Of a DNA stretch of 64,000 nucleotides, positions 1 to 64,000 are shown one piece after another (within the stretch, counting starts at the first letter, position 1; the number at the start of each line of letters is the position of its first letter). The notes under the pieces are model-generated. The model was given only the letters and a program-made list of their open reading frames with translations. It was not told the DNA's origin and did no database searches. The position numbers and the translations under genes are program-made. The stretch is from positions 1,218,501 to 1,282,500 of the forward strand of contig NZ_CP031243.1 in the NCBI RefSeq assembly GCF_003352385.1, in the 5' to 3' direction. This DNA comes from Haemophilus haemolyticus (lineage in GTDB: Bacteria; Pseudomonadota; Gammaproteobacteria; Enterobacterales; Pasteurellaceae).

Positions 1-1406
1 ATTTCTTGCGTGATCCGAATAAATTCCAAAACTTGGGTGGTAAAATTCCAAAAGGTATCCTTATGGTAGGGCCTCCAGGTACTGGTAAAACCTTACTGGC
101 TCGTGCTATCGCAGGGGAAGCAAAAGTTCCATTCTTCACTATTTCTGGTTCTGATTTCGTAGAAATGTTTGTGGGTGTTGGCGCATCACGTGTACGAGAT
201 ATGTTTGAACAGGCTAAGAAAAATGCACCTTGCTTAATCTTCATTGATGAAATCGATGCTGTGGGTCGCCAACGTGGTGCGGGTTTAGGTGGTGGACATG
301 ATGAACGTGAACAAACCTTAAACCAAATGCTGGTTGAAATGGATGGGTTTAGTGGTAATGACGGCGTAATTGTTATTGCAGCAACTAACCGCCCAGATGT
401 GCTTGACCCAGCCTTAACTCGTCCAGGTCGTTTTGACCGACAAGTTGTTGTTGGTTTACCTGATGTAAAAGGTCGTGAGCAAATCTTAAAAGTCCATATG
501 CGAAAAGTGCCTGTAGCACAAGATGTTGATGCAATGACATTGGCTCGTGGTACGCCTGGCTATTCTGGTGCAGATTTAGCAAACTTAGTGAATGAAGCCG
601 CTTTATTTGCTGCTCGAGTGAATAAACGTATGGTAACCATGCTTGAGTTTGAAAAAGCGAAAGATAAAATCAATATGGGGCCAGAGCGTCGAACCATGAT
701 TATGACGGATAAGCAAAAAGAGTCCACTGCTTATCATGAAGCTGGCCATGCGATTGTGGGTTATTTAGTACCTGAACATGATCCTGTACACAAAGTGACG
801 ATTATTCCTCGTGGACGAGCATTGGGTGTGACATTCTTCTTGCCTGAAGGTGATCAAATTAGTATTAGCCAAAAACAATTGGAAAGTAAGCTTTCTACCT
901 TGTATGCGGGGCGTTTAGCAGAAGATTTGATTTACGGTGAGGAAAATATCTCAACGGGTGCATCGAATGATATTAAAGTAGCGACTAATATCGCGCGTAA
1001 TATGGTGACGCAATGGGGATTCTCTGACAAATTAGGTCCAATTCTTTATACGGAAGATGAGGGCGAGGTTTTCTTAGGTCGTTCAATGGCGAAAGCAAAA
1101 CATATGTCAGATGAAACCGCTCATGCAATTGATGAAGAAGTTCGTGCAATTGTAAATCGTAACTATGCGAGAGCAAGACAGATTTTGACTGATAATATGG
1201 ATATTCTGCACGCAATGAAAGATGCGTTAGTCAAATATGAAACCATTGAAGAAGAACAAATTAAACAATTGATGAATCGTGAACCAGTCACACCGCCATC
1301 AGGTTGGGGAGAACCGAAAACACAACAGGCTGCTTATGCAAATTCAACAACGAATGATGCAAAGCCTGAAAGTGCGGTAGAAAATACCGACGATTTTAAT
1401 GTTTAA
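1..1406 (+). CDS. ftsH: ATP-dependent zinc metalloprotease FtsH (5' end outside window)
   Basis: Membrane-anchored AAA+ protease that degrades misfolded membrane proteins and regulators such as LpxC. Only the last 468 codons are here; the N-terminal membrane helices lie upstream of the window. Reading begins at base 3 (FLRDPNKF). Visible parts are Walker A GPPGTGKT (fragment residues 23-30), Walker B IFIDEID, the second region of homology around TRPGRFDR, and the zinc site HEAGH. The tail is low-complexity and polar, as in other FtsH proteins. A strong hairpin terminator follows. The TTG at base 6 is an internal Leu codon, not a start. Confidence 0.97.
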
Positions 1407-1412
1407 CTTATC

Positions 1413-1442
1413 AAAGCCTTTCTTCGGAAAGGCTTTATTTTT
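1413..1442 (+). terminator. Rho-independent terminator of ftsH
   Basis: Ten-base stem AAAGCCTTTC / GAAAGGCTTT with a TTCG tetraloop, followed by ATTTTT. Bases 1415-1442 recur identically at 5106-5133 on the far side of the autotransporter gene. Confidence 0.93.
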
Positions 1443-1540
1443 ATCAGAAATAGATAGATCTGTTCATTATTTAGGCATAGAATGATTATAACCAAACAGC
1501 AATGATTATTTTCAGGTAATGTAATTTATAAGGAGTTCAC

Positions 1541-4500
1541 ATGAAAAATAGAAGTCCATTATTTTTTTTATCGATGGTTACAATAGGGAGTCATGTTCAG
1601 GCGTTTGATGCAAATACGGATACTGTAAATAATTGGGATACTGTAGATATACATAGTCATGGTAAAAAAGTTGAGGATACATCTGATAAAATTAAGTATG
1701 AATTTAATTATAAGGACGGAGATATTATTGGTACAAAAAATTGGCAACCACATTCCGGTGGAAGTACAATAAATAAGATAATTGATGTTAGGAATAGAAC
1801 ATCATCAACAGATGCCTTAAAAAAAGATATAACAGAAACAACAATAAAAACTCCGGGAAATTTGAATATTATACATGTTGATGATGGCACTCCAATTAGC
1901 TGGCAAGATGGAGTACAGGTGTATAATTCTAATAATAAGAATGTTGAAAGATCTGAAACTATACTTAATTTTGATACAGAGCTTAATGTTGATATAACTA
2001 CACATAGAAATTATTCTAGTCGTTATTATTCTATATTTAATGTTTTTGATGTTGATGGACAAGGTAATAGTGCTGGAGATGTAACAAAACCAGTTTCAAT
2101 TGTCAATTTATTAAAGAAAACGACTGTAAAAACTACTGCACAATCTATACCAGAAAAAACAGATTTAAGTTTACCTGAAAGAAGGGTTAATGTATTTTTG
2201 GCTAAAAGTAATGGCGGTGGAGAATCGCATCTTACTTTTAAGGATGATTTAACAATGGAGAGTAAATCTACTAAAGATAATCTACAATTAACTGGATTCC
2301 GTTTAGAAAATAGAGATGAAAATCGTTTTAAAAAAGTTTCAGAAAAAGACACTATTGACAAAGAAAATGGAGGATCAACACTTACTTTTGAAGGAAATGT
2401 AGGTAGTTCGATGACTGGAAACACAACAACAAAATTGTGGTTTTTATCAAATACTCAAATTGGGGGGGGGTAAAAGTTACAAGTAAAGCAGGAAAAACAT
2501 TTACTTCAGAAATATTAAATACTTCTACTGATAACAACGCTGAGAGTCTTAACCTTTATTCAAAGACTACTACAAATGGAGAAAGTAAGTTACTATTTAA
2601 TTCAAATATGAATTTAATTACTTCAAATAAGAATGGAAGTATTTGGGGTATGTTTCTTGATGCAGAAGAAAATGGTAAAAATATTTTAGAATTCAATGGA
2701 GATAAAAATGAAATAAAAACCAGTAATGATGGAACTAGTGCTTGGGTATATGGAATTAAAACTTCTTCTACAAATGGAGAAAATAATATCAAGTTAAAAA
2801 ACACTAATATAACGACTAATTCTAATTATGTTGCAAGAAGTATTGAAATATCTGATGAAAATCTTGGTAAAAATAATTTTGAATTAGAGAATGCAAATAT
2901 TAACACAGTAGGTAATTATTCTTATGGGATTAATATAGAAAGTAGTAATAAAAATAATGGTAGTGGAGAAAATACTATAAATTTTAAAGGAGAAAATACT
3001 TTTAATTCAACAGGAGGAAAAAGTGCTTGGGGATTTAGAATAGTAAAAAATAAAGTTAACAGAGGAGAAGGAACAAAAATAACGTCTGATCAAGATTCAA
3101 CTTTAAATATAGTATCTAAGGGAAATACTGTTAGCCATGGTATTTATTTATCTCATGAAGAAGAAAATAATAAAGCCAATACTACATTTAATGGAAAAGT
3201 AAATATAGATGTTTCTACAAATGATCAAGGATATGGAGTATATCACAGCCATAAGAAACAAAATAATGTTACTAATACAGTGTTTAATAATGATACTGTT
3301 ATTCGTATAAATGGTAATGGAAGAAAAATGGCAGTCTATAATGAAACTCCAGAAACTACACCAGATGATTCAAAAAGTATAATATCATTTAATAAGAAAT
3401 TAACTATTGATGGAGAGCCAACAGATCCTGCATTAGTCTCTAGTGGAAAAAATGCTGAAATAACTGTTGCAGGTAAAGATGATGTAAATATATTAGGCAA
3501 TATTTTTACATCAAATAAAGGGAAAGTTACTTTAAATTTATTAAATAAAAATTCTTATTTAGTAGGGCTTGCTAAGAATAATGATACTGGAATTATAGAT
3601 ATGAAGTTGGCTAATTCTAGTAATTGGTTAATGACTGATGATTCAAAAATAAATACATTGGATATTTCTTCTGAGGGAACAGTTCATTTTTCAAATACAG
3701 AAAATACGGCAACATTATCTGTTGATAATTTAAAAGGTAATGGTGGAATATTTAAAATGCAAGGAAATGTTCAGGCTGGAAAAACAGACTTGCTGTCTAT
3801 AAAAACTAGTAGTGAAGGAAATCACTATATAGAGTTTAAAAATATGGCAGATTCCAAATCTACGGGAACGGAAGTGTTGCAATTAGTGGAAAGTTCAGGT
3901 AAGGCAAAAGACTACAAGGCGGTATTTTCATTACTTAATGAAGATAATCATGTATCGGTTCTTACAGATGATAAAAAGCCTAGCCATCCTAAAGCTGTCA
4001 TAGAAAAAGGTGCATACCTATATACATTAGGTAGAGCCACTGACTCTAAAATTGTTTCTATTACTGATGCGAATGTAAATAACTGGTATCTATTCCCTTA
4101 TGAGGACGATGGTAAGGGCAAATTGACGCCAGGGGCAGAAAGTAGCCTAAGTTTTAGTAACACAATCTATCAAATTAACTTATTAAATACAGAAACATTA
4201 GTTCAGCGACTTGGGGAAATCCATTTTGATAAAACAGATTTAAAACCTCATAATGCTTGGATTAAACATGTTAATGGAAAATATACAAGTTTTGCCAATG
4301 ACACCATCGGTAGTTTTAGTACTCATTATTGGGGAATTAAAGCCGGTTTTGATTGGTTGAGTTTAAGAAATAATTGGGTTAATTATAATGGGATTTCGAT
4401 TGAAAATCTAAATGCTTCCACATACCCTAAACGTTTTGAAGGTAAAACAAAAATATACGGTAAAGGCATTGGTATTTATTCTACCTGGTTAAATAAAAAT

Positions 4501-5064
4501 AATGATATTTACGTCGATTTAGTCGGTAAGATGATGCGGTATAAAGGAAAATACGACATTGTGAATTATTCTAATGAAAATATTAAATCAAATAATGCAA
4601 GTATTAATTCTTACTTATTATCTATTGAGACTGGAAAAAGATCTTATCTTTTACAGAAAAAAGAAAAAGCATTTTATATTCAACCTGAAATGCAATTGAT
4701 TTATCAATTTGTAGATGATTATACACTTCATTCTTCAAATGGTTTGAAATCAATGACTAAAAATTCAAATAGTTTAATTGGACGTATTGGATTTAGAGCT
4801 GGATTAGATTTTTATGGCGATAGTGTGTTAAGCCCTTATATTAAGCTTATGTATAATAAGGAATTTTTAGGCTCAGTCCTTAATGATCTAAATACAGCTA
4901 AAATAGAAATGAATAATAAGGATGATTGGTTTAATTACGGAGTAGGTATCAGCCATGAAAATAAGAAAAAAGGAAGACAGATTTACTTGGATGTTCAACG
5001 CTCTAATAAACATTTAATTCGACAAGATTGGCAAGTTAATTTAGGATTAAGATACAGCTTCTAA
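1541..5064 (+). CDS. Phase-variable autotransporter adhesin-like protein, OFF by one G
   Basis: Predicted type V secreted outer-membrane protein. AAGGAG precedes the ATG. Residues 1-22 form a signal peptide ending VQA. A passenger rich in Asn, Thr and Lys follows. The C-terminal ~270 residues look like a pertactin-type beta-barrel ending in NLGLRYSF. A G9 run at 2462-2470 ends the first frame at 2473 (310 codons); the rest continues in another frame to 5064. Ten G would give 1174 residues and seven G 1173, so it reads as switched off. As sequenced, only a signal peptide plus passenger fragment would be made. Bases 2881-2940 contain 15 G+C of 60, far below the neighbours, and Arg is often AGA. 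I do not recognise a named orthologue. Confidence 0.85.
2462..2470 (+). repeat. Poly-G tract (G9), probable phase-variation switch
   Basis: Nine G follow CAAATT. As written the frame reads Gly-Gly-Gly-stop. One G more, or two fewer, would open the autotransporter frame through to 5064. Homopolymeric G runs are classic slipped-strand switches. Confidence 0.85.
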
Positions 5065-5105
5065 TTTAACTAGTTGAGATAAATCATTCTACGTTCTATG
5101 TTAAT

Positions 5106-5134
5106 AGCCTTTCTTCGGAAAGGCTTTATTTTTT
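5106..5134 (+). terminator. Terminator of the autotransporter gene, duplicate of the ftsH terminator
   Basis: Same stem as at 1413 (AGCCTTTC, TTCG, GAAAGGCT) with ATTTTTT. The 28 bases 5106-5133 match 1415-1442 exactly, so the autotransporter gene is flanked by direct copies of one terminator. Confidence 0.9.
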
Positions 5135-5208
5135 CCTAATGATTTTTTTCTTGAGCGTATTCCGCTATAATCGCCCACCAAAATCACTCTAAAAACTAAC
5201 CGCACTTT

Positions 5209-6051
5209 ATGAAACTTTACGCGAATAATAAATGTCTTGATTTAAGCGTGCCTCAAATTATGGGAATCCTTAATTTTACGCCTGATTCTTTTTCTGATAG
5301 AGGACAGTTTTTTAGCTTGGATAAAGCGCTTTTTCAAGTTGAAAAAATGTTGGAAGAAGGAGCGACAATTATTGATATTGGTGGTGAATCTACGCGTCCG
5401 TCATTCCTTTATAATGATGCGGATGAAGTCTCTGAACAAGAAGAATTGCATCGTGTTGTGCCAGTAGTGGAGGCGGTGCGAAGCCGTTTTGATTGCTGGA
5501 TTTCTGTCGATTCTTCAAAAGCAGTTGTGATGCGTGAAGCAGCAAGTGTTGGAATGGATTTGATTAATGATATTCGTGCTTTGCAAGAGCCAAATGCGTT
5601 AGAAACCGCAGTAAAACTAGCTTTACCTGTTTGTATCATGCATATGCAAGGGCAACCTAGAACGATGCAGGCAAATCCTCATTATGAGAATGTCGTACAA
5701 GATGTATTCGCTTTTTTACAGAAACGTACTAATGAATGTCTTTCTGCTGGTGTTAAAAAAGAAAACTTAATTTGGGACATGGGATTTTGTTTTGGTAAGT
5801 CTGTACAGCATAATTATCAATTATTACAAAATCTGAATGAATTTTGTCATAGTGGATATCCTGTGTTAGCGGGATTATCTCGCAAATCAATGATTGGTGC
5901 GGTGCTTGATAAACCCGTCGATCAGAGAGTGATAGGCAGTGCGGCAGGCACGCTTATTGCAGCGCAAAAAGGTGCAAAAATTTTACGCGTACATGATGTT
6001 GCTGCAACATCAGATATGCTCAAAGTTTGGCAGGCAACAGAAAATGCCTGA
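5209..6051 (+). CDS. folP: Dihydropteroate synthase
   Basis: Condenses p-aminobenzoate with dihydropterin pyrophosphate in folate synthesis; the sulfonamide target. It is 280 residues, normal for the family. The pterin-site motif MGILNFTPDSFSD lies near the start, followed by GGESTRP, SVDS, LINDI and SRKSMIG. The usual D-P-G-F-G-F-G-K loop reads DMGFCFGK here; a Met at the second position may be ordinary in Haemophilus, while the Cys is less expected. glmM follows 37 bases later, the same folP-glmM order as in E. coli. Confidence 0.96.
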   Translation: MKLYANNKCLDLSVPQIMGILNFTPDSFSDRGQFFSLDKALFQVEKMLEEGATIIDIGGESTRPSFLYNDADEVSEQEELHRVVPVVEAVRSRFDCWISVDSSKAVVMREAASVGMDLINDIRALQEPNALETAVKLALPVCIMHMQGQPRTMQANPHYENVVQDVFAFLQKRTNECLSAGVKKENLIWDMGFCFGKSVQHNYQLLQNLNEFCHSGYPVLAGLSRKSMIGAVLDKPVDQRVIGSAAGTLIAAQKGAKILRVHDVAATSDMLKVWQATENA

Positions 6052-6088
6052 TGATTTTATAACGATAAAAAATTAAAGGAATTGTGTT

Positions 6089-7423
6089 ATGGTAAATCGT
6101 AAATATTTTGGAACAGATGGTGTGCGTGGAAAAGTGGGTACTTATCCAATTACACCAGATTTCGCATTAAAATTAGGTTGGGCTGCAGGAAAAGTATTAG
6201 CTTCTCAAGGTTCTAAAATGGTTTTAATCGGTAAAGATACTCGCATTTCTGGATATATGTTGGAATCAGCCCTTGAAGCAGGTTTGGCTGCTGCGGGGTT
6301 ATCTGCTGCATTTACCGGCCCTATGCCTACACCCGCTATTGCTTATTTAACCAGAACTTTCCGTGCTGAAGCGGGTATTGTGATCTCGGCCTCTCATAAT
6401 CCTTATTATGATAATGGCATTAAATTCTTTTCAGCAAAAGGGACTAAATTACCTGATGAAATTGAAGAAGCCATTGAAGCGATGTTAGAGCAACCGATGG
6501 ATTGTGTGGAATCTGCAGAATTAGGTAAAGCAAGTCGTATTAATGATGCAGCCGGACGCTACATTGAGTTTTGTAAAGGCACATTCCCAGCTCACTTAGG
6601 CCTAGAAGGTTATAAGATCGTGGTAGATTGTGCAAATGGTGCGACCTATCATATTGCGCCTAACGTGTTGAGAGAGCTTGGTGCGGAAGTCATTGAAATT
6701 GGTACAGATCCAAATGGTTTGAACATTAATGAAAAATGTGGCGCAACGGATGTGACAGCATTGCAAGCGAAAGTAGTTGAAATGAAAGCTGACGTTGGCT
6801 TAGCTTATGATGGCGATGGTGACCGCATTATGATGGTCGATCATTTAGGAAATAAAGTTGATGGCGACCAAATTCTCTTTATTATTGCACGTGAAGCATT
6901 GCGCTCAGGCCAATTAAAAGGCGGTGTCGTTGGCACATTAATGAGTAATATGAGCTTAGAGATTGCGTTGAAAATGCTTGGTGTTCCTTTCTTACGTGCA
7001 AATGTAGGTGACCGTTACGTATTGGAAAAAATGGTTGAAAACGATTGGACGCTTGGTGGTGAGAATTCTGGACATATTATCATTGCGGATAAGAATACAA
7101 CGGGTGACGGCATTGTTGCGTCATTGGCTGTATTGGCGGCGATGGCACAGCATAAATTATCATTAAATGAATTAGCGAGTGCGGTTAAATTATTCCCACA
7201 AGTGTTAATCAATGTACGTTTTGCAGGTGGGGATAATCCACTTGAAAGTGACGCTGTAAAATCTGTTGCCGCAGACGTTGAAAAACGTTTAGAAGGCAAA
7301 GGTCGTATTTTATTGCGTAAATCGGGTACGGAACCACTTATTCGAGTTATGGTGGAATGCCAAGACGCTACACTTGCACAACAATGTGCAGAAGAAATTG
7401 CAGAAGCAGTTAAATCTCATTAA
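6089..7423 (+). CDS. glmM: Phosphoglucosamine mutase
   Basis: Interconverts glucosamine 6-phosphate and glucosamine 1-phosphate on the way to UDP-GlcNAc for peptidoglycan and LPS. It is 444 residues, full length. The phosphoserine loop SASHNP puts the phosphorylated Ser at 102. The metal loop DGDGDR (~240), the sugar loop GGENSGH and the phosphate-binding [10 protein letters not shown] near the C-terminus are all intact. It is probably co-transcribed with folP. A terminator made of two uptake sequences follows. Confidence 0.97.
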
Positions 7424-7429
7424 TTTTTT

Positions 7430-7460
7430 AACCGCACTTTATTTAGTGCGGTTTATTTTT
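7430..7460 (+). terminator. Terminator built from inverted uptake sequences
   Basis: AACCGCACT, a six-base loop, AGTGCGGTT, then TATTTTT directly after glmM. The arms are the 9-bp DNA uptake sequence core in both orientations, a common Haemophilus arrangement. Confidence 0.9.
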
Positions 7461-7481
7461 ATCAAATACTTAGGAAAGCAA

Positions 7482-7979
7482 ATGAATATTTTTATTATGC
7501 GTCATGGCGAGGCTGAAGTAATGGCTAATAGTGATAAAGCTCGTCGCTTAACTGCTTATGGTATTAAACAAGCTTTTTCTCAAGGAGAATGGTTAAAACA
7601 GCATTTAAGTACACTATTAATTAATTCACTAGATCGTATTTTAGTTAGCCCTTATGTTAGAGCTCAAGAAACCTTTCATCAAGTTAATCAAGCTTTTGAT
7701 TTGGAGTTAGAAAATAAACTTGAAACTTGGGAGGGAATAACCCCTTATGGCCATGCGCATTCAGTCATTGATTATTTAGAAGTGCTGAAACATGATGGGG
7801 TTAAATCTGTGTTGATTATTTCTCATTTACCTTTAGTGGGAGAAATCGTTGCTGAACTGTATGGAAAACGAAATCCAATACCATTTTATCCTGCAACGAT
7901 TGCTCAATTATTATGGGATGGTAATAAATCAGAAATATTGATACATCAAGCATCTAGAGAAATTCATAAAATTGATTAA
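7482..7979 (+). CDS. sixA: Phosphohistidine phosphatase SixA family
   Basis: Small histidine phosphatase of the phosphoglycerate-mutase superfamily, 165 residues like E. coli SixA. The motif RHGEAE at residues 7-12 carries the nucleophilic His8, and a second His lies in ISHLPLVGE. E. coli SixA dephosphorylates phosphohistidine in HPt or PTS proteins; the substrate here is inferred. I chose the ATG at 7482, behind AGGAAA, rather than an upstream in-frame start, because the catalytic motif then sits at the usual N-terminal position. Confidence 0.9.
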   Translation: MNIFIMRHGEAEVMANSDKARRLTAYGIKQAFSQGEWLKQHLSTLLINSLDRILVSPYVRAQETFHQVNQAFDLELENKLETWEGITPYGHAHSVIDYLEVLKHDGVKSVLIISHLPLVGEIVAELYGKRNPIPFYPATIAQLLWDGNKSEILIHQASREIHKID

Positions 7980-8211
7980 ATCTAAAACATATATTCATAT
8001 ACATTTCTTTACAAAAAATAAAGTTTTTCTATGGAACTTTTTTTAAAATATATTTAATATCAATATGTTAATGCTCTTTTTGCACTTGTTTATTTATCAG
8101 AAATGTAAATTTTTGTATTAGCTATTTTCTTTTAATAAAATTTCCGTAAACTACGCCACATCAAAGCAATAGGGCTTTGCCGTAATCAAGATTTATTCTA
8201 TGGAGAAAATT

Positions 8212-8490
8212 ATGAAAAAATTAACACTAGCATTAGTTTTAGGTTCAGCTTTAGCGGTAACTGGTTGTTTCGATAAAGAAGAAGCTGCACAAAAAGTTGA
8301 CGCAGCTAAACAAGCTTCAACTGAAGTGAAAAACACTGCAGTAGAGAAAGCCGCTGAAGTTAAAGATGCAGCAATGGCACAAGTTGAACAAGTAAAAGAT
8401 GCTGCTACTTCTAAAATGACTGAAGTTAAAGATGCAATTTCTGAAAAAGCAACTCAAGCAGCTGATGCAGTAAAAGAAGCTGCAAAATAA
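8212..8490 (+). CDS. Small Ala/Lys-rich lipoprotein with heptad-like repeats
   Basis: Secreted lipoprotein of 92 residues. The signal sequence MKKLTLALVLGSALAVTGC ends in a lipobox with Cys19. The mature part has almost no hydrophobic core and repeats an A-x-x-x-V-K-D-A pattern, predicting a long amphipathic or coiled-coil helix. The start at 8212 is preferred over 8200 because GGAG lies before it and the signal peptide then begins MKK. It is monocistronic with its own terminator. The function is unknown; an envelope spacer or stress lipoprotein is a guess. Confidence 0.88.
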   Translation: MKKLTLALVLGSALAVTGCFDKEEAAQKVDAAKQASTEVKNTAVEKAAEVKDAAMAQVEQVKDAATSKMTEVKDAISEKATQAADAVKEAAK

Positions 8491-8513
8491 TGCTTTAATC
8501 AATTTAAATGATA

Positions 8514-8549
8514 AAATCCCTGTTAAAGAAATTTAATAGGGATTTTTTA
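8514..8549 (+). terminator. Terminator of the small lipoprotein gene
   Basis: AAATCCCT and AGGGATTT form the stem around a 16-base loop, followed by a T run. Confidence 0.8.
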
Positions 8550-8565
8550 TTTAGGAAAACAAAAT

Positions 8566-8832
8566 ATGTTATGTGCAATTTATAAAAGTAAAAAGAAACC
8601 GGGAAGCTATCTGTATATTGCGAAAAGAGACGATTTTTCTCAAGTGCCAGAAGTGTTACTGAGCCACTTTGGAAAACCAGAATTAGTCATGATGTTTAAT
8701 TTACTTGGGAATAAGCCGCTACATAATGTAGATAGTAATGAGGTATTGGAAAAAATTAAACAACAAGGATTTTATTTGCAAATACCAAAACAAGATGATG
8801 GTTTATTTAATAGCTTGAGTGAGATCAAATAA
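8566..8832 (+). CDS. ycgL: YcgL domain protein
   Basis: Small cytosolic protein of 88 residues matching the YcgL (UPF0745) family along its whole length: MLCAIYKS at the start, then SYLYI, F-x-VP-E-LL and GFYLQ. The molecular role is unknown; in E. coli ycgL lies near minC. bioD follows after a 101-base gap containing an uptake sequence, so the two need not be one operon. Confidence 0.9.
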
Positions 8833-8933
8833 ATTGTTTATTTTTGATACGAAAAAGAGAAAATTTGCGTTATCTCAAATTTTTAAAGGAAAAATTCTTT
8901 TAAAATCCACCGCACTTTTTAAAGGAGAGAAAA

Positions 8934-9662
8934 ATGAGTAGCTTTTTTGTTGCGGGGACAGATACGAATGTGGGAAAAACCACGGCAACCCGCGCGATTA
9001 TTCAAGCCTTGCAAAAACAAGGTGTGCAAGTGGTTGGCTATAAACCCATTGCTTGTTGCGGTGAGGAAAGTATTTACCCTGCGATGCAAGAAGAAAATAC
9101 ATCAGATTATGATAATTTATCAAATTCAGATGTATTAACATTAATGGATTCTACCAAAGAAAATGTGTCCTACAAGGATATTAATAGTTATACATTTAGC
9201 CATAGCGCACCGATGCTGACACAAGATAGGACGCGTATTAAGTTAGATAAAATTAATCATGATTTAACTCGATTAAATCAAAATTATCAGTCTGTGGTGG
9301 TTGAGGGCTCGTTTGGTTTAATGACTCCAATGGCGGAAGGAAAAAGTTTTGCTGATTGGGTTGCTCAACGAAAAATGCCTGTGGTTCTTGTGGTTGGTAT
9401 TAAAGATGGTTGTGTGAATCACGCGTTGTTAACTGTGCAAGCGATTCAACAGCTAGGCGTTCCGTTATTGGGCTGGATAGCTAACCGTGTTAATCCATTA
9501 TTGAGCCATTATGCAGAAATTGTTGATTTGCTTGTTGAGCATATTGATGCGCCGCTTTTAGGTAAAATTCCTTATTTGCATAAACCAGAAGAGCAAGAAT
9601 TGGGACATTATTTGACGGATATTGATCGATTAATGTATATGCAAACAGAGTTAGTCAAATAA
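8934..9662 (+). CDS. bioD: ATP-dependent dethiobiotin synthetase
   Basis: Closes the ureido ring of dethiobiotin in biotin synthesis using CO2 and ATP. It is 242 residues. The P-loop GTDTNVGKTT sits at residues 8-17, GYKPIACCG follows, and VVEGSFGLMTP is the Mg/substrate loop (usually EGAGG; here EGSFG). Haemophilus carries two BioD-like proteins, and the altered loop suggests this is the paralogue away from the main bio cluster. AGGAGAG precedes the ATG. It ends at a bidirectional terminator shared with metF. Confidence 0.92.
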   Translation: MSSFFVAGTDTNVGKTTATRAIIQALQKQGVQVVGYKPIACCGEESIYPAMQEENTSDYDNLSNSDVLTLMDSTKENVSYKDINSYTFSHSAPMLTQDRTRIKLDKINHDLTRLNQNYQSVVVEGSFGLMTPMAEGKSFADWVAQRKMPVVLVVGIKDGCVNHALLTVQAIQQLGVPLLGWIANRVNPLLSHYAEIVDLLVEHIDAPLLGKIPYLHKPEEQELGHYLTDIDRLMYMQTELVK

Positions 9663-9692
9663 TAAAGTGCGGTTAAAGTTTTTTATATTTAG

Positions 9693-9720
9693 ATAAGGGC
9701 GTAAATAACGCCCTTATTTT
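9693..9720. terminator. Bidirectional terminator between bioD and metF
   Basis: ATAAGGGCG / CGCCCTTAT with a 7-base loop and TTTT on the plus side. It lies between two convergent genes and can serve both strands. Confidence 0.8.
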
Positions 9721-9737
9721 GTGGAAGAAAGTTTAAA

Positions 9738-11358
<1,621 letters not shown>

Positions 11359-11374
11359 TCACGAGGTTTAGAAA

Positions 11375-11767
11375 ATGGCAGAGAATCAAAACTACGGCAC
11401 AGGTCGCCGCAAAAGCTCTTCAGCTCGTGTATTTATCAAACCGGGCAGTGGTAAAATCACTATCAACCAACGTGAATTAGACGTTTACTTCGGCCGTGAA
11501 ACTGCGCGCATGGTAGTACGTCAACCATTAGAATTGGTTGAGTTAACTGATAAATTAGACCTATACATCACTGTTAAAGGTGGTGGTATTTCTGGTCAAG
11601 CGGGTGCAATCCGTCACGGTATCACTCGTGCATTGATGGAATACGATGAAACATTACGCCCAGCACTTCGTGCAGCTGGTTTCGTTACTCGTGACGCACG
11701 TCGCGTTGAACGTAAAAAAGTGGGTTTACACAAAGCACGTCGTCGTCCACAATACTCAAAACGTTAA
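11375..11767 (+). CDS. rpsI: Small ribosomal subunit protein uS9
   Basis: 30S subunit protein, 130 residues. The N-terminus has [13 protein letters not shown], the centre [15 protein letters not shown], and the basic tail [11 protein letters not shown] ends in Lys-Arg, which contacts the P-site tRNA. It is translated from the rplM mRNA; ACGAGG lies before its ATG. A strong terminator follows. Confidence 0.99.
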
Positions 11768-11791
11768 TTTTTATTTTCGTTTCGAAAAAGA

Positions 11792-11818
11792 AAAGCAGAG
11801 AGAAATCTCTGCTTTTTT
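11792..11818 (+). terminator. Terminator of rplM-rpsI
   Basis: AAAGCAGAGA, loop GAAA, TCTCTGCTTT, followed by further T residues. Confidence 0.92.
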
Positions 11819-11882
11819 GTTATCTAACTTATTGATTATAAAACAATAAAAAAGAATTATTTGGCAAATGACTTACGCTTTG

Positions 11883-11891
11883 TGGTAGAAT
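11883..11891 (+). promoter_or_regulatory. Extended -10 promoter of sspA-sspB
   Basis: TGG-TAGAAT forms an extended -10 about 50 bases before sspA. TTGGCA at 11861 is a possible -35 but at a 19-base spacing, so the extended -10 probably carries most of the strength. Confidence 0.55.
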
Positions 11892-11940
11892 ACACACCCC
11901 TTGTAAAATATAGAATATTTTTGGATCTTCGGAGGAATAA

Positions 11941-12579
11941 ATGTCCAGCGCATCAAGTAAACGTTCAGTAATGACTCTTTTTTCAAATAAAGATGATATT
12001 TACTGTCATCAGGTAAAAATTGTTTTAGCTGAAAAAGGTGTACTTTATGAGAACGAAGAAGTTGATTTGCAAGCATTACCAGAAGATTTAATGGAATTAA
12101 ATCCGTATGCTACAGTGCCTACGTTAGTTGATCGTGATCTTGCTTTGTTTAGTTCGCGAATTATTATGGAATATCTTGACGAGCGTTTTCCGCATCCACC
12201 ATTAATGCAAGTGTATCCAGTTTCTCGAGCAAAAGATCGTCTTTTGATGTTACGAATTGAACAAGATTGGTATCCAACTCTCAAGAAAGCAGAAAATGGT
12301 ACAGAAAGTGAAAAAGCTGAAGCGCTCAAACAATTAAAAGAAGAACTTTTAGCGATTACACCAGTTTTCCAGCAAACACCTTATTTCATGAATGAAGAGT
12401 TTGGTTTAGTGGACTGTTATGTTGCTCCATTGTTATGGAAATTAAAACATTTAGGCGTAGAATTTACAGGTCCAGGTAGTAAACCGATTAAGGGATATAT
12501 GGATCGTGTATTTAGTCGAGATTCATTCTTGCAGTCTGTAGGTGAGGCTGCACCAAAAAATTTAATGGATGATAAGTAA
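11941..12579 (+). CDS. sspA: Stringent starvation protein A
   Basis: RNA-polymerase-associated factor with a glutathione-transferase fold but no transferase activity; in E. coli it supports late phage gene transcription and acid tolerance. It is 212 residues. An N-terminal thioredoxin-like part runs from MTLFSNKDDIYCHQVKIVLAEKG to roughly residue 90, with NPYATVPTLVD (cis-Pro), and an all-helical GST-C part follows. GGAGG precedes the ATG. sspB follows, sharing one base (taATG). Confidence 0.96.
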   Translation: MSSASSKRSVMTLFSNKDDIYCHQVKIVLAEKGVLYENEEVDLQALPEDLMELNPYATVPTLVDRDLALFSSRIIMEYLDERFPHPPLMQVYPVSRAKDRLLMLRIEQDWYPTLKKAENGTESEKAEALKQLKEELLAITPVFQQTPYFMNEEFGLVDCYVAPLLWKLKHLGVEFTGPGSKPIKGYMDRVFSRDSFLQSVGEAAPKNLMDDK

Positions 12580-13031
12580 TGGAATACAAAGCTTCCCCTA
12601 AGCGCCCTTATTTATTACGCGCCTATTATGATTGGCTCGTAGATAATAGTTTTACGCCTTATTTAGTTGTTGATGCGACTTACTTAGGTGTGAATGTTCC
12701 TGTCGAATATGTAAAAGATGGGCAGATTGTATTGAACTTATCTGCCAATGCTACGGGTAATTTACAGCTTACAAATGATTTCATCCAGTTTAATGCCCGA
12801 TTTAAAGGTGTCTCTCGTGAACTGTATATTCCAATGGGCGCAGCGCTTGCGATCTATGCTCGTGAAAATGGTGATGGCGTGATGTTTGAGCCAGAAGAGG
12901 TTTACGATGAACTTAATTCTGAGCCAGATACTGAACAACCAACTGGTTTTCATGAGGCTGTAGATAGCCCTAGAAAACGAGAAGAAAAAAAGAAAACAAA
13001 ATCAGTTTCTCATTTAAGAATTGTTGATTAA
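12579..13031 (+). CDS. sspB: ClpXP adaptor SspB
   Basis: Binds ssrA-tagged proteins and delivers them to ClpXP. It is 150 residues. The N-terminal dimer and peptide-binding domain (about 1-110) includes RPYLLRAYYDWLVDN and ATGNLQL. A charged flexible linker leads to the ClpX-binding tail HLRIVD, equivalent to the LRVVK end of E. coli SspB. It is translationally coupled to sspA. Confidence 0.96.
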   Translation: MEYKASPKRPYLLRAYYDWLVDNSFTPYLVVDATYLGVNVPVEYVKDGQIVLNLSANATGNLQLTNDFIQFNARFKGVSRELYIPMGAALAIYARENGDGVMFEPEEVYDELNSEPDTEQPTGFHEAVDSPRKREEKKKTKSVSHLRIVD

Positions 13032-13036
13032 GAAAA

Positions 13037-13067
13037 AACGCGATGAAGTTATCATCGCGTTTATTTT
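13037..13067. terminator. Terminator between sspB and dxs
   Basis: AACGCGATGA / TCATCGCGTT stem with a 5-base loop, then TATTTTTA. It lies between convergent sspB and dxs. Confidence 0.85.
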
Positions 13068-14944
13068 TATAAATCACCTTGCTTTTCAATAAAGTGGAGA
13101 ATTTTTTCTTCAATTCCTTTTGAATCTAATCCCAAATCTTTTAATGCCTCTTGCTGTGTTGCTTGTGGAATAAAATAATCGGGCAAACCAAGCTGTAAAA
13201 GTGCGGTTGATTTTCCAGATGAATTTAGTACTTCAGCAACCGCAGATCCTGCTCCACCTTGAATTGCATTTTCTTCTAATGTGACTAAATAATCATGAGT
13301 TTGTGTAAGCACATTAATCATTTCAATATCAATCGGTTTCACAAAACGCATATCGACAACTGTTGCATTGAGTTTTTCTGCTGCCTCTAAAGCGGACGGT
13401 AAAAGGGTACCAAAATTTAAAATCGCAATTTTTTGACCTTCTCGAATTAAACGTGATTTACCGATAGGAAGCATTTCTAAAGGTGTTAGTTCAACACCAA
13501 TGGCATTTCCGCGAGGATAGCGCACTGCCGCTGGTTTTCCACATTGATAACCTGTATAGAGCATTTGACGGCATTCATTTTCATCACTTGGTGTCATGAT
13601 GATCATATTTGGAATACAACGCATAAAGCTGAGATCAAATGCTCCTTGGTGTGTTGGGCCATCAGCGCCTACGATACCCGCTCGATCAATCGCAAATAAT
13701 ACAGGCAGATTTTGAATGGCAACATCGTGAATCAATTGGTCGTAAGCACGTTGTAGAAATGTCGAGTAAATCGCGACTACAGGTTTATATCCGCCAATAG
13801 CAAGTCCAGTGGCAAACGTGACGGCGTGTTGTTCAGCAATCGCTACATCAAAATATTGTTCTGGGAAACGTTGAGAAAACTCCACCATGCCAGAACCTTC
13901 GCGCATTGCTGGTGTGATACCAATAATTTTGGAATCTTTTTCTGCCATTTCGCATAGCCAATCACCAAAAATTTTCGAATAAGTTGGCTTGGTATTGTGT
14001 TTAGGCAATTCACCACTGATTGGGTCAAATTTGGGTACGCCGTGGAAACCAATTGGATCTTTTTCTGCTGGAGCGTATCCTTTACCTTTTTTCGTTTTGA
14101 TATGTAAGAATTGTGGTCCCTTCAGATTACGCATATTCGTAAGTGTTGCCACTAATTCGTCAATATTATGCCCATCCACCGGGCCAATATAATTAAAACC
14201 GAGTTCTTCAAATAATGTACTTTCTGGCGAAAACATCACTCCTTTCATATGTTCTTCGGTTTTTTTCATAAAGTTTTTTACAGGTGGAACTTTATCGAGA
14301 ATTTTTTTACTTCCATCTCGTAATGTGGAGTAGATAGAACCAGAGAAAATACGAGCAAGGTGATTATTTAACGCGCCAACATTTTCTGAAATAGACATTT
14401 CATTGTCATTTAAAATGACCAACATATCAGTGTGAACGGAACCTGCGTGATTCAGCGCTTCAAAAGCCATTCCTGCAGTAATTGCACCGTCACCGATTAC
14501 GCATACCGTTTTTCTACCTGCATTTTCTCGTTCTGCGGCGACAGCAATACCTAATCCAGCACTAATAGAAGTAGAGGAGTGGCCAACGCTTAATACGTCA
14601 AATTCACTTTCTTCACGCCAAGGGAAAGGATGAATACCGTCTTTTTGGCGAATTGTGGACATTTTATCTCGACGACCCGTTAAAATTTTGTGGGGATAAG
14701 CTTGATGTCCAACATCCCAAATTAACTGATCAAATGGGGTTTTATACACGTAATGTAGTGCAACGGTTAGCTCTACGGTGCCTAAACCTGATGCTAAATG
14801 CCCGCTAGTTTGACTAACAGATTCTAAAAGATAACCGCGTAATTCTTGGCAGAGTTGTGGCAGCTGATCTTTATTTAAAAGACGCAAATCTTCTGGTGAA
14901 TTAATCAAAGATAATAAGGGGTAATTGTTCATATTGTTAGTCAT
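13067..14944 (-). CDS. dxs: 1-deoxy-D-xylulose-5-phosphate synthase
   Basis: Thiamine-diphosphate enzyme, first step of the non-mevalonate isoprenoid pathway. It is 625 residues. The ThDP/Mg motif runs from [14 protein letters not shown] to NDNEMS near residues 150-180, and the transketolase central region holds [16 protein letters not shown] second Met at residue 5 could also be the start. It lies downstream of ispA in the xseB-ispA-dxs order typical of gammaproteobacteria, with a 54-base gap containing uptake sequences. Confidence 0.97.
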
Positions 14945-14998
14945 TTTAAAAACGTTATAATTTTTGACCGCACTTTGTGAGCATTGATGCGGTCGGTA

Positions 14999-15889
14999 TT
15001 AACTTTTTCTAGTAATAATGAATTCAGCTAATGCACGAAGTGCGGTCGTATCAAAAGGAATTTTTTCTAATTCAGACAAAGCACTTTGATATAGGTCTTG
15101 CGCTTTTTGTTTTGCGCCGCTTAACCCAAGTAATTTGGGATATGTACTTTTATCTAAATCAAGATCGGCGCCGACTTGTTTGCCAATTTCTGCGCTATCA
15201 CCCTCAATATCTAAAATATCGTCTTGAACTTGAAAGGCTAAGCCAATGGCTTCCGCATATTGTGTTAAGGATTGTTCTAACGTTTTGTCGGCAAAATGCG
15301 GAGAACAAATAAAACCTAATTTTAATGCAGCAATCAGCAATGCGCCCGTTTTGTTACGATGGATTAATTCTAATTCGCTTAAACTAATTTGTTTATGCTC
15401 AGAAATAAGATCTAAACTTTGCCCTAAACACATTCCTTGTACGCCAGCGCCTTGCGCTAAAATTTGAACTAAAGCCAGTTTTTGTTCAGAAGAAATATTT
15501 GGCGTTTTAGTTAACATTTCAAAAGCAAAACTTTGAAGGGCATCGCCCGCAAGAATAGCCGTAGCTTCATCAAATTGGATGTGACAAGTAGGATGCCCAC
15601 GACGCAAATTGTCATTATCCATTGCTGGTAAATCATCGTGAATTAAGGAATATGCATGAATGGCTTCAATAGCGGCAGCGGCGTAATCTAAGGTTTGTTT
15701 CTCTGCGCCAAGCATTTGACCTGTTGCGTAAACTAAGAAAGGTCTAACCCGTTTACCACCAAGTAATAATGCGTATTTCATCGCGTCAAGCAAAGGTGCA
15801 TTATGACTTTCAATGCCCTCAAATTGAGCTTCTAAAAAGCGATTAATACGATTTTGAACCTGTTGTAATTCTTCAGAAAAGTGACCCAT
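14999..15889 (-). CDS. ispA: Farnesyl diphosphate synthase
   Basis: Builds farnesyl diphosphate from IPP and DMAPP for undecaprenyl phosphate and quinones. It is 296 residues. The first Asp-rich motif DDLPAMDND and the second DDILDIEGD flank the catalytic core; LLGGKRVRPFL is the diphosphate-binding stretch. Its start codon overlaps the xseB stop, so translation is coupled; dxs of the same pathway follows. Confidence 0.97.
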   Translation of the reverse strand: MGHFSEELQQVQNRINRFLEAQFEGIESHNAPLLDAMKYALLLGGKRVRPFLVYATGQMLGAEKQTLDYAAAAIEAIHAYSLIHDDLPAMDNDNLRRGHPTCHIQFDEATAILAGDALQSFAFEMLTKTPNISSEQKLALVQILAQGAGVQGMCLGQSLDLISEHKQISLSELELIHRNKTGALLIAALKLGFICSPHFADKTLEQSLTQYAEAIGLAFQVQDDILDIEGDSAEIGKQVGADLDLDKSTYPKLLGLSGAKQKAQDLYQSALSELEKIPFDTTALRALAEFIITRKS

Positions 15890-16143
15890 TAAGCATTCCC
15901 TTCATAATCATTCCCTTTATAATCATTCAGTGGGGCATCTTCTGTTTTTTGCAATAAGATCTGAATACGTTGTTCTGCTTGTTGTAAACGTTCTTGTCCT
16001 AACTTAGCGAGTTGCACACCTTGTTCAAATTCTTTTAACGCTTCTTCTAACGGTAAATCGCCATTTTCTAAATGTGTAACAATATTTTCTAACTGCGCTA
16101 ACGTTGTTTCAAAATCTTGTGAAGATGCAGGTTTACGCGCCAT
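15889..16143 (-). CDS. xseB: Exodeoxyribonuclease VII small subunit
   Basis: Small helical subunit of ExoVII, 84 residues. The conserved [31 protein letters not shown] block covers residues 10-50. The C-terminus carries a tandem repeat (NDYKG then NDYEG) from a 15-base duplication at 15901-15930; the extra residues lie beyond the conserved fold. It is first gene of the xseB-ispA-dxs operon. Confidence 0.95.
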
Positions 16144-16301
16144 TTAATCGTCCTTTTTCACGGTAAAAATTGCTTGCCATTGTACTGTATTTTACTTGAG
16201 TTGTTAAAAATTTATTTCAAGCTAGGACCAGTGGACTTTTCACTATCTTTGCGTAAAATACTCGCCACTTTAAATACCCAAGAAATACCTAAGCTATTTA
16301 T

Positions 16302-17759
16302 ATGAAATTTATCGTTAAACTTTTTCCTGAAATTATGATTAAGAGCGAAACTGTTCGTAAACGTTTCGCAAAAATTTTAACTTCTAATATCCGCAATATT
16401 TTACAGAAATATGATGAAGAAACTGCAGTTGTGCGTCACTGGGATTACATTGAAGTGCGGTCAAAAAATGAAGAAAATCGTGAAGAATTAATTGCCTTGT
16501 TACAACGTATTCCTGGTATTCATCATTTTTTAGAAGTTGAAGAAAAACCGTTTACCGATTTACATCATATTTTTGAATTGACGCTTGCTGATGTCGCACA
16601 ACAACTTCAAGGCAAAACCTTTTGCGTTAGAGTAAAACGTAAGGGAAAACATAAATTTAGTTCGATTGAAGCAGAACGTTATATCGGCGGTGGATTAAAT
16701 CAACATATTGAAAGCGCAAAAGTGCAGTTGAAAAATCCAGATGTGACAGTTCGTATTGATATTGAAGATGACAAAATGATGTTAGTTAAAGCACGTCATG
16801 CAGGCATTGGCGGTTATCCGATCGGGACGCAAGAGGATGTGCTTTCTTTGATTTCGGGGGGATTTGATTCGGGCGTATCGAGTTACATGTTGATTCGTCG
16901 TGGTTCCCGAGTTCATTATTGCTTCTTTAATCTTGGTGGCGCAGCCCATGAAATTGGCGTTAAACAAATGGCTTATCATATTTGGCAACGCTATAGCGCT
17001 TCACATAAAGTACGCTTTATTGCGATTAACTTTGAAGGGGTTGTCGGTGAGATTTTAGAGAAAGTCGATAACGGCCAAATGGGCGTTGTATTAAAACGGA
17101 TGATGGTGCGAGCAGCAAGTAAAGTCGCTCAACGTTTTAATATTGAAGCGATTGTGACAGGGGAGGCATTAGGACAAGTTTCTAGCCAAACTTTAACCAA
17201 TTTACGCTTGATTGATGAGGCCGCTGATGCCTTAGTATTACGCCCGTTAATTACGCACGATAAAGAACAAATTATCGCGATGGCGAAAGAAATTGGTACT
17301 GACGATATTGCAAAATCTATGCCTGAATTTTGTGGGGTGATTTCAAAAAATCCTACGATCAAAGCTGTTCGTGAAAAGATTCTTGAAGAAGAAGGGCATT
17401 TTAATTTTGAGATTCTTGAAAGTGCGGTACAAAATGCGAAATATTTAGATATTCGCCAGATCGCAGAAGAAACAGAAAAAGAAGTCGTAGAAGTTGAGGC
17501 AATTTCTGTATTAGGTAAAAATGAAGTGATTTTGGATATTCGTAGCCCAGAAGAAACGGATGAAAATCCATTTGAATCGGATACACATGAAGTCATTCAA
17601 ATACCGTTCTACAAACTTTCCTCTCAATTTGGTAGCCTTGATCAAAGTAAAAATTACGTGTTGTATTGTGAACGTGGTGTGATGAGCAAATTACAGGCCT
17701 TATATTTGAAAGAAAATGGTTTTTCAAATGTGCGTGTATTTGCAAAAAACATTCATTAA
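16302..17759 (+). CDS. thiI: tRNA uridine 4-sulfurtransferase ThiI
   Basis: Makes 4-thiouridine at position 8 of tRNA, taking sulfur from a cysteine desulfurase. It is 485 residues in the long enteric form: NFLD/THUMP (about 1-165), PP-loop ATPase with [12 protein letters not shown] near 185, and a C-terminal rhodanese domain. Cys in CGVISKNP and Cys in YCERGVMSK correspond to the E. coli Cys344/Cys456 disulfide pair. AAGCTATTTATATG gives only a weak ribosome site. The long form suits both s4U and thiazole sulfur relay. Confidence 0.97.
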
Positions 17760-17773
17760 TTAGGACATAAAAT

Positions 17774-18094
17774 ATGCGTAATCAAACTAAACAGCATCTT
17801 GAACAGCTTCAAATTACAATGCAGCAGCTTAATCTATGGCAAACGATCCCCCCTGCTGCAGAGGCTTTTTTAAGTGAGGAGCCTTTTTCAATTGATACGA
17901 TGTCTGCAGAAGAGTGGCTACAGTGGGTATTTATTCCACGCATGCAGGCATTGTTAGAAAGCGGTGCTACTTTACCAAATAAAATTGCTATTTCTCCTTA
18001 TATTGAAGAAGCAATGAAGGAATTTGATGAGTTACAACAACTATTAACTCCTTTGGTTGCTTTAGAAGAACTTCTGAACAAGAAAGAATGTTAG
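17774..18094 (+). CDS. yqcC: YqcC family (DUF446) protein
   Basis: Cytosolic helical protein of 106 residues. The core reads PFSIDTMSAEEWLQWVFIPRM, typical of YqcC/DUF446, followed by LPNKIAISPYIEEA. Its role is unknown. It overlaps truC by seven bases, as yqcC lies beside truC in E. coli, so a link to tRNA modification is a guess from context. Confidence 0.92.
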   Translation: MRNQTKQHLEQLQITMQQLNLWQTIPPAAEAFLSEEPFSIDTMSAEEWLQWVFIPRMQALLESGATLPNKIAISPYIEEAMKEFDELQQLLTPLVALEELLNKKEC

Positions 18095-18807
18095 AAATTT
18101 TATATCAGGATGAGTTTCTAGTTGCGGTGAATAAGCCTGCTGGTATGTTAGTTCATCGCAGTTGGTTAGATCCTCACGAAACTCAATTTGTGATGCAAAC
18201 TTTGCGAGATCAAATTGGCCAACATGTATTTCCTATTCATCGTTTAGATCGACCAACATCTGGCGTGTTGTTATTTGCATTGAGCAGTGAAATTGCGAAT
18301 CTAATGTGTGAACAGTTTGAACAAAAGTGCGTTCAGAAATCTTATTTGGCTGTAGTACGAGGGTATCTACAGGGAAAAGAGCGGATAGATTATCCACTAA
18401 AAATTCAATTGGATAAAATCGCAGATAAATTTTCTCAAGAAGATAAAGAGCCTCAAGAAGCGATTACTGATTATGAAGGATTAAAAATAGTCGAAATGCC
18501 TTATCCTGCTGGGCGTTATCAAACGGCGCGTTATTCTTTAGTTAAATTAATCCCTCATACAGGCAGAAAACACCAATTACGTCGCCATATGAAACATATT
18601 TTTCACCCAATTTTAGGGGATACGCAATATGGTGATTTGCATCAAAATCGTGCATTAACGTTGCATCTTTGCTGTTCTCGATTATTTTTACATTCTAATA
18701 GTTTGTCTTTTATTCATCCAATAATGAAAGAGCAAATAACAATTACAGCAGGTTTAGATGAACAATGGCATCAATTAATGAATCAATTTGGGTGGGAAAA
18801 TGTTTGA
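18088..18807 (+). CDS. truC: tRNA pseudouridine(65) synthase
   Basis: RluA-family enzyme that isomerises U65 of certain tRNAs. It is 239 residues. The catalytic motif [10 protein letters not shown] puts Asp at residue 54; later motifs are GRKHQLRRH and GDTQYG. It starts inside the end of yqcC and its own end overlaps the start of yoaH, giving a tight yqcC-truC-yoaH string. Confidence 0.95.
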
Positions 18808-18958
18808 TATTAACTTAACACATGAACAGCAACAAAAAGCAGTTGAACAAATTCAAGAACTTATGGCAAAAGGGATTAGTAGCGGAGAAGCGATTCAAAT
18901 AGTGGCGAAAGCACTACGAGAAATTCATAAAAATGATAAAAAAACTCCAGAAAATTAA
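18800..18958 (+). CDS. yoaH: UPF0181 (YoaH) family protein
   Basis: Very small protein of 52 residues. The sequence [27 protein letters not shown] is the YoaH/UPF0181 signature. It begins eight bases before the truC stop in another frame. No function is known. Confidence 0.9.
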
Positions 18959-19102
18959 ATTTTTTGTGATCTACTTATCATTTTTGAATATTGCTCATTG
19001 CATAACCGATCAAAATATTTGAATATAACGTCCATACGAGGTGATAAGGCGATAGTCTTATTGATTTATTGTTTTAGTAGGCGAAGCCTAGAGAGGTCTT
19101 TT

Positions 19103-19321
19103 ATGGAAATTGGTGTTGTGAAATGGTTCAATAATGCAAAAGGATTTGGTTTCATTTCCGCAGAAGGCGTGGATGCCGATATCTTTGCACATTATTCAGT
19201 GATTGAAATGGACGGTTATCGTTCATTAAAAGCAGGTCAAAAGGTGCAATTTGAAGTTATCCACGGAGACAAAGGATCTCATGCCACGAAAATAATTCCA
19301 CTTGTGGATAATCAAGAGTAA
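19103..19321 (+). CDS. cspD: Cold-shock-like protein CspD
   Basis: Single OB-fold nucleic-acid-binding protein, 72 residues. RNP1 (KGFGFI) and RNP2-like DIFAHYSV are present. The leader upstream (18960-19102) is long and untranslated, as is common for csp genes. An in-frame upstream start exists but would add about 35 non-conserved residues, so I chose the ATG after GAGAGG. E. coli CspD inhibits replication; a similar role is inferred. Confidence 0.93.
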   Translation: MEIGVVKWFNNAKGFGFISAEGVDADIFAHYSVIEMDGYRSLKAGQKVQFEVIHGDKGSHATKIIPLVDNQE

Positions 19322-19389
19322 TGCGAATACTCTAAATTTTTTCTCTATTAGTCCTAACTCAAAAAGACAAGAATTGCAGCTTGTCTTTT

Positions 19390-19836
19390 TTATTTTAATA
19401 AATTCTTTAAACTGGTTTTCATTGCCGCCATTTGATTTTCAAATTGTGCTTTGCTTTCTCTTTCGTCAATCATATAGGTAATTGTTTCTGAAAGCGTCAT
19501 CTTCATTTTTCGAGAATATTTAGAAAGACGTAGCCAAACAGCATATTCCAAATCAATGGATTTTTTCTTGGTATGTTGTTTTTCACCATTAAAAAAGCGT
19601 TTACGGCGTGCACGAATGGCTTGATCAAGCTTAATTGGTAGAGTAGGAGAAAGATGATTCTTAATCCATTCTTCAATTTTTTCTGGATAATTTTGGGATT
19701 CTAATAATTCTTGGGCTTTAGCTTCTTGCAAACTGCGTTCTTCATAACGCGTGATATTTTCCCCTTCGCGATGTTTACGAATTAGGTAAATCCATTTCCA
19801 ATTAGCTTCTTGATTTTCGAGTTTTTGGTATTTCAT
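19390..19836 (-). CDS. matP: Macrodomain Ter protein MatP
   Basis: Ribbon-helix-helix DNA-binding protein that organises the chromosome terminus and links it to the divisome through ZapB. It is 148 residues. It matches E. coli MatP along its length: MKYQKLENQEANWKWIYL, then KHREGE, the conserved IRARRKRFFNGEKQHTKKKS, and an RHH region SIDLEYAVWLRL...LSETITYMI. Its presence suggests but does not prove nearness to the terminus. Confidence 0.95.
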   Translation of the reverse strand: MKYQKLENQEANWKWIYLIRKHREGENITRYEERSLQEAKAQELLESQNYPEKIEEWIKNHLSPTLPIKLDQAIRARRKRFFNGEKQHTKKKSIDLEYAVWLRLSKYSRKMKMTLSETITYMIDERESKAQFENQMAAMKTSLKNLLK

Positions 19837-19962
19837 TTTTTATCATTGAGTGACGTGGTAACTGCATTAATATACGTGTTTTTATGCTGATTTTCTAGTA
19901 GATTTTCACAAGGCTATTAAATATGCGATAATATAGTCAATTTTACTAGAAAGAGACCAGCC

Positions 19963-21738
19963 GTGAGTTCATTATTTTCTCAACAACAAGCTATTGAGCA
20001 ATCTTTAAATTGGCAGGCATTACAACCTGATTTGGCCATTCAAGATTTTCCTTTAGAACCAGTGGATTTCTGGGCATTACAACCGAATGCCACACAGGCT
20101 ATCGATTTATTTTTACGCCATCCAACGCGTTCCTTATTGATGATGAAAGTCGGTGAGCCGGTTGAATATGCGGAGTTATTACAAAATTTTATATCGCAAA
20201 AACATCATAAAGTGCGGTCAATTTTCGGTGTGAATTATGTGATAGAGCAAGGCGACTCTTTTTCTTTTCCTCATGTTTATACTGAGCCAGCAAAATCTTT
20301 AGATGATAATTTTGCCAGTCAAGGGGAGGCGTTGAGTGCATTGTATTGCGATCAATTCCAGCTTTTTGGTAGTTTTCGGATTCATCCAAGTTCACAAGAT
20401 ATTCAATTAGTACCAGGATTAGTGCATAAAGCCAATGGTGGTGTTTTGATTTTAAGTGCGGCAACATTGTTATCTCAATTTGATTTATGGGGGCGATTAA
20501 AACAAATTCTGCAAACCCAAACTTTTGATTGGTATTCCGCCCATCCATTTAAAAATTTACCTTGTGATATACCAAGCTATGCGCTGAACTTAAAAGTGAT
20601 TGTACTTGGTAATCGTACTGAATTAGCTACTTTGGCTGAGTTAGAAGAAAACCTTTATTCTTTCGCCGATTATGCTGAAATTGAAAGTTATATTTCTGTA
20701 GCTGAAGTGGAAGAACAAAAAATTTGGGCAGGTTATGTACAACAAATGGCTCAAGAGCAAAATATTGAGCTAGATTTTCCTGCTTTAAATAAACTCTATC
20801 AATTATTAGTTCGTGAAAGTGAAGATCGCTTTTTAATTAATGCCTCTCCTCTAAAATTAAAAGAAACATTACAGGATGCTTCAACTTTTGCTGAAAAAAC
20901 AACATTAAGTGCGGAGGATTTTGAGGATATTTTTCAACAAAAATTGGCGCAATATGGTTTCCTAAAAGAACAAACTTATGCCGATATTTTAAATGAGCAA
21001 GTTTATGTTGAAACTCAAGGTGAAATTATTGGGCAAATTAATGGCCTTTCGGTGATTGAATATCCAGGTACGCCCGTATGTTTTGGTGAACCTTCGCGTA
21101 TTAGTTGCATTGTGCAATTTGGCGAAGGGGAAGTGATCGACGTTGAAAGAAAAAATGAACTAGCGGGAAATATTCATGGTAAAGGCATGATGATTGCGCA
21201 AGCTTGTCTTTCCAATATATTAGATTTGCCATCGCAATTGCCATTTTCTGCCTCATTAGTGTTTGAACAGTCTTATGGTGAAATTGATGGTGATAGTGCA
21301 TCTTTGGCGATTTTCTGTGTGCTAGCAAGTGCTTTGGCCGACTTGCCTTTGCCTCAAAATATCGCAATTACAGGATCGATTGATCAATTTGGACTTGTTC
21401 ATTCTGTTGGTGGGGTAAATGATAAGATTGAAGGCTTTTTTACTATTTGCCAACGTCGTGGTTTGACCGGAAAACAAGGTGTAATCATCCCAATGACGAC
21501 TATTCAGCAACTGAGTTTGTCTGATGAAGTGAAAAGTGCGGTAAAAAATAGTGAATTTTTTATTTATCCTGTGGAAGATATTTATCAAGCTTGCGAATTA
21601 TTATTTAATCGTGATTTGCTAGATGAAAGCAAAGATTATACAGAAAAAACTGAGCCTTTATCTCGTCTCATTCAACGTCGAATTGAGGGGAGAGCTGACT
21701 CAGAAAGAAAAGGTTTTTGGAATTTCTTCCATCCTTAA
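19963..21738 (+). CDS. Lon-like protease homologue (YcbZ/LonB type), GTG start
   Basis: Putative ATP-independent Lon-family serine protease, 591 residues. The C-terminal protease domain has catalytic Ser445 in GEIDGDSAS and Lys488 in GGVNDKIEGF, a spacing of 43 as in Lon. No intact Walker A motif is visible in the N-terminal two thirds, as in E. coli YcbZ. In E. coli the order matP-ycbZ-fabA is the same. The substrate is unknown. Confidence 0.93.
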   Translation: MSSLFSQQQAIEQSLNWQALQPDLAIQDFPLEPVDFWALQPNATQAIDLFLRHPTRSLLMMKVGEPVEYAELLQNFISQKHHKVRSIFGVNYVIEQGDSFSFPHVYTEPAKSLDDNFASQGEALSALYCDQFQLFGSFRIHPSSQDIQLVPGLVHKANGGVLILSAATLLSQFDLWGRLKQILQTQTFDWYSAHPFKNLPCDIPSYALNLKVIVLGNRTELATLAELEENLYSFADYAEIESYISVAEVEEQKIWAGYVQQMAQEQNIELDFPALNKLYQLLVRESEDRFLINASPLKLKETLQDASTFAEKTTLSAEDFEDIFQQKLAQYGFLKEQTYADILNEQVYVETQGEIIGQINGLSVIEYPGTPVCFGEPSRISCIVQFGEGEVIDVERKNELAGNIHGKGMMIAQACLSNILDLPSQLPFSASLVFEQSYGEIDGDSASLAIFCVLASALADLPLPQNIAITGSIDQFGLVHSVGGVNDKIEGFFTICQRRGLTGKQGVIIPMTTIQQLSLSDEVKSAVKNSEFFIYPVEDIYQACELLFNRDLLDESKDYTEKTEPLSRLIQRRIEGRADSERKGFWNFFHP

Positions 21739-21744
21739 TAGATA

Positions 21745-21776
21745 AAAAGCGAACATTTGTTCGCTTTTCTTTTTTC
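21745..21776 (+). terminator. Terminator of the Lon-like gene
   Basis: AAAAGCGAACA, a two-base centre, TGTTCGCTTTT, followed by CTTTTTT. Confidence 0.88.
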
Positions 21777-21811
21777 TATAATCTATCAAAGTGACTGCTC
21801 CGACAAGTTTT

Positions 21812-21827
21812 GCGAACAAGTGTTAGC
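21812..21827. promoter_or_regulatory. Candidate FabR-type operator of fabA
   Basis: GCGAACAAGTGTTAGC is an imperfect palindrome very like the E. coli FabR site upstream of fabA/fabB (GCGTACA-x-x-TGT-x-CGC). It ends three bases before the -35 element. Binding is inferred. Confidence 0.6.
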
Positions 21828-21829
21828 TA

Positions 21830-21858
21830 TTTACACTTTGCTATGTTCTATTTAGAAT
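21830..21858 (+). promoter_or_regulatory. Sigma70 promoter of fabA
   Basis: TTTACA, a 17-base spacer and TAGAAT, ending 49 bases before the fabA ATG. Confidence 0.7.
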
Positions 21859-21907
21859 GTTTTATATCAGTTTAAAACTGAATTTATCATATATAAAGGA
21901 ACCTAAA

Positions 21908-22441
21908 ATGCAAAACACTTGTACACCTAATAAAAAAAGTAGCTATTCTTATGATGATTTGCTCGCGTCAGGTCGCGGCGAATTATTCGGTAAAGAAGGG
22001 CCACAATTACCTGCTCCGACCATGTTGATGATGGATCGCATTATTGAAATGAATGAGGAAACAGGTGCTTTTAGCAAAGGGTATATTGAAGCTGAACTTG
22101 ATATTAAACCTGAATTGCCGTTCTTTGGTTGTCATTTCATTGGCGATCCAGTAATGCCAGGTTGTTTGGGATTGGATGCTATGTGGCAGCTTGTTGGGTT
22201 TTATTTAGGCTGGATTGGTGGCAAAGGAAAAGGGCGAGCATTAGGGGTTGGCGAAGTAAAATTTACAGGGCAAATTTTGCCGACGGCTAAAAAAGTGGTG
22301 TACCGAATCCATATGAAACGAGTTATTAATCGTAAACTAGTGATGGGAATGGCTGATGGTGAAGTTGAAGTAGATGGCCGAGTTATTTATACAGCAACAG
22401 ATTTAAAAGTTGGACTATTCCAAGATACCTCTGCATTTTAA
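21908..22441 (+). CDS. fabA: 3-hydroxydecanoyl-ACP dehydratase/isomerase
   Basis: Introduces the cis double bond in fatty-acid synthesis. It is 177 residues from the ATG at 21908, preceded by AAGGAACC; an earlier in-frame ATG at 21857 lies within the leader and adds non-conserved residues. The hot-dog-fold catalytic His76 sits in [20 protein letters not shown], and the catalytic Asp lies in GLDAMWQL. Confidence 0.97.
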
Positions 22442-22462
22442 TTTTTCTTTATTAATTCATAC

Positions 22463-22509
22463 AAAAGAGTGGTGAAAAATTTTCTTAGATTTTCACCGCT
22501 CTTTTTATC
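22463..22509 (+). terminator. Terminator of fabA
   Basis: AAAAGAGTGGTGAAAA pairs with TTTTCACCGCTCTTTT apart from one central mismatch, and a short T run follows. Confidence 0.75.
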
Positions 22510-22552
22510 CTTCTATCAATAAGCAACGTTCAATTACATCATATAAATGTTA

Positions 22553-23116
22553 TTAGAACATGCTAGTGTCTAAGGAAAGTTGTCCTTTTTCTATACGGAT
22601 TTCTTTAGCAAATTTTTTTATAAGCACATCACGCATATTGTTTTTATCTAATGTATAAACAGGAATATTTTCCAGTAATCTAGCGACATTTTCATTTAAA
22701 AAAGGCATGATTGTTTGCATTTGTTGCATATATTGCTGTGGTTCTCCTGACCAACGTAAAATACGCATTTTCTTTAAATAAACGGCGCCTTCTTCGGGAT
22801 TATAATAAGGAATTGTATCGAAGGTCAGATTTAATTTTCCAGGCAATTTTTTATTGCCAAATTGAAATAAACCCTCTAAAGTACCGCTCATTTCTACGCG
22901 TTTATCATTAGTTTGCCCAATTTGGGTACTCAAATTTCTTACTTGATAATCAAGAAAAAATAATCCTGGTAAGCCAAATTTATCCGCAATAGCACCTTTC
23001 TCTTGTAGATATTGATTGATTTGAGATTCAGTTATTGAAAAAGGTGAGGCCGATATATTAGGGGATACCCCTAAAATAGACGTTAACGTAAGAAATAATA
23101 ATTTAATTTTTTTCAT
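22553..23116 (-). CDS. DUF1439 (YceB-like) envelope protein
   Basis: Exported protein of 187 residues with a cleavable signal peptide (MKKIKLLFLTLTSILGVSPN, cut near ISA-SP). The mature part has the DUF1439 pattern: FSITESQINQYLQEK at the start, a beta-rich centre, and IPVYTLDK near the end. E. coli YceB is a lipoprotein, but no lipobox Cys is present here, so this form should be soluble in the periplasm. A lipid-binding tubular fold is known for the family; the role is unproved. Confidence 0.82.
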   Translation of the reverse strand: MKKIKLLFLTLTSILGVSPNISASPFSITESQINQYLQEKGAIADKFGLPGLFFLDYQVRNLSTQIGQTNDKRVEMSGTLEGLFQFGNKKLPGKLNLTFDTIPYYNPEEGAVYLKKMRILRWSGEPQQYMQQMQTIMPFLNENVARLLENIPVYTLDKNNMRDVLIKKFAKEIRIEKGQLSLDTSMF

Positions 23117-23189
23117 ATCTAATTTTTAGTTAAATTAAAAGCAAAATGGTGGATTAATATACCATAAATAGCAATGGAGTGATGTCGTA

Positions 23190-23912
23190 ATGAGCCCTGA
23201 GTTTAAAGAATATGTTAATCAATTAGTTATAGAGCATCGTGATGAACGAATTTATCCTTTTCAATATGAAGGCAAGAAATTTTGGTTGAAGCAACCTGAA
23301 AAATTGAAAGGGATTTGGCTATTATTAAAACCTAGACCTAAGCAATCTTTTAAAAATGAATTACAAACTTTATTGAATCTTACTGAAAAAAATGCACCTG
23401 TTCCAATAGTCTCTTATTATGATGAGGATTTTTTTGTTTTAGAAGATGCGGGAATCACTTCATCGCAATGGCTATGTAATAAGGATATCGATAATCAGCA
23501 AAAATTTTCGATTATTTATGACGTTTGTTTTGCTTTGATTAATTTACATGCTAAAAATTTGGTGCATGGTCGTCCTGCTATTAGAGATATCACTTGGGAT
23601 AAGGGAAAGGTTACTTTTCTTGATTTTGAATCTCGTTCAAGTAGCCAAAATCAAAATTGGTTAATTGTTCGAGATATGCTATTTTTCTTTGATAGTTTAT
23701 GTCGAGAAGAAGATATTTCAGATGATTTTATTCAAAAAGTGGCATTGTATTATAAAGCACATTGTGAGGTACAAAATTGGCATAATATGATTGTATACTT
23801 GAAGCGTTTTCGCTGGATTTACTATCTTTTATTACCTTTTAAACCTATTGCAAAGACAGATTTAATTGCAGTTTATCGCTTATTTGAAATTTTATTAATA
23901 AAGGAAAAATGA
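23190..23912 (+). CDS. Protein-kinase-fold protein (LPS-kinase/InaA-like)
   Basis: Cytosolic protein of 240 residues. A Lys lies in KFWLKQP, FVLEDAG resembles a hinge, LHAKNLVHGRP-x-x-RDI occupies the catalytic-loop position, and TFLDFES occupies the DFG position. This pattern fits the lipopolysaccharide-kinase branch of the kinase fold. The usual HGD reads HGR, with an Asp four residues on, so activity is uncertain. ATG of the next gene overlaps its TGA. Confidence 0.7.
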   Translation: MSPEFKEYVNQLVIEHRDERIYPFQYEGKKFWLKQPEKLKGIWLLLKPRPKQSFKNELQTLLNLTEKNAPVPIVSYYDEDFFVLEDAGITSSQWLCNKDIDNQQKFSIIYDVCFALINLHAKNLVHGRPAIRDITWDKGKVTFLDFESRSSSQNQNWLIVRDMLFFFDSLCREEDISDDFIQKVALYYKAHCEVQNWHNMIVYLKRFRWIYYLLLPFKPIAKTDLIAVYRLFEILLIKEK

Positions 23913-24046
23913 TGAAGAAAACATTTTTTATTATTGTATTATCAAGCATATTAGCTGCTTGTACTGTAGGTGGCGGCGTCAGCGCTGGTGGCGGAAGCAA
24001 CGGTGTTGGATTAGGACTAGGGATTGGTTCAGGTATTCGATTCTAG
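23912..24046 (+). CDS. Tiny glycine-rich lipoprotein
   Basis: 44-residue predicted lipoprotein: MKKTFFIIVLSSILAAC with lipobox Cys17. The mature part is only 28 residues and almost all Gly, Ser and Val (VGGGVSAGGGSNGVGLGLG). It is coupled by ATGA to the kinase-like gene before it. No function recognised. Confidence 0.75.
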   Translation: MKKTFFIIVLSSILAACTVGGGVSAGGGSNGVGLGLGIGSGIRF

Positions 24047-24104
24047 TGATGATGAAAAGTGCGGTAAGTTTTAGCAAAGTTTTTAAGGAACCTAGTAAAA
24101 CTTC

Positions 24105-24132
24105 TTGCATTTTAAATTTTTATCACTATAAT
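24105..24132 (+). promoter_or_regulatory. Promoter of the initiator tRNA gene
   Basis: TTGCAT, 16-base spacer, TATAAT, ending 17 bases before the tRNA. The following GC-rich CACCCC fits a stringent-type discriminator, but this is inference. Confidence 0.7.
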
Positions 24133-24149
24133 GCACCCCATATTTCGGA

Positions 24150-24226
24150 CGCGGGGTGGAGCAGCTTGGTAGCTCGTCGGGCTCATAACCCGAAGGCCGT
24201 CGGTTCAAATCCGGCCCCCGCAACCA
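24150..24226 (+). tRNA. Initiator tRNA-fMet (anticodon CAT)
   Basis: 77 bases with encoded CCA. Bases 24150-24156 and 24216-24222 form the acceptor stem with the C1 x A72 mismatch. The anticodon CAT is at 24184-24186, flanked by three G:C pairs (GGG/CCC), the mark of initiator tRNA. The sequence is almost identical to E. coli tRNA-fMet. It lies upstream of rimP-nusA-infB as metY does in E. coli, though two terminators intervene here. Confidence 0.98.
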
Positions 24227-24245
24227 ATAATAAGTTCAGTAAAAG

Positions 24246-24268
24246 AACCCCAGTATTGGGGTTTTTTT
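24246..24268 (+). terminator. First terminator after tRNA-fMet
   Basis: AACCCC, loop AGTATT, GGGG, then seven T. Confidence 0.88.
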
Positions 24269-24291
24269 CTATAAGAAATTTAATAAAAACT

Positions 24292-24327
24292 GGGCTTAGG
24301 TTCCTGTGAACCTAACCCTTTTTTTTA
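24292..24327 (+). terminator. Second terminator before rimP
   Basis: GGGcTTAGGTTC, loop CTGT, GAACCTAACCC, then nine T. Together with the preceding hairpin it separates the tRNA from the rimP operon. Confidence 0.88.
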
Positions 24328-24413
24328 TGCCTAAAATTTTTTGTAGAAGTTTTTAGATTAATTAAAAGAAGTTATTTTGACTAAAAACTGACAGTACAGT
24401 ATAGGAGTAGAAA

Positions 24414-24869
24414 TTGGCTACATTAGAACAAAATTTACAACAAATGCTACAAGGCGCAGTAGAAGATTTAGGCTGTGAACTGTGGGGCATTGAATGTCAG
24501 CGCGCGGGTCGTTTTATGACAGTGCGTTTATTTATAGATAAAGAAGGTGGTGTAACTGTCGATGATTGTGCAGATGTAAGTCGCCAAGTGAGCGCAATTT
24601 TAGACGTAGAAGATCCAATTGCGGATAAATACAATCTAGAAGTGTCGTCACCAGGTTTAGATCGTCCACTATTTACCTTGCCGCAATTTGAACGCTATAT
24701 TGGGCAAGATATCGCAGTGCATTTGCGAATTCCAGTGATTGAACGCCGTAAATGGCAAGGTAAGTTAGCGCGTATTGAAAACGATATGGTGACTTTAATC
24801 GTTGATGGACAGGAACAAGTTTTAGTCTTTGGTAACATTCAAAAAGCGAATGTTGTTGCAAAATTTTAA
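24414..24869 (+). CDS. rimP: Ribosome maturation factor RimP, TTG start
   Basis: Needed for 30S subunit maturation. It is 151 residues. The TTG start follows AGGAG by 6 bases and gives [11 protein letters not shown], matching the E. coli protein, which also begins at TTG. The conserved [21 protein letters not shown] and the SSPGLDRPL motif are present. nusA follows after 17 bases. Confidence 0.96.
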
Positions 24870-24886
24870 AAGGAGTAAAAGAAAAA

Positions 24887-26374
24887 ATGAGTAAAGAGAT
24901 TTTACTGGCGGCAGAAGCCGTATCCAATGAAAAGTTATTACCACGTGAGAAAATTTTTGAAGCATTAGAAAGTGCAATTGCGCTTTCTACCAAGAAAAAA
25001 TACGAATACGAAACTGATATTCGTGTATCAATCAACCCAAAAACAGGGGATTTTGATACTTTCCGTCGTTGGTTAATTGTTGATGAAGTCAAAGTGCCAA
25101 CGAAAGAAATCACTTTAGAAGCGGCACAATTTGAAGATCCAAATCTTCAACTAGGCGATTATGTAGAAGATCAAATCGAATCTATCGCATTTGACCGTAT
25201 TGCAATGCAAACTGTACGCCAAGTAATCAGCACCAAAATCCGTGAGGCTGAGCGTGCAAAAGTTGTAGAACAGTTCCGCGCTGAAGAAGGCAAAATTGTA
25301 ACGGGTACTGTGAAAAAAGTAAGTCGTGACAGCATCATCTTAGATCTTGGCAATAAAGCAGAAGCGATGATTGCTCGTGAAGACATGTTGCCACGTGAAA
25401 ATTTCCGTCCAGGTGACCGTGTGCGTGGTGTGCTTTATAAAGTAAATCCTGAAGGCAAAACTGCACAATTATTTGTGACACGTTCTAAACCAGAAATGTT
25501 GATCGAATTATTCCGTATTGAAGTGCCTGAAATTGGCGAGGAAATGATTGAAATTCGTGGTGCGGCTCGTGATCCCGGCTCTCGCGCTAAAATTGCAGTG
25601 AAATCAAACGATAAGAGAATTGATCCAGTTGGTGCTTGTGTGGGGATGCGTGGTGCGCGTGTTCAAGCCATTACCAATGAACTTGGTGGTGAGCGCGTAG
25701 ATATCGTGCTTTGGGATGATAATCCAGCACAATTCGTGATCAATGCAATGGCACCAGCTGATGTGTCTTCTATCATCGTTGATGAAGATAATCATTCTAT
25801 GGATATTGCCGTTGAAGCAGCTAATCTTGCGCAAGCAATTGGTCGTAATGGTCAAAACGTGCGTTTAGCAACACAATTAACAGGTTGGACACTAAACGTA
25901 ATGACTACTGATGACTTAAATGCAAAACATCAAGCAGAAGATAACAAAGTTTTAAACTTATTTATGAATGCATTAGAACTTGATGAAGAATTTGCACAAA
26001 TCCTTGTAGAAGAAGGCTTCACAAGTTTAGAAGAAATTGCCTATGTGCCAATGAATGAATTGACAGCAATTGATGGTTTAGAAGATGAAGATCTTGTAGA
26101 AGAGCTTCAAACTCGTGCTAAAAATGCGATTACAGCCGCAGCGGTTGCTGAAGAAGAAGCATTGAAAAAAGCGAATATTGAAGATCGCTTATTGAATTTA
26201 GATGGCATGAATCGCCATGTGGCATTCAAATTAGCTGAAAAACAAATTACTACTCTCGAAGAACTCGCCGAACAGGGTGTAGATGATTTAGCAGATATTG
26301 AAGAATTAACAGCAGAACAGGCAGCAGATTTAATTATGGCTGCACGTAATATCTGTTGGTTTGGCGAAGAATAA
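24887..26374 (+). CDS. nusA: Transcription termination/antitermination factor NusA
   Basis: Binds RNA polymerase and controls pausing, termination and antitermination. It is 495 residues. An N-terminal RNAP-binding domain (about 1-130) is followed by S1 (about 135-200), two KH domains including [14 protein letters not shown] and [12 protein letters not shown], and two acidic C-terminal repeats, as in E. coli. AAGGAG precedes the ATG. Confidence 0.98.
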
Positions 26375-26385
26375 GGAGAGCAGTA

Positions 26386-28920
26386 ATGACTGAAGATGTT
26401 AAGGCTGATGCACCAAAAAAATTAAGCATTCAACGCAGAACAAAAACAACAGTGAGCAGTACCACAACTGGCGGTAAAAGCAAAGAAGTTCAAGTAGAAG
26501 TACGTAAAAAACGCACAGTAAAAACTGATATTGCTCAACAAGAAGAAGCAAAATTAAAAGCACAGCAAGAAGCGGAAGCGAAAAAAATTGCTGAACAAAA
26601 AGCGGCAGAAGAGAAAGCTCGTTTAGAAGCTGAAAAAGTGGCAGCTAAGAAAGAAGCTGATGAAAAAGCAAAAGCTGAAAAAGCGAAACCTGAAACTGCT
26701 AAGCCAGCAAAAAGTGCGGTAGATTCTAAAGCTAAATCTGTTGATCCTGAAAAAGAGAAACGTAAAGCAGAAGAAGCAGAACTTCGTCGTAAAGCTGAAG
26801 AATTAGCTCGTCAAAAAGCAGAAGAACAAGCTCGCCGTGCAGCAGAAGAAGCGAAACGTTATGCTGAAGCTGATGATTCAGACAATGAATCTTCTTCAGA
26901 AGACTATTCTGATTACAACTTAAGTTCAAGATATGCACTTGAAGCAGAAGATGAAGAAGATCGTCGTAACGAAAATCGTGGCCGTGGCAAAAATAAAGTA
27001 GCGAAAGCGAAAAAAGGCGGTCGCGACGATGAAAATAGCAAAAACTCGAAAAACGAGCGCGAATCTAATCGTAAAAATCAAAAAGACGCTAAGTTTGGTA
27101 AAGGTAAAAACGGCAAAAAAGGTGCCACACTTCAACAAGCCTTTACTAAACCAGTTCAAGCTGTAAAAGCGGATGTTGTCATTGGTGAAACCATCACCGT
27201 AGCTGAATTAGCGAACAAGATGGCTGTAAAAGCGACTGAAATCATCAAAACGATGATGAAGATGGGCGAAATGGTGACTATCAACCAAGTTATCGACCAA
27301 GAAACCGCTCAATTAGTAGCGGAAGAACTTGGTCATAAAGTAATTCTTCGCAATGAAAATGAGCTTGAAGAAGCGGTATTAGGTGATCGCGATGTAAACG
27401 CAGAAAAAGTAACGCGTGCCCCAGTTGTAACCATCATGGGACACGTTGACCATGGTAAAACTTCCTTACTTGACTATATTCGTAAAGCGAAAGTTGCAGC
27501 AGGTGAAGCGGGTGGTATTACCCAACATATCGGTGCGTATCACGTAGAAATGGATGATGGCAAAATGATCACCTTCTTGGATACTCCAGGGCATGCTGCG
27601 TTTACTTCTATGCGTGCACGTGGTGCAAAAGCAACAGATATCGTTGTTCTTGTTGTTGCTGCCGATGATGGTGTGATGCCTCAAACTATCGAAGCGATTC
27701 AACACGCAAAAGCAGCAGGGGCACCTTTAGTGGTTGCAGTAAATAAAATCGATAAACCAGAAGCCAATCCAGACCGTGTTGAGCAAGAATTATTACAACA
27801 TGATGTAATTTCTGAAAAATTCGGTGGTGATGTGCAATTCGTTCCAGTATCTGCGAAGAAAGGTACAGGGGTTGATGATTTATTAGATGCTATCCTACTT
27901 CAATCTGAAGTGCTTGAATTGACCGCTGTAAAAGACGGCATGGCAAGTGGTGTAGTCATTGAATCTTACTTGGATAAAGGTCGTGGCCCTGTGGCAACTA
28001 TCTTGGTTCAATCAGGTACCCTACGTAAAGGCGATATCGTACTTTGTGGTTTTGAATATGGCCGTGTGCGCGCAATGCGTGATGAAAACGGGAAAGAAGT
28101 TGATGAAGCAGGTCCTTCAATTCCAGTTGAATTATTAGGTCTTTCAGGCGTTCCGGCAGCGGGTGATGAAGCAACCGTTGTACGTGATGAGAAAAAAGCA
28201 CGTGAAGTGGCGTTATATCGTCAAGGTAAATTCCGTGAAGTGAAATTAGCTCGCCAGCAAAAAGCAAAACTTGAAAATATGTTTAGCAATATGTCTGAAG
28301 GCGATGTGGCTGAATTGAACGTCATTGTGAAAGCAGACGTACAAGGCTCTGTAGAAGCGATTGTTCAAGCGTTAAATGAACTTTCTACCAATGAAGTAAA
28401 AGTTAAAGTGGTTGGTTCTGGTGTAGGTGGTATTACTGAAACTGATGCAACTTTAGCTGCAGCATCTAATGCCATCATTGTTGGCTTTAACGTTCGTGCT
28501 GATGCATCTGCGCGTCGTGTCATTGAAGCTGAAAACATTGATTTACGCTACTACTCAATCATCTATGAATTGTTGAATGAAATTAAAGCAGCAATGAGCG
28601 GTATGTTAGAGCCTGAATTTAAACAAGAAATTATTGGCTTAGCTGAAGTTCGTGATGTATTCCGTCATCCGAAATTTGGTGCAATCGCAGGTTGTATGGT
28701 AACCGAAGGTGTAGTGAAACGTAACAACCCAATCCGTGTATTACGTGACAACGTCGTTATCTTTGAAGGGGAATTAGAGTCTCTTCGCCGTTTCAAAGAC
28801 GACGTATCTGAAGTTCGTAACGGTATGGAATGTGGTATCGGCGTGAAAAACTACAACGATGTAAAAGTCGGCGACCAAATCGAGGTGTTTGAAGTGGTTG
28901 AAGTTAAACGTTCAATATAA
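26386..28920 (+). CDS. infB: Translation initiation factor IF-2
   Basis: GTPase that places initiator tRNA on the 30S subunit. It is 844 residues from the ATG at 26386, which has AAGGAGAG before it; an earlier in-frame GTG overlaps nusA and is not needed. The N-terminal half is a highly charged Lys/Glu/Ala region. The GTPase motifs are GHVDHGKTS (about 351), DTPGHAAF and NKIDKP. Domain IV and the initiator-tRNA-binding C-terminus are complete. Confidence 0.98.
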
Positions 28921-28933
28921 CTTTTAACAAAAT

Positions 28934-28975
28934 AAAGGGCGGTTAAAAATCATCTGGTTTTTAACCGCCCTTTTT
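28934..28975 (+). terminator. Terminator of rimP-nusA-infB
   Basis: A 16-bp perfect stem (AAAGGGCGGTTAAAAA and its complement) with an 8-base loop, then T residues. It contains no full uptake sequence. Confidence 0.93.
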
Positions 28976-29131
28976 GTATCCGCCTTATGAAATAATCTTA
29001 TTTTCGATAAAAGTATCTCTTATAGTTATATTCAATTTCTTTACAAACAGTATCAGGTCGAAAGGGATTTTTGCGTGCTAAATTCAATGAATTCCAGTAG
29101 AATGAGGCGATTTTATAAATAAGGAATAACT

Positions 29132-29518
29132 ATGGCAAGAGAATTTAAACGTAGCGATCGCGTCGCTCAAGAAATACAAAAAGAAATAGCAGTCATTTTA
29201 CAACGCGAAGTGAAAGATCCCCGTATTGGGATGGTAACCGTTTCTGATGTGGAAGTGTCGAGTGATTTATCTTACGCAAAAATCTTCGTGACTTTTTTAT
29301 TCGATCACGATGAAACGGCAATTGAGCAAGGCATGAAAGGCTTAGAAAAAGCATCGCCTTATATTCGCTCATTACTAGGCAAAGCGATGCGTTTACGTAT
29401 CGTGCCAGAGATTCGCTTTATTTACGATCAATCTTTAGTGGAAGGGATGCGGATGTCAAATCTTGTGACAAATGTTGTGCGTGAAGATGAGAAAAAACAC
29501 GTTGAGGAAAGCAACTAA
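29132..29518 (+). CDS. rbfA: Ribosome-binding factor A
   Basis: Cold-shock 30S maturation factor with a KH-like fold, 128 residues. It begins [20 protein letters not shown] and has [15 protein letters not shown] and [12 protein letters not shown], all family signatures. AAGGAATA lies before the ATG. Its stop overlaps the truB start by one base. A 211-base gap with a terminator separates it from infB. Confidence 0.97.
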
Positions 29519-30438
29519 TGTCTAGACCTCGTAAACGCTGGCGTGATGTTGATGGGGTGTTTTTGTTGGATAAGCCACAAGGCATGTCATCAAATGACAT
29601 CATGCAAAAGGTGAAGCGTTTATTTCAAGCGAACAAAGCCGGGCATACTGGCGCACTCGATCCGTTGGCTACGGGAATGTTGCCGATTTGTTTGGGTGAA
29701 GCAACTAAGTTTTCACAATTTTTGCTTGATGCAGATAAGCGTTATCTTGTTACGGCAAAATTAGGCGAACGTACCGATACTTCCGATGCGGAAGGGCAAG
29801 TCGTGGAAATGCGTGAAGTTCATGTTGAAACTCAGCAAATTTTGACCGCACTTGAACAATTTCGTGGTGATATTTTGCAAGTGCCAACCATGTTTTCTGC
29901 ACTAAAACATAACGGTAAACCGCTTTATGAATATGCTCGACAAGGTATTACAGTTGAGCGTGAGGCACGTCCAATTACGATTTTTGAACTTAATTTTATT
30001 GAATATAATGCGCCTTATTTAACCTTAGAAGTGCATTGTTCAAAAGGTACTTATATTCGCACCTTAGTAGATGATTTGGGTGAAGTGCTAGGTTGTGGCG
30101 CGCATGTGACAATGTTACGCCGTACAGCCGTAGCGGATTATCCTGTAGCAGAAATGATGCCAATCGATGAGCTACAAGTGCTCGCTGAAAGTTTCCCATT
30201 AAGTGAATTAGATCGTCTATTACTGCCAACCGATACCGCAGTAAGTAAATTGCCCGCTTTGTATTTAGATGCAGAGCAGAGTAAAGCCATTGGTTTTGGT
30301 CAGCGAGTGAAATTTGCTAACGATCAGCAATTAACTGGCCAAGTGCGGTTATTTTCAGTGGAGAATTTATTCTTAGGCGTGGCATTGATCGATGGAAATA
30401 TTATTCGCCCACAACGGTTAATTACGCAATCCGCATAA
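29518..30438 (+). CDS. truB: tRNA pseudouridine(55) synthase
   Basis: Forms pseudouridine 55 in the T loop of tRNAs. It is 306 residues. The catalytic Asp48 lies in [14 protein letters not shown]; later motifs are [19 protein letters not shown] and [10 protein letters not shown]. The C-terminal PUA-like part is complete. It is coupled to rbfA. Confidence 0.97.
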
Positions 30439-30527
30439 CTTCATTGCCTTTCCTATAAAATTCTAGTAATCTCATCTGTAATTAATTTTTTACAATATAT
30501 GTAAATTAAATTTTGCAGGTGAGTTTT

Positions 30528-31652
30528 ATGGAAGCCCTTAAGGATTTACGTTCTGAAATTGATTCGCTTGATCGCGAACTTATCCAACTTTTTGCTAAAC
30601 GTCTTGAGTTGGTTTCTCAAGTCGGTGAAGTTAAACATCAACATGGATTACCTATTTATGCGCCTGAGCGTGAAATAGCAATGCTCCAAGCGCGTCGTTT
30701 AGAAGCTGAAAAAGCAGGCATTTCAGCCGATTTGATTGAAGATGTTCTACGCCGTTTTATGCGCGAATCCTATGCCAATGAAAACCAATTTGGCTTTAAA
30801 ACCATCAATCTTGATATTCACAAAATTGTTATCGTGGGTGGCTATGGTAAATTAGGTGGCTTATTTGCCCGTTATTTACGTGCATCTGGTTACCCAATTT
30901 CTATCTTGGATCGCGAAGATTGGGCGGTAGCTGAAAGTATTTTAGCGAATGCTGATGTCGTGCTCGTGTCTGTCCCTATTAATCTCACCTTAGAAACAAT
31001 TGAACGCTTAAAACCTTATTTAACGGAAAACATGCTACTTGCAGATTTAACCTCTGTTAAGCGTGAACCGCTAGCGAAAATGCTTGAAGTTCATTCTGGT
31101 GCTGTTTTAGGTTTACATCCAATGTTTGGTGCAGACATTGCAAGTATGGCAAAACAAGTGGTTGTGCGTTGTGATGGACGTTTTCCTGAACGTTACGAAT
31201 GGTTACTTGAGCAAATTCAAATTTGGGGCGCAAAGATTTATCAAATAGATGCCACAGAACACGATCACAATATGACTTATATACAAGCCTTGCGCCATTT
31301 TTCAACTTTCGCGAATGGTTTACACCTTTCCAAACAGCCTGTTAATCTTGCTAATTTATTGGCGCTTTCTTCTCCTATTTATCGCTTAGAACTTGCGATG
31401 ATTGGTCGTTTATTTGCGCAAGATGCAGAGCTTTACGCCGATATTATTATGGATAAGCCAGAAAATTTAGTGGTAATCGAAACGCTAAAAAAAACTTACG
31501 AAGAAGCTTTAACTTTCTTTGAAAATAATGATCGTCAAGGTTTTATTGATGCTTTCCATAAGGTGCGTGACTGGTTTGGCGATTATTCAGAACAATTCTT
31601 AAGAGAAAGCCGTCAGCTATTGCAGCAGGCAAATGATTTGAAGCAAGGGTAG
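30528..31652 (+). CDS. tyrA: Bifunctional chorismate mutase / prephenate dehydrogenase
   Basis: Makes 4-hydroxyphenylpyruvate for tyrosine. It is 374 residues from ATG 30528 (AGGTGAG upstream). The AroQ chorismate-mutase domain (about 1-90) includes LRSEIDSLDRELIQL and PEREIAML. The dehydrogenase domain starts with the NAD motif GGYGKLGGLF at about 101 and contains LHPMFGAD. No tyrosine-operator sequence was recognised upstream. Confidence 0.96.
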   Translation: MEALKDLRSEIDSLDRELIQLFAKRLELVSQVGEVKHQHGLPIYAPEREIAMLQARRLEAEKAGISADLIEDVLRRFMRESYANENQFGFKTINLDIHKIVIVGGYGKLGGLFARYLRASGYPISILDREDWAVAESILANADVVLVSVPINLTLETIERLKPYLTENMLLADLTSVKREPLAKMLEVHSGAVLGLHPMFGADIASMAKQVVVRCDGRFPERYEWLLEQIQIWGAKIYQIDATEHDHNMTYIQALRHFSTFANGLHLSKQPVNLANLLALSSPIYRLELAMIGRLFAQDAELYADIIMDKPENLVVIETLKKTYEEALTFFENNDRQGFIDAFHKVRDWFGDYSEQFLRESRQLLQQANDLKQG

Positions 31653-31686
31653 TAAAATGCGGTGAAATCTCACCGCAGTTTTCTGT

Positions 31687-32439
31687 TTATTTAAAGGAAA
31701 TTTCGTTAGCTGTATTAGCGTATAATATTTTTTGTCTTAAAGCAGCTACTTGTATAACAGCAGGAATAGTGACTCGATATGCTGGGCCAGCAATATCAAA
31801 CGCAGTCCATAATCCAGTAATAACCCATCCAATAGGGCCACTTAATACAGCAAAAGCTTTTGTTATTGCAGCATTTCCAGCAAAAGATAACCCTTTTCCA
31901 ATTAATGCTTTTAAAACTGCATTTGCGACAATGACAGTTAATTGGTAAGATTTGAACCCACCAGCTTTAAAAATAGCTTGGAATGAACCGAGTAAAACTT
32001 GTTTAGTGATGTTTATATGTTGGATTCCGATTCCTTCAGCAAGTTGTTTTATTTCATCAGGAGACATTCTTTCCAATGCATCCTCCAATACTTTTGATAG
32101 AAGTGCATTTTCTATTCTCTCAACAGGAGAATTTTTGTTGTAATTAACTTTCATTTTATCGCATACATCGCAGAGTACTTTTTTATAAAGCACTCCTTTA
32201 CCACCACACAACATAGTTACGAAAGTATTTCCACCAAAACATTGAATTTCTGCGGCAATTTCCTCCCAATATAGACTATGAAAAGGATAATGCGTTTTAT
32301 ATGCATTACTTAATGTTAATTCCTCAGTTAGTCTTTTACTACCATCTTTATCGTGTGTTAGACAATACACAAGATCATTAAGATCTTCATCTGTACATTT
32401 AGATAAAAATTCAAGATCTGAATCATATCTATAAGCCAT
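31687..32439 (-). CDS. UPF0174/YaaW-like protein with DUF3944 N-terminus
   Basis: 250 residues from the ATG at 32439, which has AAGGAAAA before it; a longer reading is not supported. The N-terminus AYRYDSDLEFLSKCTDEDLN-x-LV resembles DUF3944. The middle is helical. About residues 170-240 are Gly/Ala-rich and hydrophobic (GKGLSFAGNAAITKAFAVL, GPIGWVITGLW), like membrane-active helices. Its function is unknown. It is divergent from an XRE regulator, and the pair interrupts tyrA and queF, which I recall as adjacent in reference Haemophilus. Confidence 0.72.
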   Translation of the reverse strand: MAYRYDSDLEFLSKCTDEDLNDLVYCLTHDKDGSKRLTEELTLSNAYKTHYPFHSLYWEEIAAEIQCFGGNTFVTMLCGGKGVLYKKVLCDVCDKMKVNYNKNSPVERIENALLSKVLEDALERMSPDEIKQLAEGIGIQHINITKQVLLGSFQAIFKAGGFKSYQLTVIVANAVLKALIGKGLSFAGNAAITKAFAVLSGPIGWVITGLWTAFDIAGPAYRVTIPAVIQVAALRQKILYANTANEISFK

Positions 32440-32530
32440 AATTATTTTCCTTATATAATTAATGATGTTTTTAATAGTCAAATCCTATATTATGTAAATA
32501 TAAAAGTCAATTATAGTTATCTTTTATTCG

Positions 32531-32575
32531 TTTTTAGTTTGTTGTTGTTTGTTGCCGAATTTTACAAACTAAAAA
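32531..32575. promoter_or_regulatory. 11-bp perfect inverted repeat before the XRE gene
   Basis: TTTTTAGTTTG at 32531-32541 and CAAACTAAAAA at 32565-32575 are exact complements, and the right arm ends one base before the ATG. This position suits an autoregulatory operator of the XRE protein, or an mRNA hairpin that hides the start. No clear Shine-Dalgarno sequence lies before this ATG. Confidence 0.6.
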
Positions 32576-32576
32576 A

Positions 32577-32828
32577 ATGAATAATGTAAAACAATCAGCA
32601 CATAAACAGCGTTATATTTTTGCTAAAAATATGAGAAAGGTTCGTCGCTGGAAAGATATATCTCAAGAAACATTGGCTTTAACAGCAGGTGTTAGTAGAA
32701 CGTATATCGGAGAAGTTGAAAGAGGCGAGAGAGCTGTATCAATAGATATAATGGGTAAAATAGCAGATACGCTAGAAATTGAACTATTTGAATTATTAAA
32801 AGAAGAATTTGATAAAAATTTCTTATAG
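32577..32828 (+). CDS. XRE-family HTH regulator (controller-protein-like)
   Basis: 83 residues, essentially one lambda-repressor-like HTH: NMRKVRRWKDISQETLALTAGVSRTYIGEVERGERAVSIDIMGKIADTLEIE. The size and the R-T-Y-I-x-E-V/I-E-R-G pattern resemble restriction-modification controller proteins, but no methylase or nuclease adjoins it. Its likely target is the inverted repeat just upstream and the divergent UPF0174-like gene. Confidence 0.88.
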   Translation: MNNVKQSAHKQRYIFAKNMRKVRRWKDISQETLALTAGVSRTYIGEVERGERAVSIDIMGKIADTLEIELFELLKEEFDKNFL

Positions 32829-32877
32829 TTATGAATTTAATGGCGAGGTATCCCTCACCATTAGGAGATTTTTATAT

Positions 32878-33717
32878 TTACTGTCTCGCTAATCTTAAAT
32901 TTTCAGGTAAATTCTCAAAATTAGAGCGGAATGGATTAATGTCTAATCCGCCACGACGAGTATAGCGCGCGTAAACAGTGAGTTTTTCTGGTTTTGCGTA
33001 GTGCATTAAATCGCAGAAAATGCGCTCGACACATTGTTCGTGAAATTCATTGTGTTGACGGAACGATACAACGTAACGCAATAATTTTTCGTGATTGATT
33101 TTTTTACCAATATAGTGAATCTGTAACGTTCCCCAGTCTGGTTGATTGGTAATGAGGCAGTTAGATTTCAATAAATGGGTGACTAATTTTTCTTCGACAA
33201 TTTCATCCGATACGCAATCTTTCAGCCAATCAGCGTTAAATTCGTAGCTACTAATTTCAATATCTTGTTCATCAATGCAATCGCCTTGTAAATGCTCAAT
33301 TTTTTGAGCATCATAAACTGCCACTGGATTTAACCGCACTTTTACATCGCCTTGTGCACATTCGCTTAAATCGCGTTGCATAGTTTGTTGAACGGTGTTG
33401 AAGTCGGCAAATTTGCTTTGGTTAAAGCTATTTAAATAAAGTTTAAAACTTTTTGATTCAATCAAATTTTGGCTTTGATAATCCAGATAAATGTCTGCGA
33501 TAGCCACTTGTGGCAAGCCTTTTTCGTTGAGCCAAGAGATTTCATAAGCCGTCCAAATATCGGCGCCGATAGTAAATGGTTGGTTTTGAGTAATTCCCAA
33601 CCCATCGCGATTTAACGCGCGTGGCACAGGCTGTAATAAAGTGCGGTCATATTGAGAGGCGTATTCTGTTTTTTGACCGAGTTTTAAGGATTTTAAGCTG
33701 TTGTCTTGGTAATTCAT
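32878..33717 (-). CDS. queF: NADPH-dependent 7-cyano-7-deazaguanine reductase
   Basis: Reduces preQ0 to preQ1 for queuosine. It is 279 residues, the long YqcD-like form with two T-fold halves. Catalytic Cys187 lies in [14 protein letters not shown] and Asp194 follows at the expected spacing of seven. The NADPH-binding stretch [11 protein letters not shown] is intact. Confidence 0.96.
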
Positions 33718-33750
33718 TTATTTTTCCTTTATATGTTAAACAATAATTTG

Positions 33751-33798
33751 CCTTCCCCTGCTTGCGGGGGAAGGTGGCGCGAAGCGTCGGAAGGGGGC
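33751..33798. repeat. GC-rich intergenic palindromic repeat
   Basis: CCTTCCCC, a spacer TGCTTGCG, GGGGAAGG, then a second small palindrome GGCGCGAAGCGTC and GGAAGGGGG. It is much richer in GC than its surroundings and lies in the 125-base gap between queF and the next gene. The form resembles a dispersed REP-like element; only one copy is visible in this window. Confidence 0.6.
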
Positions 33799-33842
33799 TA
33801 AGACTTTATCATTCCAACAGAGAGTTGAGCCATAGACTTAAA

Positions 33843-34628
33843 TTACAAAAAATTCCACGATAGATTCGAAACTAATCGACAGGTATCGCATTTAAAATGA
33901 AAGGTATCAAAAATCGCGTATTTTAACGCCCAATTTGCACCACAAGAAGGGCAGCAACGGGATTTTTCAGATTCTAAAGATTGTCCACCTACACGATATA
34001 AATAATAGTAAGTCGGTATGCCCGTTTCTTTTTCTATTTCTTGAGCTAAATATCGTCCGTGTTTTGAAAGCGTGCTTTGATGCTCAGAAATTTCTGCCAA
34101 AGATTGTTGTTCTAATACAGAACCATTCATTTGTAGTTGATCACAGGCTTGCCAATTTTCTTGCCATTTAATCAGATCTTGGCTTAAGTGCGGTTGATTT
34201 TTCAACTGTTTATACAACGGAATTGGTGCGAAATTTTCTCCGCTATGAATCGGCGAGCAGCTTTGTAAATGAGTTGTGTAAAGCACTTGCCAAGCTGGCG
34301 ATGCATTTTCTGCAGTTTGATCTGAATTGAAATCATCGCCCACAAGTTGAAAACCATCAAAAATTACACCGCACTTTTCGGCTTCTTGTAATGCTCGATT
34401 CACTTCTACGTTATTATTTTGCGGGAAAAGACTATCTTGCTCAGGACAAATGACACGCATAGCAAAGCCTTGTGCACTATCTTCCTCCGCTAAATATAAA
34501 GGAATTTCACGTCCGATAATTTGCCCGTTATACCGCCATTGATCGATTACTGCATTAAGTAAACGACTTTGTGATTCAATATTATTTTCAAGGGCAGTCA
34601 GGCGAAAATAGGTTTCGATTAAATACAT
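33843..34628 (-). CDS. DUF2310 zinc-ribbon protein
   Basis: 261 residues. The C-terminus holds a zinc ribbon CPSCGANW...FKCDTCRL within the last 45 residues, and the N-terminal part is all-polar without membrane segments. It fits the DUF2310 family (possible nucleic-acid binding). Its first bases overlap the end of csdE by 10, so it belongs to the csdA-csdE string. No function is established. Confidence 0.8.
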   Translation of the reverse strand: MYLIETYFRLTALENNIESQSRLLNAVIDQWRYNGQIIGREIPLYLAEEDSAQGFAMRVICPEQDSLFPQNNNVEVNRALQEAEKCGVIFDGFQLVGDDFNSDQTAENASPAWQVLYTTHLQSCSPIHSGENFAPIPLYKQLKNQPHLSQDLIKWQENWQACDQLQMNGSVLEQQSLAEISEHQSTLSKHGRYLAQEIEKETGIPTYYYLYRVGGQSLESEKSRCCPSCGANWALKYAIFDTFHFKCDTCRLVSNLSWNFL

Positions 34629-34999
34629 AAATTTTTTAATTGCTGTCCGATTTGGTTTAAGCCGTTTAAACGTGTTTCGCTTAAACGTTGTGAAATGCCG
34701 AGTTCGCTAAAAAATACAGTAATATCAAATGTATTCAATTCATCCGCTGTTTTACCATTGATTTGATTGAGTAAAATCCAAAGCAAGCCATTCATAATTC
34801 TGGCTTCGCTAAATCCGTTGAATTGAAAAGTGCGGTTATTTTTAGGAATAATTTGAAACCACATTTGTGCTTCGCAGCCAGTAATGGGTTGCATTTGAGC
34901 AAGTTCATCATCGCTTGGGCGAGATAAATTTTTGCCAGCTTGAATAATCAGGCGATAGCGATCTTCCCAATTTTTAGCTTGTTTTAATTGTTCTCTCAT
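34619..34999 (-). CDS. csdE: Sulfur acceptor protein CsdE/SufE family
   Basis: Accepts persulfide sulfur from the partner cysteine desulfurase. It is 126 residues. The active Cys42 sits in the loop PITGCEAQMWF. It starts at ATG 34999, overlapping the csdA stop by four bases, so the two are made together. In E. coli this pair feeds TcdA for cyclic t6A in tRNA; the recipient here is not visible. Confidence 0.92.
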   Translation of the reverse strand: MREQLKQAKNWEDRYRLIIQAGKNLSRPSDDELAQMQPITGCEAQMWFQIIPKNNRTFQFNGFSEARIMNGLLWILLNQINGKTADELNTFDITVFFSELGISQRLSETRLNGLNQIGQQLKNLCI

Positions 35000-36195
35000 T
35001 GTAATAAATCCAGTGCTTTATCTAAGGCGGTAAAAAATGCCTCTACATCTTCCTGCGTATTATAAGGCGCAAAAGAAAGGCGTAATGTGGTGCGTTCGCC
35101 TAAGCGTGCTAAATAAGGCTGGGCACAATGTTCGCCCACACGGAGCGCAATATTTTGTTCGCTCAAAAGTGTAGAAAGATCGGAACAGTCAATGCCGTCA
35201 AATACAAAGCAAACAACGGTGCTTGGTTGAGGGGAATTGAATAATCGGCAATTTTCGTAAGATTTTAACCGCACTTTGACGGATTCAGCCAAAGATATAG
35301 CGTACTGTTCTGCTGCGGTAAAATCCCATTTTTGTAGCCAATCCAATATGGCATTAAAGCCAATAACCCCAGCTATATTGGGTGTGCCAGCTTCTAAACG
35401 ATAAGGCAATTCGGCAAAAGTAATACGATCATTTGATACACGATCAACCATTTTTCCGCCAAAAAAGAGCGGTTGAAGTTGAGAAAGTGCGGTTAATTTT
35501 CCTGTTAAAACGCCAAGCCCATTTGGGCCATAAATTTTATGGGCAGAAAATGCGAGAAAATCGGCATCTAAATCTTGTAAATCGATTTTAATATGACTAA
35601 TCGCTTGTGCAGCGTCCACTAAAACCAACGCATGACTATGTTTTCTAATAAGTTGAATTAGTCGTTTAATCGGCTGTTCTGTGCCAGTGACATTTGAAAC
35701 AAAATTTAGTGCAACCAGTTTTGTTTTTTCAGAAAGGGCAGAAATAAGCGCATTTTCATCAATTAGCCAATTATCTAAAATCGGTAAAACTCGAATTTTT
35801 GCACCGCACTTTTTCGCCGTTTCATGCCAAGTGACAAAATTAGCATGATGATCTGCTTGGCTAATCAGAACTTCATCTTCTGCATTTAATTGCGGTAGCA
35901 ATCCATTTGCCACTAAGTTAATCGCGTGAGTTGTACCTGAAGTCCAAATAACAGCGCATTTATCTTCTGCATTAACCCATTCTTTAACCTGTGTGCGAGC
36001 CTGCTCATATTGCACCGTTTGCACAGCATCATATTGGCTACGATGCACCGAACCTGCAGACGCATAAAATTCGGCGGTGCGATCAATTAACACTTGAGGT
36101 TTCAACGTGGTGGCGGCGTTATCTAAATAAACAACCGCATCTTCACGTTGGAAATAGGGAAATTCTTGACGGAAAGTTTGATAATCAAAAGCCAT
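34996..36195 (-). CDS. csdA: Cysteine desulfurase CsdA
   Basis: PLP enzyme that removes sulfur from cysteine. It is 399 residues from ATG 36195; the upstream in-frame extension overlaps the nuclease gene and is not conserved. PLP Lys220 lies in FSAHKIYGPNGLG, and the persulfide Cys357 in RVGEHCAQPYL, matching E. coli CsdA Cys358. Group II (SufS/CsdA) type. It is followed by csdE. Confidence 0.94.
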   Translation of the reverse strand: MAFDYQTFRQEFPYFQREDAVVYLDNAATTLKPQVLIDRTAEFYASAGSVHRSQYDAVQTVQYEQARTQVKEWVNAEDKCAVIWTSGTTHAINLVANGLLPQLNAEDEVLISQADHHANFVTWHETAKKCGAKIRVLPILDNWLIDENALISALSEKTKLVALNFVSNVTGTEQPIKRLIQLIRKHSHALVLVDAAQAISHIKIDLQDLDADFLAFSAHKIYGPNGLGVLTGKLTALSQLQPLFFGGKMVDRVSNDRITFAELPYRLEAGTPNIAGVIGFNAILDWLQKWDFTAAEQYAISLAESVKVRLKSYENCRLFNSPQPSTVVCFVFDGIDCSDLSTLLSEQNIALRVGEHCAQPYLARLGERTTLRLSFAPYNTQEDVEAFFTALDKALDLLQ

Positions 36196-36679
36196 ATTGA
36201 TTTTTCTCCTGTCTGCGCCATTGACTTGGTTCAATCGGATTATTGTCCGCCCAAAGACCAATTCCTTTGGCTTGTGCATTTTCTTGCGCTTGAAGATAAA
36301 TCGGATCATGGGAATATTGCTTATAAGCCCATGCCATACCTTGTTTAACCATTTCTAAATTAATATTTTTATCTTGATAATAAACAATCGCCAATGTGCG
36401 TTGATAGCGATCTTGACCTTTTAAAGAAAGATGCACATCACGAAGATAGACCATATCAGACAACGCTTTTTTAGATTTTTGTCCAAAAGCTTGTTTTTTC
36501 TCTGGTGCATCAATTTCGGCTAGTCGTACTTTGATTTGTCGATTATTTTTAGCAAGACAGGTAAGCGTATCGCCATCACTAATTTTAACCACACGACACG
36601 TATTTTTTTCGCGAGAACAAGCAGAAAGAGCGGTGAAAATGAGTAATAAACTCGTCGATAGTATTTTTTGATTTATCAT
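36185..36679 (-). CDS. Lipoprotein thermonuclease (SNase family)
   Basis: Exported nuclease homologue of 164 residues. The signal MINQKILSTSLLLIFTALSAC has a lipobox Cys. The SNase domain shows VVKISDGDTL, VRLAEIDAPE (catalytic Arg) and DRYQRTLA (second Arg), so it is probably active. Its 3' end overlaps the csdA start by 11 bases, but the functions appear unrelated. Possible roles are nucleotide scavenging or biofilm DNA turnover. Confidence 0.92.
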   Translation of the reverse strand: MINQKILSTSLLLIFTALSACSREKNTCRVVKISDGDTLTCLAKNNRQIKVRLAEIDAPEKKQAFGQKSKKALSDMVYLRDVHLSLKGQDRYQRTLAIVYYQDKNINLEMVKQGMAWAYKQYSHDPIYLQAQENAQAKGIGLWADNNPIEPSQWRRQEKNQYGF

Positions 36680-36798
36680 TTTGCAAGGTTCTTGATCTAA
36701 GTCTGGTTATTTTACCGAAAAAAACTGGTCAATTCAGAAAAAAAAAGCGTAAAATAATTTTGAAACATTATGAAAAAAGTTGAAAAAAAAGGTTGTAT

Positions 36799-37230
36799 AT
36801 GATTCAAAAATCATTTTTATTGGCCCGTTCGTTGGTCATTTTGTACATTATGTTATATCTCGGAAATCTCATCGCTCATTATGTGCCAGCCGGCGTACCT
36901 GGAAGTATTTGGGGATTGTTATTGCTCTTTTTAGGTTTAACGACACGATTAATTCATTTAGATTGGATTTATTTAGGCGCGAGCTTATTGATTCGTTTTA
37001 TGGCGGTGCTTTTTGTGCCGGTAAGTGTTGGAATCATTAAATATTCAGATTTATTAATAGAACAAGTGAATATTTTACTGATTCCTAATGTTGTCAGCAC
37101 TTGCGTAACTTTGGTCGTCATGGGTTTGTTAGGGAATCATTTATTCCATTTACAATCTTTTACACACAAGCGTAAAAAAGTGATTAAACGCCGTGAGAAT
37201 CAAGCCAAACAAATGAATGAATCAGCTTAA
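36799..37230 (+). CDS. lrgA: CidA/LrgA family holin-like membrane protein
   Basis: 143 residues with four predicted membrane helices (about 5-25, 30-50, 65-85, 90-112). The LrgA/CidA signature [16 protein letters not shown] is in helix 2 and [10 protein letters not shown] in helix 3. The tail is basic. Family members modulate autolysis in Gram-positives; the role in Haemophilus is unproved. It precedes lrgB by 19 bases. Confidence 0.88.
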
Positions 37231-37249
37231 TATAGTGGGAAAATTTTAT

Positions 37250-37945
37250 ATGCAGCAGTACATTATTTATCTTTATACATTTTTGACAATTTTCGGATTT
37301 TGGCTCGCACTGCAAATTAGCAAACGTTGGAAATCAATGATTTTTAATACTTTTATTTTAACGGTATTAATTTTGGTTGTGATTTTAGTGATAGGCAAGA
37401 TTCCTTATGATGATTATATGGCAGGAAATGCGCCTATTAATAATCTACTTGGCTTGAGTATCGTCGCTCTTGCATTACCTCTTTATGAACAACTTCGCCA
37501 AATTGCCAAACAATGGAAGATTATTTTATCTATTGTGGTGATCGCGTCTTTTTTCTCGATGCTAAGCGGAGCGGTCTTAGCGCTCATACTTGGTGCATCG
37601 CCTGAAATGGTGGCGACGGTATTACCAAAATCAATCACCACACCAATCGCGATGGAAGTTTCGCATAATCTAGGGGGAATCCCTGCCGTCACGGCAGTTG
37701 GCGTCGTTGTTGCAGGTTTGCAAGGCTCTGTATTTGGTTATTTAGTGTTGAAAAAATTACGCGTTAAACATCAAGAAGCGATTGGATTATCTGTCGGAGC
37801 GGTATCCCACGCACTTGGCACAGTAAGCTGTATGGAAACTAATCCAACAGCAGGCAGTTACAGTTCTATTTCTCTCGTGCTTTGTGGGATTATTAGCTCT
37901 ATTCTCGCGCCATTTGTATTTAAGCTCATTTATTTCTTTGTTTAA
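37250..37945 (+). CDS. lrgB: LrgB family membrane protein
   Basis: 231 residues with about six membrane helices. The family core LPKSITTPIAMEVSHNLGG and AVSHALGTVSCME is intact. I chose ATG 37250 (MQQYII) rather than an upstream ATG inside lrgA. LrgA and LrgB usually act together; the pair ends at an uptake-sequence terminator. Confidence 0.9.
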   Translation: MQQYIIYLYTFLTIFGFWLALQISKRWKSMIFNTFILTVLILVVILVIGKIPYDDYMAGNAPINNLLGLSIVALALPLYEQLRQIAKQWKIILSIVVIASFFSMLSGAVLALILGASPEMVATVLPKSITTPIAMEVSHNLGGIPAVTAVGVVVAGLQGSVFGYLVLKKLRVKHQEAIGLSVGAVSHALGTVSCMETNPTAGSYSSISLVLCGIISSILAPFVFKLIYFFV

Positions 37946-37961
37946 ATATCAATAAAAATTA

Positions 37962-38019
37962 AACCGCACTTTATTCATTCTAGATTTTGTTTGTTCCTGA
38001 TAAAGTGCGGTTGTTTTTT
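37962..38019 (+). terminator. Uptake-sequence terminator after lrgB
   Basis: AACCGCACTTTAT at 37962-37974 and ATAAAGTGCGGTT at 38000-38012 pair over a 25-base loop, then GTTTTTTG. Confidence 0.8.
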
Positions 38020-38037
38020 GCGCTAAATGATTAGATA

Positions 38038-39423
38038 ATGCAGAAAAACGAAATAAAACAAAGCGATATGAAACCACTTATCATTGATTCTTCTTGGACA
38101 GAACGTTTTCTCCCCGATCCTCCACGCGAAAAAGATAATCGCCCACCATTTCGTCGTGATCGTGGGCGGATTCTACATTCTGCCGCTTTTCGTTGCTTGC
38201 AAGCGAAAACTCAAATTCACGCAATTGGCGAAAATGATTTTTATCGCACTCGCTTAACTCACTCTTTGGAAGTCGCCCAGATTGGCAGTAGTCTCGTTGC
38301 ACAGCTTAAATTTTTAGAAACCTTTGAAAGCCTTTCGCAAACATTAAATATTGATAAAAACGAGTTGCAAAAACAATTAAAACCTTTATTGCCAAGTAAT
38401 GATCTTATTGAGAGTTTGTGTTTTGCTCATGATATTGGGCATCCGCCTTTTGGGCATGGTGGCGAAACGGCATTAAATTATATGATGGCAGAGCAGGGCG
38501 GTTTTGAAGGCAATGCACAAACCTTTAGAATTTTAACAAAACTTGAGCCTTATACTGAAAATGCAGGGATGAATCTAACGCGTCGAACTCTATTGGGTGT
38601 AGTGAAATATCCCGCGTTGTTAGATGTGGCCTCACCTCAGTATTCAGAATTTAATTTTTCTCGCAACATTGATCCTCGCTTTGTGCGTATTCACGATTGG
38701 ATTCCAGGAAAAGGCATTTTCCGCGATGATTTAAAAATGTTTAATTGGTTGCTGGAAAATCTTTCTGAAAATGACCGCACTTTATTCTGTCAATTTAAAA
38801 AAGTGCGGGAAAATCCAGCTGAATCTTTACATACTCGGTTTAAATCGCTGGATTGCAGCATTATGGAATTGGCGGATGATATTGCCTATGGCGTGCATGA
38901 TTTAGAAGATGCCATTGTGACTGGCGTGGTAAATCCTCATCAATGGCAAGCGGCTCATTCTGCATTAAAACAAATTCCGTCAGCTTGGTTGCATGAAAAT
39001 ATTGATTCAATTAGCCAACGACTTTTCTCTGATAAACATTTTGAACGCAAACAAGCTATTGGCGCATTGGTGAACTTTTTTATTACCAATGTGCGGTGGA
39101 AATTAACGGCAAATTTTGATGAACCGTTGTTACGTTATAACGCAGAGTTGCCACCAGAAGTGATTGTTGCACTTGGTGTATTTAAAAAATTCGTTTGGGA
39201 TTATGTTATTCGTAATGTGGATACTCAACGAATCGAATATAAAGGGCAGAGAATGTTGACAGAAATGTTCCAGATTTTTGAATCTGATCCGGAGCGTTTA
39301 TTACCGCGAAATACTGCAAATCGTTGGCGTAATGCACCAGAAGAAGGGAAAAAACGGATTATTTGCGATTATATTGCAGGCATGTCAGATGCACACGCAC
39401 TGCGGGTATATCAACAACTTTGA
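38038..39423 (+). CDS. dGTPase-like dNTP triphosphohydrolase
   Basis: HD-domain enzyme that hydrolyses dNTPs to nucleosides and triphosphate, 461 residues. Motifs are [28 protein letters not shown] and the metal site [16 protein letters not shown]. This is the type 2 (dGTPase-like) subgroup rather than true E. coli Dgt. ATG 38068 is an alternative start. In several bacteria such enzymes limit phage DNA synthesis, but here it lies among core genes. Confidence 0.92.
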
Positions 39424-39433
39424 TTTAAGAGAG

Positions 39434-39460
39434 AATCCCATCGAATTGATGGGATTTTTT
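39434..39460 (+). terminator. Terminator of the dNTPase gene
   Basis: AATCCCATC, loop GAATT, GATGGGATT followed by T residues. Confidence 0.88.
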
Positions 39461-39516
39461 ATGCAAACCGTATAGAATAGTGCGGTTAATTTTCACTGAA
39501 TTTTTATGGGGCAGTT

Positions 39517-41460
39517 GTGGCATTAATTAGTTTAACCAATGGATATCTTTCCTTTAGCGATGCACCTTTGTTAGATCACGCAGAACTACATATTGAACCG
39601 AATGAACGTGTTTGTTTAGTTGGGCGTAACGGCGCAGGTAAATCAACTTTATTGAAAATCATCGCAGGCGATGTGCTCATGGATGATGGCAAAATCCAAT
39701 ACGAAAAAGATCTTGTGGTTTCTCGTTTAGAACAAGACCCACCGCGTAATGCGCAAGGCAATATTTTTGATTATGTCGCGGAAGGTGTAGGGCATTTAAC
39801 GGATTTATTGAAAGAATATCATCATATTTCTGTTCAATTGGAAGAAAATTACAGTGATCAAATTTTAAGTCAATTAGAGCAAGTTCAGGCTAAATTAGAA
39901 CACGATGATGGCTGGCGATTTGAAAATAAAATCAATGAAGTGTTGTTAAAACTAGGCTTGAATCCAAACACAAAATTATCCGCACTTTCGGGCGGTTGGT
40001 TGCGTAAAGCAGCATTAGCACGCGCATTAGTGTGCGATCCTGATGTGTTATTACTTGATGAACCAACTAACCACTTGGATGTGGAAGCTATTGAATGGTT
40101 GGAAAATTTCTTATTGGATTTCCAAGGTAGCATTGTATTTATTTCCCATGACCGTTCTTTTATTCGAAAAATGGCAACACGCATTGTGGATTTAGATCGC
40201 GGTCAATTGGTGTCTTATCCTGGCAATTACGATTTATATTTAACAACAAAAGAAGAAAATCTACGCGTTGAAGCCTTGCAGAATGAATTATTTGATAAAC
40301 GCCTTGCACAGGAAGAAGTCTGGATTCGCCAAGGTATCAAGGCTCGTCGAATAAGAAATGAAGGGCGAGTGCGAGCATTAAAAGCGATGCGTGAGGAACG
40401 CCGCCAACGCCGTGACGTAATGGGAACAGCCAAATTACAGTTAGATACCTCAAGTCGTTCAGGCAAAATTGTCTTTGAAATGGAAAACGTGAGCTATGAA
40501 ATCGCAGGAAAAACCTTGTTAAAAGATTTTTCAACAACGATTTTACGTGGAGACAAAATTGCGCTTGTTGGGCCAAATGGCTGTGGAAAAACCACGTTCA
40601 TTAAATTATTGTTGGGTGAAATTCAGCCAACATCAGGAAAAATTCGTTGTGGTACCAAATTAGATATTGCTTATTTTGACCAATATCGTGCTGATTTAGA
40701 TCCCGAAAAAACCGTAATGGATAATGTGGCAGATGGTAAACAAGATATTGAAATCAATGGTGTAAAACGCCACGTGCTAGGGTATTTGCAAGATTTCTTA
40801 TTCCCGCCAAAACGAGCAATGACACCAGTTAAAGCCTTATCGGGGGGAGAGCGAAATCGTTTATTGCTCGCCAAATTGCTGCTTAAACCAAATAATTTAT
40901 TGATTCTTGACGAACCGACCAATGATCTTGATGTAGAAACATTAGAGCTTTTAGAAGAAATTTTGACTGATTATCAAGGCACATTGTTAATTGTGAGCCA
41001 CGACCGTCAATTTATCGATAATACTGCCACAGAATGTTATTTATTCGAAGGTGAAGGGCGTTTGAATAAGTATGTGGGTGGATTCTTTGATGCTAAACAG
41101 CAACAAGCCAATTTCTGGGCAAGCAAAGCAGTGGAAGAACAGGCTAAAGCGAAGAAAACTGAATCACTAAAAGAAGAAAATTCGGTAAAAAGTGACCGCA
41201 CTTCTAAGCCGAAATCCGTAAAACTTTCTTATAAAGAACAACGTGAGTTAGAACAGCTGCCACAACTATTGGAAGAGTTGGAAACTAAAATCACCGTACT
41301 GCAAGCTGAAATTACCGATCCAGTATTTTTCCAACAGGCTCATGATATTACCGATGCTAAATTAAAAGCATTGGCGGATACTGAAGCCGAATTAGAAACA
41401 GCATTTTTACGCTGGGAAGAATTAGAAGAAAAGAAAAATTTGTCTGACGGTAAAGCTTAA
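39517..41460 (+). CDS. uup: ABC-F ATPase Uup, GTG start
   Basis: Ribosome-associated ABC-F protein, also implicated in limiting precise transposon excision in E. coli. It is 647 residues. Two ABC domains carry Walker A GRNGAGKST and GPNGCGKTT, ABC signatures LSGGW and LSGGE, and Walker B LLLDEPTN and LILDEPTN. A C-terminal coiled coil (about 545-640) marks it as Uup rather than EttA. Confidence 0.95.
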   Translation: MALISLTNGYLSFSDAPLLDHAELHIEPNERVCLVGRNGAGKSTLLKIIAGDVLMDDGKIQYEKDLVVSRLEQDPPRNAQGNIFDYVAEGVGHLTDLLKEYHHISVQLEENYSDQILSQLEQVQAKLEHDDGWRFENKINEVLLKLGLNPNTKLSALSGGWLRKAALARALVCDPDVLLLDEPTNHLDVEAIEWLENFLLDFQGSIVFISHDRSFIRKMATRIVDLDRGQLVSYPGNYDLYLTTKEENLRVEALQNELFDKRLAQEEVWIRQGIKARRIRNEGRVRALKAMREERRQRRDVMGTAKLQLDTSSRSGKIVFEMENVSYEIAGKTLLKDFSTTILRGDKIALVGPNGCGKTTFIKLLLGEIQPTSGKIRCGTKLDIAYFDQYRADLDPEKTVMDNVADGKQDIEINGVKRHVLGYLQDFLFPPKRAMTPVKALSGGERNRLLLAKLLLKPNNLLILDEPTNDLDVETLELLEEILTDYQGTLLIVSHDRQFIDNTATECYLFEGEGRLNKYVGGFFDAKQQQANFWASKAVEEQAKAKKTESLKEENSVKSDRTSKPKSVKLSYKEQRELEQLPQLLEELETKITVLQAEITDPVFFQQAHDITDAKLKALADTEAELETAFLRWEELEEKKNLSDGKA

Positions 41461-41465
41461 AAAAT

Positions 41466-41491
41466 AACGCCCGAAAGGGCGTTTTTTTTAT
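41466..41491. terminator. Terminator between uup and can
   Basis: AACGCCC, GAAA loop, GGGCGTT and a run of T, between two convergent genes. Confidence 0.9.
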
Positions 41492-42177
41492 GTATTTTCA
41501 AAATGATCTTTTTTCAAAATATTTTCTTCATCAAGTATTGATAAACGAGCGATAGCGTTTCGATAGGAAATTTCAAGGGTTTCTCTGCTGGTTGCCATTA
41601 CGCCTTGATCCACTAAAAATCCATCATTTACGTCATATACCCAGCCGTGCAATGAGAGTTTTTGTCCGCGTTCCCAAGCACTTTTCACAATGGACGTGCG
41701 ACCTAGATTGTAAACCTGTTCCGCTACGTTAATTTTCGTCAGCATATCGGCACGTTTTTCTGGAGAAAGTTTACCGAGAAGATGACCGTGTTTAAACCAA
41801 ATATCACGAATATGAAGAAGCCAGTTGTTGATAAGCCCTAAATCTTTATCTGCCATCGCCGCATGAATACCACCACAGTTGGTGTGTCCACAGATAATAA
41901 TATGTTCAATTTTAAGTACATCGACGGCATATTGCACAACAGAAAGGCAATTAAAATCTGTGTGAATTACTTGGTTAGCAACATTACGATGAACAAATAA
42001 TTCACCTGGTTCAAGATTCGTCAATTTCTCAGCAGGTACACGGCTATCAGAGCAACCAATCCAAAGGTAATGTGGTGTTTGATGATCTGCAAGTTCTTTG
42101 AAGTAAGTTGAATTTTCTTCCTTCATTCTTTGCGCCCAACTGTAATTGTTGGCAAAGAGTTGTTTAATTTTATCCAT
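41488..42177 (-). CDS. can: Beta-class carbonic anhydrase
   Basis: Zinc enzyme interconverting CO2 and bicarbonate; essential in air for many bacteria. It is 229 residues. Zinc ligands Cys42, His98 and Cys101 lie in [10 protein letters not shown] and GHTNCGG, with Asp44/Arg46 as the dyad, numbering identical to E. coli Can. Haemophilus Can is known to be regulated by a bicarbonate site; the sequence is full length. Confidence 0.96.
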
Positions 42178-42193
42178 TTTGCTTTCCTTAAAA

Positions 42194-42231
42194 TTTTTAA
42201 AAAATTAACCGCACTTTAGCGTAAGTGCGGT
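42194..42231 (-). terminator. Uptake-sequence terminator of asnS
   Basis: Inverted ACCGCACTT (42208-42216) and AAGTGCGGT (42223-42231). Read on the minus strand, the hairpin is followed by TTAATTTTTT. Confidence 0.8.
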
Positions 42232-42252
42232 CAATATTAAAGTTAAATTGAA

Positions 42253-43656
42253 TTAGAAATTCGCATTTCTTGGCGCGCGTGGGAATGGAATTACATCACG
42301 AATATTTTGCACGCCAGTTACATAGACGATTAAGCGTTCAAAACCAAGACCAAAACCAGAATGTGGAACGCTACCGTATTTACGAAGATCGCGATACCAC
42401 CAATAATCATCTGGATTTAATCCCATTTCTTCCATACGTTTATCAAGCACGTCTAAACGTTCTTCACGTTGTGAACCACCGATGATTTCACCAATTCCTG
42501 GAGCTAACACGTCCATTGCTGCCACTGTTTTTCCATCATCATTTAAACGCATATAGAATGCTTTAATGTCTTTTGGATAGTTTTTCACCACAACTGGTGA
42601 TTTGAAATATTCTTCCGCTAAGAAACGTTCGTGTTCAGAAGAAAGATCGATACCCCAAGAAACAGGGAATTCAAATTTCTTACCAGATTTTAATAACACA
42701 TCAATGGCATCAGTATAGTCAATTTGCGCAAAATCTGAGTTTACAAAGTTTTCTAGACGCGTAATAACATCTTTATCTACATGTTTTTCAAAGAATTGTA
42801 AGTCGTCTTTGCGCTCTGCTAATACTGCACGGAATACGTATTTCAACATATCTTCTGCAAGTTTTGCGTTATCCGCTAACGTTGCAAATGCAACTTCAGG
42901 TTCAACCATCCAGAATTCAGCTAAGTGACGGGTAGTATTCGAGTTTTCTGCACGGAATGTTGGGCCGAAAGTATAAATTTTGCTTAATGCACAAGCATAG
43001 GTTTCGCCGTTTAACTGACCTGAAACCGTTAAAAATGATTCTTTACCGAAGAAATCTTGGCTGAAATCCACTTTTCCATTTTCACCACGTGGAAGATTTT
43101 CTAAATCAAGTGTAGAAACACGGAACATTTCACCCGCGCCTTCAGTATCTGATGCAGTAATTAATGGGGTTGCCACCCAGTAGAAACCTTGCTCATGGAA
43201 GAAACGGTGAATTGCTTGAGATAAGCAATGGCGAACACGTGCGACTGCACCAATAATATTGGTACGAGGGCGTAAGTGAGCCACTTCGCGTAAATATTCA
43301 ATGGAGTGGCGTTTTGCGGCCATTGGGTAAGTATCTGGATCTTCAACAAACCCTGTCACTTCTACTTTTTCTGCTTGTAATTCAACGGCTTGTCCTTCTG
43401 CAGGTGATTCAACGACTTTACCCGTTACAATCACAGAACAGCCTGTTGTTAAACGTAAAATTTCGCTTTCGTAATTTTCAATATCGTTATTAATAATTGC
43501 TTGAATTGGATTAAAGCAAGAACCGTCATAAACCGCTAAGAAAGATAAACCTGCTTTAGAATCGCGACGGGTACGTACCCAACCACGCACAGTGACGGTT
43601 TCACCAATCGCCACTTTTCCTTGTAATACATCAACAATTGATGCCACTTTAGACAT
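42253..43656 (-). CDS. asnS: Asparaginyl-tRNA synthetase
   Basis: Class II synthetase of 467 residues (E. coli 466). An OB-fold anticodon domain (about 1-110) with [16 protein letters not shown] is followed by a catalytic domain with motif 2 [20 protein letters not shown] and motif 3 GFGLGFERL. The start is [13 protein letters not shown] at 43656; an in-frame upstream ATG adds only leader sequence. Confidence 0.97.
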
Positions 43657-43816
43657 ATTAAACCTCTGTAACTGAATGTAATTCACATAAAATTGCCGAT
43701 AGTTTACCTTAATGAAGGAAATTTTCCATAAAAATATAGTGTTGGTGCGGGTTATGAACAATAAAATCGCCTTAAAAATGAGCCCTAAATAAAATAGGGT
43801 AAAGCCTTATTAATAT

Positions 43817-43844
43817 TGAATATACGCGATTTTATGCTAAAATC
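43817..43844 (+). promoter_or_regulatory. Promoter of ribH-nusB
   Basis: TTGAAT, 16-base spacer and extended -10 TGC-TAAAAT, 38 bases before ribH. I see no FMN riboswitch. Confidence 0.65.
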
Positions 43845-43882
43845 TCGGGCCAAAATCATTATGGCTAATAATAGGAAAAAAT

Positions 43883-44356
43883 ATGAAAGTTTTAGAAGGC
43901 TCGGTCGCAGCACCTAATGCAAAAGTTGCAGTAGCAATTGCTCGTTTTAACAGTTTTATTAATGAAAGTTTATTAGAAGGTACAATTGATGCATTAAAAC
44001 GTATCGGCCAAGTGAAAGATGAAAATATCACTATTGTGCGTGCTCCGGGTGCGTATGAGTTGCCATTAGTTGCTCGTCGTTTAGCTGAAAGTAAAAAATT
44101 TGATGCGATTGTGGCATTAGGTACAGTTATCCGCGGTGGTACTGCGCACTTTGAATATGTAGCAGGGGAAGCAAGCAGTGGTTTAGGAAAAGTTGCAATG
44201 GATGCTGAAATCCCGGTCGCTTTTGGTGTATTAACCACAGAAAATATTGAACAGGCGATTGAACGTGCTGGTACTAAAGCAGGAAATAAAGGTGCAGAAG
44301 CAGCCTTAACCGCACTTGAAATGGTTAATCTTATTCAACAAATTGATGCGGCATAA
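43883..44356 (+). CDS. ribH: 6,7-dimethyl-8-ribityllumazine synthase
   Basis: Penultimate riboflavin enzyme, forming a 60-subunit shell in many bacteria. It is 157 residues. The motifs [22 protein letters not shown] and [14 protein letters not shown] with catalytic His89 are intact. nusB starts three bases after its stop, as in E. coli. Confidence 0.97.
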
Positions 44357-44359
44357 ATC

Positions 44360-44794
44360 ATGACAGAACAAAAACAAGTTAAAAAGCCTTCTGCTCGTCG
44401 TCGTGCGCGTGAATGTACCGTTCAAGCCTTGTATTCTTGGGCGGTATCTGGCAATACTGCAGAACAAGTGGAATTATCCTTTGTGTTAGATCAAGATATG
44501 GATGGCGTAGATAAACCTTACTTCCGTAAATTATTTCGTCAAACAGTAGAAAATATTGAAACCGTTGATTTTTCAATTTCGCCTTATATTGACCGCGCTT
44601 TTGATGAGCTTGATCCTATTGAAACTGCAATTTTGCGTTTGGCCGTTTATGAATTGCGCTTCGAGTTAGATGTACCATATAAAGTGGTTATCAATGAAGC
44701 GATTGAAGTGGCAAAAGTATTCGGTGCAGACGAAAGCCATAAATATATCAATGGCGTACTTGATAAAATCGCACCAGCATTAGGGCGTAAATAA
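44360..44794 (+). CDS. nusB: Transcription antitermination factor NusB
   Basis: Binds boxA RNA with S10 (NusE) during rRNA transcription. It is 144 residues, all helical. It has [17 protein letters not shown] at the N-terminus and [27 protein letters not shown] at the C-terminus. It is coupled to ribH and followed by a terminator before thiL. Confidence 0.97.
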
Positions 44795-44812
44795 TCCTTT
44801 TAAACTGAAAAT

Positions 44813-44842
44813 GGCGCGCGTTTTTAACGCGTGCCTTTTCTT
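44813..44842 (+). terminator. Hairpin between nusB and thiL
   Basis: GGCGCGCGTT / AACGCGTGCC with one G.T wobble and a short T tract (TTTTC). Confidence 0.75.
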
Positions 44843-44860
44843 TTATAAGATAGGTGAAAA

Positions 44861-45847
44861 ATGGCAATGGGTGAATTTGATTTAATTAAACGATATTTTC
44901 AGCAACAAATATTAGTTGATGATTCCGTTCAATTATCTATTGGCGACGATTGTGCGCTGGTTTCCGTGCCAGAGAATTATCAGCTTGCCATTACGACGGA
45001 TACAATGGTGGAAAATACGCATTTTTTACCAACTATTTCACCTGAAGATTTAGCTTATAAGACCATTGCAACAAATTTAAGTGATCTTGCTGCAATGGGG
45101 GCTCGGCCCAAATGGGTTTCACTGGCATTAACTTTGCCAAATGTAGATGAAAATTGGATTTCAACATTTAGCCAAAGTTTATTACACACGTTAAAACAAT
45201 ACAACGTCACATTAATTGGTGGCGATACTACAAAAGGCAATTTATCTATTACCATTACGGCACAAGGTTTTGTCGAAAAAGGTAAAGGGATTTGTAGGCA
45301 TAAAGCACAAATAGGCGATTTAATTTATGTTTCAGGCACTTTAGGCGATAGTGCGGCTGGTTTAACACAAATTTTATCGGGCAAAAGTGCGGTTGATTCT
45401 GATGATGTTTTTTTGCAACAACGACATCTTAGACCTACGCCTAGAATTGAACTTGGGCGGGCGTTAATTGGCATCGCTCATGCAGCCATTGATCTTTCCG
45501 ATGGGTTAATTTCTGATTTAGGGCATATTCTTGAGCGAAGCCAATGTAGTGCTGAAGTTGAACTTACTGCATTACCTCTTTCATCATCGATTTTAAATAA
45601 ATATGATCGCACTCAAGCGGAACAATTTGCCTTAAGTGGTGGCGAAGACTATGAACTTTGTTTTACCATACCGCCCGAATATAAAGATGAATTAGAATTA
45701 CGCTTGAAAAAACTGAACGTGCCTTGCACTTGTATTGGTAAAATTAATGAAAAGTGCGGCGACTTTTCGCCCCGTTTTTTACGGGATGGAAAGCTTGTGA
45801 ATATTACATTTTCAAGCGGTTTCGATCATTTTAAGGAATCAAAATGA
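44861..45847 (+). CDS. thiL: Thiamine-monophosphate kinase
   Basis: Phosphorylates TMP to thiamine diphosphate. It is 328 residues. MAMGEFDLIKRYF, then IGDDCALV, TTDTMVENTHF and LIGGDTTKG are the AIR-synthase-like signatures; SGGEDYELCF is near the C-terminus. Dxs in this window depends on its product. pgpA starts inside its last codons (ATGA). Confidence 0.95.
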   Translation: MAMGEFDLIKRYFQQQILVDDSVQLSIGDDCALVSVPENYQLAITTDTMVENTHFLPTISPEDLAYKTIATNLSDLAAMGARPKWVSLALTLPNVDENWISTFSQSLLHTLKQYNVTLIGGDTTKGNLSITITAQGFVEKGKGICRHKAQIGDLIYVSGTLGDSAAGLTQILSGKSAVDSDDVFLQQRHLRPTPRIELGRALIGIAHAAIDLSDGLISDLGHILERSQCSAEVELTALPLSSSILNKYDRTQAEQFALSGGEDYELCFTIPPEYKDELELRLKKLNVPCTCIGKINEKCGDFSPRFLRDGKLVNITFSSGFDHFKESK

Positions 45848-46334
45848 CAGAAAATAATCCTCTTAAAAAAATCTCTCTTTTAAATCCTATTCATTTGCTT
45901 GCCGTTGGTTTTGGCTCGGGCTTAATTCATCCTGCTCCCGGTACTTGGGGTAGCTTGGCTGGAACAATGTTAGGCGTGATTTTGCTTTCTTTGTTAGGTG
46001 TAAAAACCTTTTTGATTTTTACCGCACTTTGTTTTCTACTCGGCTGCTACCTTTGTCAAAAAACCACAGCAGATATGGGCGTGCATGATCATGGTTCTAT
46101 CGTCTGGGATGAATTTGTCGGTGTATTTATTGTATTAGCGGCGATCCCATCATTATCTTGGCAATGGATTTTGGCTGCTTTTGCGTTATTCCGCTTTTTT
46201 GATATTTTAAAACCGTTCCCAATTCGTTATTTTGATGAAAAACTCGAAAGTGGTTTTGGCATTATGGTCGATGATGTATTAGCGGCAATTTATGCAGTGA
46301 TTGTCATATTTGCTATTCAGTATTGGATGTTGTG

Positions 46335-46335
<1 letters not shown>
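45844..46335 (+). CDS. pgpA: Phosphatidylglycerophosphatase A
   Basis: Inner-membrane phosphatase producing phosphatidylglycerol, 163 residues. It has the PgpA pattern GFGSGLIHPAPGTWGSLAG, then HDHGSIVWDEFVGV and VDDVLAAIYA, with about four membrane segments. It is translationally coupled to thiL upstream and to the exporter gene downstream. Confidence 0.95.
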
Positions 46336-48036
<1,701 letters not shown>

Positions 48037-48084
48037 AATAACAATGCAGTGAAATTTGCTGGGCATTATATAAGGAAAATCCAT

Positions 48085-48765
48085 ATGTTAAAAATACTGT
48101 GTTTTATAATCGCACTTTTTATTACGGCTTGTAGTTCTATTAGCAAAGAACCAGTGAAGACGGTGGATGTTTATATCAAACCTTATTATTCTGCGGAAAA
48201 TGGAAAAGCAGGAAATGTATTTGTACATAAAGAAATTGATCCTATGCTACGTGAAAATACGATAAAAGGTTATGAAAGTGCGGTGAAATTTGTAGAAGAA
48301 AATCCGGCTCGTATTTCACCAATTACGATGTTCACGTTAGCCGCTCGGGCTTACGATTTTGGCTTAAGAGATGAAGCTGTTACTTGGTTTTATCGTGGGC
48401 AAAATCGCTTGATCACCGCACTTTATGTGTTGGATCTACCAAAACAAACGGTGCAGGATAATACAGGGTTCAGTCATGTTGTAGAGCAGTTTGTTAATGC
48501 TTATGCGTTTTGCAATTTTGATAAACAGAGTCTTGCAGCCGAAAATGCGGTGAAATGGACAATTACACATCCTTATGAAGTCATTTTCTTACCAGCATTA
48601 CCCGCAAAATTTGCAGATCGTCAAAAAGCGTTAAAAGAAGCAGAAGAAAAATTAGTTCAACGTTTACAGGAACAAGCACGTTTTTTTGCTAATCCAAAAA
48701 ATAAAGAAAAATGGCAAAAAGAGCGGTCGGAAAATTTTGTGAATGAACGATTTTGTTGGTTATAG
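48085..48765 (+). CDS. Hypothetical lipoprotein with repeat-like helical body
   Basis: 226 residues. MLKILCFIIALFITAC gives a lipobox at Cys16. The body is helical, with TIKGYESAVKFVEENP, TLAARAYDFGLRDEAVTWFYRGQ resembling a single TPR/Sel1-like unit, and a charged coiled tail. I recognise it only as a Haemophilus hypothetical. The ATG is 49 bases from the divergent ferredoxin start. Confidence 0.85.
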   Translation: MLKILCFIIALFITACSSISKEPVKTVDVYIKPYYSAENGKAGNVFVHKEIDPMLRENTIKGYESAVKFVEENPARISPITMFTLAARAYDFGLRDEAVTWFYRGQNRLITALYVLDLPKQTVQDNTGFSHVVEQFVNAYAFCNFDKQSLAAENAVKWTITHPYEVIFLPALPAKFADRQKALKEAEEKLVQRLQEQARFFANPKNKEKWQKERSENFVNERFCWL

Positions 48766-48809
48766 AGCTTATGTAGAAGATCAGATCTAATCTGACAAAT
48801 TATAATAAA

Positions 48810-48828
48810 AAGTGAGAGATTCTCACTT
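48810..48828 (+). terminator. Possible terminator of the hypothetical lipoprotein gene
   Basis: AAGTGAGA, GAT loop, TCTCACTT, but without a following T run. A second small hairpin TCAGAT-CTA-ATCTGA lies at 48781-48795. Confidence 0.4.
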
Positions 48829-48973
48829 AGAATAGGCATGTCAAAATTAATCTAAACAAAAAAGAAATGCTTATGTACAGATTACCCCTTTACCGGCAGT
48901 CATAAGTATTTGCATTCCGTGTAAAATAGGATTAGAATTAAGTCCCTTTTAACACTAGACAAAAGAAGAAAAA

Positions 48974-51569
<2,596 letters not shown>

Positions 51570-51615
51570 TCATTCGAGCTAAAAACCCGAGTAAATCGTC
51601 ACAATCTTGTAATCT

Positions 51616-51641
51616 AAGCGGTGAAATTCACCGCTTTTTTC
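51616..51641 (+). terminator. Terminator of the lav-like gene
   Basis: AAGCGGTG, a 5-base loop, CACCGCTT and further T residues. Confidence 0.88.
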
Positions 51642-51710
51642 CATTCCTCCTTATCAGAAATCTAGGGCAAGCTCCCATTAATTCCACCTAATACTGTATT
51701 TTGAGGAAGT

Positions 51711-51737
51711 ATGAATAGCTTTTGCTTTTTTCAATGA
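51711..51737 (+). CDS. Phenylalanine-rich leader peptide before pheS (PheM-like)
   Basis: Eight codons, MNSFCFFQ, with three Phe including two adjacent. GAGGAAG lies before the ATG. It is 171 bases upstream of pheS. E. coli pheM, also Phe-rich, attenuates pheST. It is too short for similarity tests; the case rests on codons, ribosome site and location. Confidence 0.6.
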   Translation: MNSFCFFQ

Positions 51738-51809
51738 CTTAGCAGATCCTAGAAGGTATAATCAAAAGCAAAATTTCCTCAGGGCAACATTTGCTCGGTT
51801 ACTGCGATA

Positions 51810-52898
<1,089 letters not shown>

Positions 52899-52931
52899 TT
52901 TCTCGGATTTGAATTAAAAGGATAACAACAA

Positions 52932-55319
52932 ATGAAATTTAGTGAACAGTGGGTAAGAGAATGGGTGAATCCATCCGTTTCAACCGAGCAATTATGCGAG
53001 CAAATTACCATGCTTGGCTTAGAAGTGGATGGTGTAGAAGCCGTTGCGGGTACATTTAATGGTGTCGTTGTGGGTGAAGTGGTGGAATGTGCACAACATC
53101 CAGATGCAGATAAATTACGTGTAACTAAAGTGAACGTAGGCGGTGATCGTTTATTGGATATCGTGTGTGGCGCACCAAATTGTCGTCAAGGCTTAAAAGT
53201 GGCTTGCGCAACAGAAGGTGCTGTATTACCTGGCGATTTCAAAATTAAGAAAACGAAATTACGTGGTCAACCATCAGAAGGGATGCTTTGTTCATTTTCT
53301 GAATTAGGTATTGATGTTGAAACGGATGGTATTATTGAATTGCCACTTGATGCACCAATCGGTACTGATTTACGTGAATATTTAGGTTTAAATGATAATG
53401 CCATCGAAATTAGCTTAACGCCAAACCGTGCGGATTGTTTGAGCATTGCGGGTATTGCGCGTGAAATTGGCGTGGTAAATAAACAGCCGGTAAATCAACC
53501 GCACTTTGAAGCGGTGCCAGCAACAATTTCTGATAAAGTTCAAATTGATTTACAAGCGCCAGAAGCGTGCCCACGTTATTTATTACGTGTGGTGAAAAAC
53601 GTTAATGTGAAGGCGCAATCGCCAATGTGGATGCAAGAAAAATTGCGTCGTTGTGGCATTCGTTCTATTGATCCTATTGTTGATATTACTAACTATATTT
53701 TGCTTGAGCTTGGTCAGCCAATGCATGCGTTTGATGCGGCTAAAGTTGCACAACCGGTTCAAGTTCGCTTAGCGAAAGAGGGTGAAGAATTAGTATTATT
53801 AGATGGTTCAACGGCAAAACTTCAATCTAATACTTTATTAATCGCCGACCAAAATGGGCCTTTAGCAATGGCTGGGATTTTTGGTGGTGCTGCAAGTGGC
53901 GTGAATAGTGAAACGAAAGATGTGATTTTAGAATCCGCATTTTTCGCTCCATTAGCGATTGCAGGGCGAGCAAGACAATATGGTTTACATACGGATGCAT
54001 CACACCGTTTTGAACGTGGTGTGGATTTTGAATTAGCCCGTAAAGCCATGGAACGAGCAACCTCATTACTGCTTGAAATCTGTGGTGGTGAAGCGGGTGA
54101 GATTTGTGAAGCAAGCAGTGAAACTCATCTTCCTAAAGTCAATACAGTTCAACTTCGCCGTAGTAAATTAGATGCACTTTTAGGTCATCATATTGAAACA
54201 GAAAGCGTAACAGAAATTTTCTATCGTCTTGGTTTCGATGTTACTTATGCAAATGATATTTGGACGGTAACTTCTGCAAGCTGGCGTTTTGATATTGAAA
54301 TCGAAGAAGATTTAATTGAGGAAGTGGCGCGTATTTATGGCTATAACAGCATTCCAAACAATGTGCCATTAGCGCATCTCCGCATGCGTGAGCATAAAGA
54401 ATCTGATTTAGATTTAGCTCGAATTAAGACCGCACTTGTGGATGCAGATTATCAAGAAGCCATTACTTATAGCTTTGTGGATCCAAAAATTCAAAGTTTA
54501 TTACATCCACAGCAAGAAGCACTTGTATTGCCAAACCCAATTTCTGTGGAAATGTCAGCAATGCGCGTGTCTTTAATGAGTGGTTTGTTAGGTGCTGTAC
54601 TTTATAACCAAAATCGCCAACAATCTCGTGTTCGTTTATTTGAAACTGGATTGCGTTTTGTGCCAGATGTCAATGCGGAATTTGGTGTGCGTCAAGAATT
54701 TGTTTTAAGTGCGGTGATTACTGGAACGGCAAAATCGGAACATTGGGCTGGTAAAGCAGAGTCTGTTGATTTCTTTGATCTTAAAGGTGATTTAGAATCA
54801 GTACTTTCTTTAACAGAAGGTGGTAATAGAGTTCGTTTTGTTGCAAAACAATTTGATGCATTACACCCTGGACAATCTGCCGCTATTGAATTAGATGGTC
54901 AAGAAATTGGTTTTATTGGTTCAATTCACCCATCTATTAGCCAAAAACTTGGCTTAAATGGCAAAACTTTTGTATTTGAAATTCTTTGGAATGCAATTGC
55001 GGCACGTAATGTGGTGCAAGCAAAAGAAATTTCTAAATTCCCAGCAAACCGTCGTGATTTAGCTTTAGTTGTCGCGGATAGAGTACCAGCAGGGGAATTA
55101 ATCGCAGCCTGTAAACAAGCTGGCGGTGAAAAATTGGTGCAAGTGAATTTGTTCGATGTATATCAAGGTGTGGGCGTCTCTGAAGGCTATAAGAGTTTAG
55201 CGATTAGCTTGACTGTCCAAGATAATGAAAAAACACTTGAAGATGAAGAAATTAATGCAGTGATTTCAGCAGTATTAGCGGAGGTAAAACAACGCTTTAA
55301 TGCTGAATTAAGGGATTAA
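52932..55319 (+). CDS. pheT: Phenylalanyl-tRNA synthetase beta subunit
   Basis: 795 residues, full length. The N-terminal tRNA-binding OB fold (EMAP-like, [19 protein letters not shown]) is at about 40-150. The B3/B4 editing domain is followed by B5, the class-II-like core, and the C-terminal anticodon-binding FDX-ACB domain ([14 protein letters not shown]). AAAAGGATAAC lies before the ATG. ihfA begins two bases after its stop codon. Confidence 0.97.
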
Positions 55320-55320
55320 T

Positions 55321-55611
55321 ATGGCTACGATAACCAAAATTGATATTATTCAATATTTAAGTGATAAATATCAGTTATCTAAACACGATACTAAAAATGT
55401 GGTGGAGAACTTTTTAGAAGAGATTCGTTCATCGCTAGAATCTGGTCATGATGTGAAATTATCAGGATTTGGTAATTTTGAACTACGAGATAAGTCATCT
55501 CGCCCAGGGCGTAACCCAAAAACAGGTGATGTTGTGCCAGTTTCTGCGCGCCGGGTGGTGACATTTAAACCAGGGCAAAAGTTACGTGCTCGTGTGGAAA
55601 AAACTAAATAG
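55321..55611 (+). CDS. ihfA: Integration host factor alpha subunit
   Basis: DNA-bending protein, 96 residues. It has the HU/IHF signature [21 protein letters not shown] including the Pro of the DNA-intercalating beta arm. It forms the pheS-pheT-ihfA operon also seen in E. coli, so it can be made by read-through from the pheST promoter. Confidence 0.97.
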
Positions 55612-55620
55612 TAAGCAACA

Positions 55621-55650
55621 AAAAGTGCGGTGAATTTCTACCGCACTTTT
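55621..55650 (+). terminator. Uptake-sequence terminator after ihfA
   Basis: AAAAGTGCGGT, an 8-base loop, ACCGCACTTTT. A complete inverted pair of uptake sequences. Confidence 0.88.
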
Positions 55651-55663
55651 CATATGAAAAGGT

Positions 55664-56149
55664 ATGAAAGTATATAAATCATTTTTAATCGCTACTGCTT
55701 CGTTGTTTTTATTCGCTTGTTCTAGTTTTCAAAATGATGATTATGCGATGAACTATAAAGGTCAAATCGGCGATCCTATTATGGCCATAGCCATGTTGAG
55801 CGAACAACAACATGAATGGGCAGGTACACCTTATGTGCTCGGCGGTGTTTCTCGTCGTGGCATAGATTGTTCCGGTTTTGTGCAGAAAACTTTCTTCGAT
55901 CGTTTTAATCTTCGTTTGCCAAGAAGTACAATAGAACAAGCCAATTATGGTAAACATGTCCGCAAAGAAGATATTCAAACGGGTGATTTAATTTTCTTTA
56001 AAACTGGCCGAGGTCCTAATGGTTATCATGTAGGAATTTATGTAAAAGAAGACAAATTCCTTCATGCTTCCACCAGAGGGGGCGTTGTTTATTCTTCAAT
56101 GAATAACCCTTATTGGTCGAAAGCCTTCTGGCAAGTCAGACGAATTTAG
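55664..56149 (+). CDS. NlpC/P60 lipoprotein peptidase (Spr/NlpC-like)
   Basis: Outer-membrane-anchored cell-wall endopeptidase, 161 residues. The signal MKVYKSFLIATASLFLFAC gives lipobox Cys19. The catalytic Cys lies in RGIDCSGFVQKTF, the first His in YHVGIYV, and the second His in FLHASTRGGV. E. coli MepS/Spr or NlpC are the closest types. Confidence 0.94.
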   Translation: MKVYKSFLIATASLFLFACSSFQNDDYAMNYKGQIGDPIMAIAMLSEQQHEWAGTPYVLGGVSRRGIDCSGFVQKTFFDRFNLRLPRSTIEQANYGKHVRKEDIQTGDLIFFKTGRGPNGYHVGIYVKEDKFLHASTRGGVVYSSMNNPYWSKAFWQVRRI

Positions 56150-56156
56150 AAAGTAT

Positions 56157-56183
56157 AATGCTGGAATTTTCCAGCATTTTTTT
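56157..56183 (+). terminator. Terminator of the NlpC gene; left edge of the accessory island
   Basis: AATGCTGGAA, a two-base centre, TTCCAGCATT and a run of T. The core operon structure ends here. Confidence 0.88.
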
Positions 56184-56214
56184 ATCATGATTTTTTTCAA
56201 ATTTGGGAGATAAA

Positions 56215-57168
56215 ATGTCCTCAAACTTAACCGCACTTCAAATTCAACTTGAAATTTTACGCCTTATTCCAAAAACACGTTTTATCACTGCAGAAGAAAT
56301 CTTACAAAAACTTGCTGATATTGGCGTTCAACGTGATATTCGTTCAATCCAACGCCAGCTAGAAAGCTTATCTCAACAGTTTGAAATTGAACGTGATATG
56401 CGTGATAAACCTTATGGCTACCGATGGAAATCAAATGCTAAAGGCTTGGATTTACCGATTCTAAATGAACAGCAATCACTTGTGCTTATGCTTGCTAAAC
56501 AATATCTCAATGGCATTTTGCCTTCTAGTATTATGAGCTCAATGGAGGCGTTCTTTCAACAGGCCGAATATAATTTGGTTTATGACAGCCATAAAAAATC
56601 AGGGGCAGAATGGCTTAATAAAGTTGCTATTGCGCCAACTAGTCAGCCGTTATTACCTGCCAAAATCAATCCAGAAATTTTTTCTCAAATTAGTACCGCA
56701 CTTTATCAAAATCGATTTTTACAGGTGCATTATCGGAGTATTCACGGTAAAGAACATAAGGCACAGGTCAAGCCATTGGCTTTGGTACAACAAGGGCCAA
56801 GTAGCTATTTAGTCGCACAATATGAGAATGGCGATATTTTACACTTGGCTTTGCATCGTTTGCTTAAGGTAACAGTGAGTACAATGATATTTGAACGCCC
56901 TAATTTCAATTTGAAATCTTATGTAGAAAGCCAAAAGTTTGGTTTTACCTATGGTCGAAAAATTCGATTAACTTTCCGCATTAATAAAGATATTGGTGGA
57001 TTTTTAACAGAAACACCACTATCAACAGATCAAACAGTAAAAGATTCTGGGGATGATTATGAAATTTCAGCAACGGTGATCGAAAGTCAAATGCTGGAGT
57101 GGTGGATAGCTCACTTTGGTGAATATTATCAAGAAATTGAGCGTGTATATTTAGAAGAAACAGTATAA
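56215..57168 (+). CDS. WYL-domain transcriptional regulator
   Basis: 317 residues from ATG 56215, behind GGGAGA. An N-terminal winged HTH (about 5-75: LQIQLEILRLIP, TAEEILQKL, RSIQRQLESL) is followed by a WYL domain (about 130-210), in which HYRSIHGKEHKAQVKPLAL and SSYLVAQYENG are the core strands, and a WCX-like C-terminal domain. It belongs to the type that controls defence loci (BrxR, CapW). Its last codon overlaps a palindrome that recurs at two other promoters of the island, which suggests a local regulon. The ligand is unknown. Confidence 0.92.
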   Translation: MSSNLTALQIQLEILRLIPKTRFITAEEILQKLADIGVQRDIRSIQRQLESLSQQFEIERDMRDKPYGYRWKSNAKGLDLPILNEQQSLVLMLAKQYLNGILPSSIMSSMEAFFQQAEYNLVYDSHKKSGAEWLNKVAIAPTSQPLLPAKINPEIFSQISTALYQNRFLQVHYRSIHGKEHKAQVKPLALVQQGPSSYLVAQYENGDILHLALHRLLKVTVSTMIFERPNFNLKSYVESQKFGFTYGRKIRLTFRINKDIGGFLTETPLSTDQTVKDSGDDYEISATVIESQMLEWWIAHFGEYYQEIERVYLEETV

Positions 57169-57199
57169 CGACATAAATTGTCGCTTTGCGCTTTATGAT
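57169..57199 (+). promoter_or_regulatory. Operator 1 and promoter of the nucleotidase-sirtuin unit
   Basis: Perfect palindrome CGACA-TAAAT-TGTCG at 57169-57183; it overlaps the end of the WYL gene. Ten bases later is a -10-like TATGAT (57194-57199), 27 bases before the next ATG. The same spacing occurs at 58886 and 61307. Confidence 0.75.
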
Positions 57200-57226
57200 A
57201 AATCTATCTGAAGAGAGGACATTCAA

Positions 57227-58117
57227 ATGAAACAGATTGTGTACATTGATATGGATAATGTGATGGTAGATTTTCCATCAGGTATTGCAAAACTAGATGA
57301 TAAAACCAAGCGAGAATATGAAGGTCGATATGATGAAGTCGAGGGCATTTTTAGCTTAATGGAACCAATGCCAAACGCGATTTCTGCCGTTCATAAATTG
57401 ATGAAGAAATATCATATTTATGTGCTTTCTACTGCGCCTTGGCATAATCCTTCCGCTTGGAGTGATAAAGTAAAATGGATTCAACATTATTTCGGTGAAG
57501 AAAAAGGTTCAGCCTTATACAAACGATTGATTTTATCCCATCATAAAAATCTTAACCAAGGCGATTATTTAATTGATGATCGCACTAAAAATGGTGATGG
57601 CAAATTTCAAGGCGAACATGTTCATTTTGGTACAGAACAGTTTGCTAATTGGAATTGTGTATTATCTTACTTAGGCTGCGGGACTTTTACACCAAGTGAT
57701 ATTTTGCAAGATTGTTTGAAGAAGCCAGCCGCCCTTGTGCAAGTTGAAAATGAGGAGCAAAGCCGAGTCATTGGTGCTTTTGCAGATCGCTATAAATGGC
57801 AAGTGTTTAATTTGGCATGTGTTTATGCGGATGAAACAACAACCGAACAGAAAACTGTCTATTTAATTATCAGCCCTTATCACAGTGATGAATTTAAATT
57901 GCGTATTGATGCCATGTGCGCTCATATTCAAGCGGAATATGAAGTGTTATTACGCTCAAAATCACAGCTAAAGCAATATTTCCAACGCCTTTCAGATAAG
58001 CCATTCTTGCACATTGAAACCTATACTTATCAACCGCTTTATAAAGCAGGGAATATATTTGGCATGATGGCGAGAGATAGACAGATTGATGAAATTTTAG
58101 GACAAAAAGGAGCCTGA
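57227..58117 (+). CDS. 5'(3')-deoxyribonucleotidase-like HAD protein with extra C-terminal domain
   Basis: 296 residues. About 1-165 are an NT5C-type HAD domain: VYIDMDNVMVDF with nucleophile Asp8 and Asp10, VLSTAPWHNPSAW, and LIDDRTKNGDG with the metal-binding Asp pair. Residues 166-296 are a separate region I do not recognise. The relatives dephosphorylate deoxynucleoside monophosphates. GAGAGGA precedes the ATG; the sirtuin gene begins three bases after its stop codon. dNMP removal would suit an anti-phage role, but that is inference. Confidence 0.82.
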   Translation: MKQIVYIDMDNVMVDFPSGIAKLDDKTKREYEGRYDEVEGIFSLMEPMPNAISAVHKLMKKYHIYVLSTAPWHNPSAWSDKVKWIQHYFGEEKGSALYKRLILSHHKNLNQGDYLIDDRTKNGDGKFQGEHVHFGTEQFANWNCVLSYLGCGTFTPSDILQDCLKKPAALVQVENEEQSRVIGAFADRYKWQVFNLACVYADETTTEQKTVYLIISPYHSDEFKLRIDAMCAHIQAEYEVLLRSKSQLKQYFQRLSDKPFLHIETYTYQPLYKAGNIFGMMARDRQIDEILGQKGA

Positions 58118-58120
58118 AAA

Positions 58121-58831
58121 ATGATTTTGGAAAAGAAACCAATTTGCGTAGTATTAACCGGTGCTGGCATTAGTGCTGAAAGTGGTATTCCTACTTTTAG
58201 AGCTGAAGATGGATTGTGGGCAGGGCATAAAATAGAAGAAGTTTGTACGCCCGAAGCCTTAAAGAAAAACCGTGCAAAAGTATTAGAGTTTTATAATGAA
58301 CGACGTCGTAATGCTCAAGCTGCAGAGACTAATGCAGCACACTTGGCTTTAGTTGAACTGGAAGAATTTTATGAAGTTCATATAATCACTCAAAATGTGG
58401 ATGATTTACATGAGAGAGCGGGAAGTACTAACGTACTCCATTTACATGGAGAATTGAATAAAGCTCGCAGCAGTTTTAATACCGATTACATTGTTCCATG
58501 TTTGGGTGATCAACTACTAGAGGATAAGGATAATCACGGTCATCCAATGCGTCCACATATAGTCTTTTTTGGGGAAAATGTACCCATGTTTCCTAAAGCA
58601 GAAAAGTTAGTGAAAAAGGCAGATATTGTGATTGTTATTGGCACTTCATTACAAGTTTATCCAGCTAATGAATTGGTAAATCTAGCTCCATACGGTTCAC
58701 TTATCTATTTGATCGATCCTAATCCCAATACAGGATTTGTTCGTAAGCAAGTTATCGCAATAAAAGAAAAAGCGGGTGAGGGCGTTCCGAAAGTGGTCGC
58801 TGAGTTATTGGAGAACGTTAAAAACACATAG
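58121..58831 (+). CDS. Sirtuin (NAD-dependent deacylase-like), zinc ribbon lost
   Basis: 236 residues with a full Rossmann sirtuin core: GAGISAESGIPTFRAEDGLW, TQNVDDLHERAG, catalytic His in HLHGELNK, and VIGTSLQVYPA. FYNERRR keeps the Tyr and Arg that in class III enzymes (CobB, SIRT5) bind acidic acyl groups. The small domain between HGEL and RPHIVFFGE has only one Cys, so the usual four-cysteine zinc ribbon is absent. It forms a two-gene unit with the nucleotidase. It could act as deacylase or as NAD hydrolase; sequence does not decide. Confidence 0.9.
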   Translation: MILEKKPICVVLTGAGISAESGIPTFRAEDGLWAGHKIEEVCTPEALKKNRAKVLEFYNERRRNAQAAETNAAHLALVELEEFYEVHIITQNVDDLHERAGSTNVLHLHGELNKARSSFNTDYIVPCLGDQLLEDKDNHGHPMRPHIVFFGENVPMFPKAEKLVKKADIVIVIGTSLQVYPANELVNLAPYGSLIYLIDPNPNTGFVRKQVIAIKEKAGEGVPKVVAELLENVKNT

Positions 58832-58885
58832 AAAAATGACCGCACTTTTTAAACAAATAGCGACTTTTATGTTGTTATTTTTTAA

Positions 58886-58917
58886 CGACACGAATTGTTG
58901 CTATGCTGTGCTATTTT
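58886..58917 (+). promoter_or_regulatory. Operator 2 and promoter of the OGFr-like unit
   Basis: CGACA-CGAAT-TGTTG at 58886-58900, one mismatch from perfect symmetry. AACGACA and GCT flanks match operators 1 and 3. A -10-like CTATTT or TATTTT starts 10-11 bases after it, 27-28 bases before the ATG. Confidence 0.65.
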
Positions 58918-58943
58918 ATTGTTTATGAATTAACGAGAAATGT

Positions 58944-59441
58944 ATGCACCCCGTAATTGAATTTTATTTAGAGCAAAGAAAAAACCAATATAATTTATCT
59001 TTGCAAGATGTTTGGGCGATGCCCAAAAGAATGATTGGCGATGCTTATTTTTATATTCCTTGGCTTTTACCTGTTACTGAAAGTTCCAAATGGAATCGTT
59101 CAGTACCGGTTTTTAACGAAGAAGATCTAGCTATTTTTATTGGAGATGAAGTAATTCAAAATAAATATTTACATTCTATTGATATTATTCTGGATTACTT
59201 CTGTTTATATCGTGAAGATAATAAAATATTCCCAAAAACAGAATTGAGTGAACGTAAAGTTTGGCTACGTAATATCGGGCATGAAAGTAAGAAGATTTCC
59301 CGCATCATTCGTAGTTTAAATTATTGCGGTCATCCTGAGTTGGCTAAAAGTTTACAGCAACTGGCAATAAAATTAGGTCAAGAAAAAGGCGGAATTCAAG
59401 AAGAAACAATGGAAATTTGGGCAAATCTACTTAAACAATAA
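58944..59441 (+). CDS. OGFr-like domain protein
   Basis: 165 residues, soluble and largely helical. The stretch around residues 35-62 (FYIPWLLPVTESSKWNRSVP then VFNEEDLAIF) resembles the conserved region of opioid-growth-factor-receptor-like proteins, where I-x-W-L-F/L-P-x-x-E-x-S and a later E-D-I-x-x-F recur. The function of bacterial members is unknown. It is followed by the UDG-like gene after 7 bases. Confidence 0.65.
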   Translation: MHPVIEFYLEQRKNQYNLSLQDVWAMPKRMIGDAYFYIPWLLPVTESSKWNRSVPVFNEEDLAIFIGDEVIQNKYLHSIDIILDYFCLYREDNKIFPKTELSERKVWLRNIGHESKKISRIIRSLNYCGHPELAKSLQQLAIKLGQEKGGIQEETMEIWANLLKQ

Positions 59442-59448
59442 GGATAAA

Positions 59449-60168
59449 ATGATGGTAACAGAAGATTTTAAAAAAGTGGCAGTATCCTTCGCTGGAGGAG
59501 ATGGCGGAAATCCTAACTCAGATGTTTGGTTTTGTGGGTTAGAATGGGGGATTGGTGATGAAGCTTCTCCTGATGATTTTTATAAGAAATTTAGTTTAAG
59601 CCCTAAATTAATACCGCACTCTTGGTTAGAGGACGATTTTGATGGTAGTTGGACTACGCAATATAATCAAAAATTATGTTGGTTTTTGTGGTATTACTAT
59701 AATTTAGATTGGAAAAGTGGTGAAAGCTATGAGTATTTTGTTAGTACTTATAATGTGCTTTATCCACAGGGTATTGGTTTTAAACTAAATATGTTACCAA
59801 TCAATTTCAAAAATAGAGCATCAATTCAATGGAATGAACAATTCATTAAGATGACAGGATTTGAAACATTCGATGAATATAGAGAATGGTGTGTTGAAAA
59901 TCGTGGTGCTTTTTATCGTCAACTTATAGATGAATGTAATCCTAAAGTGATTATTTGTACGGGAGTCACAGAAAAAGATAACTTCTTTAAGTTTTTTACT
60001 GGAGAAGCCGTATATGAAACTAAAGCGTTGAAAGAATTTAATATCTTCTATCGCAAGTACAATGATACTTTAATTTGTGTTTGCCCATTTTTTGGTGGCC
60101 CAAGTGGCATTAATTCTTACGACAAAATGGAAGCATTAGTAGAGTCAGTAAAAGAATTATGTAAATAA
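59449..60168 (+). CDS. Unrecognised protein, possibly of uracil-DNA-glycosylase fold
   Basis: 239 residues from one of two adjacent ATGs (59449 or 59452). VWFCGLEWGIG near residue 25 and PKVIICTGVTEKDNFFKFF near 165 resemble the first and last strand-loops of UDG-superfamily proteins, and LNMLPINFKN could be the middle motif. The catalytic residues of known UDGs are not clearly present, so a glycosylase activity is not claimed. It is co-transcribed with the OGFr-like gene. Confidence 0.5.
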   Translation: MMVTEDFKKVAVSFAGGDGGNPNSDVWFCGLEWGIGDEASPDDFYKKFSLSPKLIPHSWLEDDFDGSWTTQYNQKLCWFLWYYYNLDWKSGESYEYFVSTYNVLYPQGIGFKLNMLPINFKNRASIQWNEQFIKMTGFETFDEYREWCVENRGAFYRQLIDECNPKVIICTGVTEKDNFFKFFTGEAVYETKALKEFNIFYRKYNDTLICVCPFFGGPSGINSYDKMEALVESVKELCK

Positions 60169-60188
60169 TTTTTTTATTAAGTTTATCA

Positions 60189-61190
60189 TTACTTATCTTG
60201 CTTATATTTAAGCATGTGCATAATAAGCCTAATAAGCGTTTCTTTTTGTTTCGGATCAGATTCTGCAACTAATAAAGTGAGCGCTGCAAGCCCCGTATCA
60301 TTGATAACTGGATGCCCATTATGATCAAACAAACGCCCATTTCTATGTAAGAAATCCACAAATAAAAATGCACCGCTACGTTTATTACCATCTGAAAAAG
60401 GATGGTTCTTGACGACAAAATAAAGTAAATGCGCCGCTTTTGCTTCGATGCTTGGATAAGCAGGTTCACCAAATACACTTTGATCTAAATTACCTAGAAT
60501 CGCAGATAAGCCTTTATCTCGTTCACGTCCAAACAGATCACTTGCTTCACCTTTTTCCATTAGCTGTAATTTTAACTCTGCTAGTGCAGAACAAGCCTCT
60601 GCATAAGTCGGTAATGTACCGCCTTGCTGTGTTTGTGGTTCGGTAAGTAAACCTTCATCATATTGTTGTAGCCATAAAAACGTATGTGTATAACGGCTGA
60701 CAATATCCACTAATCCACGACCACTTTCTAGCGTTAATTCCGATGAATTTGCCGTTTTTTGAATAAGCGCAAGTGCTTGTTCTAATTCGTGAGCATTTTG
60801 CTGTAAACGTTTTTGGTTAATAGTATAGCCTTGAGTCAGATATTCTTTTAAACGTGCAGTTGCCCAACGGCGGAAACTAATGCCTTGTTTAGATTTTACT
60901 CTATAACCAACAGAGATAATCATATCTAAATCATAATGCTCAATTTCACGATTGACTTGGCGTTTACCTTCTTGGCGAACTATCCGGAATTTCCGGATAG
61001 TTGATTCTTTCTCAAGTTCTTCATCATCAAATATATTGGTAATGTGCTCATTGATGGTGCGAATATCTTTATCAAATAACATGGCCATCTGCGCTTGGGA
61101 AAGCCAAACGGTGTCATTTTCAAATCTCACTTCCACTTGCGTTGTGCCATCTTGAGCTTGGTAAATTTCAATCGGGTTTTGGTTATTCAT
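60189..61190 (-). CDS. RhuM-Fic fusion protein
   Basis: 333 residues from ATG 61190, which has AAGGAAAA 8 bases before it; a longer in-frame start is less likely. About 1-130 are a RhuM-type DNA-binding-like domain (VWLSQAQMAMLFDKDIRTI, EGKRQVNREIEHYDLDMIISVGYRV). About 215-320 are a Fic/Doc domain with HPFSDGNKRSGAFLF, complete for AMP/NMP transfer (H-x-F-x-x-G-N-K/G-R). Fic proteins modify targets from nucleotide cofactors. It is divergent from the FtsK-gamma unit. Confidence 0.9.
   Translation of the reverse strand: MNNQNPIEIYQAQDGTTQVEVRFENDTVWLSQAQMAMLFDKDIRTINEHITNIFDDEELEKESTIRKFRIVRQEGKRQVNREIEHYDLDMIISVGYRVKSKQGISFRRWATARLKEYLTQGYTINQKRLQQNAHELEQALALIQKTANSSELTLESGRGLVDIVSRYTHTFLWLQQYDEGLLTEPQTQQGGTLPTYAEACSALAELKLQLMEKGEASDLFGRERDKGLSAILGNLDQSVFGEPAYPSIEAKAAHLLYFVVKNHPFSDGNKRSGAFLFVDFLHRNGRLFDHNGHPVINDTGLAALTLLVAESDPKQKETLIRLIMHMLKYKQDK
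60978..61002. repeat. 25-base palindrome inside the RhuM-Fic gene
   Basis: AACTATCCGGAA, a single central T, TTCCGGATAGTT. It lies within coding sequence for the conserved S-T-I-R-K-F-R-I-V part, so it may reflect codon choice, a binding site or an mRNA hairpin. Confidence 0.7.
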
Positions 61191-61306
61191 ATTATTTTCC
61201 TTAATAATTTGCATGTATATATAACCAGATAAATATGCATATTGCAATACAGATAATCTTATTTGCAAAAAATCTTCTAAAAATAACCACTTTCAATATT
61301 CTCAAA

Positions 61307-61337
61307 CGACACAAGTTGTCGCTTCCTTTCATATAAT
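61307..61337 (+). promoter_or_regulatory. Operator 3 and promoter of the FtsK-gamma unit
   Basis: Perfect palindrome CGACA-CAAGT-TGTCG at 61307-61321, then exactly 10 bases and a consensus TATAAT at 61332-61337. It lies in the divergent gap with RhuM-Fic and could affect both directions. The transcript leader would be about 65 bases. Confidence 0.78.
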
Positions 61338-61407
61338 TTTTCCATAAAGGGAGATTTTTTACTTCTTACATATCTATCAAGCCTTTAATTAATAAAAGGA
61401 GCAAATA

Positions 61408-61608
61408 ATGGCAATGAAAGTAATTATGGCAAGAGATCCACTTTTTGAGGATGTAAAAAAATTTGTGCAACAACAAAAAGTTGCATCTTGTTCGATGATT
61501 CAACGCAGATTTATGTTAGGTTTTAATCGAGCTGGACAAATTTTAGAACAGTTGGAACAAGCGGGTATTATTTCATCAATGAAAAATGGACAGAGAAAAG
61601 TATTATGA
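61408..61608 (+). CDS. Standalone FtsK gamma-domain protein
   Basis: 66 residues, all of which match the winged-helix gamma domain at the C-terminus of FtsK: ARDPLFEDVKKFV, S-M-I-Q-R-R-F-x-x-G-F-N-R-A, ILEQLEQAGIIS. In FtsK this domain reads the polar KOPS motif and activates XerD. Here no translocase motor is attached. GGAG precedes the start (ATG 61408; ATG 61414 also possible). Its stop overlaps the next ATG (ATGA). Confidence 0.88.
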   Translation: MAMKVIMARDPLFEDVKKFVQQQKVASCSMIQRRFMLGFNRAGQILEQLEQAGIISSMKNGQRKVL

Positions 61609-62450
61609 AAAATGATTTGAATTATGCAGTGGAGCTTATTCGCAAAGCGGATGGTATTTTAATTACAGCTGGTGCGGGTATGAGCGTGGATTCTGGGTTG
61701 CCCGATTTTCGCAGCGTTGGCGGATTTTGGAATGCTTATCCTATGTTTAAAGAACATAATATATCTTTTGAAGACATCGTGACGCCACTAGCTTATAAGC
61801 ATAATCAGGAACTTGCCTATTGGTTTTATGGACATCGATTAGTTCAATACCGAAATACTCTTCCTCACGAAGGGTATCAGATTTTAAAACGCTGGGCGGG
61901 AGATAAACCTCATGGATATTTTGTTTTTACCAGTAATGTTGATGGGCATTTTCAAAAGGCTGGTTTTGATGATAGCCATGTTTATGAAGTACACGGTACT
62001 TTGGAGCGTCTTCAGTGTGTCAATAATTGTCGAGGATTAAGTTGGTCTGCATCAAGTTTTCAACCTGTCGTGGATAATGAAAACTTATGTTTAACCAGTG
62101 AAAAACCACATTGTCCTTATTGTGGGGGCTTTGCTCGTCAAAATGTACTAATGTTTAATGATTGGAGTTATGCAAGTCAATATCAGGATTTTAAAAAAGT
62201 GCGGTTAGAATCGTGGTTAAAAGAAGTGCAAAATCTCGTCGTCATTGAACTGGGAGCGGGGAAAGCCATTCCAACTGTGCGTCGCTTTTCTGAACGTACG
62301 GCGAAAGCAAAAAAAGGGGGATTTATCCGTATTAACCCACAAGATGCAGGCGTGCCGAAAATGCACTTTTTAAGTCTAGAAATGAAGGCGTTAGATGCGC
62401 TAAAAGCGATTGATTGTCTTCTAAATCCTTCTCAACAAGCGGTTGAATAA
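61605..62450 (+). CDS. Sirtuin-family protein with Cys4 zinc site
   Basis: 281 residues, divergent from the other sirtuin. The core motifs are GAGMSVDSGLPDFRSVGGFW, TSNVDGHFQKAG, EVHGTLE and, near 210, VVIELGAGKAIPTVR in place of the usual G-T-S. A zinc ribbon is kept: C-x4-C (VNNC) and CPYC. It is coupled to the FtsK-gamma gene before it and to the PP2C gene after it, each overlapping by a few bases. NAD-dependent deacylation, ADP-ribosylation or NAD hydrolysis are all possible. Confidence 0.88.
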   Translation: MKNDLNYAVELIRKADGILITAGAGMSVDSGLPDFRSVGGFWNAYPMFKEHNISFEDIVTPLAYKHNQELAYWFYGHRLVQYRNTLPHEGYQILKRWAGDKPHGYFVFTSNVDGHFQKAGFDDSHVYEVHGTLERLQCVNNCRGLSWSASSFQPVVDNENLCLTSEKPHCPYCGGFARQNVLMFNDWSYASQYQDFKKVRLESWLKEVQNLVVIELGAGKAIPTVRRFSERTAKAKKGGFIRINPQDAGVPKMHFLSLEMKALDALKAIDCLLNPSQQAVE

Positions 62451-63202
62451 TGGAAAATTTTTGCGAAATTACCTTTTGCCAACAAATTGGCAGCAACAAG
62501 CGACACAACCAAGATGCCCTTTTTAATGGCGAGACTGTGTTTCAATATAAACTCAAAACGGCTGAAAAACGCCTTGAAACCCGACCGCACTTTATTGTGG
62601 GCGTGGCAGATGGTATTTCCAATAGCAATCGACCTGAAAAAGCGAGCAAGTTGGCAATGCAATTACTAAGCCAAATGGAAAGCATAAACCGTCAAACGAT
62701 CTACGATTTACAACCCAGTTTATCAGCAGAATTGGCAGAGGATTATTTTGGCTCAGCAACCACGTTTGTGGCAGCTGAGATTGACCAAATAACTCGTAAA
62801 GCCAAAATTCTCAGCGTAGGCGATAGCCGTGCTTATTTAATTGATGCTCAGGGTAAATGGCAACAGATTACCCAAGATCATTCTATTCTTTCTGAATTGT
62901 TGGCTGATTTTCCCGATAAAAAAGAAGAAGATTTTGCCACGATTTATGGCGGCGTTTCTTCTTGTTTAGTCGCCGATTATTCCGAATTCCAAGATAAAAT
63001 TTTTTATCAAGAAATTGAAATTCAACAAGGGGAAAGTTTATTACTGTGTTCTGATGGATTAACAGATGGACTTTCTGCTGAAGTAAGAGAAAAGATTTGG
63101 AAACAATATGATAATGATAAATCAAGATTGACGGTGTGTCGTAAATTAATTGCGAGACAAGGGTTTTATGATGATTTATCGGTTATAATTTGTATGTTTT
63201 GA
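62450..63202 (+). CDS. PP2C-family serine/threonine phosphatase
   Basis: 250 residues. Metal-site motifs are complete: RHNQDA, VADGIS, GDSRAYL, CSDGLTDG and DDLSVI. No membrane or sensor domain is attached, so it is a soluble catalytic unit. Its ATG overlaps the stop of the sirtuin gene (taATG), so it is translated with it. No kinase gene is visible beside it within the window. Confidence 0.92.
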   Translation: MENFCEITFCQQIGSNKRHNQDALFNGETVFQYKLKTAEKRLETRPHFIVGVADGISNSNRPEKASKLAMQLLSQMESINRQTIYDLQPSLSAELAEDYFGSATTFVAAEIDQITRKAKILSVGDSRAYLIDAQGKWQQITQDHSILSELLADFPDKKEEDFATIYGGVSSCLVADYSEFQDKIFYQEIEIQQGESLLLCSDGLTDGLSAEVREKIWKQYDNDKSRLTVCRKLIARQGFYDDLSVIICMF

Positions 63203-63239
63203 TTTATGTTTAGAAATATTCTAAGGAACCTTAATTATT

Positions 63240-64000
63240 ATGAGCGAAGAAAAAGCAAAAATACTCAAGATTGATGATGTATTAAAATTAAATTTGAGTA
63301 TTCCAGATTATCAAAGACCATATAAATGGACAATAAAGCACGTTCAACAATTACTTGATGATTTACTGACGCATTTCCGTAATCAACAACAAGTTTATCG
63401 AATTGGAACAGTGGTAATACATAAATATAATGAAGAAAACAAAGAAACTAAAAAAATTGAAGAAAAGTTAGATATTGTTGATGGTCAGCAACGTTTAATT
63501 ACGCTTTCATTATTACTTTATTATTTGAATAATGAAAAAAATTCACGGATAAGGCTTTATTAGATGAGAGTGTAGCACATACTCTTAGCAAGAGTAATAT
63601 AATTAATAATTATAATTTTATTAAAAATTATTCTATTTCCCATAAGGAAGAATTTAAAAACTATATTTTAGAAACTTGTGAGATGGTTTATGTTGAATTA
63701 GATGATTTAGACGAAGCCTTCCAATTTTTTGACTCGCAAAATTCAAAAGGGAAGCCTTTAGAGTCTTATGATTTGCTTAAAGCGTATCATTTAAGAGAAA
63801 TGAATGATAAACCCAAAGAGATTATTCATCATTGTGTTGAACGTTGGGAGAAATCTGCACTTTCTCAAGAAATCAATAATTTAGATAAAATTATCAACTA
63901 TATTCTTTTTAGATTACGCCGATGGCACTATCAAGAAAGCGGAGAGGTTTTTACATCGGACGAGCTAGAGACATTTAAAGGCGTATCAGAAAGTACTAAC
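63240..64000 (+). pseudogene. DUF262 (GmrS/ParB-like) protein, frameshifted and cut by window end
   Basis: DUF262 proteins are NTP-dependent nuclease or restriction components. The first 107 codons have SIPDYQRPYKW and the hallmark DGQQRLITLSLLLYYL, then stop at 63563. The other frame continues without a stop from 63542 to the window end with FFDSQNSKGKPLESYDLLKAY, another family motif. The break is at an A7 run (63535-63541); eight A would fuse both parts. So it is a mutant, a slippage switch or a sequencing error. It starts 38 bases after the PP2C gene. Confidence 0.82.

Follow-up and report, generated by a model that had tools for sequence, protein, structure and literature searches.

A WYL-headed modular gene cassette with sirtuins, a PP2C-type phosphatase and a Cdc48-like AAA ATPase in Haemophilus haemolyticus and its recurrence in Pasteurellaceae

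At the end of a stretch of 64,000 nucleotides of Haemophilus haemolyticus DNA (the window), a gene cassette was identified which is opened by a WYL-domain regulator and closed by a two-domain Cdc48-like AAA ATPase, with two sirtuins and a PP2C-type phosphatase lying between them. With a probability of roughly 0.55, the locus is read from its sequence as a WYL-controlled modular conflict cassette, most likely directed against phages or plasmids. The best reading of its parts is that it may pair an AAA motor and a swappable nuclease with a module modifying proteins by means of NAD and ADP-ribose. The following features were located:

56161..56187, forward strand, hairpin terminator of the NlpC gene, the cassette boundary (sequence reading, no program score)
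56215..57168, forward strand, WYL-domain regulator, first gene (Pfam WYL, 1.8e-11)
57227..58117, forward strand, NT5C-type HAD nucleotidase (Pfam NT5C, 9.4e-12)
58121..58831, forward strand, Sir2A, zinc-less CobB/SIRT5-type sirtuin (Pfam SIR2, 3.3e-42)
58944..59441, forward strand, OGFr_N-like protein (Pfam OGFr_N, 1.4e-7)
59449..60168, forward strand, protein with predicted UDG-superfamily fold (AF2 model with Foldseek TDG/MUG matches)
60189..61268, reverse strand, RhuM-Fic protein (Pfam RhuM, 8e-28, and Fic, 1.3e-12; PADLOC PDC-S23, 2.7e-148)
61408..61608, forward strand, stand-alone FtsK-gamma winged-helix domain, head of the second gene run (Pfam FtsK_gamma, 1.2e-20)
61605..62450, forward strand, Sir2B, Cys4 sirtuin (Pfam SIR2, 3.8e-20)
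62450..63202, forward strand, PP2C-type phosphatase, bordering the exchangeable slot on its left (Pfam PP2C_2, 4.8e-7)
63240..63563, forward strand, first ORF of the interrupted first DUF262 gene (Pfam GmrSD_N, 1.2e-21)
63683..64000, forward strand, second ORF of this interrupted gene, truncated where the window ends
L006:9088-13227, second DUF262/GmrSD_C gene, followed by the double Cdc48-like AAA ATPase

The ten accessory genes named in the initial annotation were all found at their positions, nine of them backed by Pfam and the UDG-like gene by its modelled fold, while the start of the WYL gene, the strand and start of the RhuM-Fic gene, the interruption of the DUF262 gene and the end of the cassette had to be corrected. 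The WYL gene most likely starts with the ATG at 56215 behind GGGAG, the longest ORF beginning with the TTG at 56203. Pfam detected the WYL domain alone and no HTH family in its product, and a phmmer search of solved structures (E 0.01) gave no match. Relatives of the RhuM-Fic protein begin 26 residues later, suggesting a start near 61190. The first DUF262 gene, which contains only the domains GmrSD_N and DUF7834, is split into ORFs of 107 and 305 amino acids, as compared to a single ORF of 456-459 amino acids in relatives; it is one ORF in genomes G006 and G114. The cassette extends about 4.7 kb beyond the window, to window-equivalent position 68726. This part comprises the second DUF262 gene (Pfam GmrSD_N, 9.4e-35; GmrSD_C, 4.3e-14) and the ATPase gene, whose product contains two AAA stretches and has a VCP-like ATPase as best solved relative (E 9.3e-38).

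The NT5C-type nucleotidase carries an additional C-terminal domain from about residue 150, which some relatives lack and which is also found behind a different N-terminal part. No convincing fold match was obtained for this domain at E 0.001 (mean pLDDT of the whole model 68); CutA-like shapes were matched only from E 0.05. The UDG-like protein has neither a Pfam nor a PDB sequence match. Since UDG-superfamily structures are the top Foldseek matches of its AF2 model (mean pLDDT 87; TDG first, E 3.9e-5), the predicted assignment to this fold holds, its activity being only putative. The stand-alone FtsK-gamma domain shares 50% identity with the gamma domain of the host FtsK, and inspection by eye of the region upstream of 61408 gave no obvious binding site. 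Within the run formed by FtsK-gamma, Sir2B and PP2C the genes overlap or abut.

The initial annotation had proposed a search for co-occurrence of these families beside WYL genes. The cassette genes recur there in many genera of the Pasteurellaceae together with defence-type nucleases, at several chromosomal sites which differ between genera. Among 140 Pasteurellaceae genomes, WYL was found in 46, AAA in 31, Sir2B in 34 and PP2C in 37, and WYL was present in the same genome in 31/31, 32/34 and 32/37 cases for AAA, Sir2B and PP2C, respectively (hypergeometric p 4.5e-20, 2.7e-18 and 1.4e-15, ignoring kinship between genomes). Sir2B and PP2C lie at most 5 kb apart in 31 genomes, including two without WYL (G151 and G159). 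Neighbour counts are lowered by contig ends, and G082, in which a fragment of WYL borders the end of a contig, is outside the loci compared. All 33 loci with AAA sequence contain WYL, 30 a sirtuin and 25 PP2C, a count for which some of the reference proteins were taken from these loci themselves and the Pfam check covered representatives; two of these loci (G001 and G023) entered via partial matches and are outside the 31 AAA genomes. A nuclease is present in 29 of the 33 (27 without two judged by eye), where GIY-YIG and NOV_C genes, in part by eye, are taken by us to be nucleases. The usual core thus counted consists of WYL, AAA, nuclease and sirtuin, and NT5C, OGFr, UDG-like, RhuM-Fic and FtsK-gamma are variable. 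Within the same genus the slot lacks the cassette in G005, where NlpC adjoins an SSS gene, and in G008; G001 and G007 have a reduced version, and the copy in G009 is riddled with stop codons.

The gene adjoining the AAA gene is, on sequence comparison, an exchangeable nuclease. The slot between PP2C and AAA is occupied by DUF262, PD-(D/E)XK or Mrr-type nucleases, with nearly identical PP2C flanks. All eight relatives whose slot holds a different type of nuclease lose blastn homology to the present cassette at L006 positions 7682-7708, no more than about 25 bases from the PP2C stop (PP2C ends at 7703). Homology restarts where the nuclease gene ends (11090-11092) in G003, G110 and G115, and at 11616, within the AAA gene, in G004, G108, G109, G111 and G116. 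In G110 the reading frames of both AAA and nuclease are open. Of 30 loci, 17 have a nuclease gene immediately 5′ of AAA and in the same orientation (15 if two assigned by eye are left out), something else occupying this place in the remaining 13. The identity of the AAA proteins does not track nuclease type, neither over the whole protein (p 0.25) nor over residues 35-150 (p 0.15); this counts against the preferred reading, because an AAA protein recognising its own nuclease would predict such tracking.

WYL-AAA neighbourhoods were also found outside the Pasteurellaceae. A WYL gene lies near 10 of 37 extra-family AAA loci but in none of the 20 control stretches (p 0.010; p 0.041 without two weak WYL matches of 21-22 bits), the other 27 AAA loci having none within the stretch. 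Four loci in which the ORF caller missed the AAA gene (L185, L186, L187 and L189) were excluded from the 37, and the sole control with a sirtuin (L221) shares a contig with test locus L179. On a Sphaerotilus plasmid, BREX-2 genes are followed at a distance of 2.2 kb by WYL, AAA and Sir2 genes and then by genes for a MavL-type ADP-ribosylhydrolase and a DSP phosphatase. A Leisingera plasmid carries AAA, WYL, a DSP-ADP-ribosylglycohydrolase fusion, PD-(D/E)XK and UvrD. Among seven AAA plasmid records examined (from 15), two have no WYL; none of four plasmid Sir2B records examined (from 12) has an AAA of the cassette type beside Sir2B, and in one of Thiodictyon WYL and Fic genes lie 6-10 kb away. 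The preferred reading is also weakened by the 13 AAA genes with another 5′ neighbour, by the extra-family AAA loci and plasmid records in which WYL is missing, by the absent, reduced or decayed cassettes of the same genus together with the interrupted nuclease gene here, and by the lack of any match to ADP-ribosylglycohydrolase or macrodomain families in the 12 genes.

That the genes are never found together elsewhere, which would mark them as unrelated cargo, does not hold, because they recur beside WYL and a distant WYL-AAA-sirtuin trio lies near BREX-2; the co-occurring gene set is not random cargo. A hot spot of defence and selfish genes acting singly, with WYL and AAA as mere residents, is nevertheless a competing explanation, which we consider rather unlikely. 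Mosaic contents, alleles moving separately, the missing co-variation of AAA and nuclease and decay in many copies speak for it, but AAA always occurs with WYL in its 31 genomes and at several sites, Sir2B and PP2C stay close even in the genomes without WYL, the genes of the FtsK-gamma run overlap or abut, and WYL-AAA(-sirtuin) groups recur in other classes.

The nearest described relatives of the cassette are the predicted ARG-centred systems countering ADP-ribosylation (PMC9503650, section 3.8). They have in common with it a WYL regulator, a HAD 5′-nucleotidase, effectors with a restriction-endonuclease fold, a chaperone-like partner and a conserved core with variable modules. The cassette differs in having no ADP-ribosylglycohydrolase and in having two sirtuins, PP2C and the double AAA ATPase, none of which is listed there as a component. 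Membership was rejected: the 12 cassette genes gave no match to ADP-ribosylglycohydrolase (PF03747) or macrodomain families, and two sirtuins are present; the variable parts (WYL, NT5C and GmrSD domains) fit. The cassette could still be a sirtuin/AAA branch of these systems that counters virus-driven ADP-ribosylation, in which AAA would extract modified proteins, hydrolases and phosphatases would clean them and the nuclease would be a second line. We regard this as improbable, more so than singly acting genes. WYL, the HAD nucleotidase and the restriction enzymes fit it, as do the ADP-ribosylhydrolases found next to WYL-AAA on the two plasmids and, in L204, next to an AAA relative. But section 3.8 selected systems without coupled sirtuin or ART, the cassette here has no ADP-ribosylhydrolase, and 50 Pasteurellaceae loci gave one fair match to the ARG probe (24% identity, L062 ORF 19) and marginal matches to MavL. 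Taking DUF4804 for an ADP-ribosyltransferase was wrong, as Pfam and PMC10951314 give a MavL-type ADP-ribosylhydrolase.

Other known systems share single traits. The WYL-controlled loci of the BrxR family (PMC9122601) and of CapW (PMC9122588) are likewise mosaic, begin with a WYL regulator and include type IV restriction genes, but the cassette has no BREX or CBASS genes; none of its 12 genes matched a Pfam family of PglZ or other BREX core genes, and the PADLOC matches listed, two sets of 25, include no BREX model. The second DUF262 gene shares GmrSD_N and GmrSD_C with the GmrSD type IV restriction enzymes, to which it is probably related, but here it sits in an exchangeable slot beside AAA within a larger cassette. 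Cdc48/p97-type ATPases also have two AAA domains, whereas the cassette AAA is bacterial, has another N-terminal region and is linked to nucleases and WYL. A search of open-access full text with a narrow range of terms found no published description of the cassette.

Both sirtuins resemble enzymes of the deacylase type, which act on proteins. The zinc-less character ascribed to Sir2A was confirmed, the Cys positions of its CobB-like relatives being missing in it and in four others of 12 aligned sequences. Bacterial deacylases align with Sir2A over nearly its whole length (FYNERRR against FYNARRR and LHLHGEL against IHMHGEL in a deacylase relative), and its nearest solved relatives are of the CobB/SIRT5 type. 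Class III features, the Tyr-x-x-Arg motif, which binds the acyl group in such sirtuins, and the catalytic His, are present. Sir2B is a Cys4 sirtuin as described, with Cys138/142/170/173 and His130 invariant in 13 rows. Its nearest solved relatives are SIRT5 and sirtuins which we take to be SirTM. In class M sirtuins (SirTM) the catalytic His is replaced; with His130 invariant in Sir2B and Gln at this place in 8rsn, class M was rejected for Sir2B. Abortive infection by infection-triggered NADase sirtuins assisted by the other genes, for which two sirtuins in a cassette with defence-type nucleases and the NADase sirtuins known from other defence systems would speak, is set aside as very improbable, as neither sirtuin matched any PADLOC family at E 0.001 or has a second Pfam domain, Sir2A aligns nearly full-length with deacylases including FYNxRRR, Sir2B retains its catalytic His and zinc cysteines, and the solved relatives are deacylase- or SirTM-type. 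Hence, of the nucleotide- and NAD-centred defence system proposed initially, the defence-type context is supported, but neither NAD depletion nor one fixed gene set is, the composition being variable.

For the conflict cassette, the following course can be assumed. The WYL protein would hold the cassette low until a nucleotide-type signal releases it. The AAA ATPase may act as a motor, either remodelling a target or licensing the nuclease, which would cut invading or host DNA. The sirtuins, PP2C and the HAD nucleotidase would set or erase acyl, ADP-ribosyl or phosphoryl marks or remove the nucleotides that this produces, and these marks may steer AAA and nuclease. The cassette would most likely act against phages or plasmids. 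RhuM-Fic would form a toxin-like module of its own, and FtsK-gamma would add a second regulator acting locally. That this amounts to a new form of immunity, with a Cdc48-like AAA and an exchangeable nuclease guided by reversible acyl, ADP-ribosyl or phosphoryl marks which the sirtuins and PP2C set or erase, under a ligand-sensing WYL switch, is a tentative and rather doubtful proposal.

For a cassette spread through the Pasteurellaceae, WYL, the double AAA, a sirtuin, PP2C and one nuclease form a testable core. With unrelated nucleases between near-identical flanks, the slot provides natural swap experiments. Should the nuclease prove to be governed by AAA and the protein-modifying enzymes, DNA restriction in bacteria would be linked to a motor of the segregase type and to reversible marks on proteins.

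The genome consists of one contig of 1,973,061 bases, and the window covers its positions 1,218,501-1,282,500. The hairpin terminator of the NlpC gene lies at about 56161-56187, upstream of the ten cassette genes. These genes, with the domains named in the initial annotation, are present 3′ of NlpC; nine of the ten have Pfam support, and the tenth was assigned to the UDG-superfamily fold on the basis of a predicted model and a structure search. The cassette, which opens with a WYL regulator gene, is cut by the window end and continues in the genome beyond it:

Beyond the window end: remainder of the interrupted DUF262 gene, read from the genome sequence
Next: gene for a 669-aa DUF262/GmrSD_C protein
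Next: gene for a double-AAA-domain protein of 685 aa
After AAA: genes for an SSS transporter and a sulfatase, galM, infC and rplT (named by eye)

The DUF262 ORFs of 107 and 305 amino acids found here correspond to a single ORF of 456-459 amino acids in two other genomes (G006, G114).

Among 140 genomes of Pasteurellaceae, AAA was found in 31, WYL in 46, the Cys4 sirtuin Sir2B in 34 and PP2C in 37. WYL accompanied AAA in 31/31 genomes (p 4.5e-20), Sir2B in 32/34 (p 2.7e-18) and PP2C in 32/37 (p 1.4e-15), p values which treat the genomes as independent and ignore their relatedness. PP2C was located less than 5 kb from Sir2B at 32 of its 39 places, in 31 genomes. The 33 loci with an AAA sequence contained WYL (33), sirtuin (30), a nuclease (29, or 27 if two by-eye calls are left out), PP2C (25), RhuM-Fic (20), the nucleotidase NT5C (18), FtsK-gamma (16), OGFr (13) and UDG (8). 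In 12 WYL loci without AAA, a sirtuin was found in six and a nuclease in four. At L106 (G162, 8861-15800) the WYL gene adjoins three DUF262-type genes that run the other way, including one of 1199 aa; the stretch has no AAA or sirtuin.

FtsK-gamma is fused to leucine-rich repeats (LRR) at L066:12050-12805 and stands beside an LRR-like ORF at L058:1-1430; an LRR protein also lies within the L048 cassette (13586-15220). The LRR unit is possibly a recognition part.

Between PP2C and AAA the gene content is exchanged (types assigned with Pfam runs on representatives):

Two DUF262 genes: present genome, G006, G114, G079
PDDEXK_4-type nuclease: G003, G108, G109
Another DUF262: G110, G115
GmrSD_N/GmrSD_C protein: G111
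Mrr_cat-type protein: G004, G116
McrB plus McrC genes, NT5C lying on the opposite strand: G025 (more distant)

In the coordinates of the present cassette (L006), DNA homology ends at 7682-7708, a range that spans the PP2C stop (7703). It restarts at 11090-11092, the nuclease end, in G003, G110 and G115, and at 11616, inside AAA, in G004, G108, G109, G111 and G116. Ten relatives have a PP2C that is 91-97% identical to the present copy; for G079 the figure is 76%. The nuclease lies directly 5′ of AAA on the same strand at 17/30 loci (15 if by-eye assignments are excluded).

In G006 and G004 a nearly complete cassette occupies the slot between NlpC and the SSS gene; in G003 the cassette at this slot is split by a prophage, and in G001 and G007 it is reduced. 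In G009 the WYL, NT5C, Sir2B, PP2C and AAA genes carry stops. G005 represents the empty site, with 147 bases from NlpC to SSS; G008 has neither cassette nor SSS gene at the slot, and G002 carries other genes after NlpC. Other genera have the cassette at several different sites. Prophages with transposition, terminase, portal and tail proteins by PHROGs (10 proteins scanned) were found inside the cassette in two species, interrupting Sir2B in one case and the nuclease gene in the other (L021/L050 in G003; L115/L116/L051 in G115). They appear to be of the transposable, Mu-like type.

Within the genus, five full WYL copies share 94-99% identity with one another, versus 75-76% or 66-67% with the six copies of another genus (g59). 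AAA is 96% (G000-G114) and 97% (G004-G116) identical across genera, and 76% within one genus (G000-G004). Interior genes thus cross genera, whereas WYL mostly does not, and the transfer route is likely natural transformation. The cassette (12.5 kb) contains six uptake motifs, and the remaining 56.2 kb of window contain 41. AAA alleles do not vary in step with nuclease alleles, which speaks against tight one-to-one recognition.

The zinc-less sirtuin Sir2A is closest to bacterial deacylases and SIRT5, with a common FYNxRRR stretch; its zinc cysteines are absent in five of 12 aligned sequences, including the present one, and kept in seven. Four cysteines are invariant in Sir2B. The Sir2B profile gave its best alignment with 8rsn and also aligned, over 6-260 of 278 positions, with 5a3a, both SirTM-type entries; Sir2B retains a His that 8rsn lacks. 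No PADLOC model matched Sir2A or Sir2B. The nearest proteins to AAA are VCP/Cdc48-type ATPases.

The nucleotidase C-terminal domain (window about 57674-58117) is a mobile domain, recurring behind a different N-terminal part (L059:9441-10199, L060:4737-5972), which looks GIY-YIG-like by eye and has no Pfam match. The N-terminal half (window 57230-57674) is about 60% identical to KVP40-type Vibrio phage genes, and 12/69 phage records match it at 60-80% identity.

Outside the family, scans of genome contigs revealed WYL together with AAA in two MAGs: one of Neisseria, which also has a DUF262 pair, and one of Brachymonas, where AAA is spread over two ORFs. Seven of 15 AAA plasmid records were examined: WYL lies within two genes of AAA in four (Sphaerotilus, Rhodoferax, Pantoea, Leisingera) and about 4 kb away in Methylomonas, and none was found in two (Diaphorobacter, P. 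luteola). The Sphaerotilus order is BREX-2 genes, 2.2 kb, WYL, AAA, Sir2, a MavL-type ADP-ribosylhydrolase (PF24754, 3.9e-121) and a DSP phosphatase, with DUF262 further on. Leisingera shows AAA, WYL, a DSP phosphatase-ADP-ribosylglycohydrolase fusion, PD-(D/E)XK and UvrD. Among 37 AAA loci from genome searches, 10 stretches contained WYL (two weak) and four a sirtuin, versus 0 and one in 20 control stretches (Fisher p for WYL 0.010; 0.041 with the eight stronger matches only). At one of the 37, L204, an ADP-ribosylglycohydrolase adjoins AAA.

Several further neighbours were seen. An FtsZ/tubulin-like gene adjoins AAA on a Rhodoferax plasmid (L166:7715-8824, Pfam Tubulin 1.2e-23), and a Thiodictyon plasmid has another, annotated ftsZ, adjoining a Sir2B relative (L171:8814-9905). 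TM0106-type RecB-like nuclease genes lie near an AAA relative on the Pseudomonas luteola plasmid (L170) and near a Sir2B relative and a 5′-nucleotidase on a Caballeronia plasmid (L174). In further genomes of the order, a distant double-AAA branch has integrase-type genes as neighbours (L138 and L140, Phage_integrase by Pfam; L144, by eye) and is perhaps cargo of integrative elements.

WYL proteins have been described as regulators of defence loci (PMC9122601; PMC9122588), and ADP-ribosylhydrolase activity has been ascribed to MavL-type enzymes (PMC10951314). Systems predicted to combine WYL and ADP-ribose functions, with HAD nucleotidases and REases among their parts, were reported previously (PMC9503650, section 3.8); AAA+ and PP2C are absent from the main text of that paper. 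As far as the searched open-access literature shows, the gene combination is new. In the proposed mechanism WYL would regulate the cassette, AAA would act as a motor, and protein marks would link the parts. NAD depletion, part of the nucleotide/NAD-centred defence or stress system first suggested, is the weakest element of that reading. The cassette, whose composition, association, slot exchange and relatives are shown by the data, is real, recurring and modular, and it is probably a conflict system.
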